Shown: piece after piece, positions 1-48,677 of the stretch
Position numbering within the stretch: position 1 is the stretch's first letter
How the letters are laid out: each line of letters begins with the position of its first letter
IMG/VR virus record: IMGVR_UViG_3300031759_000043
Span: 1 to 48,677 of that record
Length of the DNA: 48,677 nucleotides
Direction: 5' to 3' (one strand)
Origin: a virus
Position numbers and translations under genes: made by a program
The notes under the pieces: model-generated
What the model was told of the DNA's origin: nothing
What the model saw: only the letters and a program-made list of their open reading frames with translations
The model's database searches: none

Positions 1-10
1 GTGGTGTCAT
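1..10 (-). CDS. Start of a leftward gene, cut by the window edge
   Basis: Only the first codons are present: an ATG at position 10 read on the minus strand. It is called because it is preceded, 7 nt upstream, by AAGGAAGGAAGG, the ribosome site used by the neighbouring leftward genes. Nothing can be said about the product. Confidence 0.55.
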
Positions 11-62
11 TGCGTGCCTTCCTTCCTTGATGTGATGCGTGGTCCTGGCGGACCGCGCCCGA

Positions 63-80
63 CTCGAACTGATGTTCGAG
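63..80. terminator. Intergenic hairpin between leftward genes
   Basis: Seven-base arms CTCGAAC and GTTCGAG around a TGAT loop. It sits between the stop of the 162-residue gene and the next gene. No T-run follows, so it may be a weak terminator, an RNA-processing site or an mRNA stabiliser. Comparable hairpins lie in the next gaps at 647-671 and 1236-1262. Confidence 0.4.
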
Positions 81-100
81 GCGGACGCCGCGCGTCAGGC

Positions 101-589
101 TCAGTGATCGCCGTGCGAGATGTGCGGGTCGTGCGGGTCGATGCAGTCGGGATGAGGGTCTGTGGTCTGCCGGGCCGTCCACAGGTCGTACTTTACGATC
201 TGGCACATGGTGATGTGCCGCTGCGGGTGGAGGTCATCTACGATGTTCCACACTTGTGGCGGATCCAGTTCGCTGGAGTTCACAGACTTGACGTAGCTGA
301 GTTGACCGACGTTGGACTGCATGATGCGCATGTGCTCGCGATAGTGATGCAGCCCGTCCGCCTGCGCGTCCTCCAGACGGCTGTAGTAGCCGAAGCTGAA
401 CGTGTCCAGCTCCGGATCCAGCTGGTAGAAGTCGCAGGACGCGGGGCCGGACTGCCAGCTTGCGAGCCTGGTGCCACCTGAGATGGAGGCGGCCCACGCC
501 GCGTTCTGCTCAGTTGACGCGCCGACACCGGACACGTGGCGTGTCTCGCCGGTGCCCTCATTGCGGACGGTGACGGAATAGCCTGGCAT
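101..589 (-). CDS. Hypothetical protein, 162 aa, His/Asp-rich tail
   Basis: Not recognised. The ATG at 589 is preceded by AAGGAAGGAAGG at about 7 nt, the strongest ribosome site of this arm, which fixes the start. The N-terminal part (MPGYSVTVRNEGTGETRHVS) reads like a beta-rich stretch. The last 20 residues are rich in His, Asp and Pro (DPHDPHISHGDH) and could bind a metal, but this is only composition. It is monocistronic-looking, with hairpins in the gaps on both sides. A phage accessory protein is the only safe statement. Confidence 0.75.
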   Translation of the reverse strand: MPGYSVTVRNEGTGETRHVSGVGASTEQNAAWAASISGGTRLASWQSGPASCDFYQLDPELDTFSFGYYSRLEDAQADGLHHYREHMRIMQSNVGQLSYVKSVNSSELDPPQVWNIVDDLHPQRHITMCQIVKYDLWTARQTTDPHPDCIDPHDPHISHGDH

Positions 590-646
590 TGCTTGCCTTC
601 CTTCCTTGAAATGATGCAGTGCTAGCCCTTGACGGACTGCGCCGGA

Positions 647-671
647 CTCAGTATACTGATGTGATACTGAG
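647..671. terminator. Intergenic hairpin
   Basis: Eight-base perfect arms CTCAGTAT and ATACTGAG with a 9-nt loop, between two leftward genes. The flanks (GCC/GGACTC before it and GACGCGGACG after it) resemble those of the hairpin at 63-80 while the arms differ. That suggests a maintained intergenic element rather than a chance palindrome. Confidence 0.45.
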
Positions 672-685
672 TGCGACGCGGACGG

Positions 686-868
686 TCAGGACGGACGGAT
701 GAGCCGGATGGCGACGCCGAGGCTGCGGCCGGATGCGGTGACCGGATGCGCGACCGAGGCGACGGTGTAGTCGCTGCACTGAACGCCCGCCATGAGGAGG
801 ACGTCGCTGAGCGTGAGGCTCAGCACGAGTGCGTCACCAGCTCCGGCAGGTGACGGGATGACCTTCAC
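686..868 (-). CDS. Small hypothetical protein, 60 aa
   Basis: Not recognised. The open frame extends upstream to 925, but GTG at 868 is preceded by GAGGAAAAGGAA at 7 nt, while the upstream codons lack a ribosome site and encode an unlikely Pro/Arg stretch. The protein (MKVIPSPAGAGDALVLSLTL...) is mostly hydrophobic and beta-like, with one Cys. No signal peptide or clear membrane span. It lies 40 nt downstream of the Cys-rich gene at 909-1190 and is probably cotranscribed with it. Confidence 0.6.
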   Translation of the reverse strand: MKVIPSPAGAGDALVLSLTLSDVLLMAGVQCSDYTVASVAHPVTASGRSLGVAIRLIRPS

Positions 869-908
869 GTGATGATTCCTTTTCCTCGGGACCGGCCTGG
901 CTGGCGGG

Positions 909-1190
909 TCAGGCTGGCTGCGCAAACAGGATCGTTTCCAGATCCGGCATTGGATCGCTGAACTCGTGAGTCACGACGTTCGCGCCCGCCATGCAGAACA
1001 CGCAGTCCGGGTTCGGCTGCGTGCGCGCGTGCACACGGAGATGCACGCGCAGAGTGCAGGCGGTGGAGTCGCGGCAGATGATCACCGTGATCCAGGAGCC
1101 GAACACGCTGCGGATGCGGATGCTGCAGAGAGGCTGAAGCTTCTCGCAGAAGTCGCAGCGCGCTGTCATGATGCAGGTGTGCGTCAGCAT
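909..1190 (-). CDS. Small protein with two CxxC pairs, 93 aa
   Basis: Not recognised by family. The ATG at 1190 has AAGGAACAGGAAGG upstream, so the longer upstream open frame to 1397 is discarded. Two CxxC pairs (CDFC near residue 12, CVFC near residue 67) flank a basic, beta-rich middle (SIRIRSVFGSWITVIICRDS). Such a spacing fits one zinc site joined by a long insert, as in treble-clef or ribbon proteins. Several small neighbours share this Cys-pair style. A zinc-stabilised regulatory or host-interaction protein is possible but unproven. Confidence 0.65.
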   Translation of the reverse strand: MLTHTCIMTARCDFCEKLQPLCSIRIRSVFGSWITVIICRDSTACTLRVHLRVHARTQPNPDCVFCMAGANVVTHEFSDPMPDLETILFAQPA

Positions 1191-1235
1191 TGCATTACCT
1201 TCCTGTTCCTTAGGGTCCGTTCCGCCGGACCGCGC

Positions 1236-1262
1236 CAGGCGCATCGCTACGCGATGTGCCTG
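1236..1262. terminator. Intergenic hairpin, 12-bp stem
   Basis: CAGGCGCATCGC pairs with GCGATGTGCCTG (one G-T pair) around a TAC loop, in the gap between the lipoprotein-like gene and the CxxC gene. It probably ends or stabilises the leftward transcript. No T-run is visible. Confidence 0.5.
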
Positions 1263-1291
1263 ACGCCGAGTGGCGGTGCGGTGCGGTGCGG

Positions 1292-1432
1292 TCAGTACTT
1301 CGGGCGACGGTGCCTGCCCGGACGGGCTGGCGGGGGATCCGGAGATTCCGCTACCGCGATGGCGGCGGATCCGTCTGCGCAGGCGAGCAGCCCGCATCCG
1401 ATTGCGATGATGACTGCGATGACGGTTCTCAT
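1292..1432 (-). CDS. Small lipoprotein-like peptide, 46 aa
   Basis: The start ATG overlaps the stop of the upstream 51-residue gene as ATGA, which indicates translational coupling. The N-terminus has a hydrophobic core (VIAVIIAIGCGLL) followed by LLAC, which matches a lipobox, so the mature product would begin at Cys19. The rest is Ala/Pro-rich and ends in a basic PGRHRRPKY. A small envelope-targeted phage lipoprotein, for example for superinfection exclusion, would fit, but this role is inference. A plain membrane peptide is the alternative. Confidence 0.5.
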   Translation of the reverse strand: MRTVIAVIIAIGCGLLACADGSAAIAVAESPDPPPARPGRHRRPKY

Positions 1433-1584
1433 GACTGAACTGCCTGCGGTGTCGCGCGGACCTTGCGGATGCACGCGTAGCGCTCAGACTCGGTGAGAGC
1501 GAGCCACATGCGGCGCATGTTGGTGCGAGTGGAGATGCCGAGCAGCCTTTGCAAACGGATCATCTCCTTAGGAGAGACTTCCAT
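1429..1584 (-). CDS. Small helical protein, 51 aa
   Basis: Not recognised. ATG at 1584 has AAGGAAAGGCAAGG upstream. The product (MEVSPKEMIRLQRLLGIS...) is charged and helical, with the look of a small helix-turn-helix or coiled protein. It is coupled by ATGA to the lipoprotein-like gene downstream. It lies in the same reading frame as the 104-residue gene at 1744-2058, from which it is separated by an amber codon, a (CAG)13 run and a hairpin. A readthrough product is conceivable but not shown. Confidence 0.6.
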   Translation of the reverse strand: MEVSPKEMIRLQRLLGISTRTNMRRMWLALTESERYACIRKVRATPQAVQS

Positions 1585-1615
1585 AGCCTTGCCTTTCCTT
1601 GATGCGGTGACGCAG

Positions 1616-1678
1616 CCGCCTGGATGGCGGTGTCTTCCGCTGTGCGCTGAGCGCACTGACCGGTGCACATCCAGGCGG
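1616..1678. terminator. Long-range inverted repeat between leftward genes
   Basis: Perfect 11-base arms CCGCCTGGATG and CATCCAGGCGG, with a second small hairpin (GCGC...GCGC) in the loop. It fills the gap between the CAG run and the ribosome site of the 51-residue gene, so it could insulate or control that gene. Confidence 0.45.
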
Positions 1679-1701
1679 ATGTGCGCCAGCCGAGCGAGTT
1701 C

Positions 1702-2058
<357 letters not shown>

Positions 2059-2097
2059 GATGCTTTCCTTCCTTGTGGTGTCCTAGCGGACAGAGCC

Positions 2098-2126
2098 GGG
2101 CACACCCCGTGATGGGGGGTGTGCCC
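2098..2126 (-). terminator. Strong hairpin after the 335-residue gene
   Basis: GGGCACACCCC pairs perfectly with GGGGTGTGCCC around a 7-nt loop, starting 13 nt after the stop of the gene at 2139-3146. Position and strength fit a transcription terminator for the leftward transcript. The T-run is lacking, which is common in actinobacterial genomes. Confidence 0.65.
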
Positions 2127-2138
2127 GACCCGTGAGCG

Positions 2139-3146
2139 CTAGGCGCTCGCGGTTGCGAGTTCCTGCTTGACCGCGTAGCGGTCGGTGGGGGTGTGGAGGT
2201 AGCTGAGCTTGCCCGCGCTGTGGCGGGTCAGCTCGGCCGTGGTGGCCGCGATGACCTCGCGGATCGTGATGATCTGCGGGTCGTCGGCGGGGAACTGCGC
2301 CGCGATGTCGGCAGCGAGCTCTGCGCCCGCCGTCTCCATCTGTATCCTGCTCGCTTTGTTGGTCATGTTGTAGACGGTGCGGTTACCCGTCCCGTGCTCC
2401 TTGATGACCTGGCGAGCGGAGGTGGTAACCACCTTCTCCGCCGTGCGGATGTACCCGCCCGGGGCGTCCAGCGCAGTGACGAGCGCCGTGAAGAACGGCC
2501 GGAACAGCACCGGGATGACGACCTCCTCGAAGATCGGGTTGGTCTGGGTGCTTTTGTGGCAGTTGCCGTCGCTGACGAACCCGGCCCCGAACAGGGCCTG
2601 CGCCATCATGGAGATGATGCGAGCCAGGGACGGGCCACGGCCCGACGCGGAATCCGGCCGGAACGTGAACGTGTCCGTGCGGATGATCTCGTCGTCCTTG
2701 CGAGCGGCGAGGGTCTCCAGCGCGATGCGCGCGGAGGTGACCGCGTAGGCCGTCAGCGCGGTGCGGCGGGCGTCCTGCGTGGCGGTCATGCTGACCGCCA
2801 CGGCCAGGTAGTCCACCGGCTCCGGCTCCGCCACGGGGGCGGCGTCGGTCGGCTGCTCCGTGTTCACGGGGTCACTCTCAGTGACCGGGGGGGCGGCGTC
2901 CGGCTCCTGCTCCGCATCCGCTTGCGCGGGGGCGGGGCTGGCGTCGGGCTCGCCGGTCGGTGTGGGGGCGGCGTCCGCGTTCACGGTGGCAACCGCGTCC
3001 GTGTCCGTGTCCGTGGCCGGGGCGTCCTGCTCCGTTACCGGGGCGGCGGGCGTCTCGTCCACGGCCGGGGCGGCGTCCGCAGGCTGCTCCGTGTTAGGGG
3101 CGGCCGGGGTCCGCTGCGCGCGGCGGTTGTTGATACGAGGTGCCAT
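2139..3146 (-). CDS. 335-aa protein with disordered acidic N-terminus
   Basis: Not recognised. The start ATG at 3146 has GGGAGAAAG 2-3 nt upstream. Residues 1 to about 110 are low-complexity, rich in Pro, Ala, Asp, Glu and Thr with repeated PVTE/NTEQP blocks. Residues 110-335 form a globular, largely helical domain (for example MMAQALFGAGFVSDG and VVTTSARQVIKEHG) without an obvious catalytic motif. The gene stands alone between an 11-bp-arm palindrome upstream (3167-3189) and a strong hairpin downstream, so it is probably separately regulated and well expressed. A DNA- or host-binding early protein is one possibility; nothing in the sequence proves it. Confidence 0.8.
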   Translation of the reverse strand: MAPRINNRRAQRTPAAPNTEQPADAAPAVDETPAAPVTEQDAPATDTDTDAVATVNADAAPTPTGEPDASPAPAQADAEQEPDAAPPVTESDPVNTEQPTDAAPVAEPEPVDYLAVAVSMTATQDARRTALTAYAVTSARIALETLAARKDDEIIRTDTFTFRPDSASGRGPSLARIISMMAQALFGAGFVSDGNCHKSTQTNPIFEEVVIPVLFRPFFTALVTALDAPGGYIRTAEKVVTTSARQVIKEHGTGNRTVYNMTNKASRIQMETAGAELAADIAAQFPADDPQIITIREVIAATTAELTRHSAGKLSYLHTPTDRYAVKQELATASA

Positions 3147-3166
3147 TTCTTTCTCCCTATCCGTTG

Positions 3167-3189
3167 CCTAGCTACACTGTGTAGCTAGG
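3167..3189. promoter_or_regulatory. 23-bp palindrome upstream of the 335-residue gene
   Basis: Perfect 11-base arms (CCTAGCTACAC and GTGTAGCTAGG) around a single central base, 21 bp before the ATG at 3146. Symmetry and position fit an operator for a dimeric repressor, or a hairpin in the 5' leader near the ribosome site. Confidence 0.6.
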
Positions 3190-3290
3190 TTGGTGCCTTG
3201 TGCGCCGTATGACTACGGTGCGTGTGCAGGTCGGCTTGCAACCTACAAAGCCGGACACATACCGTGAGGGGATGTGAGCGACTTTGGGGG

Positions 3291-3464
3291 TTACGGTGCG
3301 GTTGGGGTGATGGCTGAGCAGTTGTTCGCGTAGATCTGGCCTGCCACTGTCGTGTACGAACACACGATCGTAGGGGAGCTGGCGGACCGGCCGATAAGCA
3401 GGATGCCGATAATAAGAACGGCGGTCGCTATCACGGTGGCAAACGCGCTTGCGGTAATTCCCAT
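3291..3464 (-). CDS. Small single-pass membrane protein, 57 aa
   Basis: Too short for usual gene finders but well supported: ATG at 3464 is preceded by AAGGAAGGAAAGCATC, the same leader as the gene starting at 2058. Residues 5-25 (ASAFATVIATAVLIIGILLI) form one hydrophobic span, followed by a short tail with two Cys and several polar residues. It looks like a signal-anchor peptide with its C-terminus outside the cell. Function unknown. It follows a copy of the intergenic repeat at 3504-3560. Confidence 0.65.
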   Translation of the reverse strand: MGITASAFATVIATAVLIIGILLIGRSASSPTIVCSYTTVAGQIYANNCSAITPTAP

Positions 3465-3503
3465 GATGCTTTCCTTCCTTGACTAGCTGCTCATTGGATT
3501 CAC

Positions 3504-3560
3504 AGCTACAAACGCGAGCATTCACTGTGAATGCGCGCGAATGTCATTGTGAATGCGATG
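3504..3560 (-). repeat. Intergenic repeat copy 1 with hairpin
   Basis: One of three related elements (others at 3865-3914 and 4010-4063). Conserved parts are AGCTACAAACGCG on one side and CGCGAATG on the other. Between them is a hairpin whose arms differ between copies but stay complementary (here GCATTCAC/GTGAATGC). Each copy lies just upstream, in leftward sense, of a small gene's ribosome site. It may be a terminator-promoter or RNA-processing unit. Confidence 0.7.
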
Positions 3561-3563
3561 GGG

Positions 3564-3827
3564 TTACTTTAGGGGCCTGGAAAGCGGAGCCGTCGCCAGG
3601 ATGTTCTGCAATGACGCGATAAGCTTAGGATCCTTAACCGGCGTTGCAGCCACCTTGTAAAAGGTGCCATCGTGGACAACGTACGTGCCGTAACCGGGGT
3701 TGTACGGTTCTAGGGTCTGTACCTCGGCCGCGTGCAATGCGTCGGCTGTTATGAAAGCAAGCGTCTGAGCAAATTCATCGAAATGCTCCCCTTTGAGGTA
3801 GGAAGCTTTCGCGTGTTCTGATTTCAC
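3564..3827 (-). CDS. Hypothetical protein, 87 aa
   Basis: Not recognised. The start is GTG at 3827, preceded by AAGGAAAAGGAAGGGCAGC. The sequence (MKSEHAKASYLKGEHFDEFA...) has an N-terminal helical half and a second half with YNPGYGTYVVHDGTFYKVA, a short beta-hairpin-like stretch. Flanked on both sides by copies of the intergenic repeat, it may be its own transcription unit. The beta part is reminiscent of the 21-residue peptide encoded just upstream (YTYVLSIDGTPVGEP), but this resemblance is weak. Confidence 0.65.
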   Translation of the reverse strand: MKSEHAKASYLKGEHFDEFAQTLAFITADALHAAEVQTLEPYNPGYGTYVVHDGTFYKVAATPVKDPKLIASLQNILATAPLSRPLK

Positions 3828-3864
3828 TAGCTGCCCTTCCTTTTCCTTGAAGCTGCACTTTCAC

Positions 3865-3914
3865 AGCTACAAACGCGAGCATACGAGATGCGCGCGAATG
3901 TCATTGTGAATGCG
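3865..3914 (-). repeat. Intergenic repeat copy 2 with hairpin
   Basis: Second copy of the element at 3504-3560. It shares AGCTACAAACGCGAGCAT, CGCGCGAATGTCATTGTGAATG, but the hairpin core is shortened (GCAT-ACGAG-ATGC). The stop codon of the 21-residue reading frame lies inside this copy. Confidence 0.7.
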
Positions 3915-3966
3915 GTTCGCCTACCGGAGTGCCGTCTATTGACAGTACATAGGTGTATGTACCCAT
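3901..3966 (-). CDS. Possible 21-aa peptide
   Basis: ATG at 3966 is preceded by AGGAAGGGCAAGC, a clear ribosome site, and a 21-codon frame follows (MGTYTYVLSIDGTPVGEP...). Its stop lies in repeat copy 2. It could be a real microprotein, a leader peptide, or the relic of a longer gene truncated by the repeat. The ribosome site is the only positive evidence. Confidence 0.4.
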   Translation of the reverse strand: MGTYTYVLSIDGTPVGEPHSQ

Positions 3967-4009
3967 TGCTTGCCCTTCCTATTCCCTTGATTAGCTGTTG
4001 CATTCCTAC

Positions 4010-4063
4010 AGCTACAAACGCGCGCATTCAGTGTTGCTGAATGCCCGCGAATGGCACCGTAGG
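4010..4063 (-). repeat. Intergenic repeat copy 3 with hairpin
   Basis: Third copy of the element. The frame AGCTACAAACGCG...CGCGAATG is kept, while the hairpin arms are GCATTCAG/CTGAATGC, a compensated change relative to copy 1. This supports a conserved RNA or DNA stem rather than a conserved sequence. Confidence 0.7.
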
Positions 4064-4067
4064 GGCG

Positions 4068-4463
4068 CTACTGGCAAAATTCGCACACGCGGGATGCCGA
4101 GGCTACCGGCATAAGCACGTGACACTTCCTACATTGGTTCTTGGGATTGTCGTGATAATCGCGGCTGCGCTTTGAATCGGCGACTACCTTACTGCCGTAG
4201 ATGTAATCGTTGGCCGCTTTCTCAAGCGTGTCCTGGCTTGGTATAACGTCTTTACCGGGGCATTCGCAATCGGCTTGATAGACCATGTTATTGGTCCGGC
4301 CGTTCTTTGCCGGGCGCGATTCGTAATTGAGAGTGCGCAGCGGCAGATTGCCCTTAGCCGTAACTTGCTTACCGGTTACGCGGACCTTTTTCGTAGTGGC
4401 CTGAAAAGAGCCGGAATTGAATTGGGGACGCGCGCCGGCAAGCGGGGAGTGACGCTTTGACAT
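4068..4463 (-). CDS. Basic protein with C-terminal Cys cluster, 131 aa
   Basis: Not recognised. ATG at 4463 has AGGGGAAAAG upstream; the upstream in-frame codons fall in the inverted repeat and are not used. The N-terminal third is basic (MSKRHSPLAGARPQFN, KKVRVTGKQV). Cysteines are arranged as CEC near residue 70, then CRKC and CEFC in the last 25 residues, typical of a zinc-ribbon nucleic-acid-binding protein. It is the first gene of the leftward operon after the non-coding block at 4.5-5.7 kb, so it may be an early regulatory protein. Confidence 0.7.
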   Translation of the reverse strand: MSKRHSPLAGARPQFNSGSFQATTKKVRVTGKQVTAKGNLPLRTLNYESRPAKNGRTNNMVYQADCECPGKDVIPSQDTLEKAANDYIYGSKVVADSKRSRDYHDNPKNQCRKCHVLMPVASASRVCEFCQ

Positions 4464-4483
4464 TCTTTTCCCCTGCCTTGATA

Positions 4484-4564
4484 GGTAACAGTCTGGCAAT
4501 TCAATAATTGTCTACTAACGGTTTGCCCGTGGTAGATAAACAATTGAATTGCCAGACCATTACC
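4484..4564. repeat. Imperfect inverted repeat upstream of the leftward operon
   Basis: Perfect 14-base arms TCTGGCAATTCAAT (4492-4505) and ATTGAATTGCCAGA (4543-4556), extended outward by GGTAA/TTACC and inward by partial matches. In leftward transcripts it would form a long hairpin ending 21 nt before the ATG at 4463, so it may control the first gene of that operon. Confidence 0.75.
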
Positions 4565-5143
4565 CGGGAACGGCTGATTGCGCCGTGCCCGGGAATGGCC
4601 CAAGGATTAGGAAAGAAAGGCATCAATATATGTCTTTGGGAGGTTTACCAGAAAGGACCTTACGGCGTTTCAGCCGCTACCCCTAACCGGGCCCATGCCT
4701 TTACAGCATGGGTGCGCTAATCTAATTAGTCCGCACCATAGGACCATTCCGGTGAACGGTGCCACCGCTTATGATCCAACATTCCATTACGCCACAACAG
4801 AATCAACTGAAATGGCGGGGTCACTAGTCCATAAGCCCATGGTATGCCCCTTTTAAAAGGCACACTGAGTAGACTTTGGGGGAAATAGGAATGCCCCTTG
4901 TTTAATTAATTGTGGCCATTGGTGACCTGGCATAAGACCAGGCGGGCCGCAAGGTAAACCTGGCAAACCGGGCCAAAGTACCGCCCGCCTTGCCCCCCTT
5001 GCCCAACAAGCCAAACATTACCCGCTACCAGGGTGTGGTGGGTAACGTAACAGGCACGGAACGGTAACGGTATGGTAACGGGTACCGGGGGGTCCGCTGG
5101 CTCGGTAGTCGGCAGCCTGCCAGGCATGCGTGCCCTGTATGCC

Positions 5144-5230
5144 ACCTAGTAGCCACGTAGGCGGGGCTGTAGACATCCCCCTGCCCATCACAAGCGGGGG
5201 CATTCGCGCCCGCCTACGTGGCTGCTAGGT
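5144..5230. repeat. 22-bp inverted repeat, one mismatch
   Basis: Arms at 5144-5165 and 5209-5230 (starting ACCTAGTAGCCACG and ending CGTGGCTGCTAGGT) match at 21 of 22 positions around a 43-nt loop. It lies immediately before the iterated sites at 5281-5446 and could be a cruciform-forming part of an origin. Confidence 0.8.
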
Positions 5231-5280
5231 ACCCGCAAGCCCCTATGTGCGTAGAGTAGCCACTGGTAACACTGCGTGCC

Positions 5281-5446
5281 TGCTTGCATTTGCAAGCACT
5301 GTACGCCGTATGCTTGCAGTTGCAAGCACCCCGGTTGTACGAACATACGTACGACCCGGTTGTACGCATGACCATATGACTCGGTTGTATGGTCGACCGT
5401 ACGACCGTACACCGGACATATAGGACGAAACGGACATATAGGACGA
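5281..5446. repeat. Ordered array of three kinds of short repeats (iteron-like)
   Basis: Two copies of TGCTTGCANTTGCAAGCA (5281-5298 and 5311-5328), each an 8-bp inverted repeat, spaced 30 bp. Three 25-bp units beginning CGGTTGTAYG at 5332, 5357 and 5382, each with partial dyad symmetry ending in GTACGACC or similar. Two copies of CGGACATATAGGACGA (5413-5428, 5431-5446) spaced 18 bp. The regular spacing indicates protein-binding arrays such as replication-initiator or repressor sites. Confidence 0.75.
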
Positions 5447-5538
5447 TCAGTACGAGAAAGGGGCAAATCGGGCACCCAGCGAGCGGCTATCCACCACCCT
5501 CGCTAGCCCCATCCCCCCCGCCCCCCAGGCGTAAACAG

Positions 5539-5577
5539 CTGAGCCCGGAGTGACGGTTTTTGTCACTCCGGGCTCAG
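5539..5577 (-). terminator. Perfect 16-bp hairpin after the leftward operon
   Basis: CTGAGCCCGGAGTGAC pairs perfectly with its complement around a 7-nt loop. It lies about 100 nt beyond the stop of the gene at 5681-5929, the last gene of the leftward run from 11,734. It is flanked by two copies of GTAAACAGCT (5531 and 5587). A strong terminator is the simplest reading. Confidence 0.7.
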
Positions 5578-5680
5578 TCAGTTAAGGTAAACAGCTAACG
5601 GAACTCCGCCTTCCAGCTCCCCGACATCCTCACCCTCCGCTCCCGGCCGCCAACCCTATCCTACACCTCCCCACTGCGTT

Positions 5681-5929
5681 TCACAACTGGCTTTCGACCG
5701 ATGCAGACCCGCCGCTGGAATCCACCGCGTAAACAGCTCCCAGCTTCAGTTCCACCGCGACCTCGTGCCCTAGATCCCGCGCATGATCCCTCGCCGCACT
5801 GGTGAGCACCAGCCAGTCCGCCTCCTCTCCCTCCGGCGGAATCAGATCACCGCACACCTGGCACCAGAGTTCCGCCTTCCGCCGCTGCACCCGGAGCTGC
5901 ACTACGCCCTGCGACTCATTCACTCTCAT
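5681..5929 (-). CDS. Small protein with CxxC, 82 aa
   Basis: Not recognised by family. ATG at 5929 follows AGGAG at 9 nt. A basic N-terminus (residues 10-18) precedes CQVCGDLIPPEGEEADWLVL, one zinc-knuckle-like Cys pair, then a helix containing His residues (ARDHARDLGHEVAVEL) that could complete a CCHH site. It is the last gene of a tightly packed leftward run and stands 6 nt after the preceding stop. It may be a zinc-finger protein binding nucleic acid or a host factor. Confidence 0.65.
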   Translation of the reverse strand: MRVNESQGVVQLRVQRRKAELWCQVCGDLIPPEGEEADWLVLTSAARDHARDLGHEVAVELKLGAVYAVDSSGGSASVESQL

Positions 5930-5935
5930 TCACTC

Positions 5936-6100
5936 TCACTCCTGGAACGGAGGATCCAGCACCGCAACAATCGCCAGCGCCTGCCAGCGTGCAATCCGTC
6001 CTATCAGGACGACGAGCCCTGCATCTTCCGTCAGCTCCGCCACTGCGTACATCCCGTCGTTTTCCAGATCCCCCGCCACCCGTCGCTCACACTCACTCAC
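5936..6100 (-). CDS. Small hypothetical protein, 54 aa
   Basis: Not recognised. GTG at 6100 overlaps the stop of the upstream gene as GTGA, the coupling used throughout this phage, and GCGGAA lies just upstream. An ATG at 6154 in the same frame would overlap the upstream gene by 58 nt and is less likely. The product (MSECERRVAGDLENDGMYAV...) is mixed, with a hydrophobic VAVLDPPF end. Nothing more can be said. Confidence 0.55.
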   Translation of the reverse strand: MSECERRVAGDLENDGMYAVAELTEDAGLVVLIGRIARWQALAIVAVLDPPFQE

Positions 6101-6300
6101 TTCCGCACCAGAATGCAGATGTGCCGCCCTCCCCCCTCCGCGCACTCCGCGCACTCCAGTTCACCGTCAAGCAGCATGCGCTGGTGCACCACGCACAGTC
6201 GGGCTCGCTCCGGCCGGTGACACGCGCAGCCGTAGCTGACCATCACGGCAGACGGGCGAGTGCAGGTCTCGCCTGGCAGGTTAATTCCGCAGGTTTCCAT
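6097..6300 (-). CDS. Zinc-ribbon-like protein, 67 aa
   Basis: Start ATG at 6300 with AAGGA 10 nt upstream. Eight Cys and three His are spread over 67 residues, including CACH near residue 25 and CAEC near residue 50, arranged like a small treble-clef or B-box-type zinc fold (CACHRPERARLCVVHQ). The spacing CxCH-x8-C-x2-H is reminiscent of B-box fingers. It lies between two other small Cys-rich genes, which suggests a set of small zinc proteins made together. Function unknown. Confidence 0.65.
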   Translation of the reverse strand: METCGINLPGETCTRPSAVMVSYGCACHRPERARLCVVHQRMLLDGELECAECAEGGGRHICILVRK

Positions 6301-6306
6301 TCAGTG

Positions 6307-6462
6307 TCAGTCCTTCGGCTCAGCGTACTCGGATCTGGTGATGTGACCGCCTAGCCAGCAGTACCAGAGTTTGCTGTCCACGTGCATCCACTGGTCCCTC
6401 CCTGTTCGCACTCTGCGGATTTTCTTCTTGCACCACTTGCACTCACTAACCGGTCCGTACAT
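6307..6462 (-). CDS. Small CxxC protein, 51 aa
   Basis: A short gene supported by layout: ATG at 6462 overlaps the TGA of the upstream gene by one base (TGATG), and the stop lies 6 nt before the next start. The product begins MYGPVSECKWCKKKIRRV, one Cys pair in a basic context, with a further Cys and a His (YCWLGGHITRSE) that could complete a zinc site. Probably translationally coupled within the leftward operon. Function unknown. Confidence 0.6.
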   Translation of the reverse strand: MYGPVSECKWCKKKIRRVRTGRDQWMHVDSKLWYCWLGGHITRSEYAEPKD

Positions 6463-6731
6463 CAGCACACTCGCATCCGCGCGCACTCGTGCCCGCGCGC
6501 CCAGTCCGTCAGCTCTTCCAGCCCGACGGCATCCTGCCGTCCTCCAGGTCCGCCTCCGAATTCAGCTCTCCCGCCGCACACCCAGCAGCGGACCTGGACC
6601 GGCTCAACCCACTCAGCCCCCTCGTCACTCCAGCCCCTCACCTGGAACTTCCGCTCATCCGCCTGCGCGAGCACCACGTCTCCGATTCGCACCTCAGCTC
6701 CCGTCACCGGCAGCCGCTGCTTCCCGCTCAC
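6462..6731 (-). CDS. Small protein with CxxC, 89 aa or shorter
   Basis: Not recognised. GTG at 6731 follows AAGGAG at 4-5 nt but overlaps the upstream gene by 38 nt. GTG at 6692, just after the upstream stop and behind GGGAGC, would give 76 residues and is a real alternative. The body (VRIGDVVLAQADERKFQVRG) resembles a small beta-barrel, followed by CWVCGG, a zinc-knuckle pair, and a last CARMRVC. It belongs to the block of small Cys-rich proteins. Confidence 0.6.
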   Translation of the reverse strand: MSGKQRLPVTGAEVRIGDVVLAQADERKFQVRGWSDEGAEWVEPVQVRCWVCGGRAEFGGGPGGRQDAVGLEELTDWARGHECARMRVC

Positions 6732-7353
6732 TCCGCTCCTTTTCTTCTTCTGCGTACAGTATCCCGAGACTAACCAGCTGGTACATCCGCGTCTCGTACC
6801 AGTCCGTCCCGATCCACCGGAGCACCCAGTTGCAGAGCCGCCACGCCAGCCAGTCCCGTTTCCCTCTCATCGTCAGTTCCAGCTGCATCAGACGTCGCGC
6901 CTGCGCGCCTCCTCTATCTCCATCCCCATCCGACGGCACCGCTTCCAGTTCCGACCTCTCCACCCCGGCCGCCGCGCACACCTGGTTCAGCAGGTCTTCA
7001 TGCGCCTGGAGAGGATTCCGACCCCGGCCTATGCACCAGCTCTGCGCCGCAGCACGCGCCCACCAATCTGCGCACTCACTATCCGACCCAGACCAGTCCT
7101 CCCATTCCGCTGTCACCAGCGTCTCCGTATCCACCGGAAACGCTATCCAGTCTCCGCCCGGTCCCTCATACGTACCGCTGTAACGCACCTGGACAATTGT
7201 GACGGGATACAGATGTGCCCGTCGCCCGAATCCGCCGGGAGCGATATACAGCTGGCTTTCCAGAATCAAGCTCATCTCTCCCGTTAGACCGGGACCCGGC
7301 ATGCGCACCCGATACCAGAATTCCATGTCATCCCCGCAGCGTTCCGCGCTCAC
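6694..7353 (-). CDS. Hypothetical protein, about 219 aa
   Basis: Not recognised. The frame is open to 7437, but GTG at 7353 follows GGGAGGTGACGGA, nearly identical to the site used by the gene at 7447-7605, so it is preferred. The N-terminal half is beta-rich (MEFWYRVRMPGPGLTGEM). The C-terminal half is helical with many Trp (DWLAWRLCNWVLRWIG) and ends in a charged helix (LYAEEEKERSEREAAA). It does not look membrane-inserted overall. Operon position suggests coexpression with the zinc-ribbon genes. Start confidence is moderate. Confidence 0.65.
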   Translation of the reverse strand: MSAERCGDDMEFWYRVRMPGPGLTGEMSLILESQLYIAPGGFGRRAHLYPVTIVQVRYSGTYEGPGGDWIAFPVDTETLVTAEWEDWSGSDSECADWWARAAAQSWCIGRGRNPLQAHEDLLNQVCAAAGVERSELEAVPSDGDGDRGGAQARRLMQLELTMRGKRDWLAWRLCNWVLRWIGTDWYETRMYQLVSLGILYAEEEKERSEREAAAAGDGS

Positions 7354-7446
7354 TCCGTCACCTCCCGCACTTCCAGCATCGGCCAGCAGCGTCACCTCGC
7401 CCATCTCGCCGTAGCCGAGCATCTGCCCGCGCGCCACCGTCCCGGT

Positions 7447-7605
7447 TCAGCACCACCTCCACCTGACGCCCGAGCGCTGCAGCTCGCCCGCCTCCCAGCC
7501 GCACGCGCACATGACGGTCACGCACACGTGCCGGTTTTCCAGGCGGAATCCGTCCTCCCTCTGGCAGCGCGGGCACCGCACCAGTCCAAAGGACAGCGCG
7601 CTCAC
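7447..7605 (-). CDS. Zinc-ribbon protein, 52 aa
   Basis: GTG at 7605 overlaps the upstream stop as GTGA and follows GAGGTGACGGA. The product contains CPRCQREDGFRLENRHVC and CACGW, a CxxC...C...CxC arrangement of a compact zinc ribbon. Such tiny ribbons often serve as RNA polymerase- or ribosome-binding modules in phages, which is only a possibility here. Confidence 0.65.
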   Translation of the reverse strand: MSALSFGLVRCPRCQREDGFRLENRHVCVTVMCACGWEAGELQRSGVRWRWC

Positions 7606-7814
7606 TCCGTCACCTCGTGCAGCGGAGTTCCATCTCCGCACGGGACGCACTCAAACACCACGCCACCCGGCACGCCGAGCAGAGCGCGATGTCCTCGGCA
7701 CAGATCCGCGTCGTATTCATGACCTCGCGCGCATCTCAATCGCACCGACAGCAGCGCCCGCTCCTGACACGCACCGTCAGCGCCGGTGCTTTCCACGTGA
7801 CAGCGATGACCCAT
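7602..7814 (-). CDS. Cys/His-rich small protein, 70 aa
   Basis: Not recognised by family. ATG at 7814 is chosen because GGAGGAGAGG lies 6 nt upstream. The sequence begins MGHRCHVESTG and carries CARGHEYDADLCRGH and CVPCG, giving five Cys and several His spaced like a cross-braced zinc fold. It couples by GTGA to the next zinc-ribbon gene, making a two-gene unit of small zinc proteins. Confidence 0.65.
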   Translation of the reverse strand: MGHRCHVESTGADGACQERALLSVRLRCARGHEYDADLCRGHRALLGVPGGVVFECVPCGDGTPLHEVTE

Positions 7815-7919
7815 TCTAGTCCTCTCCTCCACCGGAACTGCTCGCGCAGTCAGCCAGCCGCAACTCGCACGCTCACGTCCGCATCGACTGGAAACCAAGT
7901 GCTCGAACGCACGCCGCCC

Positions 7920-8522
7920 TCACTCATCCGCCCCGCCGCCTGGCACCGGCAGGCGGAAGTACCGGATCACCCGCTCAGCCACCTCCTCGGGCGTCAGCAG
8001 CGTGCTGTCGATGCGCAGCCAGTCCGGACCGTCGAATCGTCCGCCCGAATCCAGCTGGTACAATGCATCCATCCGACTCAGACGCGCCTGAGTCGCACGC
8101 AGATCACGCTGCGTGGGCTTCGCCGCCAGGCGAGATGCACCCTCAGTCCGGCGCAGCCGCTCCTGCGCATCCGCCTGCAGCTCCACAGTCAGCACGCGAG
8201 CGCCTCTAGCACGGAACGGACGCTCGTACTCTGCACTGAGTGCCTGCTCCGCAGGATTATCGAACAGATGCACGCGAGTGAGGATGAGTCCCGGTCCGGC
8301 ACCCGCCGCCGATTCTTCCAGAATGAGACGGCGGATGCCCATGTTCACCCGCTGGAACGCGGGATCATCGTAGTCGAACAATGCAGCCGCGACTTCGATG
8401 GACATGTGATTGTGAAACAGCTTCAAGCCGATGCGCTCCGCGATGACGCGCCCGACGCTCATCTTCCCTACGGCCATCGGGCCGACGATAACCAACAGCA
8501 GCGGTGAGGGATTGTCATTCAT
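7920..8522 (-). CDS. P-loop nucleotide kinase-like protein, 200 aa
   Basis: A Walker A motif sits near the N-terminus (GPMAVGKMSVG, residues 14-24), followed by a pattern of the shikimate/gluconate-kinase or AAA_18 type: hydrophobic beta strand, helix, then FHNHM with the substrate-side His, and an Arg-rich lid (AQERLRRTEGASRLA). It would transfer phosphate from ATP to a small molecule or nucleotide in the cytoplasm; the substrate is not evident. ATG at 8522 follows GGAGGAA at 7 nt and overlaps the upstream stop by 8 nt. It could act with the modification genes elsewhere in this genome, but that is inference. A host-like nucleoside kinase is the alternative. Confidence 0.75.
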   Translation of the reverse strand: MNDNPSPLLLVIVGPMAVGKMSVGRVIAERIGLKLFHNHMSIEVAAALFDYDDPAFQRVNMGIRRLILEESAAGAGPGLILTRVHLFDNPAEQALSAEYERPFRARGARVLTVELQADAQERLRRTEGASRLAAKPTQRDLRATQARLSRMDALYQLDSGGRFDGPDWLRIDSTLLTPEEVAERVIRYFRLPVPGGGADE

Positions 8523-8721
8523 CAAGCACTTCCTCCGTCACGGTCATCCGCACCATCCGGACCATCTTCCCTGCCTGCCGGTACATGACCAGGACAGACG
8601 TCCGGTATGCGGGATCTTTGAAGCTGTCCAGCGACATCTCGTCTTTCCAGAACACCGGCTCCGTATCCGGTATCACCGTCTGCAGCACGTAGCTGACCGT
8701 CACTGCAGTCGCATCACTCAT
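8515..8721 (-). CDS. Hypothetical protein, 68 aa
   Basis: Not recognised. ATG at 8721 overlaps the stop of the metallophosphoesterase by 8 nt (ATGAGTGA), mirroring the overlap at its own 3' end with the kinase gene, so the three are one coupled unit. The product (MSDATAVTVSYVLQTVIPD...) looks alpha/beta with an acidic C-terminus. No Cys motif. Perhaps a partner of the kinase or phosphoesterase, by position only. Confidence 0.6.
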   Translation of the reverse strand: MSDATAVTVSYVLQTVIPDTEPVFWKDEMSLDSFKDPAYRTSVLVMYRQAGKMVRMVRMTVTEEVLDE

Positions 8722-9514
8722 CGGCTGCCCCGCACACCCGCTCCACGTCCACCAGCTGCCAGTTCCGGTCCGCTCCGTCCATCTGCAGGGCGGTCACGTG
8801 CACGCCGGAGTGCCAGCGGTCTGCCGCCACATGATAGTGACCGTGCAGCACCCGGATCACCCCGACGCCGCGCGCCATCCGCTCCAGCAATCGAGAATGC
8901 GCGCAAGCCTCCGGCAGCACCGGACGCCACGCCTCCATCGGCGATCCGAGCAAGTCCCACGGAACCCACGACTCGGGACAGTCATGACTCAACAGCACGT
9001 CGGCAGGCCCCGCCGCCACTATCGCGTCCGCCTGCACCTCGGTGATCTCCTCCTCCGGCCACCAGCTGACTCCTGCGGTACGCCGGAGCTTATCCACCGA
9101 CACCGCGCCCCCGACCGCCAGCCACGTCCGTCCCGCCCACCGCCAGCGCGTCCCGCGCGGGAGATAGCGGATGCGATCCATGTTCGGCAGCGGAATCGGG
9201 ACTGGATACGGAAGCTGCGCGGCAGTTCCGGCGTCGGCGCAGAGCTGGCGGATGTCCGGGTGGAACTCGTGATTCCCGTCCAGCCACCACAGCTCCATGT
9301 CGCGCTCGCGCAGCTCCTCCTGCATCAGCAGCAGGCCGGGGTTATCCGGCGCGGGCCGGAACCCGAAATCACCCAGCTGGATGACGAGCTTCCGTGTTTC
9401 GCCCGCCTCCGTCAGCGCAGCATCTGCCAGGGCGATCACGTGCAGTGCCCAGCGCCAGTTCCCGTGCCAGTCACCTGCGACGACAACGAACTGCGGCTCG
9501 CCTAGCTCATTCAT
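8714..9514 (-). CDS. Calcineurin-like metallophosphoesterase, 266 aa
   Basis: All signature blocks are present in order: GDWHG near residue 14, QLGDFG near residue 46, DGNHEFH near residue 79, LSHD near residue 172 and HGHYH near residue 225. These residues bind two metal ions and hydrolyse phosphomono- or diesters. Family members act on nucleotides, RNA 3' ends or proteins; the specificity here is unknown. ATG at 9514 follows GGAAAGACGGA. The gene heads a coupled trio with an unknown protein and a P-loop kinase, suggesting a phosphate-transfer or repair function such as nucleic-acid end processing, by inference only. Length is typical. Confidence 0.85.
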   Translation of the reverse strand: MNELGEPQFVVVAGDWHGNWRWALHVIALADAALTEAGETRKLVIQLGDFGFRPAPDNPGLLLMQEELRERDMELWWLDGNHEFHPDIRQLCADAGTAAQLPYPVPIPLPNMDRIRYLPRGTRWRWAGRTWLAVGGAVSVDKLRRTAGVSWWPEEEITEVQADAIVAAGPADVLLSHDCPESWVPWDLLGSPMEAWRPVLPEACAHSRLLERMARGVGVIRVLHGHYHVAADRWHSGVHVTALQMDGADRNWQLVDVERVCGAADE

Positions 9515-9593
9515 TCCGTCTTTCCGTCCTTCCTGAGGGTGAGGGGGTCGAGTGACTCAGGCATCGCGCTTCACCTTCGCGACTCACAGTCAT
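9507..9593 (-). CDS. Possible 28-aa leader peptide upstream of the phosphoesterase
   Basis: ATG at 9593 follows GGGAGGAGATAA, one of the best ribosome sites in the window. The 28-codon frame ends inside the first codons of the phosphoesterase gene, so translation of the two would be coupled. The ribosome site can pair with a CCTCCC just upstream, which itself is part of the 9610-9636 hairpin arm, suggesting alternative RNA structures. The peptide (MTVSREGEARCLSHS...) is polar with no recognisable domain. Confidence 0.4.
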   Translation of the reverse strand: MTVSREGEARCLSHSTPSPSGRTERRNE

Positions 9594-9609
9594 TTATCTC
9601 CTCCCTCGG

Positions 9610-9636
9610 GAGGGGGCGGGCGCAGCCCGCCCCCTC
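9610..9636 (-). terminator. 12-bp GC-rich hairpin between leftward genes
   Basis: GAGGGGGCGGGC pairs perfectly with GCCCGCCCCCTC around a GCA loop, 20 nt beyond the stop of the gene at 9656-9946. It probably reduces transcription from the paralogue cluster into the phosphoesterase unit. One arm can alternatively pair with the downstream ribosome site region. Confidence 0.65.
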
Positions 9637-9655
9637 ACTATAACCCGCGCGCCGG

Positions 9656-9946
9656 TCAGCCGCGCGTCACCCGGGCGGTCACTGCCACGCCGCTGTCCAG
9701 GCGGACGTCCGGCAGGACGTCCACTGCATGCCGCACCGCGTTTGTCATGAGCGCGACAGCGGCTGACCGCAGTACTTCGTCTGATTGAACCGCTGACGGG
9801 CGCACCACCAGAACCCGGAACGTGGCGGTGACAAGCATATCGACGGGCGGCACATCATCCGGCAGCGGCGGCATCGGCGACTGAGACCGGACTGGCTCCC
9901 GATCCGGCTGACCAGCCGCAGGCCCGAACACTGTCATGTCAGACAT
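9656..9946 (-). CDS. Small paralogous-domain protein, 96 aa
   Basis: Not recognised by family, but its second half (VDMLVTATFRVLVVRPSAV, then a helix and ...GVAVTARVTRG) has the same strand-helix-strand plan as the 73-residue protein at 10725-10946 and the C-termini of the proteins at 9982-10728 and 10976-11734. The first third is Pro-rich linker. ATG at 9946 follows GAGGAAAC. Likely one member of a home-grown family made by tandem duplication. Function unknown. Confidence 0.65.
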   Translation of the reverse strand: MSDMTVFGPAAGQPDREPVRSQSPMPPLPDDVPPVDMLVTATFRVLVVRPSAVQSDEVLRSAAVALMTNAVRHAVDVLPDVRLDSGVAVTARVTRG

Positions 9947-9981
9947 GTTTCCTCATCTCTCCTGGCTATCGAACTGATGTT

Positions 9982-10728
9982 CTAATCCGGGTCCGCTTCC
10001 GGGTCCCGGGCTGGAACAGCCGGATGCGGGAACACCTCTACCCGGACGTGTGCTTCCCTGTCGGCATAGAGCGTGCCGTCGTAGGTGGAACCATCACCAG
10101 GAAGCCGTCGCAGAGCCGCGAGCAGGCGCTCGCGCTGCTTAGCCTGGTAAGCGACCGTGTCTTCCGGAGTGCCGTTGCCAGGACGCGGGATGATGTAGTC
10201 AAACACCACCTGGAACACCACTCGCATGTAGTCCTGCGGTTCCGTCAACCGGAGCTGCGGGAGCACCTGGTGCAGCCGGTCTAGCGAGATGTAGCCTCTG
10301 CGGTGTTCTTCGTTGAGCTGCGCGAGGAACGACCGCTTCCAGTTAGCGTGCGCAGACTGCAGCGTTGTCAGGCGCTTGGCTAGTCCAGCGTCAGTATAGT
10401 CTTCCATGACAGTATCCGGCCCGAGTGCCTGCGTGACACACCAGTCGCGAATGCGGTCGCAGGCGGCGGCTGCTTCGTCTGGTGTTTCCTGAGTGGGATG
10501 CCTGCGCGCATGCGGCATTCCGGTCACCGGCTCCAGGCGTGCGCGCAGCATGAAGTCAGATACGCCGTCCGTACAGTGCTGCCGGGTGCGCACTTCTGAC
10601 GTTTCCAGCGTGAGCCGCCGCGCCAGCAGCATGCGCTCCTGGAATTCCAGCAGCTCTGCGCGGAACAGTTCTCCGGGGCTCAGCTCCGGCTGCGGCTCGG
10701 GCGGTACTGGAACAGCAATCTCGGTCAC
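9982..10728 (-). CDS. Two-part paralogous protein, 248 aa
   Basis: GTG at 10728 overlaps the upstream stop as GTGA, behind GGAGGACGCG. Residues 1 to about 150 are helical and resemble the corresponding part of the protein at 10976-11734 (here TTLQSAHANWKRSFLAQL, there LTLRKRGEDWRDNLIAQL). The C-terminal part (MRVVFQVVFDYIIPRP ... HVRVEVFP) follows the strand-helix-strand plan of the small paralogues. The family is not recognised. The cluster of four related genes in one operon suggests subunits of one complex or a diversifying set of host-interaction proteins. Confidence 0.65.
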   Translation of the reverse strand: MTEIAVPVPPEPQPELSPGELFRAELLEFQERMLLARRLTLETSEVRTRQHCTDGVSDFMLRARLEPVTGMPHARRHPTQETPDEAAAACDRIRDWCVTQALGPDTVMEDYTDAGLAKRLTTLQSAHANWKRSFLAQLNEEHRRGYISLDRLHQVLPQLRLTEPQDYMRVVFQVVFDYIIPRPGNGTPEDTVAYQAKQRERLLAALRRLPGDGSTYDGTLYADREAHVRVEVFPHPAVPARDPEADPD

Positions 10729-10946
10729 TGCGCGTCCTCCTGCTCCTGCACCATGCTGCACACGACGGCGATGTCCCCGGTGATGAATGCCGCCGGATGC
10801 GTGGTCATGACCTGGCGGATCATAGCGGTGATCATCTCCTCGGTCGCCTCCAGCAGCGGACGTTCCGGGGCTTGCAGCAGCGGACCGCCGATGATGACCT
10901 GAAACGTAGCGCTGATCTGCATTTTGTCGGATACTTGCTCGGGCAT
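10725..10946 (-). CDS. Single-domain paralogue, 73 aa
   Basis: Not recognised. It corresponds to the C-terminal domain alone of its neighbours: strand (ISATFQVIIGGP), helix (TEEMITAMIRQVM), strand (FITGDIAVVCSMV). ATG at 10946 lies 29 nt after the stop of the upstream gene, behind CCGAAGGAACCG. Coupled by GTGA to the gene at 9982. Same operon as the other three family members. Confidence 0.65.
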   Translation of the reverse strand: MPEQVSDKMQISATFQVIIGGPLLQAPERPLLEATEEMITAMIRQVMTTHPAAFITGDIAVVCSMVQEQEDAQ

Positions 10947-10975
10947 TCGGTTCCTTCGGCGGGGGTTAAGAGGTT

Positions 10976-11734
10976 CTAACGAGTGATGCCGATGCTGAAC
11001 GTGATTTCGTCTTCCAGCTGCAGGCCGAGTGAGGAGCGGACACTGCGGCGCAGCGCGTCCCCCAGCTGGGACCGGATAGTTACGCGGATGGTCTCGTCCT
11101 GCAGCAGTTCATCCTGCCGGGCGGTCAGCTGCATCCGCAGCGGCATCGCGATGAGCACTTGCAGCGTTACGAACGGTTCCGGCTGCGCCGGGCGCTCCTG
11201 AACTGCCACCGCCTCCACAACAGGCGCAGTCGCGTCCGGAAACGGGGCGGCTGCAGCCGCCGCCTCCTCTGCACCGTTCAGTACGGCGATGAGTTCCTCG
11301 ACGGCGACGGGCGGGATTCCGCTCCAGTCGCTGGCTGCGATGTGCAGCTGGGCGATGAGATTATCCCGCCAGTCTTCGCCGCGCTTGCGGAGCGTTAGCA
11401 GATGCTGTTCCAGCTGGATGTCGTTCAGCTGGGCGATTTCTTCCGGAGTCAGCCAGACGGTGGAGCTGCGTGCTTCTAGGCGAGCTGCTTCCTCATTTCC
11501 GACGACTAGTCCGTTGTATCCGTTGACATCCGACCGGCTCATGCGCGGGACACAATGATAGCTGAGCCAGCGGGCTACCCCCTCCGCGCACGGTGTGCCA
11601 GTGTAGCGGTCGTGAAAAATCCGGGCGGCGTAGCGCCGGACGGCCAGCTTCCATTCTACCCGGCGGTCACGTTCCGTCTCCATTTCCGTGAGAAGCCTGG
11701 CCCGCTCATCAGTTACGACATTGATGCTAGACAT
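10976..11734 (-). CDS. Two-part paralogous protein, 252 aa, operon head
   Basis: First gene of the leftward run behind the promoter at 11784-11812. ATG at 11734 follows GGAAGGAACAGG. Residues 1 to about 150 are helical and charged, with a possible DNA-binding or scaffold look. A Pro/Ala-rich linker near 155-180 leads to a C-terminal domain (PFVTLQVLIAMP ... LGLQLEDEITFSIGITR) shared with the three downstream proteins. No catalytic motif seen. The modular make-up suggests an oligomerising adaptor, but this is inference. Confidence 0.7.
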   Translation of the reverse strand: MSSINVVTDERARLLTEMETERDRRVEWKLAVRRYAARIFHDRYTGTPCAEGVARWLSYHCVPRMSRSDVNGYNGLVVGNEEAARLEARSSTVWLTPEEIAQLNDIQLEQHLLTLRKRGEDWRDNLIAQLHIAASDWSGIPPVAVEELIAVLNGAEEAAAAAAPFPDATAPVVEAVAVQERPAQPEPFVTLQVLIAMPLRMQLTARQDELLQDETIRVTIRSQLGDALRRSVRSSLGLQLEDEITFSIGITR

Positions 11735-11783
11735 TCCTGTTCCTTCCGGTTAGCGCCCGGCTTGCGGGCGCGCTGCACAGTTA

Positions 11784-11812
11784 ATAGTAGCATGGTGGAA
11801 CGGGTACGTAAA
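11784..11812 (-). promoter_or_regulatory. Promoter for the leftward operon
   Basis: On the minus strand, TTTACG and TACTAT are separated by 17 nt, about 40-50 nt upstream of the start at 11734. The -35 region lies in a copy of GTAAACAGCT (11808-11817), also found at 5531, 5587 and 5729, so this box may be an operator as well as a -35 element. Confidence 0.5.
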
Positions 11813-11826
11813 CAGCTAGCAGGGGT

Positions 11827-11854
11827 TTGCGCGGCCCCTCGGATGGTGTATGCT
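11827..11854 (+). promoter_or_regulatory. Promoter for the tRNA and rightward region
   Basis: TTGCGC and TATGCT separated by 16 nt. The -35 hexamer lies in the loop of a small hairpin (AGGGG...CCCCT, 11821-11839). An ATG stands exactly 6 nt after the -10 box, the same geometry as the leaderless genes further right. A weaker TTGCGG-17-TAGTAG pair lies upstream at 11762-11790. Confidence 0.55.
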
Positions 11855-11860
11855 GTACCT

Positions 11861-11911
11861 ATGGCCGCCGGGCAGCCGTTCTCACACACAACGCCCGGCA
11901 GCCGTGAGTGA
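11861..11911 (+). CDS. Possible 16-aa leaderless peptide
   Basis: ATG lies 6 nt after the TATGCT box, so the transcript would begin at the start codon. The frame encodes MAAGQPFSHTTPGSRE. It shares the geometry of six other leaderless genes here but is very short and could be an accident ahead of the tRNA genes. A hairpin (GCCGGGC/GCCCGGC, 11867-11898) covers most of it. Confidence 0.3.
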   Translation: MAAGQPFSHTTPGSRE

Positions 11912-12043
11912 CGCCGCCCGGCAGGTCGAGTACCGTCCAGGGCTCCGGGATCTCCCTGCACCGCATGCCAGTGCGGGTCGGTTGCGGGCGTCACGCTGAC
12001 CGCCGTCTGTACCTTCCCCAGATGCGGACGGCGGTCAGCACGT

Positions 12044-12117
12044 AGCGGGGTGGAGCAGTTTGGCAGCTCGACGGGCTCATAATCCGTAGGTCGCGGGTTC
12101 AAATCCCGCCCCCGCCA
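12044..12117 (+). tRNA. tRNA-Met (CAT), initiator-like
   Basis: Full cloverleaf: acceptor AGCGGGG/CCCCGCC, D-stem GAGC/GCTC, anticodon loop CTCATAA, T-arm GCGGG-TTCAAAT-CCCGC, A discriminator. Three initiator hallmarks are visible: positions 1 and 72 (A and C) do not pair, the D-stem has A11-T24, and the anticodon stem carries a run of three G. CCA is not encoded. Phage initiator tRNAs are less common than elongator ones; it could support initiation on phage mRNAs, including leaderless ones. Confidence 0.9.
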
Positions 12118-12209
12118 CTAGCAGGCAGCAGGAAGGAAAAGGAGAAGCATTCGCGTTTGCGAGCGTCCGGGCGAGGAACCGGTACTCATGAAGTTCTTCT
12201 GACACGCAC

Positions 12210-12289
12210 GGCGGGTTGCCCGAGTGGCCAAAGGGAGCCGACTGTAAATCGGCTGCAATGCTACGGAGGTTCGAACCCTCCACCCGTCA
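12210..12289 (+). tRNA. tRNA-Tyr (GTA)
   Basis: Class II tRNA with a long variable arm: acceptor GGCGGGT/ACCCGTC, anticodon stem GCCGA/TCGGC around CTGTAAA, T-arm GGAGG-TTCGAAC-CCTCC, A discriminator. The anticodon GTA and the variable arm fit bacterial tRNA-Tyr. It lies 92 nt after the initiator-like tRNA and is probably cotranscribed. Confidence 0.9.
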
Positions 12290-12624
12290 CGCAAGACTAC
12301 TGAGGGGAGACAATAACGTGATTCCTAATTTCACGTACCAGCGTATCCGGTCCGGTGCGGGCACGCCAGATCCCTGCTAACTGCGTCATCCCTTGTGAGA
12401 GGGCTCTGACACCCGGATCAAGCGGGCTCCGGATCGTTGGAGTCGAGTTAAAGCCCGCCCAGGACGGATGATGTAATGAACATGTCGTGCCGACCGATCC
12501 CCGGCGCGAATCTGCTGGCGCGTACCCAGCTCCGTCCACCGAGCTGCCGGACTGCGGGATCCGGCAGCTCCTTAACGCCCCGCAGAAACAAGAAACAAGA
12601 AGAGGAAGGGAAGGGAAGGTCACA
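12290..12624 (+). other. Gap without a clear gene; hairpins
   Basis: No convincing gene. A GTG behind GGGGAGACAATAAC near 12320 opens only 18 codons. A perfect 11-bp hairpin (GAGCTGCCGGA/TCCGGCAGCTC) lies at 12541-12570 and may end the tRNA transcript. A partial GCGGGCT/AGCCCGC inverted repeat lies near 12421-12460; a third tRNA was looked for there but no T-arm was found. Confidence 0.5.
12541..12570 (+). terminator. Hairpin after the tRNA genes
   Basis: Perfect 11-base arms with an 8-nt loop (CTGCGGGA), no T-run. Its location between the tRNA genes and the next protein gene fits a terminator or processing signal. Confidence 0.5.
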
Positions 12625-12858
12625 GTGCCGCCATCAGTCAGCGCACTCACCCCCAAGAAGGCACGGCGGGCTCGCAGCTGGAATCGAGGCCAGGCGCGCA
12701 AGCAGCTCCGTGTCCAGAAGCAGGCGGAGGCCGAGGCCCGGAACAAGAAGCTGCGCTCGCGAGGGGAACTCACCCCCTGGGAGAAGTCAAAGGCAGCAGC
12801 GAAGGCACGGAAGGCTGCCGTCGCGGCCGAAGCCAAGCGAGGAGGAGCGAGCGGATGA
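12625..12858 (+). CDS. Small highly basic protein, 77 aa
   Basis: Not recognised. GTG at 12625 follows GGAAGGGAAGGTCACA. The product is very rich in Lys, Arg, Ala and Glu (for example QARKQLRVQKQAEAEAR and KAAAKARKAAVAAEAK) and should form long helices able to bind nucleic acid. It resembles small histone-like or ribosome-associated phage proteins in composition only. The stop overlaps the next start as ATGA, so it is coupled to a membrane peptide. Confidence 0.65.
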   Translation: MPPSVSALTPKKARRARSWNRGQARKQLRVQKQAEAEARNKKLRSRGELTPWEKSKAAAKARKAAVAAEAKRGGASG

Positions 12859-12992
12859 GCACTCACTCTAGGGGACGGCCTGCACATGCCCGAGCAGGGG
12901 AGCGGGAGCGTGTCTCCCTGATAATGCCGGGACTTGCCCTGGCAGCAGCGGTTATCGCTGCCATTATCATGCTCGGATTCTTCTACGCGTGA
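12855..12992 (+). CDS. Small membrane protein, 45 aa
   Basis: ATG overlaps the previous stop (ATGA). A polar, Arg-rich N-terminus (HSRGRPAHARAGERERVS) is followed by one hydrophobic span to the end (LIMPGLALAAAVIAAIIMLG), so the N-terminus should be inside. It is too short for a canonical two-helix holin but could be a membrane anchor or pinholin-like peptide. Its stop codon overlaps the TGA of the extended -10 promoter of the next gene. Confidence 0.6.
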   Translation: MSTHSRGRPAHARAGERERVSLIMPGLALAAAVIAAIIMLGFFYA

Positions 12993-12998
12993 TATAGT
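12993..12998 (+). promoter_or_regulatory. Extended -10 box of a leaderless gene
   Basis: TG-A-TATAGT is an extended -10 element. The GTG start of the next gene is exactly 6 nt downstream. No good -35 hexamer is seen at 17 nt (TGCTCG), as expected for extended -10 promoters. Confidence 0.5.
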
Positions 12999-13004
12999 TA
13001 ATGC

Positions 13005-13643
13005 GTGACGGGTAGTGAATCTGGGAGTGCAAGAGCCAGGATTTCAGCGCTGCGCGCAGAGATCCTGGCTCTTGACTTGCGCCTGGCCGCCCTGGTTCCG
13101 CATCCGGAGGAAGGGCGAGGTGCGGGGAGCGGGAGCGGAGACGGCCGGGGAGGAACGCAGAAACCGCGTTCCTCCCCTCCGTGGCACGCGAGGGCGGCGG
13201 AATGCCGGATGGACCTGCATGCGCTGACGCGCCGGATTGAAGCGGAATGGCGGGCGGCAGCCGGGTTTACGCTGCGCGTGCGCGGAGGAAGTGATTCGAA
13301 TACTTATTCGAGTTTGGAAGCACTGGAGCGGCTGGCGCACGCTCGGGACGTCGAAGCGCGCGAAGGACTACGCTCGCTAGAGCGGTGGATCAAGGGGGCT
13401 AGGATGCTGCTAGGAGATGCGGAGCGTCCCCGGCGGATTCCCGGAGCGGAGAAATGCCCCTGGTGCGGGGTACGAAGCTTGCGCATGTGGACTGGTCAGG
13501 GTACTGTGAGGTGCGTAAACCCCTCCTGTGCTACCCCATCCGGGGAGAAGGCGACGGCCACATTTGACTACTCCGCTGCAGCCGGGCTCCGGCTCACCTG
13601 GCAAGACGGAAGCAGCCTGCAGTATCCGTCCTCTGCCGATTGA
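13005..13643 (+). CDS. Helical protein with C-terminal zinc ribbon, 212 aa
   Basis: Not recognised by family. The GTG start has no ribosome site but is 6 nt after TATAGT, so the mRNA is probably leaderless. Residues 8-30 form an Ala/Leu-rich helix, followed by a Gly-rich linker, then a second helical region to about 145. The C-terminal part has CPWCG, then CVNPSC about 17 residues later, a four-Cys zinc ribbon, followed by a short beta stretch. Together this suggests a nucleic-acid-binding protein. The gene overlaps the next frame by 5 nt. Confidence 0.7.
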   Translation: MTGSESGSARARISALRAEILALDLRLAALVPHPEEGRGAGSGSGDGRGGTQKPRSSPPWHARAAECRMDLHALTRRIEAEWRAAAGFTLRVRGGSDSNTYSSLEALERLAHARDVEAREGLRSLERWIKGARMLLGDAERPRRIPGAEKCPWCGVRSLRMWTGQGTVRCVNPSCATPSGEKATATFDYSAAAGLRLTWQDGSSLQYPSSAD

Positions 13644-13956
13644 GATAGAATCCTGGAAAGACATCCCGCAGCACGCCTGGAGTACGAATCCGGGTGAGCA
13701 GCATCTCTACCGATTCGCAAACGGGTACGGGGCGAGTGTCGTGCGAGGCCCGTACACGTACGGCGGCCGGGAGGGACTGTACGAGCTGGGTGTTGTCAGG
13801 TGCCTTGACGATGACACCTGGTCACTGACGTATGACACGCCTATCACCGATGATGTGCTCGGCTACCTGACGCTGACTGAAGTAGCAGACCTGCTCATCC
13901 GCATCGCCGCACTCCCGGATGGCGGCGAGGAGAGCGATGCAGCCGCAGCCTGGTGA
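13639..13956 (+). CDS. Hypothetical protein, about 105 aa, non-standard start
   Basis: The body (SWKDIPQHAWSTNPGEQHLY...) has clear coding character and ends at 13956 after DGGEESDAAAAW. No ATG, GTG or TTG lies at a sensible place: the frame is open upstream into the preceding gene, with only CTG (13633) or ATT (13639, overlapping the upstream TGA) near the expected start. Either a rare start codon is used, or the frame is entered from the upstream gene by frameshifting. Function unknown; acidic, beta-rich. Coordinates give the ATT option. Confidence 0.5.
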   Translation: MEIESWKDIPQHAWSTNPGEQHLYRFANGYGASVVRGPYTYGGREGLYELGVVRCLDDDTWSLTYDTPITDDVLGYLTLTEVADLLIRIAALPDGGEESDAAAAW

Positions 13957-14467
13957 CTTCTGCGTCCGGCCGGTTCCGGGGATTGCGGGGCTGGGGATAG
14001 CGGCGGGGCAGTGGCTCAACGGCGAAGGCTGGAGCAAGCACGACCACGCCGAGATATACATCGGCGGAGCGGACGAGAACGCCCCGTGGGGGCTTACCGT
14101 CAGCTCGTACCCCAACCGGCAGGGGATTAGAGCACTGACGGGTCCTCCGGACGGAGTCCGGGGGGCTGTCTGGTCGAGCGGGGCTATCGAACTGACGTTC
14201 GAACAGCGGACGGGGATTGTCAAGTGGTGCCGGGAGAACTTCCGGGTTCCGTATTCCGAGATGGATTATGTGGCTCTGGTGGCGCATCGGCTAGGGATTC
14301 CGGTGCCCGGACTGCGGGCGTACATTGCTTCCACAGGACATGAAATATGCAGTCAGTTCGTGGATACGGCGTACCTGCTCGGAGGCGGAATTCATCTCTT
14401 TTCTGACGGGCGCTGGCCGGGGGACGTGACTCCTGGTGATCTGGCTGCGCTGGTGACGGCTGCATGA
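13937..14467 (+). CDS. NlpC/P60-like (permuted papain fold) hydrolase, 176 aa
   Basis: ATG at 13937 follows GAGGAGAGCG. The sequence starts MQPQPGDFCVRPVPG, the usual opening of permuted NlpC/P60 (YiiX-type) domains, then KHDHAEIYIGG with the catalytic His, and later GHEICSQFVDTAYLLGG with the catalytic Cys. Such enzymes cleave amide bonds in peptidoglycan peptides, lipids or proteins. No signal peptide is seen, so export would need a holin, or it acts inside the cell. It couples by ATGA to an HTH-like gene. A lysis or entry role is possible, as is a cytoplasmic amidase role. Confidence 0.65.
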   Translation: MQPQPGDFCVRPVPGIAGLGIAAGQWLNGEGWSKHDHAEIYIGGADENAPWGLTVSSYPNRQGIRALTGPPDGVRGAVWSSGAIELTFEQRTGIVKWCRENFRVPYSEMDYVALVAHRLGIPVPGLRAYIASTGHEICSQFVDTAYLLGGGIHLFSDGRWPGDVTPGDLAALVTAA

Positions 14468-14784
14468 GCTGGAAGTCCGAGGGGCTCCCGATTGTCGGCT
14501 GGGGAGATGGCGGGGCCTGGTCTGTGGCGGACGCGGAATGGCTGCTGGACGTCCCGGCGCGGAAGGTACGGGAGGCGCTCCGCGCCGGGGGGATAGAAGC
14601 GATGGGGCTGCGGTTCGACCGTGGTCGAGGCACGCGGCACGTCCGCGTGTACCGGGCTGAAGATGTACTGCGAGTGCTGAGTATGGCTGATGAGGAAGGA
14701 GCTGAGAAAAAACTTCAGTCTCCTCACCTGCGGTTACGCGGTTATTTTTGGTTTTGGGTGGTCAAGAGTTGGCTTTGGCGCTAG
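14464..14784 (+). CDS. MerR/excisionase-like HTH protein, 106 aa
   Basis: Coupled by ATGA to the preceding gene. Residues 18-70 (WSVADAEWLLDVPARKVREA, then a basic wing and HVRVYRAEDVLRVL) look like a helix-turn-helix with the layout of MerR-like or excisionase-type binders. The basic segment FDRGRGTRHVRV would form the wing. The C-terminal 25 residues are aromatic and basic (RGYFWFWVVKSWLWR) and unlike the domain; they overlap the promoter of the next gene. Possible DNA-binding regulator. Confidence 0.55.
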   Translation: MSWKSEGLPIVGWGDGGAWSVADAEWLLDVPARKVREALRAGGIEAMGLRFDRGRGTRHVRVYRAEDVLRVLSMADEEGAEKKLQSPHLRLRGYFWFWVVKSWLWR

Positions 14785-14797
14785 GCTATGCCATACT
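14769..14797 (+). promoter_or_regulatory. Promoter of the riboswitch-like leader
   Basis: TTGGCT and CATACT separated by 17 nt, giving a predicted start near 14804, right at the beginning of the structured leader. It overlaps the 3' end of the upstream gene. Confidence 0.5.
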
Positions 14798-14803
14798 AAA
14801 GCC

Positions 14804-14930
14804 AGCGGGGGTTCTGTATCCCCGGTGTGACTGGCTTAGTGTCCAGTCCCGCCGGAGACGCTCACCTTGACCCCGTGCGCTGAACCGGAAACCGGGACGC
14901 CACGCTCCTACGGGAGCTGACACCGGAGTC
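14804..14930 (+). ncRNA. Structured 5' leader, ydaO-type (c-di-AMP) riboswitch candidate
   Basis: About 130 nt between promoter and start codon with several stems: GGGG...CCCC, GACTGG...CCAGTC, CCGG-AAA-CCGG and GCTCC-TAC-GGAGC. The segment CGCTGAACCGGAAACCGGGA followed by CGCCA resembles the conserved core of ydaO leaders (CGCU-UAA/GAA, short hairpin, GGGGA-CC-CA). In Streptomyces such leaders precede secreted cell-wall hydrolases with LysM or resuscitation-factor domains, exactly the kind of gene that follows here. Recognition is by eye from memory of the family; a covariance search is needed to confirm. Confidence 0.55.
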
Positions 14931-14934
14931 CTAG

Positions 14935-15630
14935 ATGAGGTTGAAGTCGTCACGTCGTAAGACTAGCGGCATCGGCATCACAATTGCGGCAGCAGCCGCA
15001 ACCGCTCTCCTGACCGGGGCTAGACTCGCTCCGAATGCGGCAGGAGCGCAAGCGCAGGAAACGGCGAAAGTGACGGCAGTCACGCCTGTATCTGCGGCTT
15101 TCCTCCGGCAGCCTGCGGCAGCCGGAGGTCAGTACACAGTGCGGAGCGGTGACACGCTCGCTACTATTGCAGGGAAGGAATACGGGTCAATGTACTGCTG
15201 GCCCGGGATTTACCAGACGAATAAGGATCGGCTTAGCAACCCGAACCTGATCTACCCGGGGCAGGGCCTGCGGATTCCCGGAAAATGCGACACGCAGTCG
15301 CCGCCGGTGGTGACAACCGTCACCGCTACGGTCGCGTACCAGCCTCGGCACGCGCTTGCGGCTGCTACGGCTGCTCAGAATTACAGCGGAGGCGGAGGTA
15401 CCTCGTTCCAGGAGTGCGTGATCCGCACCGAGAGCGGGGGAAATCCCGACGTCTGGAATGCATCGGGACACTGGGGACTCTACCAGTTCTCGGAGTCGAC
15501 GTGGGTGGAGTACGGCGGCCCGGCATCCGAGTTCGGGAGCGCTAGCGTCGCGGAGCAGAACCAGGTGTTCGACAACGCGATGGCGACGCCAGGCGGAGCT
15601 GAAAACTGGTCCCCCTACGACGGATGTTAA
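14935..15630 (+). CDS. Secreted LysM + transglycosylase/Rpf-like protein, 231 aa
   Basis: ATG at 14935 follows CCGGAG. An N-terminal basic stretch and hydrophobic core (IGITIAAAAATALLTG) form a signal peptide cut near AGAQA. Residues about 65-115 are a LysM peptidoglycan-binding domain (YTVRSGDTLATIAGKEYG ... NLIYPGQGLRIP). The C-terminal 85 residues (FQECVIRTESGGNPDVWN, GHWGLYQFSESTW) carry the catalytic Glu region of transglycosylase/resuscitation-promoting-factor domains. It should act outside the cell on peptidoglycan. Unusual for a phage: a signal peptide and a riboswitch-like leader, both typical of Streptomyces chromosomal genes, so capture from a host is likely. Confidence 0.8.
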   Translation: MRLKSSRRKTSGIGITIAAAAATALLTGARLAPNAAGAQAQETAKVTAVTPVSAAFLRQPAAAGGQYTVRSGDTLATIAGKEYGSMYCWPGIYQTNKDRLSNPNLIYPGQGLRIPGKCDTQSPPVVTTVTATVAYQPRHALAAATAAQNYSGGGGTSFQECVIRTESGGNPDVWNASGHWGLYQFSESTWVEYGGPASEFGSASVAEQNQVFDNAMATPGGAENWSPYDGC

Positions 15631-15667
15631 CATCATACGGTCCATGCCTCTGATATACAGCGTCGCG

Positions 15668-15693
15668 GAGGCGGGCGCTTGCGCGCCCGCCTC
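15668..15693 (+). terminator. Hairpin terminator overlapping the next promoter
   Basis: GAGGCGGGCGC and GCGCCCGCCTC, 11 bp, with a TTGC loop. The -35 box TTGCGC of the following promoter starts in this loop. It ends the transcript of the LysM gene. Confidence 0.65.
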
Positions 15694-15707
15694 TGCGGGG
15701 TGTATAC
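15679..15707 (+). promoter_or_regulatory. Promoter TTGCGC-17-TATACT
   Basis: The -35 hexamer lies in the loop and right arm of the 15668-15693 hairpin, and the -10 box TATACT is 17 nt downstream. It drives the 43-residue gene with a 40-nt leader. Confidence 0.6.
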
Positions 15708-15756
15708 TGGTGCTTAGCACAGCACAGTGGCACACGGCCTCGACGGAAGGAATAAC

Positions 15757-15888
15757 ATGAATGACAAGAGCTTCGCCAACGGCAACGCTCCTGCCGTAGT
15801 GAGCAAGGAACAGCGAGACAGCGGCTGGCTTGCAGTCATCCGGCCGGAGTCGCACTGGACGCTGACGATCGGGGTGCTCCCCGCGTAG
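15757..15888 (+). CDS. Small hypothetical protein, 43 aa
   Basis: Short but well framed: own promoter, GGAAGGAATAAC ribosome site before ATG at 15757, and a strong hairpin after the stop. The product begins MNDKSFANGNAPAVVSKEQR and ends SHWTLTIGVLPA, soluble and without known motif. Its isolated transcription unit between two cargo-like genes suggests an accessory moron-type function. Confidence 0.6.
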   Translation: MNDKSFANGNAPAVVSKEQRDSGWLAVIRPESHWTLTIGVLPA

Positions 15889-15901
15889 CAGTCGGCAGTA
15901 C

Positions 15902-15940
15902 CTGCAGCCCCCTCCGCTTGACAGCGGCAGGGGGCTGCAG
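15902..15940 (+). terminator. 17-bp hairpin with -35 box in its loop
   Basis: CTGCAGCCCCCT/AGGGGGCTGCAG extended by CCGCT/AGCGG with one bulged C, loop TGAC. It terminates the 43-residue gene's transcript, and its loop and closing pairs are the TTGACA of the next promoter. Confidence 0.7.
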
Positions 15941-15946
15941 TATACT
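15918..15946 (+). promoter_or_regulatory. Consensus promoter of the modification island
   Basis: TTGACA and TATACT with exactly 17 nt between, a near-perfect sigma-70-type promoter. The GTG start of the ParB-like gene is 6 nt after the -10 box, so the transcript is predicted to be leaderless. Confidence 0.85.
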
Positions 15947-15952
15947 CGGGGT

Positions 15953-16666
15953 GTGAGTGCTGACGAGATTACGCGGGTGAGCGTCGACCAGCTGACGACC
16001 TGGCCGGGAAATCCGCGCCGGGGGAACCGGGCAGCTATCCGGGAAAGTATCCAGGCTCTAGGCATTTACAAGCCTCTGATTGCCCAGCGGAGCACCGGGC
16101 AGGTGCTTGTCGGCAATAACACTCTCGCGGTAGTGCGGGAGCTGGGGATTGCGGAAGTTGACGTCATCTACAAGGACATTGATGACGATACGGCCGAGCG
16201 CATCCTGCTCGTGGACAACAAGACCAGTGATAGTTCCGGCTACTACAACGACCTGCTGTACGATATGCTGACGGAACTGGACGGGATGACGGGGACTGGC
16301 TGGAGCCAGGATGAGCTGGATGCAATCATTGCGACGGCCGAGCAGGCTAGCGGAGACGTTCAGCTCGAATTCGACTTCGGGGTGGCAGGGGGCGAGGATG
16401 TGCTTGTCCTGGATGATGTGCGTACCGGAGCCGGCTGGTCAGAGCTGCCGCAGCAGACGGCGGTGAGAGCGGAGCGACAGGCTGCGCAGACGGTGTCGGC
16501 TGTACGCGGGGTGCGCGAGATCATGCTCGTGTACACGATTGCGGAGCACGAGGAAATGATCCTGCTGCTGGACGGACTGAAGAAGCGAGCAGGAGAGCAG
16601 GCGCGTTACCCGCAGATTATCCAGTTCCTGGTGCGGAAAGCTGCACGCGAGGCCGGTTTGGTGTAG
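15953..16666 (+). CDS. ParB/sulfiredoxin-fold protein, 237 aa
   Basis: Leaderless GTG start behind a consensus promoter. The N-terminal 100 residues follow the ParB/Srx plan (VSVDQLTTWPGNPRRGNRAA, SIQALGIYKPLIAQRSTG, VLVGNNTLAVVRELG, VDVIYKDIDDDTAERIL). The catalytic or nucleotide-binding motif, usually G-x-R/H-R, appears as VGNNTLAVV. Phage ParB-like proteins of this type often sit beside DNA methylases or base-modification genes and may act as CTPases or nucleases. As first gene of the modification island it may guide or regulate modification. The C-terminal half is helical and unknown. Confidence 0.7.
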   Translation: MSADEITRVSVDQLTTWPGNPRRGNRAAIRESIQALGIYKPLIAQRSTGQVLVGNNTLAVVRELGIAEVDVIYKDIDDDTAERILLVDNKTSDSSGYYNDLLYDMLTELDGMTGTGWSQDELDAIIATAEQASGDVQLEFDFGVAGGEDVLVLDDVRTGAGWSELPQQTAVRAERQAAQTVSAVRGVREIMLVYTIAEHEEMILLLDGLKKRAGEQARYPQIIQFLVRKAAREAGLV

Positions 16667-16675
16667 GCTTAGGGT

Positions 16676-17593
16676 ATGGGTACGGGTACGCAGCTGTTCG
16701 ATGACTACGTGAAGTTCCACCAGATACAGATTGCAAACCGGGATGTGGATCCGGTGTACCCGGTGCTGCGTGAGGTAGCAGAGATACTGGGATGGACGCC
16801 GGAAGAGAGAATCCGGTCGGTGTTCCTGCACGTAGCGTACTATGACCTCGGTTCTGCACTCGCCGCGCTAGACGGAAAGAGCGGCGCGTTCCTGACTGCA
16901 TTCACGCAGCCGCGTGAGGGTCTTGCGTGCGGGACGGAGCGACGTCGGCACCGGATGGGTGACAACCTGGCAGTGCATCTGCATCATCTTGACAACATCG
17001 CCATCCGGTACAACGGATTGTCCACCTGGGTGCAGGAACTCATTACCGATGATCCGGTTAGCAACTGGACGTATGTCAGCACAAGACTCATGGAAGTCGA
17101 CGGAAACGGCCGGTGGAGCGCTTTCAAAACCTGCGAGATGCTCGCGGAAGTGTGCGGGATGCCGCTCCGGGCTCCGGATATGGGGCATGCGAACAGTTCG
17201 GGACCCCGGCAGGGACTGGAACTGCTGTATCCGGCTACGCAGTACCTCAAGGGGAACCGGCCTGGGGTGATCGCTGCGCTGAATGTGACATCGAACCTGC
17301 TAGTCTGGGAATTGCAGGCCCGAGGAGCTGAGGCGTCGCTGGAAACAGCCGAGACGACGCTGTGTGACTTCCACAGTCTGGCGGAAGGGCGATACTATCC
17401 CGGGCTGGACATCGACGTCATGCAGGAGCAGGTACAGCGCGCGCCGATGAACGAGTGGATGCGCGGGATCGCGCTCGCGGCCCGGCGGGCGACGCTGCCG
17501 GAACCGTATCTCGGGGAGCTGCACGGGCGGACAGGGCCGGACCGGGCACGCAAGCGCGTGTACAAGCTGACAGGGGAGATCGTGACCCGATGA
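16676..17593 (+). CDS. Probable amino acid:DNA transferase (aGPT-PPlase-like), 305 aa
   Basis: The sequence matches by eye the helical enzymes called alpha-glutamyl/putrescinyl thymine pyrophosphorylases or amino acid:DNA transferases: LFDDYVKFHQIQIANRDVDP, VFLHVAYYDLGSALAAL, and the HhH-like GNGRWSAFKTCEMLAEVCG with following D-M-GH. Such enzymes displace the pyrophosphate from phosphorylated 5-hydroxymethyluracil in DNA and attach an amino acid or polyamine. ATG at 16676 has no ribosome site but lies 6 nt after TAGGCT, so it may be partly leaderless. The kinase and TET/JBP-like genes needed to make its substrate are 3-5 kb downstream. The assignment is from memory of family patterns, not a search. 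Confidence 0.6.
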   Translation: MGTGTQLFDDYVKFHQIQIANRDVDPVYPVLREVAEILGWTPEERIRSVFLHVAYYDLGSALAALDGKSGAFLTAFTQPREGLACGTERRRHRMGDNLAVHLHHLDNIAIRYNGLSTWVQELITDDPVSNWTYVSTRLMEVDGNGRWSAFKTCEMLAEVCGMPLRAPDMGHANSSGPRQGLELLYPATQYLKGNRPGVIAALNVTSNLLVWELQARGAEASLETAETTLCDFHSLAEGRYYPGLDIDVMQEQVQRAPMNEWMRGIALAARRATLPEPYLGELHGRTGPDRARKRVYKLTGEIVTR

Positions 17594-18198
17594 GTGACGA
17601 CACGCTGCGGGCGTATGATGAGCACGCCGAGGAATGGGCAGCATACCGGACTGATGATGACTACTGGGCTGCGGATCGTGAGTGGCTGATCCAGCAGATT
17701 GAATCAGGGGCCAGGATTGTTGAATTCGGGGCTGGCGCCGGGAATGAAGGAGTTCATTTTATCCAGGCCGGGCTCGATTACACCGGGATAGACGGATCGG
17801 TCGGGATGCTAGCGATAGCTGAGCGGCGTATTCCGCCCGAGCAACTCCGGCTCGCTGACCTACGAGAGGTCGAGCTGGCTGATGGCGAACAGACGTTCGA
17901 CGGGTTCTGGTGCGCGGCGGTGTTGCTGCACATCCCTCGAACTGAAATTGACGGAGTGCTGCGCAGGATGCGGGGCATGCTGGCGGAGGGAGCGCCGGGA
18001 TTCATCGCGGTGAAAGGCGGCACGGGGGAGGCGTGGGACGACCGGCTGGCAGCTCCGCGATTTTTCTGCTACTGGCAGTTGGACGAATTCGCTGACGTGC
18101 TCGCAGAGGGCGGTTTCCGGGTTGAATCAATGCGCGTCAAGGAAGACGGTCGCAACGAGAAACCCCGCTGGAACTGCTACCGGGTGAGGTGCGCGTGA
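17590..18198 (+). CDS. Class I SAM-dependent methyltransferase, 202 aa
   Basis: ATG overlaps the upstream stop (ATGA). Motif I is RIVEFGAGAGNEGVHF near residue 43, followed by an acidic strand end (YTGIDGSVGML), motif for the adenine side (RLADLREVEL), and FDGFWCAAVLLHIPR at the motif IV position. The overall shape is that of small-molecule-type methyltransferases (UbiE/COQ5-like) rather than target-recognising DNA methylases. In this operon it may methylate the side chain installed on a base. An unrelated small-molecule target is the alternative. Coupled by GTGA to the amidoligase gene. Confidence 0.8.
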   Translation: MSDDTLRAYDEHAEEWAAYRTDDDYWAADREWLIQQIESGARIVEFGAGAGNEGVHFIQAGLDYTGIDGSVGMLAIAERRIPPEQLRLADLREVELADGEQTFDGFWCAAVLLHIPRTEIDGVLRRMRGMLAEGAPGFIAVKGGTGEAWDDRLAAPRFFCYWQLDEFADVLAEGGFRVESMRVKEDGRNEKPRWNCYRVRCA

Positions 18199-19061
18199 GC
18201 GGGGGCTGGACCTACGGGGCCGAGCTGGAATGGCCTGACGTCGACGTGCTGGCTGAGCTGCCTGAGGGATGGATGTGGTCGCGGACTGACTACACGGTGG
18301 TGGGGTCGGACGCGGTGGCGAACGATCCGCTGCGAAAGACCTGGTTCCGGTCCGGGGAGCTGAACACGCCGGTGTGCGATTCACCCGAAGAACTCGCCGA
18401 GCGAGTCGCCGAGGTGCGAGCCGTGCTGAAACCGGGGCACAACTACCGCTCCAATCTGCACGTCCACGTGGGGGGAGGGCCGGAGTTCGAGGACCTGGAC
18501 GCGATGAAGGCCGTCGCGGACTACAGTCATCGGCTGCTGCCCGGGGCGCTCAAGATGATGGACCCGCTCAACGGATTGTTCGAGGGGCTGACCGACCCGG
18601 AGGAGATCGCCGGGGCGAGAAAGCGAGCGGCGCACTCGGAGCGGTCGCGGCACTACTTCGTTTCGGATCACTGTCACGCGCGGCGAATGGAAGCCGAGAG
18701 CATCGACGAGATGCTGCGCCTGGAAGTGCCCGCCTCCAAGAAAAGCGGTACCCCGTGCTGGGCGCTCAAACCACGTGAGGCCGTCAACCTGCGGAGCCTG
18801 CGCAAGCACGGGACTATCGAGTTCAGGTGCTTCGCGGGTGACTCGGATGCGCAGGGGGTGTGGGCGGCGGCGGGCTTCGCCCGGGACTGGACGGAGGCGG
18901 CGCTGAACGGGTCAGATGCGTTTGAGCTGCCGTACTTTTATGCTCTGCCGGTGCAGGCTCCGTTTGAACTGCGGCTGGAACGCGGGTGGGAGTGGACGAA
19001 CTTCGCGAAGAACAAGCGCGGGGTGGTCGAGGAGCGGCTGCGCGAGATGGGGAAGCTGTGA
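18195..19061 (+). CDS. Amidoligase-family enzyme (GS-like fold), 288 aa
   Basis: GTG at 18195 overlaps the previous stop. The sequence opens with SGGWTYGAELEWPDVD, contains YRSNLHVHVGGGPEF near residue 90 and ends its core with KHGTIEFRCFAGDSDAQG near residue 210. These GxE-E, HVHVG and EFR blocks define the amidoligase family related to glutamine synthetase and glutamate-cysteine ligase, which form amide bonds with ATP. In this context it could join an amino acid or amine to a modified base or to its precursor, a step not known to me from characterised pathways. A peptide or protein target is the alternative. Confidence 0.75.
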   Translation: MSGGWTYGAELEWPDVDVLAELPEGWMWSRTDYTVVGSDAVANDPLRKTWFRSGELNTPVCDSPEELAERVAEVRAVLKPGHNYRSNLHVHVGGGPEFEDLDAMKAVADYSHRLLPGALKMMDPLNGLFEGLTDPEEIAGARKRAAHSERSRHYFVSDHCHARRMEAESIDEMLRLEVPASKKSGTPCWALKPREAVNLRSLRKHGTIEFRCFAGDSDAQGVWAAAGFARDWTEAALNGSDAFELPYFYALPVQAPFELRLERGWEWTNFAKNKRGVVEERLREMGKL

Positions 19062-19483
19062 CTCGCGTGGTGGTGGTCTGTACCGGGAACGTGGTGCGGA
19101 GTCCGGCGCTTGCGTGTCTGCTCGGAGCGCGACGCCCTGATCTAGCTGTGGAATCGGCCGGAGTCGGAGGGAACGCGGTCGGAGGGCTGGGAATGCGGCG
19201 GCGGATGAGTGAGTTCCTGCTTGAAGCAGGATACGGGGAGTATGCGGCTGCGCATCGCTCCAGGCGCTGGGAGCAGGTGGCTGAGCCTGACGGGATCGAT
19301 CTGGTGATCGGGGTGGCGCCCGTGCACATGCGGCGGCTCGCGGAAATCGCTCCCGGAATGCGGTCGATGATGACGCAGGAGCGAATTACTGATCCGGTGT
19401 TTGGCAATCAGGCAGACTATCTGCTAGCCTGGGAGCAGATCATGGACGCGGCACGCTGGCTCGCAGAAGTGATTCCCTCATAA
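19058..19483 (+). CDS. Low-molecular-weight phosphatase-like protein, 141 aa
   Basis: GTG overlaps the upstream stop (GTGA). The P-loop CTGNVVRSPA (Cys8, Arg14) matches the CX5R(S/T) signature of low-molecular-weight protein tyrosine phosphatases and arsenate-reductase-like enzymes. The DP loop appears as ITDPVFG near residue 118. Catalytic residues are thus complete. It would hydrolyse phosphate esters through a cysteinyl-phosphate. Placed between amidoligase and FAD enzyme, it may remove phosphate from an intermediate or a host protein. Slightly shorter than typical 150-160 residue members. Confidence 0.8.
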   Translation: MTRVVVVCTGNVVRSPALACLLGARRPDLAVESAGVGGNAVGGLGMRRRMSEFLLEAGYGEYAAAHRSRRWEQVAEPDGIDLVIGVAPVHMRRLAEIAPGMRSMMTQERITDPVFGNQADYLLAWEQIMDAARWLAEVIPS

Positions 19484-19493
19484 GGAGCTGCGA

Positions 19494-20324
19494 ATGAGCA
19501 AGCTGATTGTCGTCGGAGCCGGGATATCCGGGTCTTCCTTTGCGCGGCTAGCGCGGGACAGTGGTCATGATGTGACGGTGGTAGGGCTGGAAGGGAAACC
19601 GGACTCGCTTGCCGCGACGGCGATTCTGCGGCGGGGATACCATGCCGGAATGGCTGAGGAGCTAGCCGCGTGGGATTATGCCGTGGAGCGGTATGCGGAA
19701 TGGGGCGTCAAGATGACGCACGGGGCGGGGGTGGCGAGTTACCGGCGGCCTCTCGGGGGTGAACGGGAGGATGCAGACTGGCTGCTGCTAGATCCGGCTG
19801 CGCCGCTTGTCAGGCGAGATGTGACGCGTGAAGTGATAAGCGTGCACGGGACGCGAGCGTGGTACGGGCGCGGGGACGGGATCGAGGGGGATGCTGTGGT
19901 GGTATGCGCGGGAGCTAGGGGAGTGCTAGCGCCGTCGGGGGATGCTACCTGGGGCGTTACCTGGATAGGGGCGGCCGACGCGCTGCGGGCACCTGACGCT
20001 GTGAAGGTGTACCAGTACGCACCGTACCGGACGATTGTCGCGGGAGTGGCAGGCGGCCGGGCTCGCGTCGGATCTTCTAGTTCGGTTACTGAAGAGGGGG
20101 CTATCGCGCAGGGGGAGAAAATGCTCGGGGTGGCGTGGGACCTCGGCTGGCTCACGACGCGCGAGGGCTGGGAGATGCGGACGGGAATGCGCATCAAGAC
20201 TGCGGGTGGATGGCGACGTGAGGGTGACGGCCACTGGGAAATCGGCGGATTCCACCGGACCGGATACGCGCTAGCCCCGATGGCCGCGCGGAACGTGCTC
20301 GACGACATCGAGAAGTCACTGTGA
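19494..20324 (+). CDS. FAD-dependent oxidoreductase (DAO-like), 276 aa
   Basis: ATG follows AAGGAGCTGCG. The N-terminal dinucleotide fold is clear (LIVVGAGISGSSFARLARDS, residues 4-23), with a second FAD-contact strand around GDAVVVCAGARGVL and a C-terminal GGFHRTGYALAPMAARN that closes on FAD, as in D-amino-acid-oxidase-like enzymes. It is shorter than the usual 350-400 residues, lacking part of the substrate domain. FAD-dependent lyases or oxidases of this type are known to process amino-acid adducts on thymine in some phages. A similar trimming of a base adduct is the favoured reading here. Confidence 0.75.
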   Translation: MSKLIVVGAGISGSSFARLARDSGHDVTVVGLEGKPDSLAATAILRRGYHAGMAEELAAWDYAVERYAEWGVKMTHGAGVASYRRPLGGEREDADWLLLDPAAPLVRRDVTREVISVHGTRAWYGRGDGIEGDAVVVCAGARGVLAPSGDATWGVTWIGAADALRAPDAVKVYQYAPYRTIVAGVAGGRARVGSSSSVTEEGAIAQGEKMLGVAWDLGWLTTREGWEMRTGMRIKTAGGWRREGDGHWEIGGFHRTGYALAPMAARNVLDDIEKSL

Positions 20325-20330
20325 TCTGGT

Positions 20331-20359
20331 TTGACATGCGCGGGCTGGTCGTGTAGTCT
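20331..20359 (+). promoter_or_regulatory. Promoter TTGACA-17-TAGTCT, leaderless gene
   Basis: The -35 hexamer is perfect, the spacer 17 nt, and GTG of the kinase gene starts 6 nt after the -10 box. It separates the kinase/oxygenase/terminase segment from the upstream operon. Confidence 0.8.
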
Positions 20360-20365
20360 CGTGGT

Positions 20366-20947
20366 GTGGATCTAGTTTACCTAGCAGGAGCCCCCGCGAC
20401 GGGGAAGAGCACGCTGATGGCGGAGCTGACACGCGGTGCCGTGCGAGAGAGTCGGCTTGACTACAAGCTGGTGCCCTACGACGAGCTGCTGGTTGACGGT
20501 GAGATTGTCGGCGCGGAGATTGGCAGGAAACGGGCCAACTTCCCGGGAACCGACACACTCGCCATGAACGCGCTGCCTCGGGTATCAGAGTGGCTTGAGG
20601 CGAAGCTGCTAGACGTGGTATGTGCCGAGGGAGACCGGCTCACGCACATTCGCTTCCTGGATGCGGCGGCGGCGGCCGGGTACCAGGTGAATCTGTTCCT
20701 GCTGTCAGCCCGGATGACGGTGCTGGATGAGCGGTGTGCGGCACGCGGATCGGAGCAGAGTCGCGCCTGGCGGCTGAGTCGCGGGACGATGTGCTCGCGC
20801 GTCGGGGCGATGGCAGAAGAAAAGGGATATCGGGTATTCCACCTGGATGCCGAATTGGAAACCGGGGAACTCGCTGAGTTCGTGCGCGAGAAGGTACCCG
20901 TCATGCGTCAGCTGCGGGAGCGGGCGGACGGTGCGGCATGGCGGTAG
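20366..20947 (+). CDS. P-loop kinase, candidate 5-hydroxymethyl-pyrimidine DNA kinase, 193 aa
   Basis: Leaderless GTG start. Walker A is GAPATGKST (residues 8-16), followed by LVPYDELLVDG with the acidic substrate-side residue and an Arg-rich lid (CAARGSEQSRAWRLSRGT). The small size and layout fit phage kinases that phosphorylate 5-hydroxymethyluracil in DNA. Its partners are next door: a TET/JBP-like oxygenage directly downstream (10-nt overlap) that could make the hydroxymethyl group, and an amino acid:DNA transferase upstream that would consume the phosphorylated base. A free-nucleotide kinase is the alternative. Confidence 0.65.
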   Translation: MDLVYLAGAPATGKSTLMAELTRGAVRESRLDYKLVPYDELLVDGEIVGAEIGRKRANFPGTDTLAMNALPRVSEWLEAKLLDVVCAEGDRLTHIRFLDAAAAAGYQVNLFLLSARMTVLDERCAARGSEQSRAWRLSRGTMCSRVGAMAEEKGYRVFHLDAELETGELAEFVREKVPVMRQLRERADGAAWR

Positions 20948-22191
20948 TGCGAACCCCGTCAGTCCGAATCGGATTCCGGGTGGCGGACAGCGTGCTGGAA
21001 CGGGATGTGGTGTCGCGGACTCTGGATGAGCGTGACTATAATCTCCTTCTGAATCGAGAAGGCGGTCCGGTGATGGTCTACATGCCGGACGGGCGACCTC
21101 TGGCATGCTACCTGCCCGGGGTGCTGAATGACGTCATGGACGAAGTGGATGCGTATCGGGTACTGCATCCGCTGCACTCCAGCATGACAAACAATCGAGG
21201 GATGGCGTCCGGATCCCGGAGGATTGAGCGCGGGGGCGGCGGCGGGACGCGCAGCGACGCGATGAACGTATCATCGGTCATCCTCGGCGCGTTTGAGCCT
21301 AGCGGCGTGTACCGGTACTGCCGGATGACGGAATGGACAGGGCGGAATCTGCCGGAGTGGGAGGCGCTAGCTCCGCTGTTCCGGGTGATAGGACGTCACT
21401 TTGAGGAACGAGTGACCGAGCGGTACAACGTGCAGATGGAACTGGCGCGCAAGACCGACACCTCGTGGGTGGTACCTGGCACGCCGTTCACGTCTATCAC
21501 GGTGAATAACAGTTATCCGACCGGAGTACACAAGGACGACGGGGATCTGGAAGACGGCTTCAGTACCATCGCGTGCATTCGGCGCGGGGAATACGAAGGC
21601 GGGGTGCTGGTGTTCCCCCAGTATCGCGTCGGGGTGAATTTGATGGACGGGGATCTGCTGCTGATGGACGCCCATCAGTGGCACGGAAATACCCGGATGA
21701 CATGCGCCTGCGGCGAGCGGATCGTGAACAAGTTCTGCAGCTACTGCGGAGCGGAGCGGATCAGTATTGTCTCTTACTTCCGGACGCGGATGGCAAACTG
21801 CGGCAGTCCGGAAGAAGAACTTGAGCGGGCGGTAGCCAACACGGAAAAGCGCTCCCAGCCGCGTCCGGTCAGCAAGACAGAATCAGCGCCTGAACCTGAG
21901 CCAGCTGCGGAGACGGAAGTCGTCCAGCTGGACGAGCCTGCGGCTGCTGTCATACTGCCCGATGCGGAGCGGCTCCCGGAGCCTGAGGTTGAGGATGCGC
22001 CTGCAGTCAAGCCGAAGCGCACCCGGAAACCCAAGGGGGCTTCAATTGCAACTGTGCCTCCGGCGGTAGAGGCGGAGCCTGAGCCGGTGAGCGCTCCGGT
22101 GAAGAAGGTACGCACTCCACGCAGGAAGCCTGCAGCGGCAGTGCCGAAGCCCGCTGTTGATCCCGTGACTGGTGAGCCCCTGGAAGGGTGA
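20938..22191 (+). CDS. TET/JBP-like 2OG-Fe(II) dioxygenase with Cys insert, 417 aa
   Basis: The oxygenase core is complete: VHKDDGD gives the Fe-binding H198 and D200, HQWHG supplies the distal His (H249), and ERISIVSYF carries the 2-oxoglutarate-binding Arg (R274). The strand pattern (GEYEGGVLVFP, DGDLLLMDAHQWHG) is that of TET/JBP enzymes, which oxidise the methyl group of thymine or 5-methylcytosine in DNA. Between His249 and Arg274 lies a four-Cys segment (CACGERIVNKFCSYCG), a zinc-ribbon insertion. Residues about 285-417 are a disordered Pro/Ala/Glu tail with basic KRTRKPKG and RTPRRKP motifs that could bind DNA. No cytosine methylase is seen nearby, so thymine is the likelier substrate. 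Confidence 0.7.
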   Translation: MAVVRTPSVRIGFRVADSVLERDVVSRTLDERDYNLLLNREGGPVMVYMPDGRPLACYLPGVLNDVMDEVDAYRVLHPLHSSMTNNRGMASGSRRIERGGGGGTRSDAMNVSSVILGAFEPSGVYRYCRMTEWTGRNLPEWEALAPLFRVIGRHFEERVTERYNVQMELARKTDTSWVVPGTPFTSITVNNSYPTGVHKDDGDLEDGFSTIACIRRGEYEGGVLVFPQYRVGVNLMDGDLLLMDAHQWHGNTRMTCACGERIVNKFCSYCGAERISIVSYFRTRMANCGSPEEELERAVANTEKRSQPRPVSKTESAPEPEPAAETEVVQLDEPAAAVILPDAERLPEPEVEDAPAVKPKRTRKPKGASIATVPPAVEAEPEPVSAPVKKVRTPRRKPAAAVPKPAVDPVTGEPLEG

Positions 22192-22196
22192 TGAGG

Positions 22197-22748
22197 ATGG
22201 CACGTCGACTTGAGACTGCGGACCGTGATGCGCAGATGTACATTCTCCATAAGGAGAACGTTCCGCACGAGGCTATCGCCAAACGGTTCGATGTGTCTAC
22301 TGCGACAGTCGGGAAAGGTATCCAGCGAGCCATCCATGACACGTTCCGGTTCAGCGCCGATGAGGATCGCATGGTCCTGGCGGATCAAATCGACGCGCTC
22401 ATGTTCAAGCTTCGGCGACTCCTCGCGGAGCCGCAGTACATGGTCAGCGTCAGCGGCAAGGTGGTCATCAACCCGGTTACCGGGGAGCCGTTGGTCGATC
22501 GCTCGCACGAGGTACGAGTCATGGAATCCCTGCGCAAGTTCATGGACATGCGCGCCAAGCTGCTCGGGCTTAACATGCCGGTCCGGCATCGGGTTGAGAT
22601 CACTGACAAGATGGATGACGAGATCGAGCGGCTGGCGTCGGAACTCATGCTGCACGGAGCGGGCAGCGGGATTCCGGCGGAACTGCCAGCCGGAGAAATC
22701 GTGAACGGTGAGGTTGAGCATGGCAGTGCTGACGCCGGAACCAGATGA
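22197..22748 (+). CDS. terS: Terminase small subunit-like protein, 183 aa
   Basis: ATG at 22197 follows GGAAGGGTGATGAG; earlier in-frame ATG/GTG codons are too close to the ribosome site. The N-terminus holds a helix-turn-helix (YILHKENVPHEAIAKRFDV, STATVGKGIQRAI), followed by a long helical oligomerisation region. This plan fits small terminase subunits that recognise the packaging site. The gene overlaps the large subunit gene by 29 nt, which strongly supports the call. It could alternatively be another DNA-binding regulator. Confidence 0.7.
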   Translation: MARRLETADRDAQMYILHKENVPHEAIAKRFDVSTATVGKGIQRAIHDTFRFSADEDRMVLADQIDALMFKLRRLLAEPQYMVSVSGKVVINPVTGEPLVDRSHEVRVMESLRKFMDMRAKLLGLNMPVRHRVEITDKMDDEIERLASELMLHGAGSGIPAELPAGEIVNGEVEHGSADAGTR

Positions 22749-25515
22749 GCCTGAAGGGGACGAAAAGGAGACCGAGCTTCCCTCCGACTGGCGGGATCTG
22801 AGTCCCGAGGCGAAGAAGGTGCTGCTCCACAAGCTGCGCGGGCGGCATGTTTCGCTGGGACTGGGGGGGCCTCGGGGGTGGCGGTCGCTAGCGAGGCCGA
22901 AGCAGCTGCCGCCGAATGACCCGATGCACCATCTGCCAGATGAGAACGGGTTTGCTTGCGGATGCGATGGTCCAGATGAGAACTGGAACATCTGGATGTT
23001 CATGGCCGGACGAGGGTGCGTCGCAGGTGAGACTAGGATATACCTGCCTTTGGAGAACCGGCACGAGCGAATTGACGTACTTGCTCGCGCCGGGGAGCCG
23101 ATCGTCGTCTCCTCGCTGACAGAGGGGGGAGCCCGTCCGGTGCTGACCGATGGGGCTCCATTCGTGCGCGGCGTAGATCAGCTGTACCGGGTGACGATGG
23201 ACGATGGGAGAGCTATCACTGCCACCGATCGTCACCGATTCCTGACTCCGCAAGGATGGCGGCTACTCGCTGACGTGCGCGTCGGACAGCCTCTAGCCGG
23301 AGGCGCTCCCGTTCCTCCGGGGGCAGATTTCTCTTACCGATCAACGTATCGCGGAGATGCGCGGCATTGGAAGAATACAGCCGCAAGTTCTCAACTCGAT
23401 TATCCGACGTATCCCCGTTACGGTGGTCCACTACCTCATCCGGAAGCAGATAGCGGCCGAGGAAATGCTCCATCATCAGACGGTGCTGACGCACGTAGCC
23501 TGATGATGTCGCATGCGGATGATCGGGTATCCTCACCAGGATGTAACCATCTTCGTCGACAGAGTAGCCACCACGCCAGAAGTAGTTACGCTCCGGGTGA
23601 GCTTTCGCTTCCAGCCGTGGCAACTCTAGCTCTATCAGACGCTGACGCACTGTCTCCTCATTACAGCCCAGCATCTCAGCCATCTCGCGGCATGTCAGCT
23701 GATGCGATTGGAAATAGCGCAGGCGCTCTTCATCCAGGTAGAACCGGCGCGATTCCGACATCAACTTACGGGTGGCGGGGGTTTTCTGACGACCGCGCAG
23801 CTGAACTCCGGCCTTCTGGAGAGCACGACCTACTGTCTGATAGGATACTCCGGCAGTCTTGGCTAGATCCTTCAAGTTCTCCCCGGCTTGGTAGCGCTCT
23901 ATCAGACTGGGAAGCAGCTCAGGAGGAATCCGGGAAAAACCTAGCGGCGGCATACACCCATACTACAGTATGGACGCGGGTCCTGGCTATAACCCCCGCA
24001 GGGACCGGGCTGTTCTACGATATGACAGTGCCGGGATCGGAGAACTATGCCGCCGAGGGAATGTGGAACCACAACTGCGGGAAGACCTGGGCCGGAGCTA
24101 ACTGGATCATCGAGCAAGCGCTGAAAGACCCTGGCTCGGTTTGGGCTGTTGTCGCACCTACATTCCGCGACGTTAGAGTCACCTGCTTCGAGGGTCCTTC
24201 CGGAATTCGGAAACAGCTCGAACCCGGTGAAGAGGCCCAATGGCGGAGGAATGAACTTCGTCTGGACTTGGTAAACGGCTCGATTATCTACGGATACTCA
24301 GCTGACCAACCAGAACGACTTCGCGGTTCTAACCTTTCCGGGGCTTGGTGCGACGAGACCGGGAGCTGGCAATATGAGGAGACCTGGTATGAGGGTCTTG
24401 TTCCTGCGCTGAGAATTGGCAAGCACCCGCGTGTCATGGTCACGTCTACCCCGCGACCCACGCATCTGATCCGGGACCTGTTCAACCGACGTGACGGCAC
24501 TATGCACGCCACAAGCGCCAGCACATGGGAGAATGCAAAGAATCTCTCCGCTGCCGCGCTTGATGAACTCCGGCGTCGTTACGAAGGAACACGTCTCGGT
24601 CGTCAGGAGCTTGAAGGCGTCCTGCTGGACGACCTTGAGGGGGCTTTGTGGAAGCGTTCCGATATCGACGCGGCCCGAGTGAAGCTAGCGGATGTGCCGG
24701 ATCTGGTACGGGTGGTTGTCGGTATTGACCCGGCAGTCACGTCCGGGGAGGAATCGGACGAGACCGGTATCATCGTCGCTGGTGATGACGGACACGGACA
24801 CGGCTACGTTCTCGGTGACTATTCCATGAAGGGAACGCCTGACCAGTGCATGCGCGAAGCCGTGCGAGCTTACAAGCGCCATGGCGCGGACTGCATCGTT
24901 GCGGAAGTCAACAACGGCGGTGACTTCATCGGCACCGTGCTCCGGAACGTGGACCCGGAAGTGCCGTACCGAACGGTGAGAGCGTCGCGAGGCAAGGCTA
25001 TCCGGGCAGAGCCAGTGTCAGCGCTTGCAGAGCAGCGACGGCTGCATCATGTGGGGTCATTCCCTGAACTGGAAGACCAGATGTGCAGCCTGGTCCCGGG
25101 CATTTCCGCAGGACCTGATGACCGGGTGGACGCCTGCGTCTGGGCTGTGTTCGAGCTGCGCGGGCTGAGTCAGGCGTCGTGGCTCAGTGCCTACGGCGTC
25201 GCTCGCTGCGCGGGATGCGACCATGCGTATAGCGTCGGGCTCAAGGAATGCCCGCGCTGCCGGGCTGCCAATCCGCTGGAAGCCGAGCGGACGGTTGTCG
25301 CTGGCGAGGTGGTCGTGGATGATGGTGATGTACCTCAGCCCGGTGGATGGGCTTATGTGTACGGCATCAAGAGATGCCCAAAGGGACACGCCTACTCCGA
25401 CCGGAACGGGAATGCGGGAACCTGCCCGCGCTGCCGAGGCGGAGGGCTGGATTTCCTGCGGAGTACGGGGCGCGGGTTGACACCCGGCGGCGGGACTGGT
25501 ATGATTCAGTCGTGA
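22720..25515 (+). CDS. terL: Terminase large subunit interrupted by an intein, 931 aa
   Basis: ATG at 22720 follows GAGGTTGAGC. Once the 353-residue intein (23017-24075) is removed, a 578-residue packaging ATPase/nuclease remains. The Walker A motif is rebuilt across the junction (GRG + CGKTWAG), Walker B is SGAWCDE, and the RNase H-like nuclease shows VVGIDPAVTSG (near residue 666), IVAEVNNGGDF and DDRVDACVWAV (near 800). The intein splits the catalytic ATP loop, so no packaging activity is possible before splicing. Unusually, the C-terminus carries two zinc-ribbon motifs (CAGCDHAY...CPRC and CPKGHAYS...CPRC). The stop overlaps the next leaderless start. Confidence 0.93.
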   Translation: MAVLTPEPDEPEGDEKETELPSDWRDLSPEAKKVLLHKLRGRHVSLGLGGPRGWRSLARPKQLPPNDPMHHLPDENGFACGCDGPDENWNIWMFMAGRGCVAGETRIYLPLENRHERIDVLARAGEPIVVSSLTEGGARPVLTDGAPFVRGVDQLYRVTMDDGRAITATDRHRFLTPQGWRLLADVRVGQPLAGGAPVPPGADFSYRSTYRGDARHWKNTAASSQLDYPTYPRYGGPLPHPEADSGRGNAPSSDGADARSLMMSHADDRVSSPGCNHLRRQSSHHARSSYAPGELSLPAVATLALSDADALSPHYSPASQPSRGMSADAIGNSAGALHPGRTGAIPTSTYGWRGFSDDRAAELRPSGEHDLLSDRILRQSWLDPSSSPRLGSALSDWEAAQEESGKNLAAAYTHTTVWTRVLAITPAGTGLFYDMTVPGSENYAAEGMWNHNCGKTWAGANWIIEQALKDPGSVWAVVAPTFRDVRVTCFEGPSGIRKQLEPGEEAQWRRNELRLDLVNGSIIYGYSADQPERLRGSNLSGAWCDETGSWQYEETWYEGLVPALRIGKHPRVMVTSTPRPTHLIRDLFNRRDGTMHATSASTWENAKNLSAAALDELRRRYEGTRLGRQELEGVLLDDLEGALWKRSDIDAARVKLADVPDLVRVVVGIDPAVTSGEESDETGIIVAGDDGHGHGYVLGDYSMKGTPDQCMREAVRAYKRHGADCIVAEVNNGGDFIGTVLRNVDPEVPYRTVRASRGKAIRAEPVSALAEQRRLHHVGSFPELEDQMCSLVPGISAGPDDRVDACVWAVFELRGLSQASWLSAYGVARCAGCDHAYSVGLKECPRCRAANPLEAERTVVAGEVVVDDGDVPQPGGWAYVYGIKRCPKGHAYSDRNGNAGTCPRCRGGGLDFLRSTGRGLTPGGGTGMIQS
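23216..23953 (-). CDS. HNH homing endonuclease, antisense inside the intein, 245 aa
   Basis: A minus-strand gene fully inside the terminase intein. The protein has two helix-turn-helix units (ENLKDLAKTAGVSYQTVGRA near 25-45; CREMAEMLGCNEETVRQRL near 88-106), a beta stretch (DEDGYILVRIPDHPH) and an HNH core: RQHRLMMEHFLG, then VVDHRNGDTSDNRVENLRLY with His177 and Asn189. This is the HNH_3 type typical of phage homing enzymes. ATG at 23953 has only a weak ribosome site; a palindrome with TAGTAT lies just upstream. Its stop lies opposite intein block B. It is offset by one base from the sense codons. It presumably cleaves intein-free terminase genes. Confidence 0.88.
   Translation of the reverse strand: MPPLGFSRIPPELLPSLIERYQAGENLKDLAKTAGVSYQTVGRALQKAGVQLRGRQKTPATRKLMSESRRFYLDEERLRYFQSHQLTCREMAEMLGCNEETVRQRLIELELPRLEAKAHPERNYFWRGGYSVDEDGYILVRIPDHPHATSSGYVRQHRLMMEHFLGRYLLPDEVVDHRNGDTSDNRVENLRLYSSNAAHLRDTLIGKRNLPPEERERLRLEAVRRARQRVAAILAESGIGDDRWQ
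23958..23973 (-). promoter_or_regulatory. Palindrome upstream of the antisense HNH gene
   Basis: CCATACT-AC-AGTATGG, 7-bp arms, 5 bp upstream of the HNH start codon and inside intein codons before block F. It could act as promoter -10 region (TAGTAT on the minus strand) or operator. No clear -35 is seen. Confidence 0.35.
25477..25505 (+). promoter_or_regulatory. Promoter TTGACA-17-TATGAT, leaderless gene
   Basis: Perfect -35, 17-nt spacer, strong -10, with GTG 6 nt downstream. The -35 lies in the loop of CGGGT-TGAC-ACCCG (25473-25486). It sits within the last codons of the terminase gene. Confidence 0.8.
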
Positions 25516-25766
25516 GTTCACTATCTGAAGAAGAGCGAGCGCAGGCCCGTCAGCTATTTGAAACTGGCGGGGAAGACAGCCGAGTCTGCTCTTTCTGCGG
25601 CGGCGTCCACACTCGGGCATGTCCCCGTGTAGCATCCTTTGAGCTGCATGAAAGCGGCAAGCTGAAGTCTGTTCAGTTCTTTGCTGAAGGCAGCTGGGAT
25701 GACTCGTTCATCATCTGGCCCGAAATGGCATTTGAAGATGACGACGATAAGGAGAGGCAGGGGTGA
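25512..25766 (+). CDS. Small acidic protein with Cys cluster, 84 aa
   Basis: The frame is open far upstream, but GTG at 25512 lies 6 nt after a near-consensus promoter and overlaps the terminase stop (GTGA), which decides the start. The product begins MSSLSEEERAQARQLFETGG, contains CSFCGGVHTRAC (zinc-knuckle-like), then a beta stretch and an acidic end (FEDDDDKERQG). Function unknown; it may assist head assembly or regulate late genes. Confidence 0.65.
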   Translation: MSSLSEEERAQARQLFETGGEDSRVCSFCGGVHTRACPRVASFELHESGKLKSVQFFAEGSWDDSFIIWPEMAFEDDDDKERQG

Positions 25767-25772
25767 GTGCTG

Positions 25773-25937
25773 ATGAGTGAGGATCCGTTCCCGCCGCTGG
25801 CGGTGGGGGCGACCGCGCTGCACGAGAACATGATCTCGTTTATTGCGGCGGGGTTTACCCGTGGTGAAGCGCTGCAGATTGTGCTGACGCTACTGACGGA
25901 AACGATTAGGGCAAACGGCGGCGCTGGAGGAGGTTAG
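25773..25937 (+). CDS. Small hypothetical protein, 54 aa
   Basis: ATG at 25773 follows GGGGTGAGTG. The product begins MSEDPFPPLAVGATALHENM and has a helical middle (TRGEALQIVLTLLTETIR), ending in a Gly-rich GGAGGG. It resembles the short head-proximal peptides often found near portal genes in actinophages, but no family is recognised. Followed at 6 nt by the next gene. Confidence 0.6.
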   Translation: MSEDPFPPLAVGATALHENMISFIAAGFTRGEALQIVLTLLTETIRANGGAGGG

Positions 25938-25943
25938 GATAAG

Positions 25944-26285
25944 ATGTCGGCAACCGGTGCAGTCAGCATATCACGGCTATCGCTGCAGTACCTGACCGTG
26001 CCGGTGCAGGTCATGCGAGGCGGAACGGCGTATAACCCGACGGGGGATGCGGTGGCGTTCGCGTTCGTAGACGTGAACGGAGCGGTGCCGACGAGCGGGA
26101 TGTGGGTAGCCGGGTCGTGGATCACAGTGCCGAACTATTCATATCCTTATGCTGCGCAGTGCCTCATCGGACCGGGAGGCGGTACGGCTCCTGCCACCGG
26201 GACATACACAGTCTGGCTGCAGATCACGGATAATCCTGAAATACCTGTTCTGGTGGCCGGTCAGCTGCAGGTGGTCTTATGGTGA
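25944..26285 (+). CDS. Probable structural protein, 113 aa
   Basis: ATG at 25944 follows GGAGGAGGTTAGG. The sequence is beta-rich (LQYLTVPVQVMRGGTAYNP, TGTYTVWLQITDNPE) with Ig/BppU-like strand periodicity, as in small virion baseplate or fibre-associated proteins. It overlaps the next gene by 7 nt. Together with the adhesin-like proteins that follow it may form part of a head or tail appendage. Confidence 0.65.
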   Translation: MSATGAVSISRLSLQYLTVPVQVMRGGTAYNPTGDAVAFAFVDVNGAVPTSGMWVAGSWITVPNYSYPYAAQCLIGPGGGTAPATGTYTVWLQITDNPEIPVLVAGQLQVVLW

Positions 26286-27043
26286 CATATCCGGGCACCT
26301 ACGCCGTACCCGGATCCATGTGGCCGGGAGAAATCCGGCCGGGCATGACGCTGGTCGCGGGAAACAGCGGACTTGCGTCAACAGGCGGCCTCGTACGGAA
26401 GAGAAAATCAGTCCGTGCTGTGTGGCAAAGCGGCTACGGGAAACTGAATGCTGTACCTCCTCCAGGGGGGGTTGTCACCTGGAATTTCGTCCCTGCGAGC
26501 ATGCAGCCGGGAGCGGGCGTCCCCGGACTGCCATTGTTCAGTCCGGTCAGCGGAGTCGTAAACGACGCGATAGCATACAGATCCGCGCGGAAAAGGCTGG
26601 TGCCTCGTGCGGTCTGGCACGGAAACAGAGGACTGCTCAACGCATTGCCTCCGCCGTTGGGAACTGCAGCAACCGGCGGTCTTATCCGGGGAAGAACAGC
26701 TTACCGCGCGGCATGGCGAAGCAATTACGGAACCGTCAACGCGCCGCCGCCTGCTGGCACAGCATGGACCGGATATGCGGTACCCGGAGCCATGTGGCCA
26801 GGGGTGATCGTTCCCGGAATGACGCTTGCCGGAGGGGGATCAACTCCTGCAACTCCGTTCACCTACCTGTACAATGATGCTGACGAGTACATCTTCCCGG
26901 ACTATCTTGAGTCGAGTGACGGGCTGCACTGGACGACGCTGGTAGCCGTACCGCAGATGTCATACAATTACATTATCTCGGTGTCGGCGCACACGGCGGC
27001 TCTGCCCGGCGGCGGATACACCTGGGTGCTCATACCGGGTTAG
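26279..27043 (+). CDS. Repeat-containing structural protein, 254 aa
   Basis: Three imperfect tandem repeats are visible: RKSVRAVWQSGYGKLNAVPP, RKRLVPRAVWHGNRGLLNAL and RTAYRAAWRSNYGTVNAPPP, each followed by Pro/Gly-rich linkers. A second motif recurs (VPGSMWPGEIRPGM, VPGAMWPGVIVPGM). The last 70 residues are a distinct beta domain. No enzyme motif. The repeats suggest an elongated virion protein binding a repeated partner or forming an appendage. It lies between a small beta protein and a fibre-like protein. Confidence 0.65.
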   Translation: MVTYPGTYAVPGSMWPGEIRPGMTLVAGNSGLASTGGLVRKRKSVRAVWQSGYGKLNAVPPPGGVVTWNFVPASMQPGAGVPGLPLFSPVSGVVNDAIAYRSARKRLVPRAVWHGNRGLLNALPPPLGTAATGGLIRGRTAYRAAWRSNYGTVNAPPPAGTAWTGYAVPGAMWPGVIVPGMTLAGGGSTPATPFTYLYNDADEYIFPDYLESSDGLHWTTLVAVPQMSYNYIISVSAHTAALPGGGYTWVLIPG

Positions 27044-27065
27044 ATGACTGACTGGAGGAGGAACT

Positions 27066-28853
27066 GTGCCAGCTGAGATCTTTGCCAGTAACCGGGCGAT
27101 GACGACGGTGTCGTCTGGCGGCACGGATGCTCCCTCATCGGGGACATCAGAGTCGTGGACGGTTGCTACCTCGGCGGGATTTCCCACGCCTGCTTCCGGA
27201 GCGACTCCGCCTACTGTGTTCCACATTGCGGATCCCGCTGCTCCGTCTGAAATGATTACCGTGACGGCGATATCCGGCACGACATGGACGGTCACGCGCG
27301 GAGCGGAATCGACGACACCCGTGACGCATACGGCAGGATTCACGGTATACCAGGTCGTGACGACCGGTGGACTCGGCGGGTTCCTGCAGTCTGCTAACAA
27401 CCTGGCGGATGTTGCTAATGCTACCACGGCACGAGCTAACCTCGGGATCACTAGCGGGACAACCGGCGGGACAGCATCCTTCGGACTGGTTCCGGTCGCG
27501 ACCGGGACGTCAGGAACCACGATCTGGGGGTTCGTCGGAGCGAAGCAGGTCAGCTTCAATGCATGGAACCCGGACTCAACCGGAGCATCGTTCTGTGACG
27601 CGGCTATGGGTTCAGCTCTTACATCTCTCGGGACGGCATCCGGAGCGATCGTGATTCCGGTGGCCGGGAAATACAAGTTCGCTAATACGTACACGTTCGG
27701 CCTGGGACAGGGGCTGATCGGCGCGGCGGGGCCGAGCGAAAACGTAGTGCTGAACTACACCGGCGGAACTGTGTTCCTGCACAGCTACGATGCTGCGTTC
27801 AACGTTGACAATACCACGCCGCTGCAGTCACAGTGCGGACCATTCAACGGATTCTTCATTGACGGGACAGGAGCCGGGTCGGCTGCCATCGGGTTTCAGA
27901 TTGGTGACCAGAACCTGCCGAACGTGAACATCGGGATCCGGGACTTCACCGGGGCGAAGGCGGTCGGCGCGTGGATCTGCAACAACGTCGGCTGGATCAA
28001 CTACGGTCAGATCACCATCTCGACTGAAAGCTGCACGAATCACATCGTATTTGACAACACTACCAGCGGGTCCGCCAACGGCGGAGTGATTTACGCCTTC
28101 AACCAGACTGCCCTGGAAAACCAGAACGGTGTCATCATGAAGAATGACACGCAGTCGGTTGGCGGCGCTTTCATGCTATACGGAGAGTACCTAGGAGGGA
28201 CGTCCAACTCCGGGGTCGTGCTGAACGTAGGGTCAGACAACTCAAACTCCGGGTTTACCGGCATGTCTCCCTTCATCATTAATGCGGAAGCAGCGTTTGA
28301 CACCGGTACGGTGGGACACACTACCATCAACCGTGGCTCATCCGCTATCTTGTACGATAACTACGGTCAGCTGGTCTTCCGGAACCAGAGTGCTAACTTC
28401 AAGCCGAGCACCGGGATTGACGGTGCCTACCAGTTTTCTTTCAACGGCAGCGTCTTGTCGCAAGCGACTAGTGACTTCCTGCCTAACCCGGGTGTCAACG
28501 GTTTTGCCTCGGTTACGATGGGCGGCACCCTGGAGACGCCTAGCGGGGCAGACACCGGCGGCGGCAACATCTACAACGGCTCCGGCAGCGTTCTCGACAT
28601 ACAGCTCGCCAGCGGCGCCAACGTCTATGCTATCGCTAACCCGATTACGGGAATGGCACAGCGACTCGTTGCCAACGTCACGCAGCCAGCGAGCGGGGGG
28701 TCAGCGACGCTCAAGCTCACCGGTTTCCTGACCAACGGAGGGGGCGGAACAGTTACCGGGCTGAGTGCGACGAACGGTTTCACTGACGCGCTTGACCTGT
28801 GGTCGGACGGAACCAACTGGTACGCTGCCATCAAGGGGACGCATTTCCACTGA
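27066..28853 (+). CDS. Fibre/adhesin with beta-helix body, 595 aa
   Basis: GTG at 27066 follows GGAGGAGGAACT. Residues 1-100 (from TTVSSGGTDAPSSGTSESWT to GFTVYQVVT) are shared with the protein at 33154-34578 and probably form a virion-attachment module. Residues about 150-500 are Gly/Asn/Ser-rich with short strands (GNPDSTGASF-like turns, NVNIGIRDFTG, IVFDNTTSGSANGG), typical of pectate-lyase-like right-handed beta-helices in tail spikes. The C-terminus (GTLETPSGADTGGGNIYNG ... DGTNWYAAIKG) looks like a common fibre tip. Likely host-surface binding or polysaccharide degrading. Confidence 0.75.
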   Translation: MPAEIFASNRAMTTVSSGGTDAPSSGTSESWTVATSAGFPTPASGATPPTVFHIADPAAPSEMITVTAISGTTWTVTRGAESTTPVTHTAGFTVYQVVTTGGLGGFLQSANNLADVANATTARANLGITSGTTGGTASFGLVPVATGTSGTTIWGFVGAKQVSFNAWNPDSTGASFCDAAMGSALTSLGTASGAIVIPVAGKYKFANTYTFGLGQGLIGAAGPSENVVLNYTGGTVFLHSYDAAFNVDNTTPLQSQCGPFNGFFIDGTGAGSAAIGFQIGDQNLPNVNIGIRDFTGAKAVGAWICNNVGWINYGQITISTESCTNHIVFDNTTSGSANGGVIYAFNQTALENQNGVIMKNDTQSVGGAFMLYGEYLGGTSNSGVVLNVGSDNSNSGFTGMSPFIINAEAAFDTGTVGHTTINRGSSAILYDNYGQLVFRNQSANFKPSTGIDGAYQFSFNGSVLSQATSDFLPNPGVNGFASVTMGGTLETPSGADTGGGNIYNGSGSVLDIQLASGANVYAIANPITGMAQRLVANVTQPASGGSATLKLTGFLTNGGGGTVTGLSATNGFTDALDLWSDGTNWYAAIKGTHFH

Positions 28854-28878
28854 TCGCTCTTGCGAAAGCCGGAATAAC

Positions 28879-29010
28879 ATGGTAGGATTCATCGCAGGGA
28901 TCGTGCTCATGTGGGTAGGGCACATCAGTCCTGAGCATGCTATCGCGCTACTGACTGGCGCGATCTGGGTGCTCGTACTATCGGGACGCTATCTCTGGCG
29001 CGATTTGTAG
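28879..29010 (+). CDS. Small two-span membrane protein, 43 aa
   Basis: ATG at 28879; the ribosome site is weak (GGAAT). Two hydrophobic stretches, MVGFIAGIVLMWVGHI and AIALLTGAIWVLVLSG, are joined by a short polar turn, and the end is basic-aromatic (RYLWRDL). The plan is that of a minimal holin or hairpin membrane peptide. Its place between a fibre and the portal gene is unusual for lysis genes. Confidence 0.55.
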   Translation: MVGFIAGIVLMWVGHISPEHAIALLTGAIWVLVLSGRYLWRDL

Positions 29011-29039
29011 AGTTTGCAGAGTTTGCAGAGAGGGACAGC

Positions 29040-32000
29040 ATGTCGTCACGCGGAGCAGTGCTCTCGGCTGCTAAGTACATTCCGGGAGGAGCGCGGCCGA
29101 CGCCTGCTCCGCAGGGAGCGGGGCCGTACTCCGGCATGCTGAGCCCGCTAGCGATGCAGCTGGCAAATGAGCGGGGGTACGCGAATACGTACGGACCATT
29201 TTTGCCACGTCCGACACGGACGTTTACCGACGGCGCGTTCGGTCCCTTTTCTCCGATCCTTCCTGTTCCTGTTGATGCTCCCGAGGTGGAAGACGGGCAG
29301 CCGGATCCCCGGCTGTGGGAGTACCCGGTCGGCTGGAACCTGCCAGTCGGACGGCCAGGGACTGAAGGTCTTAAGCTTGTCGACTTCGGAACGTTGAAGG
29401 TGCTCTCAGAGACCTACTCCGTGGCACGGTCTTGCATTGACCGGCGCAAGTACGAGATCTGCGGCCTGGACTGGGACATCGTGCCCACGCACGAGGCATC
29501 AAAGGCTTATCAAGGGGATAGAGCTGCGATGCGGGACTTTGGGGAACGGGTTGCGAAAGCGAAGAAATTCTTCCGGCAGCCTGATCCGGACTACTTCACC
29601 TTTTCGGATTTTCTTTCGGCTCTGCTGGAGGAAGTGTTCGTCTACGACGCGCTGGCGATTGTCATGCGTCCTAAGTGGGGTAAGGGGATGGGGAAGGGAC
29701 TGCTCGGATCCGACCTGGACTGCCTGGAGCTAGTTTCCGGTTCGACCATCCGGCCTCTGGTCGGCATGCACGGTGAGATGCCGCGTCCTCCGGCACCGGC
29801 CTACCAGCAGTACCTCTATGGCGTGCCCCGTTCCGACTACATGACGATGATCACGCAGCGGGACATTGACGAGGGCGGGCTGTCCGGGTCGGAAGTGCAG
29901 AGTTTCCGGTCTGACCAGCTGCTGTACCTGCGGACTACACCACGCCGGAATACGCCTTACGGATTCAGTCTCGTAGAAAAAGCTATCGTCCCCATTCTCA
30001 CAGGACTGCGCAAGCAGGCGTTCCAGCTGGAGTACTTCTCAGAGGGAACTGTTCCGGCGGTGTACATCTCGCCTGGTGATGCGAATATCACTCCGAACCA
30101 GATTCGGGAGCTGCAGGATGCGCTGAATGCGATCGCCGGAGATCAGGCGTTTCACCACAAGATTATCGTGCTGCCGCCCGGATCGAAGACGATGCCGCAG
30201 CGGGACGCCCAGCTCGCTGATCAGTTCGATGAAATTGTCATGGCGGAAGTCGCCATGGTTTTTGACGTAGACCCGATGTCGCTCGGCATTATTCCTAAGG
30301 TCTCGACTACTGTCTCGCCGTTTGCCGCCAAGGAAATGGCGCAGGCATCGACGACGGTACATGACAGGACGTCGACCAAGCCCCTGCTCAAGTTCCTCGT
30401 GGATATCTTCAACAACGTGCTGCATCGCGTCTGCGGTCAGGACGACATGAAATTCACGTTCGAGGGACTAGCCGAGACTCAGAACGAGTCCGCGATGACG
30501 GATCTCATCGTCAAGCAGGTCCAGTACGGCATCAGGTCGGTCGATGAAGGGCGAGCTGAGCTAGAACTGCCGCCGTGGAACCTGCCGGAGACGTCGGGGC
30601 CGGTAGTCTTCACCCAGATGGGGCCGGTGCCGTTCGAGATGGCGCCGCAACTGCTCGCGCAGCAGCAGGCTGGTGCGAGCGGCAGCGGCAGCGGCGGGAA
30701 CTCATCCGGGAGCGGCAAGCGGACGAGGGCGACCTCGACCACCGGACGCGGGGATCAGTACGGCGGGCCGGGAGTGCCCCGGCACGGGAAGCCGATTGCT
30801 GCACCGGCGTCGACGCGTCTCAGCTCCGACGTACCGCCGGAAGGACGACGAGGCGGCGGACAGACTAGGACGCCTGCGCACTCGGCTGCTGAAGGCGCGA
30901 TGTCTACCGGGTCGTCCAAGCCGGGCGGCGGGCGTGTCGGTAAGAATGCTGAGAGCGGAATGAATCGTGCCGTTGCTTCCGAGCTGGAAGCACTTGGTCG
31001 GCATCTGCGCAAAGGCCGCGACATCGGTACGTGGGAACCACGCCACATTCCGGTGCCAGCCTTCGAGATTCTCATTGAGGATATCGAAAAAGGGCTGACC
31101 TTTGACGAGGCAGCGAGCGGGGTACTCGTGCAGGGGGTGGTGGTGAGTGATGCCCCAAAAGCTGGATCCTCGACCGGAGTGAGGGAATGGCCCGGGTGGA
31201 AGCATGACCTGGGGCTGGTTGAGGCATACACCGAGATTATCCGGAAGATGTTCGCCGACGCTGCCGATGATGCGGATGGTGCGCGGCGGGACTGGGCTGG
31301 CGGTGTCGTGTGCTGGACGCCTGCCATGTACCAAGACGCGATGCACGCCGGACTAGCGGAAACAGTTGCGGGAGCACTCGGGCCATTGTGGACTGCCGCC
31401 TGGAAACTCGGATGGGACAGTGCCGGGGAGCTAGCAGGCGGGGTGGATGGTGACGGTGCGGCTGGCCTGGAAGCTTTTCTGGGGACTGAAGGCCGCCACT
31501 GGACTGAGGTCATTACCCGGACCGGGCTCAAGGACGCTGCGCGTCGGGCGGAAATCATCGCACGGACTGAAGTGCAGCGCGCGATGATGACTGCGGCGCT
31601 GCAGTGCTACCGTGAGGCCGGGATTTCGTACAAAGAGCTGATGGTTGCCCCGGGTGACCTGGACGAAATATGCACGGATGCTGCTGCGGACGGGATTGTC
31701 CCGCTTGACGCGGCGTTTGACTGCGGAGAGGTGATGCCGCCACTGCATATCAACTGCAGATGTGCTGTCGCTCCGGCTGGAATTACGGTCATGCCACCTC
31801 ATGCGCACATTGGAAAGGGTGAGGGTGAGGGTGAGGGTGAGCCTGACGTGGCGTTCCTGCTCATCCGGACCAGGAATGATGAGGGGAAGCGGCGTTACCT
31901 GCTGCAGAAGCGAGGAGACGGATCGCCGCATGCGGGGGACTGGGGACTGCCCGGCGGGAAAGGCCATTCTGGTGAGAACGCCTGGGAAACGGCGATACGT

Positions 32001-33122
32001 GAAGCCCGGGAAGAAATGGGCGGGCTGCCCGAGCTGAATGCTGTGTGTGTCATGGAGCGGATTGACGGTGACGGGGAACGGAAATGCTCTACGTTCGTAT
32101 GTGATGTGGATGCGGAGTTCGTGCCGAATACCGGAGCCGGGCTGACTCCGGAGGAGTCGGCAGGCTGGGGCTGGTTCAGCCGTGGAGAGATCGAAGATCT
32201 TCCGCTGCATCCCGGTTTTGCGGAGACATGGGCCGGGTACCTGGAACAAGTGCTCGGGAAGAGTGTACGGCGGCGCGGGCCGAAGCGTGTGCTAGTATCC
32301 GGTCAGGAAATCTACCCTGATGATGACGAAACCGGCAGCGACGACCTGAACCCGCCTAGCGGCGGCGGGGGGGAATACCCGCATCCGCACAACATCGATC
32401 CAGTGATGCAAGCATCCGGAGGACGCTCAGGGGACGAGGGACCGCACTGGGATGGCGGGGAAGCCGAACCGTACGTCGCGACAATGAACGGACCGGGCGG
32501 CGGAACTAGCATCCGGGAAGGGCGGGTACCCAAGTCACCCGGCAAGCCGAAGGGGAGCGGGACAGGTGGCGAAGATGGCGGGGAACAGAAGCCGAAAGCG
32601 ATCCCGCTTGACGGAAATGTTCCGGATGATGAGGATGATGCTGCGCAGCCGTTTGAAAGAGGCAGACCTCCGAACGGAGTCGGCAAGTCGGCAGCGGAGT
32701 ACTCGGATCCTAACCCCGTTGAAGCTGAGCACATCCTGTCTGTCATGCGGGAAAACTTCCCGGAAAAGGCACTGGGCTGGGTAAAGCGAGCGCGGTGGAT
32801 CGGGCCGGTGCAGGTTCCGTGGGAACGAGTGAATACTGCGAATATAGACTCGTGGGCGGCATCGCACCAGCTGGACGGAGTGCGGCGGTTCGCTCGGGAG
32901 ATTCAGGCCGGGACAGGGCACTTGCATCCATCCATCCTCATCCAGCGTGAGGACGATGACAAGTGCGATATAGTGGACGGACATCACCGGGCGCTCGCGC
33001 GCCGGGCGCTCGGGAAGCCGGTGCTCGCCTACATCGGATTCGTGCGCGGGAAAGATGTTGAGGCTGCGTTGGAAACGCATTCCAGTCAGATTCACAGCGG
33101 AACGGATCCGAAGAACATTTGA
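29040..33122 (+). CDS. Portal-MuF-Nudix-ParB-like fusion, 1360 aa
   Basis: ATG at 29040 follows GAGAGGGACAGC. Residues about 80-540 form a portal protein (VLSETYSVARSCIDRRKYEI, MAEVAMVFDVDPMSLGI), the ring through which DNA passes. A Gly/Ser/Arg linker leads to a MuF-type domain (RTEVQRAMMTAALQCYREAG near 841, HINCRCAV near 903). Next is a Nudix hydrolase with intact box (GGKGHSGENAWETAIREARE, then EMGG, near 973-996). A linker leads to a ParB/Srx-like C-terminal domain with DIVDGHHRALARRALG near 1307. Portal-MuF fusions are known in actinophages and Firmicute phages; the extra Nudix and ParB-like domains may be released or injected as effectors. Confidence 0.85.
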   Translation: MSSRGAVLSAAKYIPGGARPTPAPQGAGPYSGMLSPLAMQLANERGYANTYGPFLPRPTRTFTDGAFGPFSPILPVPVDAPEVEDGQPDPRLWEYPVGWNLPVGRPGTEGLKLVDFGTLKVLSETYSVARSCIDRRKYEICGLDWDIVPTHEASKAYQGDRAAMRDFGERVAKAKKFFRQPDPDYFTFSDFLSALLEEVFVYDALAIVMRPKWGKGMGKGLLGSDLDCLELVSGSTIRPLVGMHGEMPRPPAPAYQQYLYGVPRSDYMTMITQRDIDEGGLSGSEVQSFRSDQLLYLRTTPRRNTPYGFSLVEKAIVPILTGLRKQAFQLEYFSEGTVPAVYISPGDANITPNQIRELQDALNAIAGDQAFHHKIIVLPPGSKTMPQRDAQLADQFDEIVMAEVAMVFDVDPMSLGIIPKVSTTVSPFAAKEMAQASTTVHDRTSTKPLLKFLVDIFNNVLHRVCGQDDMKFTFEGLAETQNESAMTDLIVKQVQYGIRSVDEGRAELELPPWNLPETSGPVVFTQMGPVPFEMAPQLLAQQQAGASGSGSGGNSSGSGKRTRATSTTGRGDQYGGPGVPRHGKPIAAPASTRLSSDVPPEGRRGGGQTRTPAHSAAEGAMSTGSSKPGGGRVGKNAESGMNRAVASELEALGRHLRKGRDIGTWEPRHIPVPAFEILIEDIEKGLTFDEAASGVLVQGVVVSDAPKAGSSTGVREWPGWKHDLGLVEAYTEIIRKMFADAADDADGARRDWAGGVVCWTPAMYQDAMHAGLAETVAGALGPLWTAAWKLGWDSAGELAGGVDGDGAAGLEAFLGTEGRHWTEVITRTGLKDAARRAEIIARTEVQRAMMTAALQCYREAGISYKELMVAPGDLDEICTDAAADGIVPLDAAFDCGEVMPPLHINCRCAVAPAGITVMPPHAHIGKGEGEGEGEPDVAFLLIRTRNDEGKRRYLLQKRGDGSPHAGDWGLPGGKGHSGENAWETAIREAREEMGGLPELNAVCVMERIDGDGERKCSTFVCDVDAEFVPNTGAGLTPEESAGWGWFSRGEIEDLPLHPGFAETWAGYLEQVLGKSVRRRGPKRVLVSGQEIYPDDDETGSDDLNPPSGGGGEYPHPHNIDPVMQASGGRSGDEGPHWDGGEAEPYVATMNGPGGGTSIREGRVPKSPGKPKGSGTGGEDGGEQKPKAIPLDGNVPDDEDDAAQPFERGRPPNGVGKSAAEYSDPNPVEAEHILSVMRENFPEKALGWVKRARWIGPVQVPWERVNTANIDSWAASHQLDGVRRFAREIQAGTGHLHPSILIQREDDDKCDIVDGHHRALARRALGKPVLAYIGFVRGKDVEAALETHSSQIHSGTDPKNI

Positions 33123-33153
33123 CAGGGAAAGGGGAAAGGGAAAGGGGTGAGGT

Positions 33154-34578
33154 ATGGTTACAGAACTGTTTGCTGATCAGCCGTCTACGACAGTCAGCTC
33201 TGGTGGGACTGATGCCCCTGCTTCAGGAACTTCGGAGTCGTGGACAGTTGCCTCCTCTTCCTCTTTCCCTGCGGCTGCTACTGGCGTGTCGCAGTTTCAC
33301 ATTGCTGACGCAGCCGTGGCTAGCTCTTCTGAGATCATCCTGGTAACGAATGTATCCGGCACGACATGGACGGTCACGCGCGGAGCGGAATCGACAACGC
33401 CAGTCGCGCATATTGCCGGATTTACGGTATACCAGGTCGTGACAGCAGGCTGGCTGAACACTGTAGCGCTGCAGTCAAGCAATGCCGGGACTGCGTTCTA
33501 CGCGCTGACATCCGGCACTGCATACTCAGCTACGTCGTCTTTGACTGCGGGGACCGCCTATTATGCTTTCACTGCCGGAACTGCCTACTCTGCTACATCC
33601 GCTGCCAGCGCAGTCACAGCAGGCACAGCCTCTTACAGTCTCACCTCTGGCACCGCCTACGCCTCTACCACCAGCAGTGGCACCGTCACCTCAGCTCTGA
33701 CGGCAGGCACTGCCTACTTCGCTACTAGCGCTGGATCCGCACTGACTGCGGGGACTGCTTTCTACTCGCTATCATCCGGTACAGCGGCATACGCCCTGAC
33801 GTCAGGCACAGCGTTCGCGAGTCTCACAGCGGGAACAGCTAGTTACGCGAACAGCGCTGGCACTGCGTTCTACGCGCTGACATCCGGCACCGCTTTTGCA
33901 GCGACGTCAGCGGTTACTGCCGGGACAGCTAGCTACTCGCTAACGTCGGGGACGGCATTCGCGGCGGCGAAGGCCGGCACGGCGTACACGGCAGGAGGAT
34001 TGCAGTCGGCTACCACCAATGTCATCACAAGTGCGGCTGCTGCTCCGTCTACCGGCCAGGTGCTGACGGCTACGTCCAGCACGGCAGCAGACTGGGCGGC
34101 GCCGAGTGCTGCGCTCGGCTCAGGCTCTAGCGGTGCAAAGGCCGCGATTACCGGTACGGCGCTTACTGACATCGGTCCTACATACTCAGTGTCCGGAGGT
34201 ATAGCTGCAGCAGGAGTCGTGTACTGCGTGACAGCTTTTATCAACCCGACTGCCAACACTAGTGCCGACAGCGCTACTATAGGAGTGTACTGGGGTGGCA
34301 TCACCGGCACTCTCCTCTGCTTTACATCGTTCACGCCAGCTATCACTAGCAGCAACGACCCGACTGTAGCAGAGGCATACGTTTACTTCAGCAGCACGAC
34401 GGCATGCACCAGCTGCATTGAAGCGATAGCTAGCAGTTCGGCATCCGTGGGCTGGGCGAGCACGACCGGTCTCAGCACCGGGGGAGCAGAAAATATTACT
34501 CTAGGCTGGTCATGGGCTAGTGTCACCGGCTCACCGTCGGCTACGCCCGAGTTTGCCATTGCGCAACGACTAGTATGA
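33154..34578 (+). CDS. Repetitive fibre-like protein, 474 aa
   Basis: ATG at 33154 follows GGGGTGAGGT. Residues 1-100 match the N-terminal module of the protein at 27066 (TTVSSGGTDAPASGTSESWT, TWTVTRGAESTTPVAH, GFTVYQVVTAG). Residues about 110-280 are tandem short repeats of the type AGTAxYALTSGTAYxATS, a low-complexity shaft. The C-terminal 190 residues form a beta-rich head (GIAAAGVVYCVTAFINPTAN). The repeats are prone to length variation, and the head probably binds the host or another surface. Sharing of the first module with another fibre indicates swapping of binding parts. Confidence 0.75.
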   Translation: MVTELFADQPSTTVSSGGTDAPASGTSESWTVASSSSFPAAATGVSQFHIADAAVASSSEIILVTNVSGTTWTVTRGAESTTPVAHIAGFTVYQVVTAGWLNTVALQSSNAGTAFYALTSGTAYSATSSLTAGTAYYAFTAGTAYSATSAASAVTAGTASYSLTSGTAYASTTSSGTVTSALTAGTAYFATSAGSALTAGTAFYSLSSGTAAYALTSGTAFASLTAGTASYANSAGTAFYALTSGTAFAATSAVTAGTASYSLTSGTAFAAAKAGTAYTAGGLQSATTNVITSAAAAPSTGQVLTATSSTAADWAAPSAALGSGSSGAKAAITGTALTDIGPTYSVSGGIAAAGVVYCVTAFINPTANTSADSATIGVYWGGITGTLLCFTSFTPAITSSNDPTVAEAYVYFSSTTACTSCIEAIASSSASVGWASTTGLSTGGAENITLGWSWASVTGSPSATPEFAIAQRLV

Positions 34579-34605
34579 TGAGGCAATTGATGACAGGAGA
34601 GGTCA

Positions 34606-35082
34606 ATGGCTAACAGCGATATCTATGAGGCGAACTCCGGTCTCATCTCGGTTGCGTCAACTGGCGGCACAGTCCCTGTCATGTACGTGCAGGCTCCTGC
34701 TACCAAGCGAACCTGGATTGTAGGAGTGCGGATCGGCATCGGCGTCACGACAGCGGCAGCCGGTAACTCCATGCTATTCGGGATCGCCCGGACGGCGACA
34801 GGCGCGGGTGGCACGTACACAGGACTCAATGCACATGACGCAGCAGCCGGCTCGGCACTGACGCAATCCTACGTGTCATCATTTTCTACCGCACCGACGC
34901 CAGTAGCAAGCGGATTTCTCTGGCAGCAGGAGCTTCCGCAAACTACCGGGTCGGCGTGGGAGGAATTCCCCCCGCTCGGGTACGAGTGGGGGATTCCGGC
35001 AGGCGGTACCGTGGCGTGCTTCGTTGTCCCGAGCGTCAATACGTCGACTCCTGTTACATTTCAGCTGATTGTCAGTGAGTAG
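34606..35082 (+). CDS. Probable virion surface protein, 158 aa
   Basis: ATG follows AGGAGAGGTCA. The product is beta-rich, with strands separated by Gly/Thr turns (NSGLISVASTGGTVPVMYVQ, GGTVACFVVPSVN), resembling small decoration or fibre-associated proteins of actinophages. Its start MANSDIYEANSGLI is polar, no signal peptide. It follows the fibre-like gene by 27 nt and is probably cotranscribed. Confidence 0.6.
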   Translation: MANSDIYEANSGLISVASTGGTVPVMYVQAPATKRTWIVGVRIGIGVTTAAAGNSMLFGIARTATGAGGTYTGLNAHDAAAGSALTQSYVSSFSTAPTPVASGFLWQQELPQTTGSAWEEFPPLGYEWGIPAGGTVACFVVPSVNTSTPVTFQLIVSE

Positions 35083-35087
35083 TATCG

Positions 35088-35225
35088 ATGCCGATACCCG
35101 TACCGGAACTGACGCTGACACTCGGTCTTATCGGATTCGAGTGGACAACTGGCCCGGTCGTGCTACAATGGCAGACAGGACAGCCTGCCACAGAATGGAC
35201 GACCGGACCAGTAGCTGCCAGCTGA
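35088..35225 (+). CDS. Short structural-type peptide, 45 aa
   Basis: ATG at 35088, 5 nt after the previous stop; the ribosome site AGTGAGTAG is modest. The product (MPIPVPELTLTLGLIGFEWT...) contains EWTTGPV twice, which suggests a real, repeated beta motif. It ends just before a convergent minus-strand gene. A small virion-associated peptide is plausible. Confidence 0.5.
   Translation: MPIPVPELTLTLGLIGFEWTTGPVVLQWQTGQPATEWTTGPVAAS
35142..35169 (+). promoter_or_regulatory. Possible promoter TGGACA-16-TACAAT
   Basis: Both hexamers match consensus at five of six positions, with 16 nt between, inside the 45-residue gene. It could start transcription of the protease and capsid genes downstream. 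Being inside a coding region it may be chance. Confidence 0.4.
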
Positions 35226-35226
35226 A

Positions 35227-35499
35227 CTAGCTGTCAGACTGCAGCCAGAGTTTCTCTATCATATCTTCTGCTTCGCTTGGATCGAGTTTCATCTTGATCG
35301 TGACACGGACGAGCCCGTCCTCTACCTGCTTGAGCCTGAATGAAGTGGGATGGTGGAGTGACTCCAGCACCTGGAGATCAAGTATCACCCGGCCGAGCGT
35401 ACCCCGGATATCGTCAAGATCTACCTGCTCCGGATCAGCATGCTTGATGCGGGAGCGAATGTTTTCCAGTTCCTGGACCATGCTTTGGCTGTAAGGCAT
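35227..35499 (-). CDS. Small helical protein on the opposite strand, leaderless, 90 aa
   Basis: One of only a few minus-strand genes in the right arm. ATG at 35499 is 6 nt after TATAAT with an extended TG motif, and no ribosome site is present, so the mRNA is leaderless. The protein (MVQELENIRSRIKHADPEQV, LGRVILDLQVLESLHHP) is helical and acidic-basic mixed, with a small beta part (LVRVTIKMKLDP). It stops 2 nt from the convergent 45-residue gene. A constitutively expressed regulator or anti-defence protein is possible; nothing proves it. Confidence 0.7.
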   Translation of the reverse strand: MPYSQSMVQELENIRSRIKHADPEQVDLDDIRGTLGRVILDLQVLESLHHPTSFRLKQVEDGLVRVTIKMKLDPSEAEDMIEKLWLQSDS

Positions 35500-35505
35500 A
35501 AACCC

Positions 35506-35511
35506 ATTATA
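35506..35511 (-). promoter_or_regulatory. Extended -10 promoter of the minus-strand gene
   Basis: On the minus strand TG-T-TATAAT, a perfect -10 with extended motif, followed after exactly 6 nt (GGGTTT) by ATG. The -35 region (CCCTTC) is weak, as common for extended -10 promoters. Confidence 0.7.
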
Positions 35512-35540
35512 ACATACGTGCAGGGAATGAAGGGGATCGT

Positions 35541-38516
35541 GTGGCTGCGACGCTAACAGCAGATCAGGAGCTGGTCTACGCCTCCTTCCCGATCTCCAAG
35601 ACCGAGGAACTTCCTGACGGTAACCTGCTCGTCTACGGCAAGGCTACTGACGGAACGGTAGATTCGGATCGTCAGGTAGTTGACGTGTCATGGAGTGCGC
35701 AGGCGCTCAAGCAGTGGCTGGACACTGGTGGGAACGTCCGGGTGCAGCACCAGCCTCAGCGTGACCCCGCTGGCAAGGGGCTGCAGATTGATGTCACTCC
35801 GGACGGGCACTGGGTGAAGAGTCTCATTGTCGAGCCGGTTGCGCAGCGGCTAGTCCGGGCTAAAGTGCTGACCGCCTACAGTGTCGGCATCTCGCGGCCC
35901 CGGATTGACCCGGACCCCACCGGCAAGGCAATGGGCGGGATCATCCGGGGGAATGCTGACACTCAGATTGTTGAGGTGTCCCTGGTGGACCGGCCCGCCA
36001 ACAAGAACTGCGGCTTCCAGCTGGTGGCGAAGAGCGCAGGCGGGGAGCTGGACTGGGTGGGCAAGGTCTGGGGCGAGGAACTGCTGACGAAGGACGGGGG
36101 AGGTACCGCTACTCCTGCTACTGCAGATGACGATCCGGAAGACGTGCCCGACTACGACATGAAGCCCGACCCCGGGACCGAGCCTACCGAACCGACAGAT
36201 GATTCCGAGACCGGCAAGGGGCAGGGGCAGGGGCAGGGACAGGGGCTGAACTACATAACCGTCAGCGTTGAACTGCCGAGCGATGTGTCGGTTGCGTTTT
36301 CTCCGGCCGACCTAGCCAAGCTGCAGACGTACGCACAGAAGCTGGGTGAGGAGGATGCGGCATTCAAAGTCGTTGGTGATGCCGAGGAAGCGTTCCTCGG
36401 GAAGGCGCATCGCAAATTCGGGGCACGGCGACGCAGGCAGCTAGCCGGATCCGGGAACGCACTTGCGGACGGTTCGTATCCTATCCCGGATGCGGATGCA
36501 CTGCGCCGGGCATCAGTACTCGCGCGCAGTGGACATGGAAATGTGGCAGCCGCAAGGAGGCTGATCGCCAGGAGAGCTAAGGAGCTAAAAGTGCCCAATC
36601 CGCTCAGCGAAAACGATGCTGTCAAGGAGGAAGAGACGGTGGAAGATGTCTCCAAGTCCATGACTTGTGGCACCTGCAAGGGTCCTCTCACTGACGGCAA
36701 ATGCATGAAGTGCATGGGGAAGGCTGCGGCTGCTGTTGAAGTAGATGATGCTGCCGAAAAGGGCATCGCCCAGATGAACCATGACGACAATGACACTGAC
36801 AGCGACGCCGATGAGGATGAAGGCACGGACAAGGCTGCCAAGCCGAAGAAAGGCGGAAAGGGGAAGGGGAAGGGCGGAGGGGGGAAGCCGCCCTGGCTCA
36901 ATAGTGATAAGGACAACGACGATGACGACGAAGGATCCGACGACAGCAACAAGGCGTCGATGCCTAATCCAGCGGATGGCGTGACGGGGATGACTGCGAA
37001 CGCGGTACCAATCCACCGTGAGCCGGATGGCCTGGCTATTGAATCGTTCGAACACGATGCAGGAATGCCGACGGTGCCGGATTCTAGCGTCAAGTCTGAT
37101 GCTGATGCTGATGCTGTCCCGTTCACCGAGATGGATGCAGCCCTGCGACTGAAGTCGATTGGCGTGGCGCATCAGCTCGGGGTACTGCACGACCTGTGCT
37201 GCCCGGTGTTTGCTCCGGGGGATGTTGCCAAGGCGCATCCCGATTCAAACTTTGACTCGATCGACCTCATGTTCTTCGCCCAGAAGGCGATGGACTCCGC
37301 TGCGGGCGGATCGATGGAAGAGGCGATGCGGGCTACCGCCCTGTGGACGCACGCGCAGACGCTGAAAATGGTTGGCGTGAGCGGGATGCTGGCGCTGCAG
37401 GAGGAAGCGCACAAGGCATTCCGGGATGCGAATCCGGGAGTGAGTTCGTTCCCGACGCCTGGTCACATCAGTGCCGAGCGATACCGGCGGGGGGACATCA
37501 CCGCTGGCCATGCCGCTGCGAGTCCCGGTGCTGAAGGTCCGCACACGGCGGTCATTCCGTCAGCTGGCGGGATTACTGCTGAGCAGTACGGGCGCGGGTT
37601 CATCTCGGACGGTCACGCGGCGGATTCACCTGCGAACAAGGGAGCCGGAGTTCCGTCGTCTGTTGACTACGTGCCGACCATTCAGGAAAATGCGCGGGCG
37701 GCCATGCGGGCGATGCACGACCACGTGTCCCAGACGTTTCCCGATGTGTGCTGCATTGGTCCTGGTGACGGTGCGGGCATGCGGAATCCGGTGCCGGTGC
37801 CCGCCGGAGTTCCGGCGGTTAGTGCCGCACCGATTGGGCAGTCGCACAAGAGCGAGGCGGAGCCTGCGACTGCGACTGCGACTGCAGAGCCTGACGTTTT
37901 CAAGGGCGCTGTCGCGCCGGACATCGAGAAGGCGCGCAAGAAGATGCGCAAGAAGCTCGGCAAGAAGGTGCTAGCCGGGAAGATGACGGTCGACGAAGCG
38001 CGGGCGAAGATCGGGCGGAACGTAGCCCAGAAGACCGGCGGGCAGACGATGATCGTGAGCCCGATGGGCGGCGGGATGAAGGCCGAGGAGCAGCCGGAGG
38101 CTGTCAAGTCGGCTCGCCCGGAACCGCGTGAATTCCCGCCCGGTTACACGATTGGCGGACTGCCTGCTGCACCCGGTGTGGACGCGGATGTTTTCAAGTC
38201 GCTGCTTGCGGAAGCTGTCGGACCGCTGCTGGAGCGGCTTGCCGCGAATGAGGCGGTTATCCGCGAACAGTCTGATATGATTCACAAGATGGCGGACATG
38301 CCCGACCCCGGGGTTGCGGCATTCCGTGGGATGGCCTACAAGAGTTTGAATTCTGCTGGACGTCCGGGTGGCGTTCAGACGGTAGCCGAGATCGCGGAGC
38401 GTTCTCAGGCTGCTATGCTCCGCGAAATGGAAGTTACATGGCGGACAAGTGCGGATCCCAGGGAGCGGGAAGCTGCCTGGCGGTCGATCAACAAGATGCG
38501 AGGGTTCGAATCATGA
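35541..38516 (+). CDS. Prohead protease fused to a long scaffold-like region, 991 aa
   Basis: GTG at 35541 follows AAGGGGATCGT. Residues 10-180 match prohead serine proteases (S78-type): ASFPISKTEELPDGNLLVYG, VRVQHQ (His70), TAYSVGISRP (Ser114) and QIVEVSLVDRPANKNCGF. After it come about 800 residues of mostly disordered, charged sequence: a GQ repeat (GQGQGQGQG), CGTCKGPLTDGKCMKCMG (zinc-like), acidic runs, a KGKGKGGGG stretch, two copies of an I(S/T)AE-YxRG-I-GHAA motif, and a C-terminal coiled region (LLERLAANEAVIREQSD). Such C-terminal regions usually act as scaffold (delta domain). The length is far above the usual 200-600 residues. Confidence 0.8.
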   Translation: MAATLTADQELVYASFPISKTEELPDGNLLVYGKATDGTVDSDRQVVDVSWSAQALKQWLDTGGNVRVQHQPQRDPAGKGLQIDVTPDGHWVKSLIVEPVAQRLVRAKVLTAYSVGISRPRIDPDPTGKAMGGIIRGNADTQIVEVSLVDRPANKNCGFQLVAKSAGGELDWVGKVWGEELLTKDGGGTATPATADDDPEDVPDYDMKPDPGTEPTEPTDDSETGKGQGQGQGQGLNYITVSVELPSDVSVAFSPADLAKLQTYAQKLGEEDAAFKVVGDAEEAFLGKAHRKFGARRRRQLAGSGNALADGSYPIPDADALRRASVLARSGHGNVAAARRLIARRAKELKVPNPLSENDAVKEEETVEDVSKSMTCGTCKGPLTDGKCMKCMGKAAAAVEVDDAAEKGIAQMNHDDNDTDSDADEDEGTDKAAKPKKGGKGKGKGGGGKPPWLNSDKDNDDDDEGSDDSNKASMPNPADGVTGMTANAVPIHREPDGLAIESFEHDAGMPTVPDSSVKSDADADAVPFTEMDAALRLKSIGVAHQLGVLHDLCCPVFAPGDVAKAHPDSNFDSIDLMFFAQKAMDSAAGGSMEEAMRATALWTHAQTLKMVGVSGMLALQEEAHKAFRDANPGVSSFPTPGHISAERYRRGDITAGHAAASPGAEGPHTAVIPSAGGITAEQYGRGFISDGHAADSPANKGAGVPSSVDYVPTIQENARAAMRAMHDHVSQTFPDVCCIGPGDGAGMRNPVPVPAGVPAVSAAPIGQSHKSEAEPATATATAEPDVFKGAVAPDIEKARKKMRKKLGKKVLAGKMTVDEARAKIGRNVAQKTGGQTMIVSPMGGGMKAEEQPEAVKSARPEPREFPPGYTIGGLPAAPGVDADVFKSLLAEAVGPLLERLAANEAVIREQSDMIHKMADMPDPGVAAFRGMAYKSLNSAGRPGGVQTVAEIAERSQAAMLREMEVTWRTSADPREREAAWRSINKMRGFES

Positions 38517-38557
38517 GTTCGTTTATGACTTAGCTAGAAAAGAAGGAGGAGATCTGC

Positions 38558-40390
38558 ATGGCAGATGTCCTGGAAGCTCCATCTCCTTCCCCTGCTGTGG
38601 GGGACTTCGGAGCGCCCGCGCGCGAGGCTGAGGCTTTGCTGAAGCAGCGCGGGCAGACCGGCGATGTGCTCAAGTCGCGCATGCCGGAGCTTGTCAAGGG
38701 GGCCGGGTACGCGCTCGGCAACAATGCGCCGCTGTCTGACTCCATGGAGATCATGACTAAGGCGCACCAGGCGACGATGGACCTGCGCACGGCGACGTGG
38801 AGCGGGTACAACAACAAGGCATCGGTTGTCAAGGGCCTGAACGGCGACTTCCTGTCGCAGCGGGGGTACCTGAAGACGGCACTGACTGCACCCTCGGTGG
38901 GGGAGCAGATGCAGCAGCTGTTTTCGATGCTGCCCGGCGGCGGGGACGCGCTGAAGTCGTTCACGGCCGGAAACCTAGGAATCGGGTCGATTTCGGGCCT
39001 GGTTCCGTTCGATCTGCTCGCCCCGAGCAGGCTTATCTATCCTGTTTACACGGTATTCCGCAACAAGCTGCCCCGTCCAGCCGGACAGGGTACCGCCCGG
39101 CAGGCCAAGGTCTTCACTGGTGTCTCGGGTTCCCAGACCGGCGGTCAGGGTATCATCGACATCTCGATTCCCGAGCTTGTCCAGGCGAACGGCTCGCTGT
39201 CGTCGACGGCGTGGCCGCTCAACCTGCCTCCGTCCGGGTCTCAGACTGAAGTAGACCTCAATATTCCGTATCGGTTCTTCGGACTGACGGAGAGCCTGAG
39301 CTGGCTGGCGCAGTTCGCCGGTCAGGGGTTCGAGGACATCTCAGCGCTGGCTAACCTCATCCTGCTGCAGGAAATGATGATGGGTGAAGAGTATCAGCTC
39401 CTCGCTGGTACCTCTGTCGCACTCAACGCCCCCGGCACCCCGACCCTCACGGCTCGGACCGCCGGGTCGAACGAAACCGGCCTGACCGGTGTCACCACCA
39501 ACGTGTTCGTCGAAGTGACCGCGACCAACTACTTCGGCGAGACGACGGTGTCGGCTGCCGGGTCGGTGGCGGCTACCAACGGCCAGGTCGTGGACGTGCT
39601 CATCAGTCCGTCGCAGGGTGCGCAGTCGTATAACATCTACGTGTCGACCGGTTCTTCGGCTGGCACGTACTACCGGAGCGCGACTGGTGTCGGCGGGTCG
39701 CGGTACACAGTCCAGGGCGCGATCCCGACGTCTGGTCTCACGGCTCCGTCTGCGGACACCGGGACCGGTTCCAACACCCGGCTTGAGGGGCTTATCCCCA
39801 CGCTGACGGGTAAGAGTGCCTCCACGACAGTATACCCGAACGGCTGGCAGGGCGGGTACTACAACGCCTCGGTCGGTACGCACCTTAGCTACAACGCACT
39901 CTACACGGCGCTAGACGCGCTGTGGGAGTCGGTGTTCACCACGCCTGGCGCATTCCGAGCGGACCCGGCGGAGATCGTCGGTGACGGCGGCGACATCATG
40001 CGGCTGTCGACGGACGTGATTTCTCAGGGTTCGGCTACCAACTACCGGCTCTGGCTGGACCAGGCGGACGTGTCGGGTATCCGGGTGGGTGCGGCGGTGT
40101 CGGAGTTCCAGAACCCGATCACCCGATCGGTCCTGAAGCTGGTGGTGCACCCCTGGATGACGCAGGGCACCGCGATGCTGATGACGTACCAGCTCCCGCA
40201 GACGTGGACGAATGTCGCGAATGCGTGGGAGATGACCTGCGTGCAGGACTATGTGTCTATTGCGTGGCCCGTGATTGACGCGACGTTCCGATACAGTATT
40301 TTCCTCTACGCCGCCTTGTGCGGTTACGCTCCGTACTACAGCGGGATACTGCAAGGACTTCAGGTGTCAGACACCACCCCCTACAGCTGA
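38558..40390 (+). CDS. Major capsid protein with Ig-like insertion, 610 aa
   Basis: The ribosome site AAGGAGGAGATCTGC is the strongest in the window, as expected for the most abundant protein. Residues 1-285 and 410-610 read as an HK97-type capsid protein (AAPSVGEQMQQLFSMLPGG-like N-arm, FFGLTESLSWLAQFAGQGF, ILLQEMMMGEEYQLLAG; C-terminal VVHPWMTQGTAMLMTYQLPQ). Residues about 288-403 are an inserted beta domain (PTLTARTAGSNETGLTG ... SYNIYVSTGSSAGTYYRS) of fibronectin/Ig type likely exposed on the capsid surface. Location after the protease-scaffold supports the call. Confidence 0.85.
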   Translation: MADVLEAPSPSPAVGDFGAPAREAEALLKQRGQTGDVLKSRMPELVKGAGYALGNNAPLSDSMEIMTKAHQATMDLRTATWSGYNNKASVVKGLNGDFLSQRGYLKTALTAPSVGEQMQQLFSMLPGGGDALKSFTAGNLGIGSISGLVPFDLLAPSRLIYPVYTVFRNKLPRPAGQGTARQAKVFTGVSGSQTGGQGIIDISIPELVQANGSLSSTAWPLNLPPSGSQTEVDLNIPYRFFGLTESLSWLAQFAGQGFEDISALANLILLQEMMMGEEYQLLAGTSVALNAPGTPTLTARTAGSNETGLTGVTTNVFVEVTATNYFGETTVSAAGSVAATNGQVVDVLISPSQGAQSYNIYVSTGSSAGTYYRSATGVGGSRYTVQGAIPTSGLTAPSADTGTGSNTRLEGLIPTLTGKSASTTVYPNGWQGGYYNASVGTHLSYNALYTALDALWESVFTTPGAFRADPAEIVGDGGDIMRLSTDVISQGSATNYRLWLDQADVSGIRVGAAVSEFQNPITRSVLKLVVHPWMTQGTAMLMTYQLPQTWTNVANAWEMTCVQDYVSIAWPVIDATFRYSIFLYAALCGYAPYYSGILQGLQVSDTTPYS

Positions 40391-40441
40391 TCTGTTTGCA
40401 GTTACGCACCTTAGTTCGGCTTGAGCTAGTGTAGTGTGAAA

Positions 40442-40478
40442 GGAACCTCCGTGCTAGCGAGGCTAGCACGGAGGTTCC
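40442..40478 (+). terminator. Perfect 17-bp hairpin after the capsid gene
   Basis: GGAACCTCCGTGCTAGC pairs perfectly with its complement around a GAG loop. It lies 52 nt after the capsid stop and 20 nt before the next start. It may partly terminate or stabilise the capsid mRNA and lower expression of downstream genes. Confidence 0.7.
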
Positions 40479-40498
40479 GCCCCGGCACCGGAGGCACA

Positions 40499-40927
40499 AT
40501 GGCCTGGTTCATCAGCCAGCAGAACTACGAGAAAATCGTTCAGGAACTGGCCGAACTAAGCCAGCGTCTTACTACAGTTGAAACAACCCTAGGGAGAGTC
40601 ATGACGGCTCAGAACGACATCAACGCAGCGGTCGCGCAGATCAGCGCGTCCATCAACGACATCAGCACCCAGATCACCGCGCTCGGCACGGATGTCACCA
40701 CGATCCAGACCGAGATCGCCACGCTCCAGCAGCAGGGCGTGGACACGTCCGCTCTCAACGCGGCTGTCGCCTCACTCGCCTCCACGCAGTCGAACCTAGA
40801 TCAGGCTGTTGCAGCTGTCGGCACTATCGCCGCGTCGGTCAATCCGGTTCCGGCTCCTCCGACGGGTACGACCACGACCACGACCACGACTCCGTCGGAG
40901 CGCTACGGCTACGGCAGCCAGCGTTAA
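40499..40927 (+). CDS. Coiled-coil protein, 142 aa
   Basis: ATG at 40499 is chosen because CGGAGGCACA lies upstream and the frame before it consists of the 17-bp hairpin. Residues 8-110 show long heptad patterns (YEKIVQELAELSQRLTTVET, INDISTQITALGTDVTTIQT), so the protein should form a trimeric or dimeric coiled coil. The C-terminus is Pro/Thr-rich (GTTTTTTTTP) and ends RYGYGSQR. A capsid-associated or fibre-like stalk is likely; related to no family I can name. Confidence 0.7.
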   Translation: MAWFISQQNYEKIVQELAELSQRLTTVETTLGRVMTAQNDINAAVAQISASINDISTQITALGTDVTTIQTEIATLQQQGVDTSALNAAVASLASTQSNLDQAVAAVGTIAASVNPVPAPPTGTTTTTTTTPSERYGYGSQR

Positions 40928-40997
40928 TTCCGTCTTGCTCATTTAGGTTACTGCACGACGCCGTCGGTTGGCGGCTATAGCATGAAAGGTCAGGCAT

Positions 40998-41384
40998 ATG
41001 CCTATCTTCGCACAAGGACCGTCGTACCAGAAGTACACGGTCGGCACCGGTCCCACCCTGCTTTACTCGACGCGCGGTCAGGCCGGTACCGCTATCGGTA
41101 CCGCCATCTCCGTCAAGAACCCGACGCTGTTCAATGCCGGGTCCGTCACGGTGTACATCCTCGCCGGAGGTACCGCGCAGGCGACCGGCGGCACCGCCAC
41201 TGCCGCGAACATTCTCCTGTACGGCATCGGCCTGCTGCCCGGCAACCAGATGACGTTCACCGGCACTGCTGTCACCACGACTACGAGTTACGGCGGCGTG
41301 TATGACATGTTCGGCTGCGTAGCCGGGTCTGGCACGACGGTTGTCGTCGAGGGCGGCTACGCTACCCAGACGCTCGTCAGCTAA
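40998..41384 (+). CDS. Small beta-rich virion protein, 128 aa
   Basis: ATG follows AAAGGTCAGGCAT. The sequence is Gly/Thr/Ala-rich with alternating strands (PTLLYSTRGQAGTAIGTAIS, GSVTVYILAGGTAQATGG), as in decoration or fibre-binding proteins near actinophage capsid genes. No Cys motif or signal peptide. The three genes 40998-42225 share this composition and probably encode related virion surface proteins. Confidence 0.65.
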   Translation: MPIFAQGPSYQKYTVGTGPTLLYSTRGQAGTAIGTAISVKNPTLFNAGSVTVYILAGGTAQATGGTATAANILLYGIGLLPGNQMTFTGTAVTTTTSYGGVYDMFGCVAGSGTTVVVEGGYATQTLVS

Positions 41385-41408
41385 CAACTCTGCTGCTGAG
41401 AGGGAACT

Positions 41409-41939
41409 ATGGTCACGTCACCACGGGCAGCGTCCCAGACGACAGGCGTGGACCCGCCTGTCGCCAGCCCGGGCATCACTCAGGTCTACGTCCCGGCATC
41501 TGTCGGGACTCCGCACTGCGTCCTGTTCAACAACGGAGCTAGTCCTGCCTACATCGGCGGCTCGTCCGTCACGGCGGCAACCGGGCTGTTCTTCCCGCCG
41601 AACGCGCAGCTGTCACTGCCCTACGCACCGTTCGGCATCTGGGCGACTGACAGTTACGTACTCGGCACGGCCACGACTACCATCTCAGCGAACGTCCTAG
41701 CCGGAGGCACGACGCTTGCGGCCGGGTCGCTAGCATCCATGACGGTGGGCGGGCTGATTCAGCTCGGCAATGCGGGCAAGCCTACCACCTTCGAAGTGGT
41801 GGCTATCTCGGCGTTTGTCAATGCCGGGACGCTGACAACCACGACACCCGTACTGTACGATCACATATCCGGCGCGACCGTGACAACCGTCGCAGCGCAG
41901 TCGGCTACGTCGCTGTCGGTGAACGTCGGGACCACGTGA
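41409..41939 (+). CDS. Beta-rich virion protein, 176 aa
   Basis: ATG at 41409 follows GAGAGGGAACT. The first 90 residues (ITQVYVPASVGTPHCVLFNN, SSVTAATGLFFPPNAQ) resemble the proteins before and after it. The second half (GTTLAAGSLASMTVGGLIQL ... VTTVAAQSATSLSVNVG) is a separate strand-rich module. Likely a capsid decoration or accessory surface protein; composition, not homology, is the basis. Confidence 0.65.
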   Translation: MVTSPRAASQTTGVDPPVASPGITQVYVPASVGTPHCVLFNNGASPAYIGGSSVTAATGLFFPPNAQLSLPYAPFGIWATDSYVLGTATTTISANVLAGGTTLAAGSLASMTVGGLIQLGNAGKPTTFEVVAISAFVNAGTLTTTTPVLYDHISGATVTTVAAQSATSLSVNVGTT

Positions 41940-41943
41940 TACT

Positions 41944-42225
41944 ATGGCGTCGACCATTGAGCCATTCACTGTCACATCAGGCAGTGCTACACTTATCACG
42001 TACCTCACCCCGGGGCCTAGCTCCATCTACATTTCTGCAGGTGCAGGAACTGCGGGCATGTATCTCGGTCTGGGGACGACGACTTCGGCGGCTAACGGCC
42101 TCTATCTGCCGAGTGGTTACCCTCCGTGGGAGGCATCACGCTATCCTGGCCTCGGATCGCGTCCACTATACGGCATCGCTGCCAGCGGCACTGTGACAGG
42201 CGCATGCCTCATCATTCACCCGTAG
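41944..42225 (+). CDS. Small beta-rich virion protein, 93 aa
   Basis: ATG follows the previous stop by 4 nt. The product (STIEPFTVTSGSATLITYLT, TAGMYLGLGTTTSAANGLYL) resembles the N-terminal half of the preceding protein, particularly the G-TT-SAANGLY-P stretch versus SSVTAATGLFFPP. The two may have arisen by duplication. Likely virion surface. Confidence 0.6.
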   Translation: MASTIEPFTVTSGSATLITYLTPGPSSIYISAGAGTAGMYLGLGTTTSAANGLYLPSGYPPWEASRYPGLGSRPLYGIAASGTVTGACLIIHP

Positions 42226-42243
42226 CAGAATATGCGGTAGGAT
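42215..42243 (+). promoter_or_regulatory. Promoter TTCACC-17-TAGGAT, leaderless gene
   Basis: The -35 matches consensus at four of six positions, spacer 17 nt, and ATG of the next gene is exactly 6 nt after the -10 box. Confidence 0.65.
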
Positions 42244-42249
42244 AGAAGC

Positions 42250-42603
42250 ATGAGTCAGAGAGTTCAGCTCCCGCCCGGTTGCGCCGGATTCCGGTGCGCG
42301 GATGGATCGGTTTACTCCGCTAAGGCGGGGACATCAGTAGTGCTTGAGGACCGGCACGCAAAAGCTCTCTCCAGCAGTCAGCACCAAAGTATCGGGCTGG
42401 TGAAGGCTGGAGAGAGCTTCGCGCTCGGAACTAAGAAGGGGAGGTACTGCTCCGGATGCGCCAGGATCTGGCAGGCTTGGTCTCTTGAATGTCCAAAGTG
42501 CGGAGAAGAGACGTACGAGTTGCTACCGGCGTCTGCACTGGAGTCGGATGAGACCTCAGCCAGCACTCAAAGCAGTTTGCCCACTCTGAACGGAACTGCT
42601 TGA
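42250..42603 (+). CDS. Zinc-ribbon protein, leaderless, 117 aa
   Basis: ATG lies 6 nt after TAGGAT with no ribosome site, so a leaderless mRNA is likely. The N-terminal half (FRCADGSVYSAKAGTSVVLE) is beta-rich. The C-terminal half has CSGCARIWQAWSLECPKCG, a regular four-Cys zinc ribbon. Similar small proteins lie near head genes in many actinophages and may bind DNA or the head vertex. A Ser/Thr-rich tail ends it before a strong bidirectional hairpin. Confidence 0.65.
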   Translation: MSQRVQLPPGCAGFRCADGSVYSAKAGTSVVLEDRHAKALSSSQHQSIGLVKAGESFALGTKKGRYCSGCARIWQAWSLECPKCGEETYELLPASALESDETSASTQSSLPTLNGTA

Positions 42604-42676
42604 ACGGTACTTTGCATGACGAACAGTGTGACCGTTGGTAATGTAGTTCCACCCCATGTAACCTCTCGGTGATGAT

Positions 42677-42720
42677 CCCGGCCTGCTCGGGTCTGCCTGG
42701 CGGGCGTCGAGCAGGCCGGG
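42677..42720. terminator. Bidirectional terminator between convergent genes
   Basis: CCCGGCCTGCTCG and CGAGCAGGCCGGG, a perfect 13-bp stem with an 18-nt loop, placed between the plus-strand gene ending at 42603 and the minus-strand gene ending at 42737. It can stop transcription from both sides. Confidence 0.75.
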
Positions 42721-42736
42721 GGTCTGGGTCGGGCTA

Positions 42737-43111
42737 TCAGCCCTTCTCGGGATAGATGCTGTCAGTGGGGCCGGGGGTGACGTTGTAACCGTCCCGCCAG
42801 CCCTTGCGACGGGAAACGAACTCCCTGCCGTTCTCGTCTGTCCCGTACTGGGCGTCGCCCAGTCCGAAGCGGATGCGATTTTGGGCTAGTTCTTTCTGGG
42901 AGCTGGCGTAGGCTTCCATTGACAGCCAGTACTCGTACGTGGTACGATCGGAGTCAGGGATCACTTGGCGCTTGCTCGGCACGAAATCCGGGTAGGTTTC
43001 CTTGAGTTCCTTCCGCTCCGCCTCGGCGTTATTCCCGAACATGGGGAAGATCATCTCCGGCATGGCGGCGGAGTGTACTAGCGCAGCGTGCTTATCCGCA
43101 GATAGTGACAC
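42737..43111 (-). CDS. Hypothetical protein on the opposite strand, 124 aa
   Basis: Not recognised. GTG at 43111 follows AAAGGAATACA and lies 53 nt downstream of a good minus-strand promoter. The product (MSLSADKHAALVHSAAMPEM, YEYWLSMEAYASSQKELAQN, GREFVSRRKGWRDGYNV) is mixed alpha/beta and slightly acidic. It is an independent unit inserted between head genes, convergent with its neighbour, which is the typical position of a moron. It may be expressed early, unlike the surrounding late genes. Confidence 0.7.
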   Translation of the reverse strand: MSLSADKHAALVHSAAMPEMIFPMFGNNAEAERKELKETYPDFVPSKRQVIPDSDRTTYEYWLSMEAYASSQKELAQNRIRFGLGDAQYGTDENGREFVSRRKGWRDGYNVTPGPTDSIYPEKG

Positions 43112-43163
43112 TGTATTCCTTTCCTTTATTCCTTTTCCCTGCCCCTGCTTGCGGGCATACCTA

Positions 43164-43192
43164 AGTGTACCGCACGGGGCGCGTCTACACAA
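43164..43192 (-). promoter_or_regulatory. Minus-strand promoter TTGTGT-17-TACACT
   Basis: Spacing is exactly 17 nt and each hexamer matches consensus at four of six positions. It is placed just upstream of the minus-strand gene at 42737-43111. Confidence 0.6.
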
Positions 43193-43203
43193 CTGGAGAT
43201 ACT

Positions 43204-43815
43204 ATGGGACGATATGGCCGCAACGACGTGGTAAGCGTCGCTGTGCCAGTAACTGCCGGAGGATGCGGAGCGACACACTCGCGACCCGTTGCCGACGGCG
43301 TGGCAGCTGACGAATGGGACCTGGAGCAGGCGTGCCTGACATGCTCGACTGCTCTCCAGGGAGACCCGCTCTGGGCATCGATGCCAGCGGAAATACCAGA
43401 GACTCCCGACGAGCGCATGATTCGCGAGGATGCGGAAAAGCGCGGCGAGCGGCAGATTAAGAAGTCGCAGGAGCGACTCAGCGTCCAGCAGGGGGAGCTG
43501 AACGAGAAGCTCGTCGAGCTGCTAGCGCGCAGCAGCGGCAGCGAGGTGGCGGTTCCGGATCAGGAGCTGATCGCGCGGATGGTCGCGGAGCAAGTGCAGA
43601 AAGTACTAGCTTCCATGCGGGGGGCTCCGGCACCGGCGCCGGATGTCGTCGTGCCGGTTGACGAACTGACGGATGAAATCCCTATCGCGAGTGGTGTGGA
43701 CCTGACCCGGCTGCACGTGCGGACGCTGGGAAAGATGTGCCGGGACCGGGGAGTGGATGACAAAGGCGGCAAGGCGGATCTTGTCGCGCGACTGACAGCT
43801 GCGACTGAGGACTGA
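43204..43815 (+). CDS. SAP-domain protein, 203 aa
   Basis: ATG at 43204 follows GGAGATACT. The N-terminus has CGATHS and CLTC, a possible zinc site. Residues 70-150 are a charged helical region (EKRGERQIKKSQERLSVQQG). The last 35 residues (LTRLHVRTLGKMCRDRGVDD, KGGKADLVARL) are a SAP motif, a helix-turn-helix-like DNA-binding element. Such SAP-tailed proteins occur next to head connector genes of actinophages and may tether DNA in the head or at the portal. Confidence 0.7.
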   Translation: MGRYGRNDVVSVAVPVTAGGCGATHSRPVADGVAADEWDLEQACLTCSTALQGDPLWASMPAEIPETPDERMIREDAEKRGERQIKKSQERLSVQQGELNEKLVELLARSSGSEVAVPDQELIARMVAEQVQKVLASMRGAPAPAPDVVVPVDELTDEIPIASGVDLTRLHVRTLGKMCRDRGVDDKGGKADLVARLTAATED

Positions 43816-43818
43816 CGT

Positions 43819-44226
43819 GTGGCTCCGGGCAGCGGGTCCTGTGCGTCGTGCGGAGGAGCTAAACGAGGACGCGCTGCCCGGAATCGCGTCAGTCGTGCTA
43901 CACTGAACTGTGATGTGTGTGCGAACGGTATGTGCGGAGAGCACGCAGTGTGGTCCGGGGGGCGGTACGTCTGCCTGAAGTGTGCACGGGATGAGGGAAT
44001 GACAGTGCGGAGGAAACCAGATGACCATGCCAGCCTACGGACCGGTGAGCCCGTACGTGACTCCGCAGATGTTGATCTCGGCTCCGACGGGCATATCGTG
44101 GAACACGATTCCGCCGGGATCGGGAGTGACTCCCATCCAGCGACTAGCGGAACAGGCCAACATCTGCGGCCGGGCGACGTCGGAAGCGGACGGAGTCATC
44201 AACCAGATCATCCGGGCGACAATTGA
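43819..44226 (+). CDS. Cys-rich protein overlapping the connector gene, 135 aa
   Basis: GTG at 43819 directly follows the previous gene. Residues 7-62 contain CASCGG, CDVCANGMCGEH and CLKCARDEG, seven Cys and a His arranged as a cross-braced double zinc site. No stop appears where the next gene begins; the frame continues 206 nt into the connector gene, adding a 67-residue Asp/His/Gly-rich tail that is only the other-frame reading of that gene. So the overlap is genuine, and the tail is probably unstructured. Confidence 0.6.
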   Translation: MAPGSGSCASCGGAKRGRAARNRVSRATLNCDVCANGMCGEHAVWSGGRYVCLKCARDEGMTVRRKPDDHASLRTGEPVRDSADVDLGSDGHIVEHDSAGIGSDSHPATSGTGQHLRPGDVGSGRSHQPDHPGDN

Positions 44227-44977
44227 CACTGAGATCTACCACGGACCCGGTGACTACCGGGTGAACGTGCAGCAGTACACGGGGAACACGCGGATCATCC
44301 TGCAGCGGTGGCCGGTCGTGGCTGTCAGCTCAGTGAAAGTAGCTCCGAATGCGATTTTCCCGCGACAGTGGACCACGCTGCCTACCGGATACTACGAGAT
44401 CGAGTATCCGGCGTCTGGCATTTTCGGGTCCGCGCAGCCGACCGGGTCTGGTGACGGCGGCCAGGCGATCATCCTCGCACCCGGGTACGTCAACTGGGGC
44501 ATGGGGAGGCAGGGATGGGTCATCCAAGTGCAGTACGTCAACGGCTGGCCGCATGCGGGGCTGATTGCGTCGTGCGTCGCTGGAGCTACCACGCTGACGG
44601 TTGATGACTGCACCGGCTGGGCAATTCCGCAGGCCGAGACCGGACTGGTCGGGGCGACTGCGACTATCTATGACGGCGGCCAGCAGGAAGTTATCCAGGT
44701 GACTGCGACGTCGGTGACAAGCGGCCCGGGGACGCTGACGCTTGCATCAGGGACTAGTTTCGCACATGACTCGAATGTCGGCATCATTATCTCGACTATT
44801 CCCCGTGACCTGCAGTGGGCGACCATCTTGCTAGCAAGTGCTGAGGCGCTAGCGCGCGGCGCAACATCGACCACGGTACAGGAAGTGTCCGGCAAGGCGC
44901 AGAACTCCTCAGCACGAATGGACACTCTCCGGCATGATGCCCACCGGATCTTGTCTACGTTCAAGAGGGTGATCTAG
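44021..44977 (+). CDS. Head-tail connector-like protein, 318 aa
   Basis: ATG at 44021 follows GGAGGAAACCAG. The N-terminal helical part (LAEQANICGRATSEADGVIN) and C-terminal helical part (LQWATILLASAEALARG ... LRHDAHRILSTFKRVI) enclose a large beta insert (TTLTVDDCTGWAIPQAETGL ... GTLTLASGTSFAHDSNVG). Phage adaptor proteins of the gp6 type have this helical core and lie right after the capsid genes, and the inserted beta domain is seen in some of them. The order connector, terminator, tail proteins supports the call. Confidence 0.65.
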   Translation: MTMPAYGPVSPYVTPQMLISAPTGISWNTIPPGSGVTPIQRLAEQANICGRATSEADGVINQIIRATIDTEIYHGPGDYRVNVQQYTGNTRIILQRWPVVAVSSVKVAPNAIFPRQWTTLPTGYYEIEYPASGIFGSAQPTGSGDGGQAIILAPGYVNWGMGRQGWVIQVQYVNGWPHAGLIASCVAGATTLTVDDCTGWAIPQAETGLVGATATIYDGGQQEVIQVTATSVTSGPGTLTLASGTSFAHDSNVGIIISTIPRDLQWATILLASAEALARGATSTTVQEVSGKAQNSSARMDTLRHDAHRILSTFKRVI

Positions 44978-44980
44978 CCG

Positions 44981-45493
44981 ATGCCGATCGTATCCTGCCA
45001 GAACGCGATTGTCGGTATTCTGCAAGGGCTGCCGATGCCCAACGGCAATTACCTGCTGGAAGCGTACGTCACGCCGCCGGACCCCGAGACCGACTACACA
45101 AACCCGCATATTTACATCTGGCCGACCAAGGGTATGGAGTCGCGCAACCCGATGGACGGCGGAGCAATCCCCCGGAACACAGGAGTCGGAACGCCATCAG
45201 GGACTAAACCCATCCGGCATCATATGGAGGCGTTTCTGCGGTGGTACGCCAACAATGATGACGTGAGCGCGGACACCTGGTTCCCCGGTATGGTTGACGC
45301 AGTGATGTGGGCACTTCGGACGGCGACCGATCCGCTGGTCGTCACGGATCCGTACACTGACATCGAGACGCAGCTGATCGGGATCGGTGAGGAGATGGAT
45401 TACATGATCACAATCCGCGCAACCGAAGATGAAGCGTACAATATGTATGACTGCTTGATCAGCCTCCCGCTCTGGGAGATTATTCACGCTTAG
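44981..45493 (+). CDS. Tail terminator/neck-like protein, 170 aa
   Basis: ATG follows GAGGGTGATCTAGCCG. The mixed alpha/beta sequence (IVGILQGLPMPNGNYLLEAY, PIRHHMEAFLRWYANNDDV, TQLIGIGEEMDYMITIRATE) fits in size and position the small neck or tail-terminator proteins between connector and major tail protein in siphoviruses. No motif is decisive. Confidence 0.6.
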   Translation: MPIVSCQNAIVGILQGLPMPNGNYLLEAYVTPPDPETDYTNPHIYIWPTKGMESRNPMDGGAIPRNTGVGTPSGTKPIRHHMEAFLRWYANNDDVSADTWFPGMVDAVMWALRTATDPLVVTDPYTDIETQLIGIGEEMDYMITIRATEDEAYNMYDCLISLPLWEIIHA

Positions 45494-45549
45494 CAGCTGT
45501 TCGCAGCCCCTCCAAGGGGATACCTACCAGCGGAAGGGACTGGGAACCA

Positions 45550-45810
45550 GTGACCTACCAGCTTATATATCCTGGTTATCGTGACATGGCTACAGGCAAG
45601 ACTCTCGTTGTCACGCCTGGCAGTGCCTACACCATCGCTCTCACAGGGGGAGCGATCACGTCGACTCCCGCGTACCCGAATGACGGGCGCTGGACGAGCA
45701 CCACGACATTCGTGTCGATGGAAGATAAGTCCACGAAGTACGAGAAGCCGCCGAAGCCTGACGCTGAACCGGTAACGGATGCGCTCAGCACGATAAAGGA
45801 AGGGGCCTGA
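45550..45810 (+). CDS. Small protein upstream of the major tail protein, 86 aa
   Basis: GTG at 45550, behind GGGACTGGGAACCA. The beta-rich first half (TYQLIYPGYRDMATGKTLVV, PAYPNDGRWTSTTTFVS) and Lys/Pro/Glu-rich end suggest a small virion or assembly protein. It stops 1 nt before the start of the tail protein gene, so they are translationally linked. Confidence 0.6.
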   Translation: MTYQLIYPGYRDMATGKTLVVTPGSAYTIALTGGAITSTPAYPNDGRWTSTTTFVSMEDKSTKYEKPPKPDAEPVTDALSTIKEGA

Positions 45811-45811
45811 T

Positions 45812-47146
45812 ATGCCCGGAGTGAACCCAGTTGTCGGAGTTCAGCCTACGGCTGTTGCTCCTTCCGAGAGAAGCTGGCTCGGGGTGGGACGGGAGCTGAC
45901 GGCCGGAACGGCGGTGCTGCCCACCAACACCATCCCGTCCGACCCGAAGAACTTCAGTCCTGAAGACACGCCGAAGTTCCTTCCGGATGAAGCCATTCGC
46001 GGTCAGATGGCGCTGCTGTACAACGAGATCCTCGGCCCGGCGGATGGTACCTTTTCGTTTGGCGGACCCAACTTCCTGGACTCGCACGGATTCTGGCTTG
46101 ACAACATCTTCGGCGACTTGTCCTCGGGGTACAATGGCACGTTCACGGCGACTGCCCCGACGATTACCACGGCTCCCGGCGTGGGGGCGACCGTTGTCAC
46201 GGTGACAGCGGCTTCGACTGGGTATCCGGCGGGGACGTACATCCAGCTGGAGCCGTCTGCTAGCACGATTGCCGAAGTTGTCAAGGTGACTGGCACGACT
46301 GCGACCCTTATCTACTTCGGGAACAACCCGCTGCGATTCGCGCATGGAATCGGCGGGTCGGTGTACACTATCGGCACATCGCCTGGTGCGACGTTCACGC
46401 ACACGTTCGCGCTACTCAACCAGACGCTCGGCTACGCCGGAATTCCGGGTGCGCAGCCGCCGACGCATACGATTACCGACAACACTAATATCATCACCGG
46501 CACGACGCAGACGTACGGTCCTGCCAACCCCTACGGAGCACGTGCCTACCCGATGGCGTGCGTGTCGGCTCTCGACTTCTCGGGCAATGCCGAGCAGCTG
46601 ATTGATGTCAAGGTGACGGGGAACTGCTGGCCATCGGTTGTTCCGGCAACAACCGCTACCAACGTCGTGTCCAACGTGATTCCGGTTGCGGCATGGCGGT
46701 CCCAGGTGTACCTCGGCGGAGTCGGCACTGCGAATGCAGTGTACAATGTGTCGGACTGGCAGATCAACCTCAAGCGCGAGCTGCATGTGTACTTTACAGC
46801 TCAGTCTGCTCAAACGCCGTTCATTATCGCGCGTGGGCCGTTCTCGGCTTCGGGCACTATGGCGTTCAGTGTCGCTTCGGACGACACGGATTTGTACCTC
46901 ATGCTGGAAAACATTCAGCCTCAGACTCAGATCACGCTCACTAACGGGCTCACTGGCACCAGCGCTATCACGCTGACGTTCAACATGCAGGTGACGGCCT
47001 TCGTCAAGGACAAGGTGACTCGTAACTCGGTGCTCATAGGATACGAAGCCTCGTGGGATGCAGTTGCCAACGCGATCAACGTAGGCGGAAGTGGTGGATT
47101 GGCTCCCATCTCTGTTAGTTTGACGAATGCGCAACCCACCTACTGA
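45812..47146 (+). CDS. Major tail protein, 444 aa
   Basis: ATG follows AAAGGAAGGGGCC. The sequence opens with NPVVGVQPTAVAPSERSWLG and runs through beta-rich segments typical of tail tube proteins (IRGQMALLYNEILGPADGTF; VSALDFSGNAEQLIDVKVTG). A Gly/Thr-rich insert (residues about 105-165) resembles an Ig-like domain. Size and order, directly before the tail-assembly chaperone pair, strongly support major tail tube protein. Confidence 0.75.
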   Translation: MPGVNPVVGVQPTAVAPSERSWLGVGRELTAGTAVLPTNTIPSDPKNFSPEDTPKFLPDEAIRGQMALLYNEILGPADGTFSFGGPNFLDSHGFWLDNIFGDLSSGYNGTFTATAPTITTAPGVGATVVTVTAASTGYPAGTYIQLEPSASTIAEVVKVTGTTATLIYFGNNPLRFAHGIGGSVYTIGTSPGATFTHTFALLNQTLGYAGIPGAQPPTHTITDNTNIITGTTQTYGPANPYGARAYPMACVSALDFSGNAEQLIDVKVTGNCWPSVVPATTATNVVSNVIPVAAWRSQVYLGGVGTANAVYNVSDWQINLKRELHVYFTAQSAQTPFIIARGPFSASGTMAFSVASDDTDLYLMLENIQPQTQITLTNGLTGTSAITLTFNMQVTAFVKDKVTRNSVLIGYEASWDAVANAINVGGSGGLAPISVSLTNAQPTY

Positions 47147-47169
47147 CGTTCCGCCTCTCACTCCAGCGC

Positions 47170-47198
47170 TTGACACTACTCCTCGATCGTGCTAGACT
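47170..47198 (+). promoter_or_regulatory. Promoter TTGACA-17-TAGACT before the chaperone genes
   Basis: Perfect -35, 17-nt spacer, good -10. Transcription would start near 47204 and meet the intrinsic terminator at 47229-47264 after about 25-60 nt. Confidence 0.8.
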
Positions 47199-47228
47199 CT
47201 TCCATGGTGGACTCCCTCTGGTTCACTC

Positions 47229-47264
47229 GCCCGGGACGGCTCCCCACCGTCCCGGGCACTTTTT
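47229..47264 (+). terminator. Intrinsic terminator right after the promoter
   Basis: GCCCGGGACGG and CCGTCCCGGGC, 11 perfect pairs, 7-nt loop, followed after AC by TTTTT. It is the only hairpin in the window with a clear T-run. It would stop transcripts from the major tail gene and from the promoter at 47170, leaving a short RNA of about 60 nt, unless antiterminated. Confidence 0.8.
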
Positions 47265-47289
47265 CCATCTTAGCACAGGAGCGTAGCGA

Positions 47290-47700
47290 ATGCCTGAAAA
47301 AATCAGTGCCGTCGAGCCCGTCGAGCCCGTCAAGCGCGTGCTCAAGCCGATTGAGCGTGTCGAACTCCCGTCTGGCGGCTGGATCGAGTACCGCACCGGC
47401 CTCAAGGCAAGCGACAAGTTCGCCGTGCAGGATGCGGTGGTGCTTGAGTACACCGACGGTGAGGCCCGCAAGATTCGCGGCGGGACCACGAACGTGATGC
47501 GTAACGCCCTCCTCGCTCGCATCATCACCGCCTGGTCATTCGAGGGCATCCCGATCCCCGCTCAGAACATCGCCGGGGTGGACACTCTCGGTGACACGCT
47601 AGACATCGACGACTACAACGTCCTCGCGGAGGACGTATCCTCGCTGCTGGACAAGGTGGCGTTCACCTCGTCCCCAAACCAGCGGAAGTCAGGCAGCTAA
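47290..47700 (+). CDS. Tail assembly chaperone, first frame (G-like), 136 aa
   Basis: ATG follows CAGGAGCGTAGCG. The product (LKPIERVELPSGGWIEYRTG, ADVSSLLDKVAF-like end) has the size and position of lambda gpG-type chaperones between major tail protein and tape measure. Close to its end it contains C CCA AAC (47673-47679), read TCC CCA AAC in frame, a canonical -1 slippery site. A fraction of ribosomes should shift into the next frame to make the longer G-T protein. Confidence 0.75.
   Translation: MPEKISAVEPVEPVKRVLKPIERVELPSGGWIEYRTGLKASDKFAVQDAVVLEYTDGEARKIRGGTTNVMRNALLARIITAWSFEGIPIPAQNIAGVDTLGDTLDIDDYNVLAEDVSSLLDKVAFTSSPNQRKSGS
47673..47679 (+). promoter_or_regulatory. -1 ribosomal frameshift site C CCA AAC
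   Basis: The heptamer CCCAAAC has the X XXY YYZ form in the frame of the upstream gene. A -1 slip puts ribosomes in the frame of 47712-47930, which is open upstream to this point. The arrangement matches the conserved frameshift in tail-assembly chaperone pairs. Confidence 0.75.
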
Positions 47701-47711
47701 CCTCCGTTTTC

Positions 47712-47930
47712 ATGGCGGACGGACGGGGCACGCTGCCTGACAGGCTGCATCCGCGCGTAGTGACGTCGCGCTGGTACGCAAAGGCTTACGGCTGGACCCC
47801 CGATCAGGTAGCTGAGCTGCCGATCGAGGAATACGAGTGGCTTCCGGCGATCGAGATGGCTGAGTCCGACGCGATAGCCGCGCGGCAGAAGCAGGACGAA
47901 GTGCGGAATCGACCGAGAAGGAGGCGGTAA
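47712..47930 (+). CDS. Tail assembly chaperone extension frame (T-like), 72 aa from its ATG
   Basis: This frame is open upstream to the slippery site, and the ATG at 47712 lacks a good ribosome site, so it is most likely expressed as the C-terminal extension of the preceding protein by -1 frameshifting. The sequence (VVTSRWYAKAYGWTPDQVAE, PIEEYEWLPAIEMAESDAIA) is helical with the W-x-x-D-x-V-x-x-L-P pattern common in T-domains. It ends with basic RNRPRRRR. G-T fusion proteins escort the tape measure protein during tail assembly. Confidence 0.7.
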   Translation: MADGRGTLPDRLHPRVVTSRWYAKAYGWTPDQVAELPIEEYEWLPAIEMAESDAIAARQKQDEVRNRPRRRR

Positions 47931-47932
47931 GC

Positions 47933-48445
47933 ATGGCAGATCCGGATGCCCTGCTGTCACAACTGACGGGACTGCAGCTCCGTGGCATGCGAACCTCCCC
48001 GGTAGTCGCGGCGGCGATGGGCCGTGCCTTTCACGACCGGCTGGTCAACGTCACTCTCAAAACGTACTCGCACCCGATGTACACCCGCACTCCTGCTCCG
48101 CCTGGCGGACCGCCTGCCTACATGGGGGGTGAGCTGGCACTCTCTGTCACGATGGAGGTGAAAGGAGGCATGTCCACTTCTCGGGCCTGGGTCGGGCCGC
48201 ACACTATCTATGCGGCAGTGCAGGAGTTCGGTGCGGAGATTGACGTCAAGCATACTACGACTGACCGCTGGGGACGCACGATTCCGGGCTTCATGCGCTG
48301 GTTCAACGACGGCAGTTTCTGGTACAAGCGGCACGTGTCCATTCCCCCGCGCCCGTACATGAAAATCACCCGTGATGCAATGATAGCAGACGGGTCACTG
48401 CACCGGGCTGCGAAAGCGGCATTCCTCGGCGTGATGGAGACGTGA
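47933..48445 (+). CDS. HK97 gp10-like tail/neck protein, 170 aa
   Basis: ATG follows GGAGGCGGTAAGC. The pattern of a helix (VVAAAMGRAFHDRLVNVT), a PPGGPPAYMGGELALSV loop, then WVGPHTIYAAVQEFGAEIDV and PPRPYMKITRDA is that of HK97 gp10-type tail-completion or neck proteins (the E-F/Y-G and P-R-P motifs). In most phages this gene lies before the major tail protein; here it follows the chaperones, a shuffled order. Confidence 0.75.
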   Translation: MADPDALLSQLTGLQLRGMRTSPVVAAAMGRAFHDRLVNVTLKTYSHPMYTRTPAPPGGPPAYMGGELALSVTMEVKGGMSTSRAWVGPHTIYAAVQEFGAEIDVKHTTTDRWGRTIPGFMRWFNDGSFWYKRHVSIPPRPYMKITRDAMIADGSLHRAAKAAFLGVMET

Positions 48446-48448
48446 GCT

Positions 48449-48677
48449 ATGGGTGACCTGGACCCTATCGAGCAGGAGTTTATCGCCGACGTTGCTCGCT
48501 ATCTAGCCGGTCTGGAATCGATGATCCAGATGGGGCGTGAGTTCGTTGAACAGAATGCTGAGGACATCGCCTCGGTAGAGGCGCTGCAAGTTGAAATCGA
48601 TCATCTTGAGGGCAAGATCATCGAGATCAGGACGATGTACAGCAGTAACGTTCCAGATGGCGAAGCTGCACGGCTAG
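48449..48677 (+). CDS. Start of a helical protein, cut by the window edge
   Basis: ATG at 48449, 3 nt after the previous stop. The 76 visible residues (MGDLDPIEQEFIADVARYLA, ALQVEIDHLEGKIIEIRTMY) are helical and acidic. The position suggests a tail protein or an accessory to the tape measure. The stop codon is outside the window. Confidence 0.6.
   Translation, partial: MGDLDPIEQEFIADVARYLAGLESMIQMGREFVEQNAEDIASVEALQVEIDHLEGKIIEIRTMYSSNVPDGEAARL

Follow-up and report, generated by a model that had tools for sequence, protein, structure and literature searches.

A phage terminase intein with a predicted HNH homing endonuclease on its own antisense strand

In canonical inteins the endonuclease, of the LAGLIDADG or HNH type, is read in frame as part of the intein protein. 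The intein described here, which lies in the terminase gene of a viral DNA stretch of 48,677 nucleotides (IMG/VR record IMGVR_UViG_3300031759_000043, hereafter the window), resembles them in its Hint domain, its P-loop insertion site, the placement of an endonuclease between blocks B and F and its probable mobility, but the endonuclease appears to be a separate protein of the opposite strand, while the insert in the sense frame is a disordered linker. In Salmonella phage S16 uvsW, a fractured gene with a split intein, a separate endonuclease likewise comes from within the intein span; in that type, however, the endonuclease gene is on the same strand and the intein consists of two polypeptides, whereas the present intein is continuous. 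Dassa et al. reportedly described in 2009 such fractured genes, in which an endonuclease gene lies between the two parts of a split intein. The HNH homing endonuclease I-HmuI (PDB 1u3e) is a sense-strand product of a group I intron; its HNH core aligns with that of the family reported below, including HRLV and VVxHxDGNxxNNxxxNLR, the match of the family profile being weak (E 0.008).

Antisense homing endonuclease genes are known from group I introns, as the preliminary description of this locus had stated: I-DsqI in Dsq.L2066 of Didymium squamulosum and the gene in Dir.S956-2 of D. iridis (PMC9548176). In these introns, as here, the endonuclease lies opposite its host element and a promoter of its own has been proposed (PMC9548176). 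The host element there is an RNA and the opposite strand has no need to code for a protein, whereas here that strand must encode the splicing protein. The ShiLan domain and the Pacc40 insertion are out-of-frame HNH insertions in phage methylases, with no splicing domains (PMC11855218). ShiLan HNH overlaps an open host frame that translates to disordered sequence, as in the present inteins, and is detectably related to the window HNH; a check confirmed its same-strand location, and it is read in a frame other than that of its host gene and has no splicing domain, whereas the window HNH is antisense inside a Hint intein. A survey of terminase inteins in mycobacteriophages mentions no antisense or opposite-strand gene (PMC5050341). 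No intein with an antisense endonuclease was found in the literature searched, whose coverage did not extend to an actinobacteriophage preprint on non-canonical intein architecture (10.1101/2025.01.02.630785); within that coverage, the earlier statement that none is known for inteins fits.

The exteins of the window gene match Terminase_6N (1.4e-20) and Terminase_6C (7.5e-18) in Pfam. The preliminary description had placed an intein in this gene at a GRG-CGKT site, and both the coordinates (Table 1) and the junction, which falls in the Walker A P-loop, were confirmed. The intein ends in His-Asn and is followed by Cys at +1 (24076-24078). Its splicing blocks, described earlier as intact, indeed are: C1, T70/H73, D335, H352 and N353, the residues that define a class 1 Hint intein, are all present. 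The NCBIfam model intein_Nterm matches with 6.4e-6, and intein_Cterm stays below its cut-off (E 0.14). All four splicing blocks (A, B, F, G) are kept across an alignment of 47 inteins, in which C1, T6, H73, D335, V338, Y344, G348, H352 and N353 are invariant and T70 is nearly so; the +1 residue is C, S or T in all inteins of the family. AlphaFold predicts a Hint fold for residues 1-98 and 317-353 with pLDDT of 94-98, and a Foldseek search with this model matched solved mini-inteins, among them the Ssp DnaB mini-intein (1.6e-7). The spliced window TerL aligns across the junction to the intein-free TerL of Mae-JY09. Removal of the intein would be explained by the protein frame, not by RNA, and the intein is predicted to splice itself out of the TerL precursor.

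Table 1. Coordinates of the terminase intein, the antisense HNH gene and their parts in the window.
Feature	Coordinates	Strand	Remarks and basis
Terminase large subunit (TerL) ORF, intein-interrupted	22708..25515	+	start GTG 22708 or ATG 22720
Intein, 353 aa, Cys1 to Asn353	23017..24075	+	Intein_splicing 4.5e-10 (Pfam)
Hint N-terminal splicing half, residues 1-98, blocks A and B	23017..23310	+	conservation, AlphaFold
Block B TxxH, T70-H73	23224-23235	+	within N-terminal Hint half
Sense linker, residues 103-296, predicted disordered, open	23323..23904	+	most pLDDT < 50
Hint C-terminal splicing half, residues 317-353, blocks F and G	23965..24075	+	conservation, AlphaFold
Candidate -10 box TAGTAT	23960..23965	-	exactly 6 nt before HNH ATG
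Predicted HNH homing-endonuclease ORF, 245 aa	23953..23216	-	ATG 23953, stop 23218-23216
First helix-turn-helix, HNH protein residues 14-47	23813..23914	-	Pfam, AlphaFold
Second helix-turn-helix, HNH protein residues 75-108	23630..23731	-	Pfam, AlphaFold
HNH nuclease core, residues 130-200	23354..23566	-	HNH_3 2.2e-11 (Pfam)
His177 codon, HNH core	23423-23425	-	
C-terminal helix of HNH protein, residues 212-236	23246..23320	-	opposite folded Hint residues ~77-101

As had been proposed, the intein frame holds no endonuclease domain: Intein_splicing is the only Pfam domain found in it, and residues 103-296, which occupy the usual endonuclease position of inteins, are mostly disordered. The earlier account called this stretch low-complexity; disordered is the better term. 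The antisense ORF, by contrast with the linker it faces, encodes a 245-residue protein of recognizable domains and is intact over 738 nt including the stop codon, running opposite block B as previously noted. It matches phrog_10730, an HNH endonuclease family, with 8.4e-24, and the two HTH units ascribed to it are recovered by Pfam at residues 13-55 and 77-110. The catalytic residues expected for HNH_3 are present; H177, N185, N189 and H199 are invariant among 48 HNH relatives, and other invariant positions include W126, G129, H145, R158 and E162. AlphaFold models the protein with a pLDDT of 89 as two HTH units, an HNH core and a C-terminal helix. Foldseek with the whole HNH model returned nothing below E 0.001, with I-HmuI at rank 12, probably because of the multi-domain layout. 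The protein is predicted to cleave DNA at a target site.

The two frames overlap in a fixed geometry. Antisense codon positions 1, 2 and 3 face sense positions 1, 3 and 2, respectively, in agreement with the offset first noted; since position 1 lies opposite position 1, position 2 of each frame faces the wobble position of the other. The disordered sense segment faces the body of the HNH protein, and the C-terminal helix of the latter is encoded opposite folded Hint residues right after block B. The sense frame is open through the entire overlap, as claimed initially. When the synonymous codons of the window HNH gene are reshuffled, a mean of 3.3 sense stops arises and the probability of none is 0.0125; with the codon usage of the locus these values become 5.0 and 0.0025. 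For 85 HNH genes of the family, 490-525 sense stops would be expected if synonymous codons were free and none is observed, a zero to be read with the fact that this set was selected for an open sense frame. In almost all free-standing HNH relatives, the frame kept open by the inteins contains 3-17 stops; L079 has none. A lone exception among the inteins, L130, has an intact HNH and one stop in the sense overlap. Openness as a mere effect of composition was considered and is ruled out by the synonymous reshuffling together with the free-standing relatives. Compared with the expectation from synonymous reshuffling of the HNH gene, the sense linker also has the higher hydrophilicity (85 members, Wilcoxon p 4e-10), in a test that left out the C-terminal fifth of the HNH and in which members are not independent.

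Substitutions reveal constraint on each strand. L003, found by a scan with the HNH protein, carries the window's intein at an unchanged insertion site, with 79% identical DNA; both frames are open in both inteins and no indel separates them. Within the overlap the two differ at 19, 22 and 93 sites of HNH codon positions 1, 2 and 3, whereas in the Hint flanks the differences at sense codon positions 1, 2 and 3 number 14, 14 and 55. Identity in the overlap is 0.85 for HNH and 0.59 for the sense frame, and the HNH is the better conserved of the two in 34 of 34 pairs. The pattern of codon positions in the overlap is shared by all 34 pairs; summed over them, positions 1/2/3 give 0.27/0.23/0.54 there, compared with 0.31/0.24/0.60 for the flanks. 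The freely varying codon position is therefore that of the HNH within the overlap and that of the splicing frame outside it. From these sequence comparisons, both strands of the overlap are under selection, each to code for a protein of its own. The preliminary description had held that homologous inteins with a minus frame broken by stops and a conserved sense frame would speak against it; no such inteins were seen, and the homologs conserve the HNH. L130, with its single sense stop, presents the mirror image of that configuration.

A search for other inteins with a reverse-strand HNH, suggested at the outset, was productive. Scanning with an alignment of the two inteins added five inteins of terminases or ATPases that carry an antisense HNH, as well as L019, and profiles for wider scans were built from those eight inteins. 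An antisense HNH was present at 38 of 51 loci in the intein-alignment scan, and 66 of 80 loci in the HNH-alignment scan had the HNH antisense within an intein. In a first census, whose loci overlap, 85 of 94 detected inteins had an HNH match, always antisense and in one phase; the other nine are eight mini-inteins of 134-179 aa and L022 (434 aa). After clustering of the HNH proteins at 90% identity, 85 non-redundant inteins with a homologous antisense HNH remain, all in phase 1, although the family was grown outward from the window and its members are related, so that the 85 are not independent. Similarity of both intein and HNH reaches down to ~20-30% identity with the phase unchanged, and the arrangement occurs at GC of 0.34-0.50 as well. 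The C-exteins of 80 members belong to Terminase_6N (37), Terminase_3 (30), ResIII (6), AAA_34 (4), DEAD (3), SNF2 (2) and others, the insertion sites being P-loops in terminases of two families and in helicases/ATPases of several. One member, L027, is on a bacterial genome contig of Polaromonas sp. CG9_12.

Among deposited phages, the full-length window intein has no match at 1e-3, and its N-half finds weak, unrelated inteins, with an antisense HNH in none of those checked. The actinobacteriophage and other HNH matches that were examined proved to be ordinary same-strand genes or the same-strand, out-of-frame ShiLan type. Cultured carriers do exist. Pectobacterium phage Ymer (OP748252.2) has a TerL ORF of 771 codons with an intein of 288 aa and an unannotated antisense HNH; the TerL is deposited under 'hypothetical protein', and the words intein and HNH are absent from the paper describing the genus. 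The spliced Ymer TerL aligns without gaps across the junction to the intein-free KW1E_UTAR, and the HNH match seen with Ymer is also given by Abuela, Sabo, Taid, Pappous, Koroua, Amona and Setonix. In Pseudoalteromonas phage PHS3 (KX912252.1) the TerL ORF is continuous through an intein of 300 aa, and the deposit annotates the HNH on the opposite strand and a truncated TerL. Both the Ymer and the PHS3 terminases are misannotated in GenBank. The large family, these cultured carriers and the antisense promoter signature go beyond the preliminary description.

That signature was sought upstream of the HNH starts. The window start reads TAGTAT-GGGTGT-ATG, and a 6-nt spacing between a -10 box and the start is what is expected of a leaderless promoter. 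In high-GC members the pattern TANNNT-N6-start precedes 8 of 27 first ATGs vs. 0 of 183 internal ATG/GTG codons. In low-GC members, -10 matches of at least 5/6 occur in 61% vs. 12% and paired -35/-10 matches of at least 9/12 in 44% vs. 8%, with TTGACA-18-TATAAT (L100) and TTGACA-17-GATAAT (PHS3) as examples. A Shine-Dalgarno sequence of at least 5 nt is found at 36% of HNH starts vs. 7%. The first ATG was chosen automatically, in some members incorrectly, which weakens these start-signal statistics. A promoter-like box was found in some members but not in all. Taken from sequence signals, the HNH is probably transcribed from its own antisense promoter inside the intein, and the antisense strand would be both transcribed and translated.

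The histories of intein and host gene differ. Window and L016 exteins are 80-81% identical and their inteins 48%, whereas with L015 the exteins are 49-51% and the inteins 65% identical; since these identities disagree, the intein and its HNH have a history other than that of the host gene, which points to horizontal movement of the intein. Distances among the Hint domains are correlated with those among the HNH proteins (Mantel r 0.62, 0 of 2000 permutations), and the two therefore travel together. We assume, with a probability of about 85%, that the intein is mobile and that its homing endonuclease is a protein in its own right, with a gene on the antisense strand of the intein. What is observed in the sequences comprises both frames, their conservation, the HNH constraint, the catalytic residues, the same-phase family, the empty sites and the incongruence. 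The sense strand would yield a terminase precursor, in which the two Hint halves fold round the ~200-residue disordered linker and excise the intein to give a functional TerL. The HTH-HTH-HNH endonuclease would be made from the antisense strand, probably under a promoter of its own located within the intein, and would cut P-loop alleles without the intein; repair would then copy the entire intein, with both genes together, into the cut alleles. By this route the HNH-bearing intein may home. It is somewhat less certain, yet still probable, that these inteins form a widespread, unreported class in which the antisense endonuclease has co-evolved in a fixed phase, with its helix opposite the Hint domain and with an antisense promoter uncoupling it from the late terminase gene.

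Several other explanations were weighed. The GC content of the window is high, and long antisense ORFs are common in it, so that the HNH frame could be viewed as a chance by-product of GC-rich, codon-biased sense sequence; homology to HNH endonucleases (8e-24) with conserved catalytic residues, the HNH wobble pattern in the overlap and the members of low GC refute this, and its probability is practically nil. Nor does it seem at all probable that the HNH was recently inserted in one intein and is being lost, the overlap being transient. The eight mini-inteins without HNH, which have lost it or never had it, would be compatible with such a course, but the shared phase at low identity and the correlated Hint and HNH distances imply long joint descent.

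An expressed antisense HNH might instead serve the phage, e.g., by aiding terminase cutting of packaging sites, with no homing. HNH proteins beside terminases can act in packaging, as is the case for HK97 gp74, and homing is therefore not the sole possible role; most hosts are indeed TerL genes, and free-standing HNH genes adjoin the terminase in phages such as Kabocha. A packaging role alone is nevertheless unlikely, because hosts other than terminases exist: the intein with its antisense HNH is also found in ResIII, AAA_34, DEAD and SNF2 proteins, i.e., helicases and strawberry-notch-like ATPases. In addition, the HNH always lies within a P-loop intein, a placement that packaging does not need, and the relationships of inteins and exteins disagree. 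Very unlikely, finally, is the view that the HNH is the sole active part and that a non-splicing intein is carried as an open, unspliced insertion like ShiLan. Insertions of the ShiLan type do stay open without a splicing domain (PMC11855218), and L130 has its sense stop, but the splicing blocks do not vary among the 47 aligned inteins, the prediction of the Hint fold is confident and the sense flanks show ordinary sense wobble. An unspliced TerL, an essential protein whose P-loop is split by the insertion, should moreover be inactive.

In general, a mobile intein with its endonuclease gene on the antisense strand would mean that splicing and homing are divided between two proteins whose genes lie on opposite strands of a single DNA segment; the family is large, and selection can be measured on either strand. 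The arrangement ranks among the cleaner natural cases of antisense overlap, with enzymatic motifs in both products and a constraint that flips at the overlap border. Standard annotation of inteins and endonucleases, which considers a single strand, would miss this arrangement, which accounts for the misannotated terminases of Ymer and PHS3 and can be tested in cultured phages. The arrangement also suggests a way for an intein in a late gene to have its endonuclease expressed at a different time.

The HNH of several relatives of the window (L044, L046, L056, L060, L067, and L070) belongs to a second subfamily, VHHHDEVPANN-like, which likewise lies antisense within inteins, in a phase identical to that of the first. 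In the relative L130, the antisense HNH is intact, and the intein is of the window's kind; a single in-frame stop interrupts the sense strand of the overlap, which may reflect an error, an allele that is dead, or read-through. The inverted repeat over the window's candidate antisense -10 box was not seen in the relative L003.

Coordinates of features in the window and its relatives
Feature	Sequence	Position	Remark
Perfect inverted repeat CCATAC-TGTA-GTATGG	Window	23958-23973	Spans candidate antisense -10 box
1360-residue ORF	Window	29040-33122	Matches to portal, minor head/MuF-like and NUDIX hydrolase, joined in one ORF
Similar stretches	Window	33199-33443; roughly 27.1-27.4 kb	About 71% identity
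Second TerL intein (L003/L015)	L015	8116-8877	
Intein with intact antisense HNH	L130	5447-6064	One in-frame stop in the sense overlap

Within this second terminase (TerL) intein of L015, an HNH-like stretch, GPIPDGYHIHHKDHDKGHNWLSNLVAV, lies in a shifted frame and is followed by stops. It is a ShiLan-like HNH, perhaps decayed: as in ShiLan, the known insertion in phage methylases, it is out-of-frame on the same strand, here inside an intein.

Among cultured phages, the deposited terminase of Pseudoalteromonas phage PHS3 (KX912252.1) is truncated and that of Pectobacterium phage Ymer (OP748252.2) is labelled 'hypothetical protein', because each is interrupted by an intein with a gene on the opposite strand.
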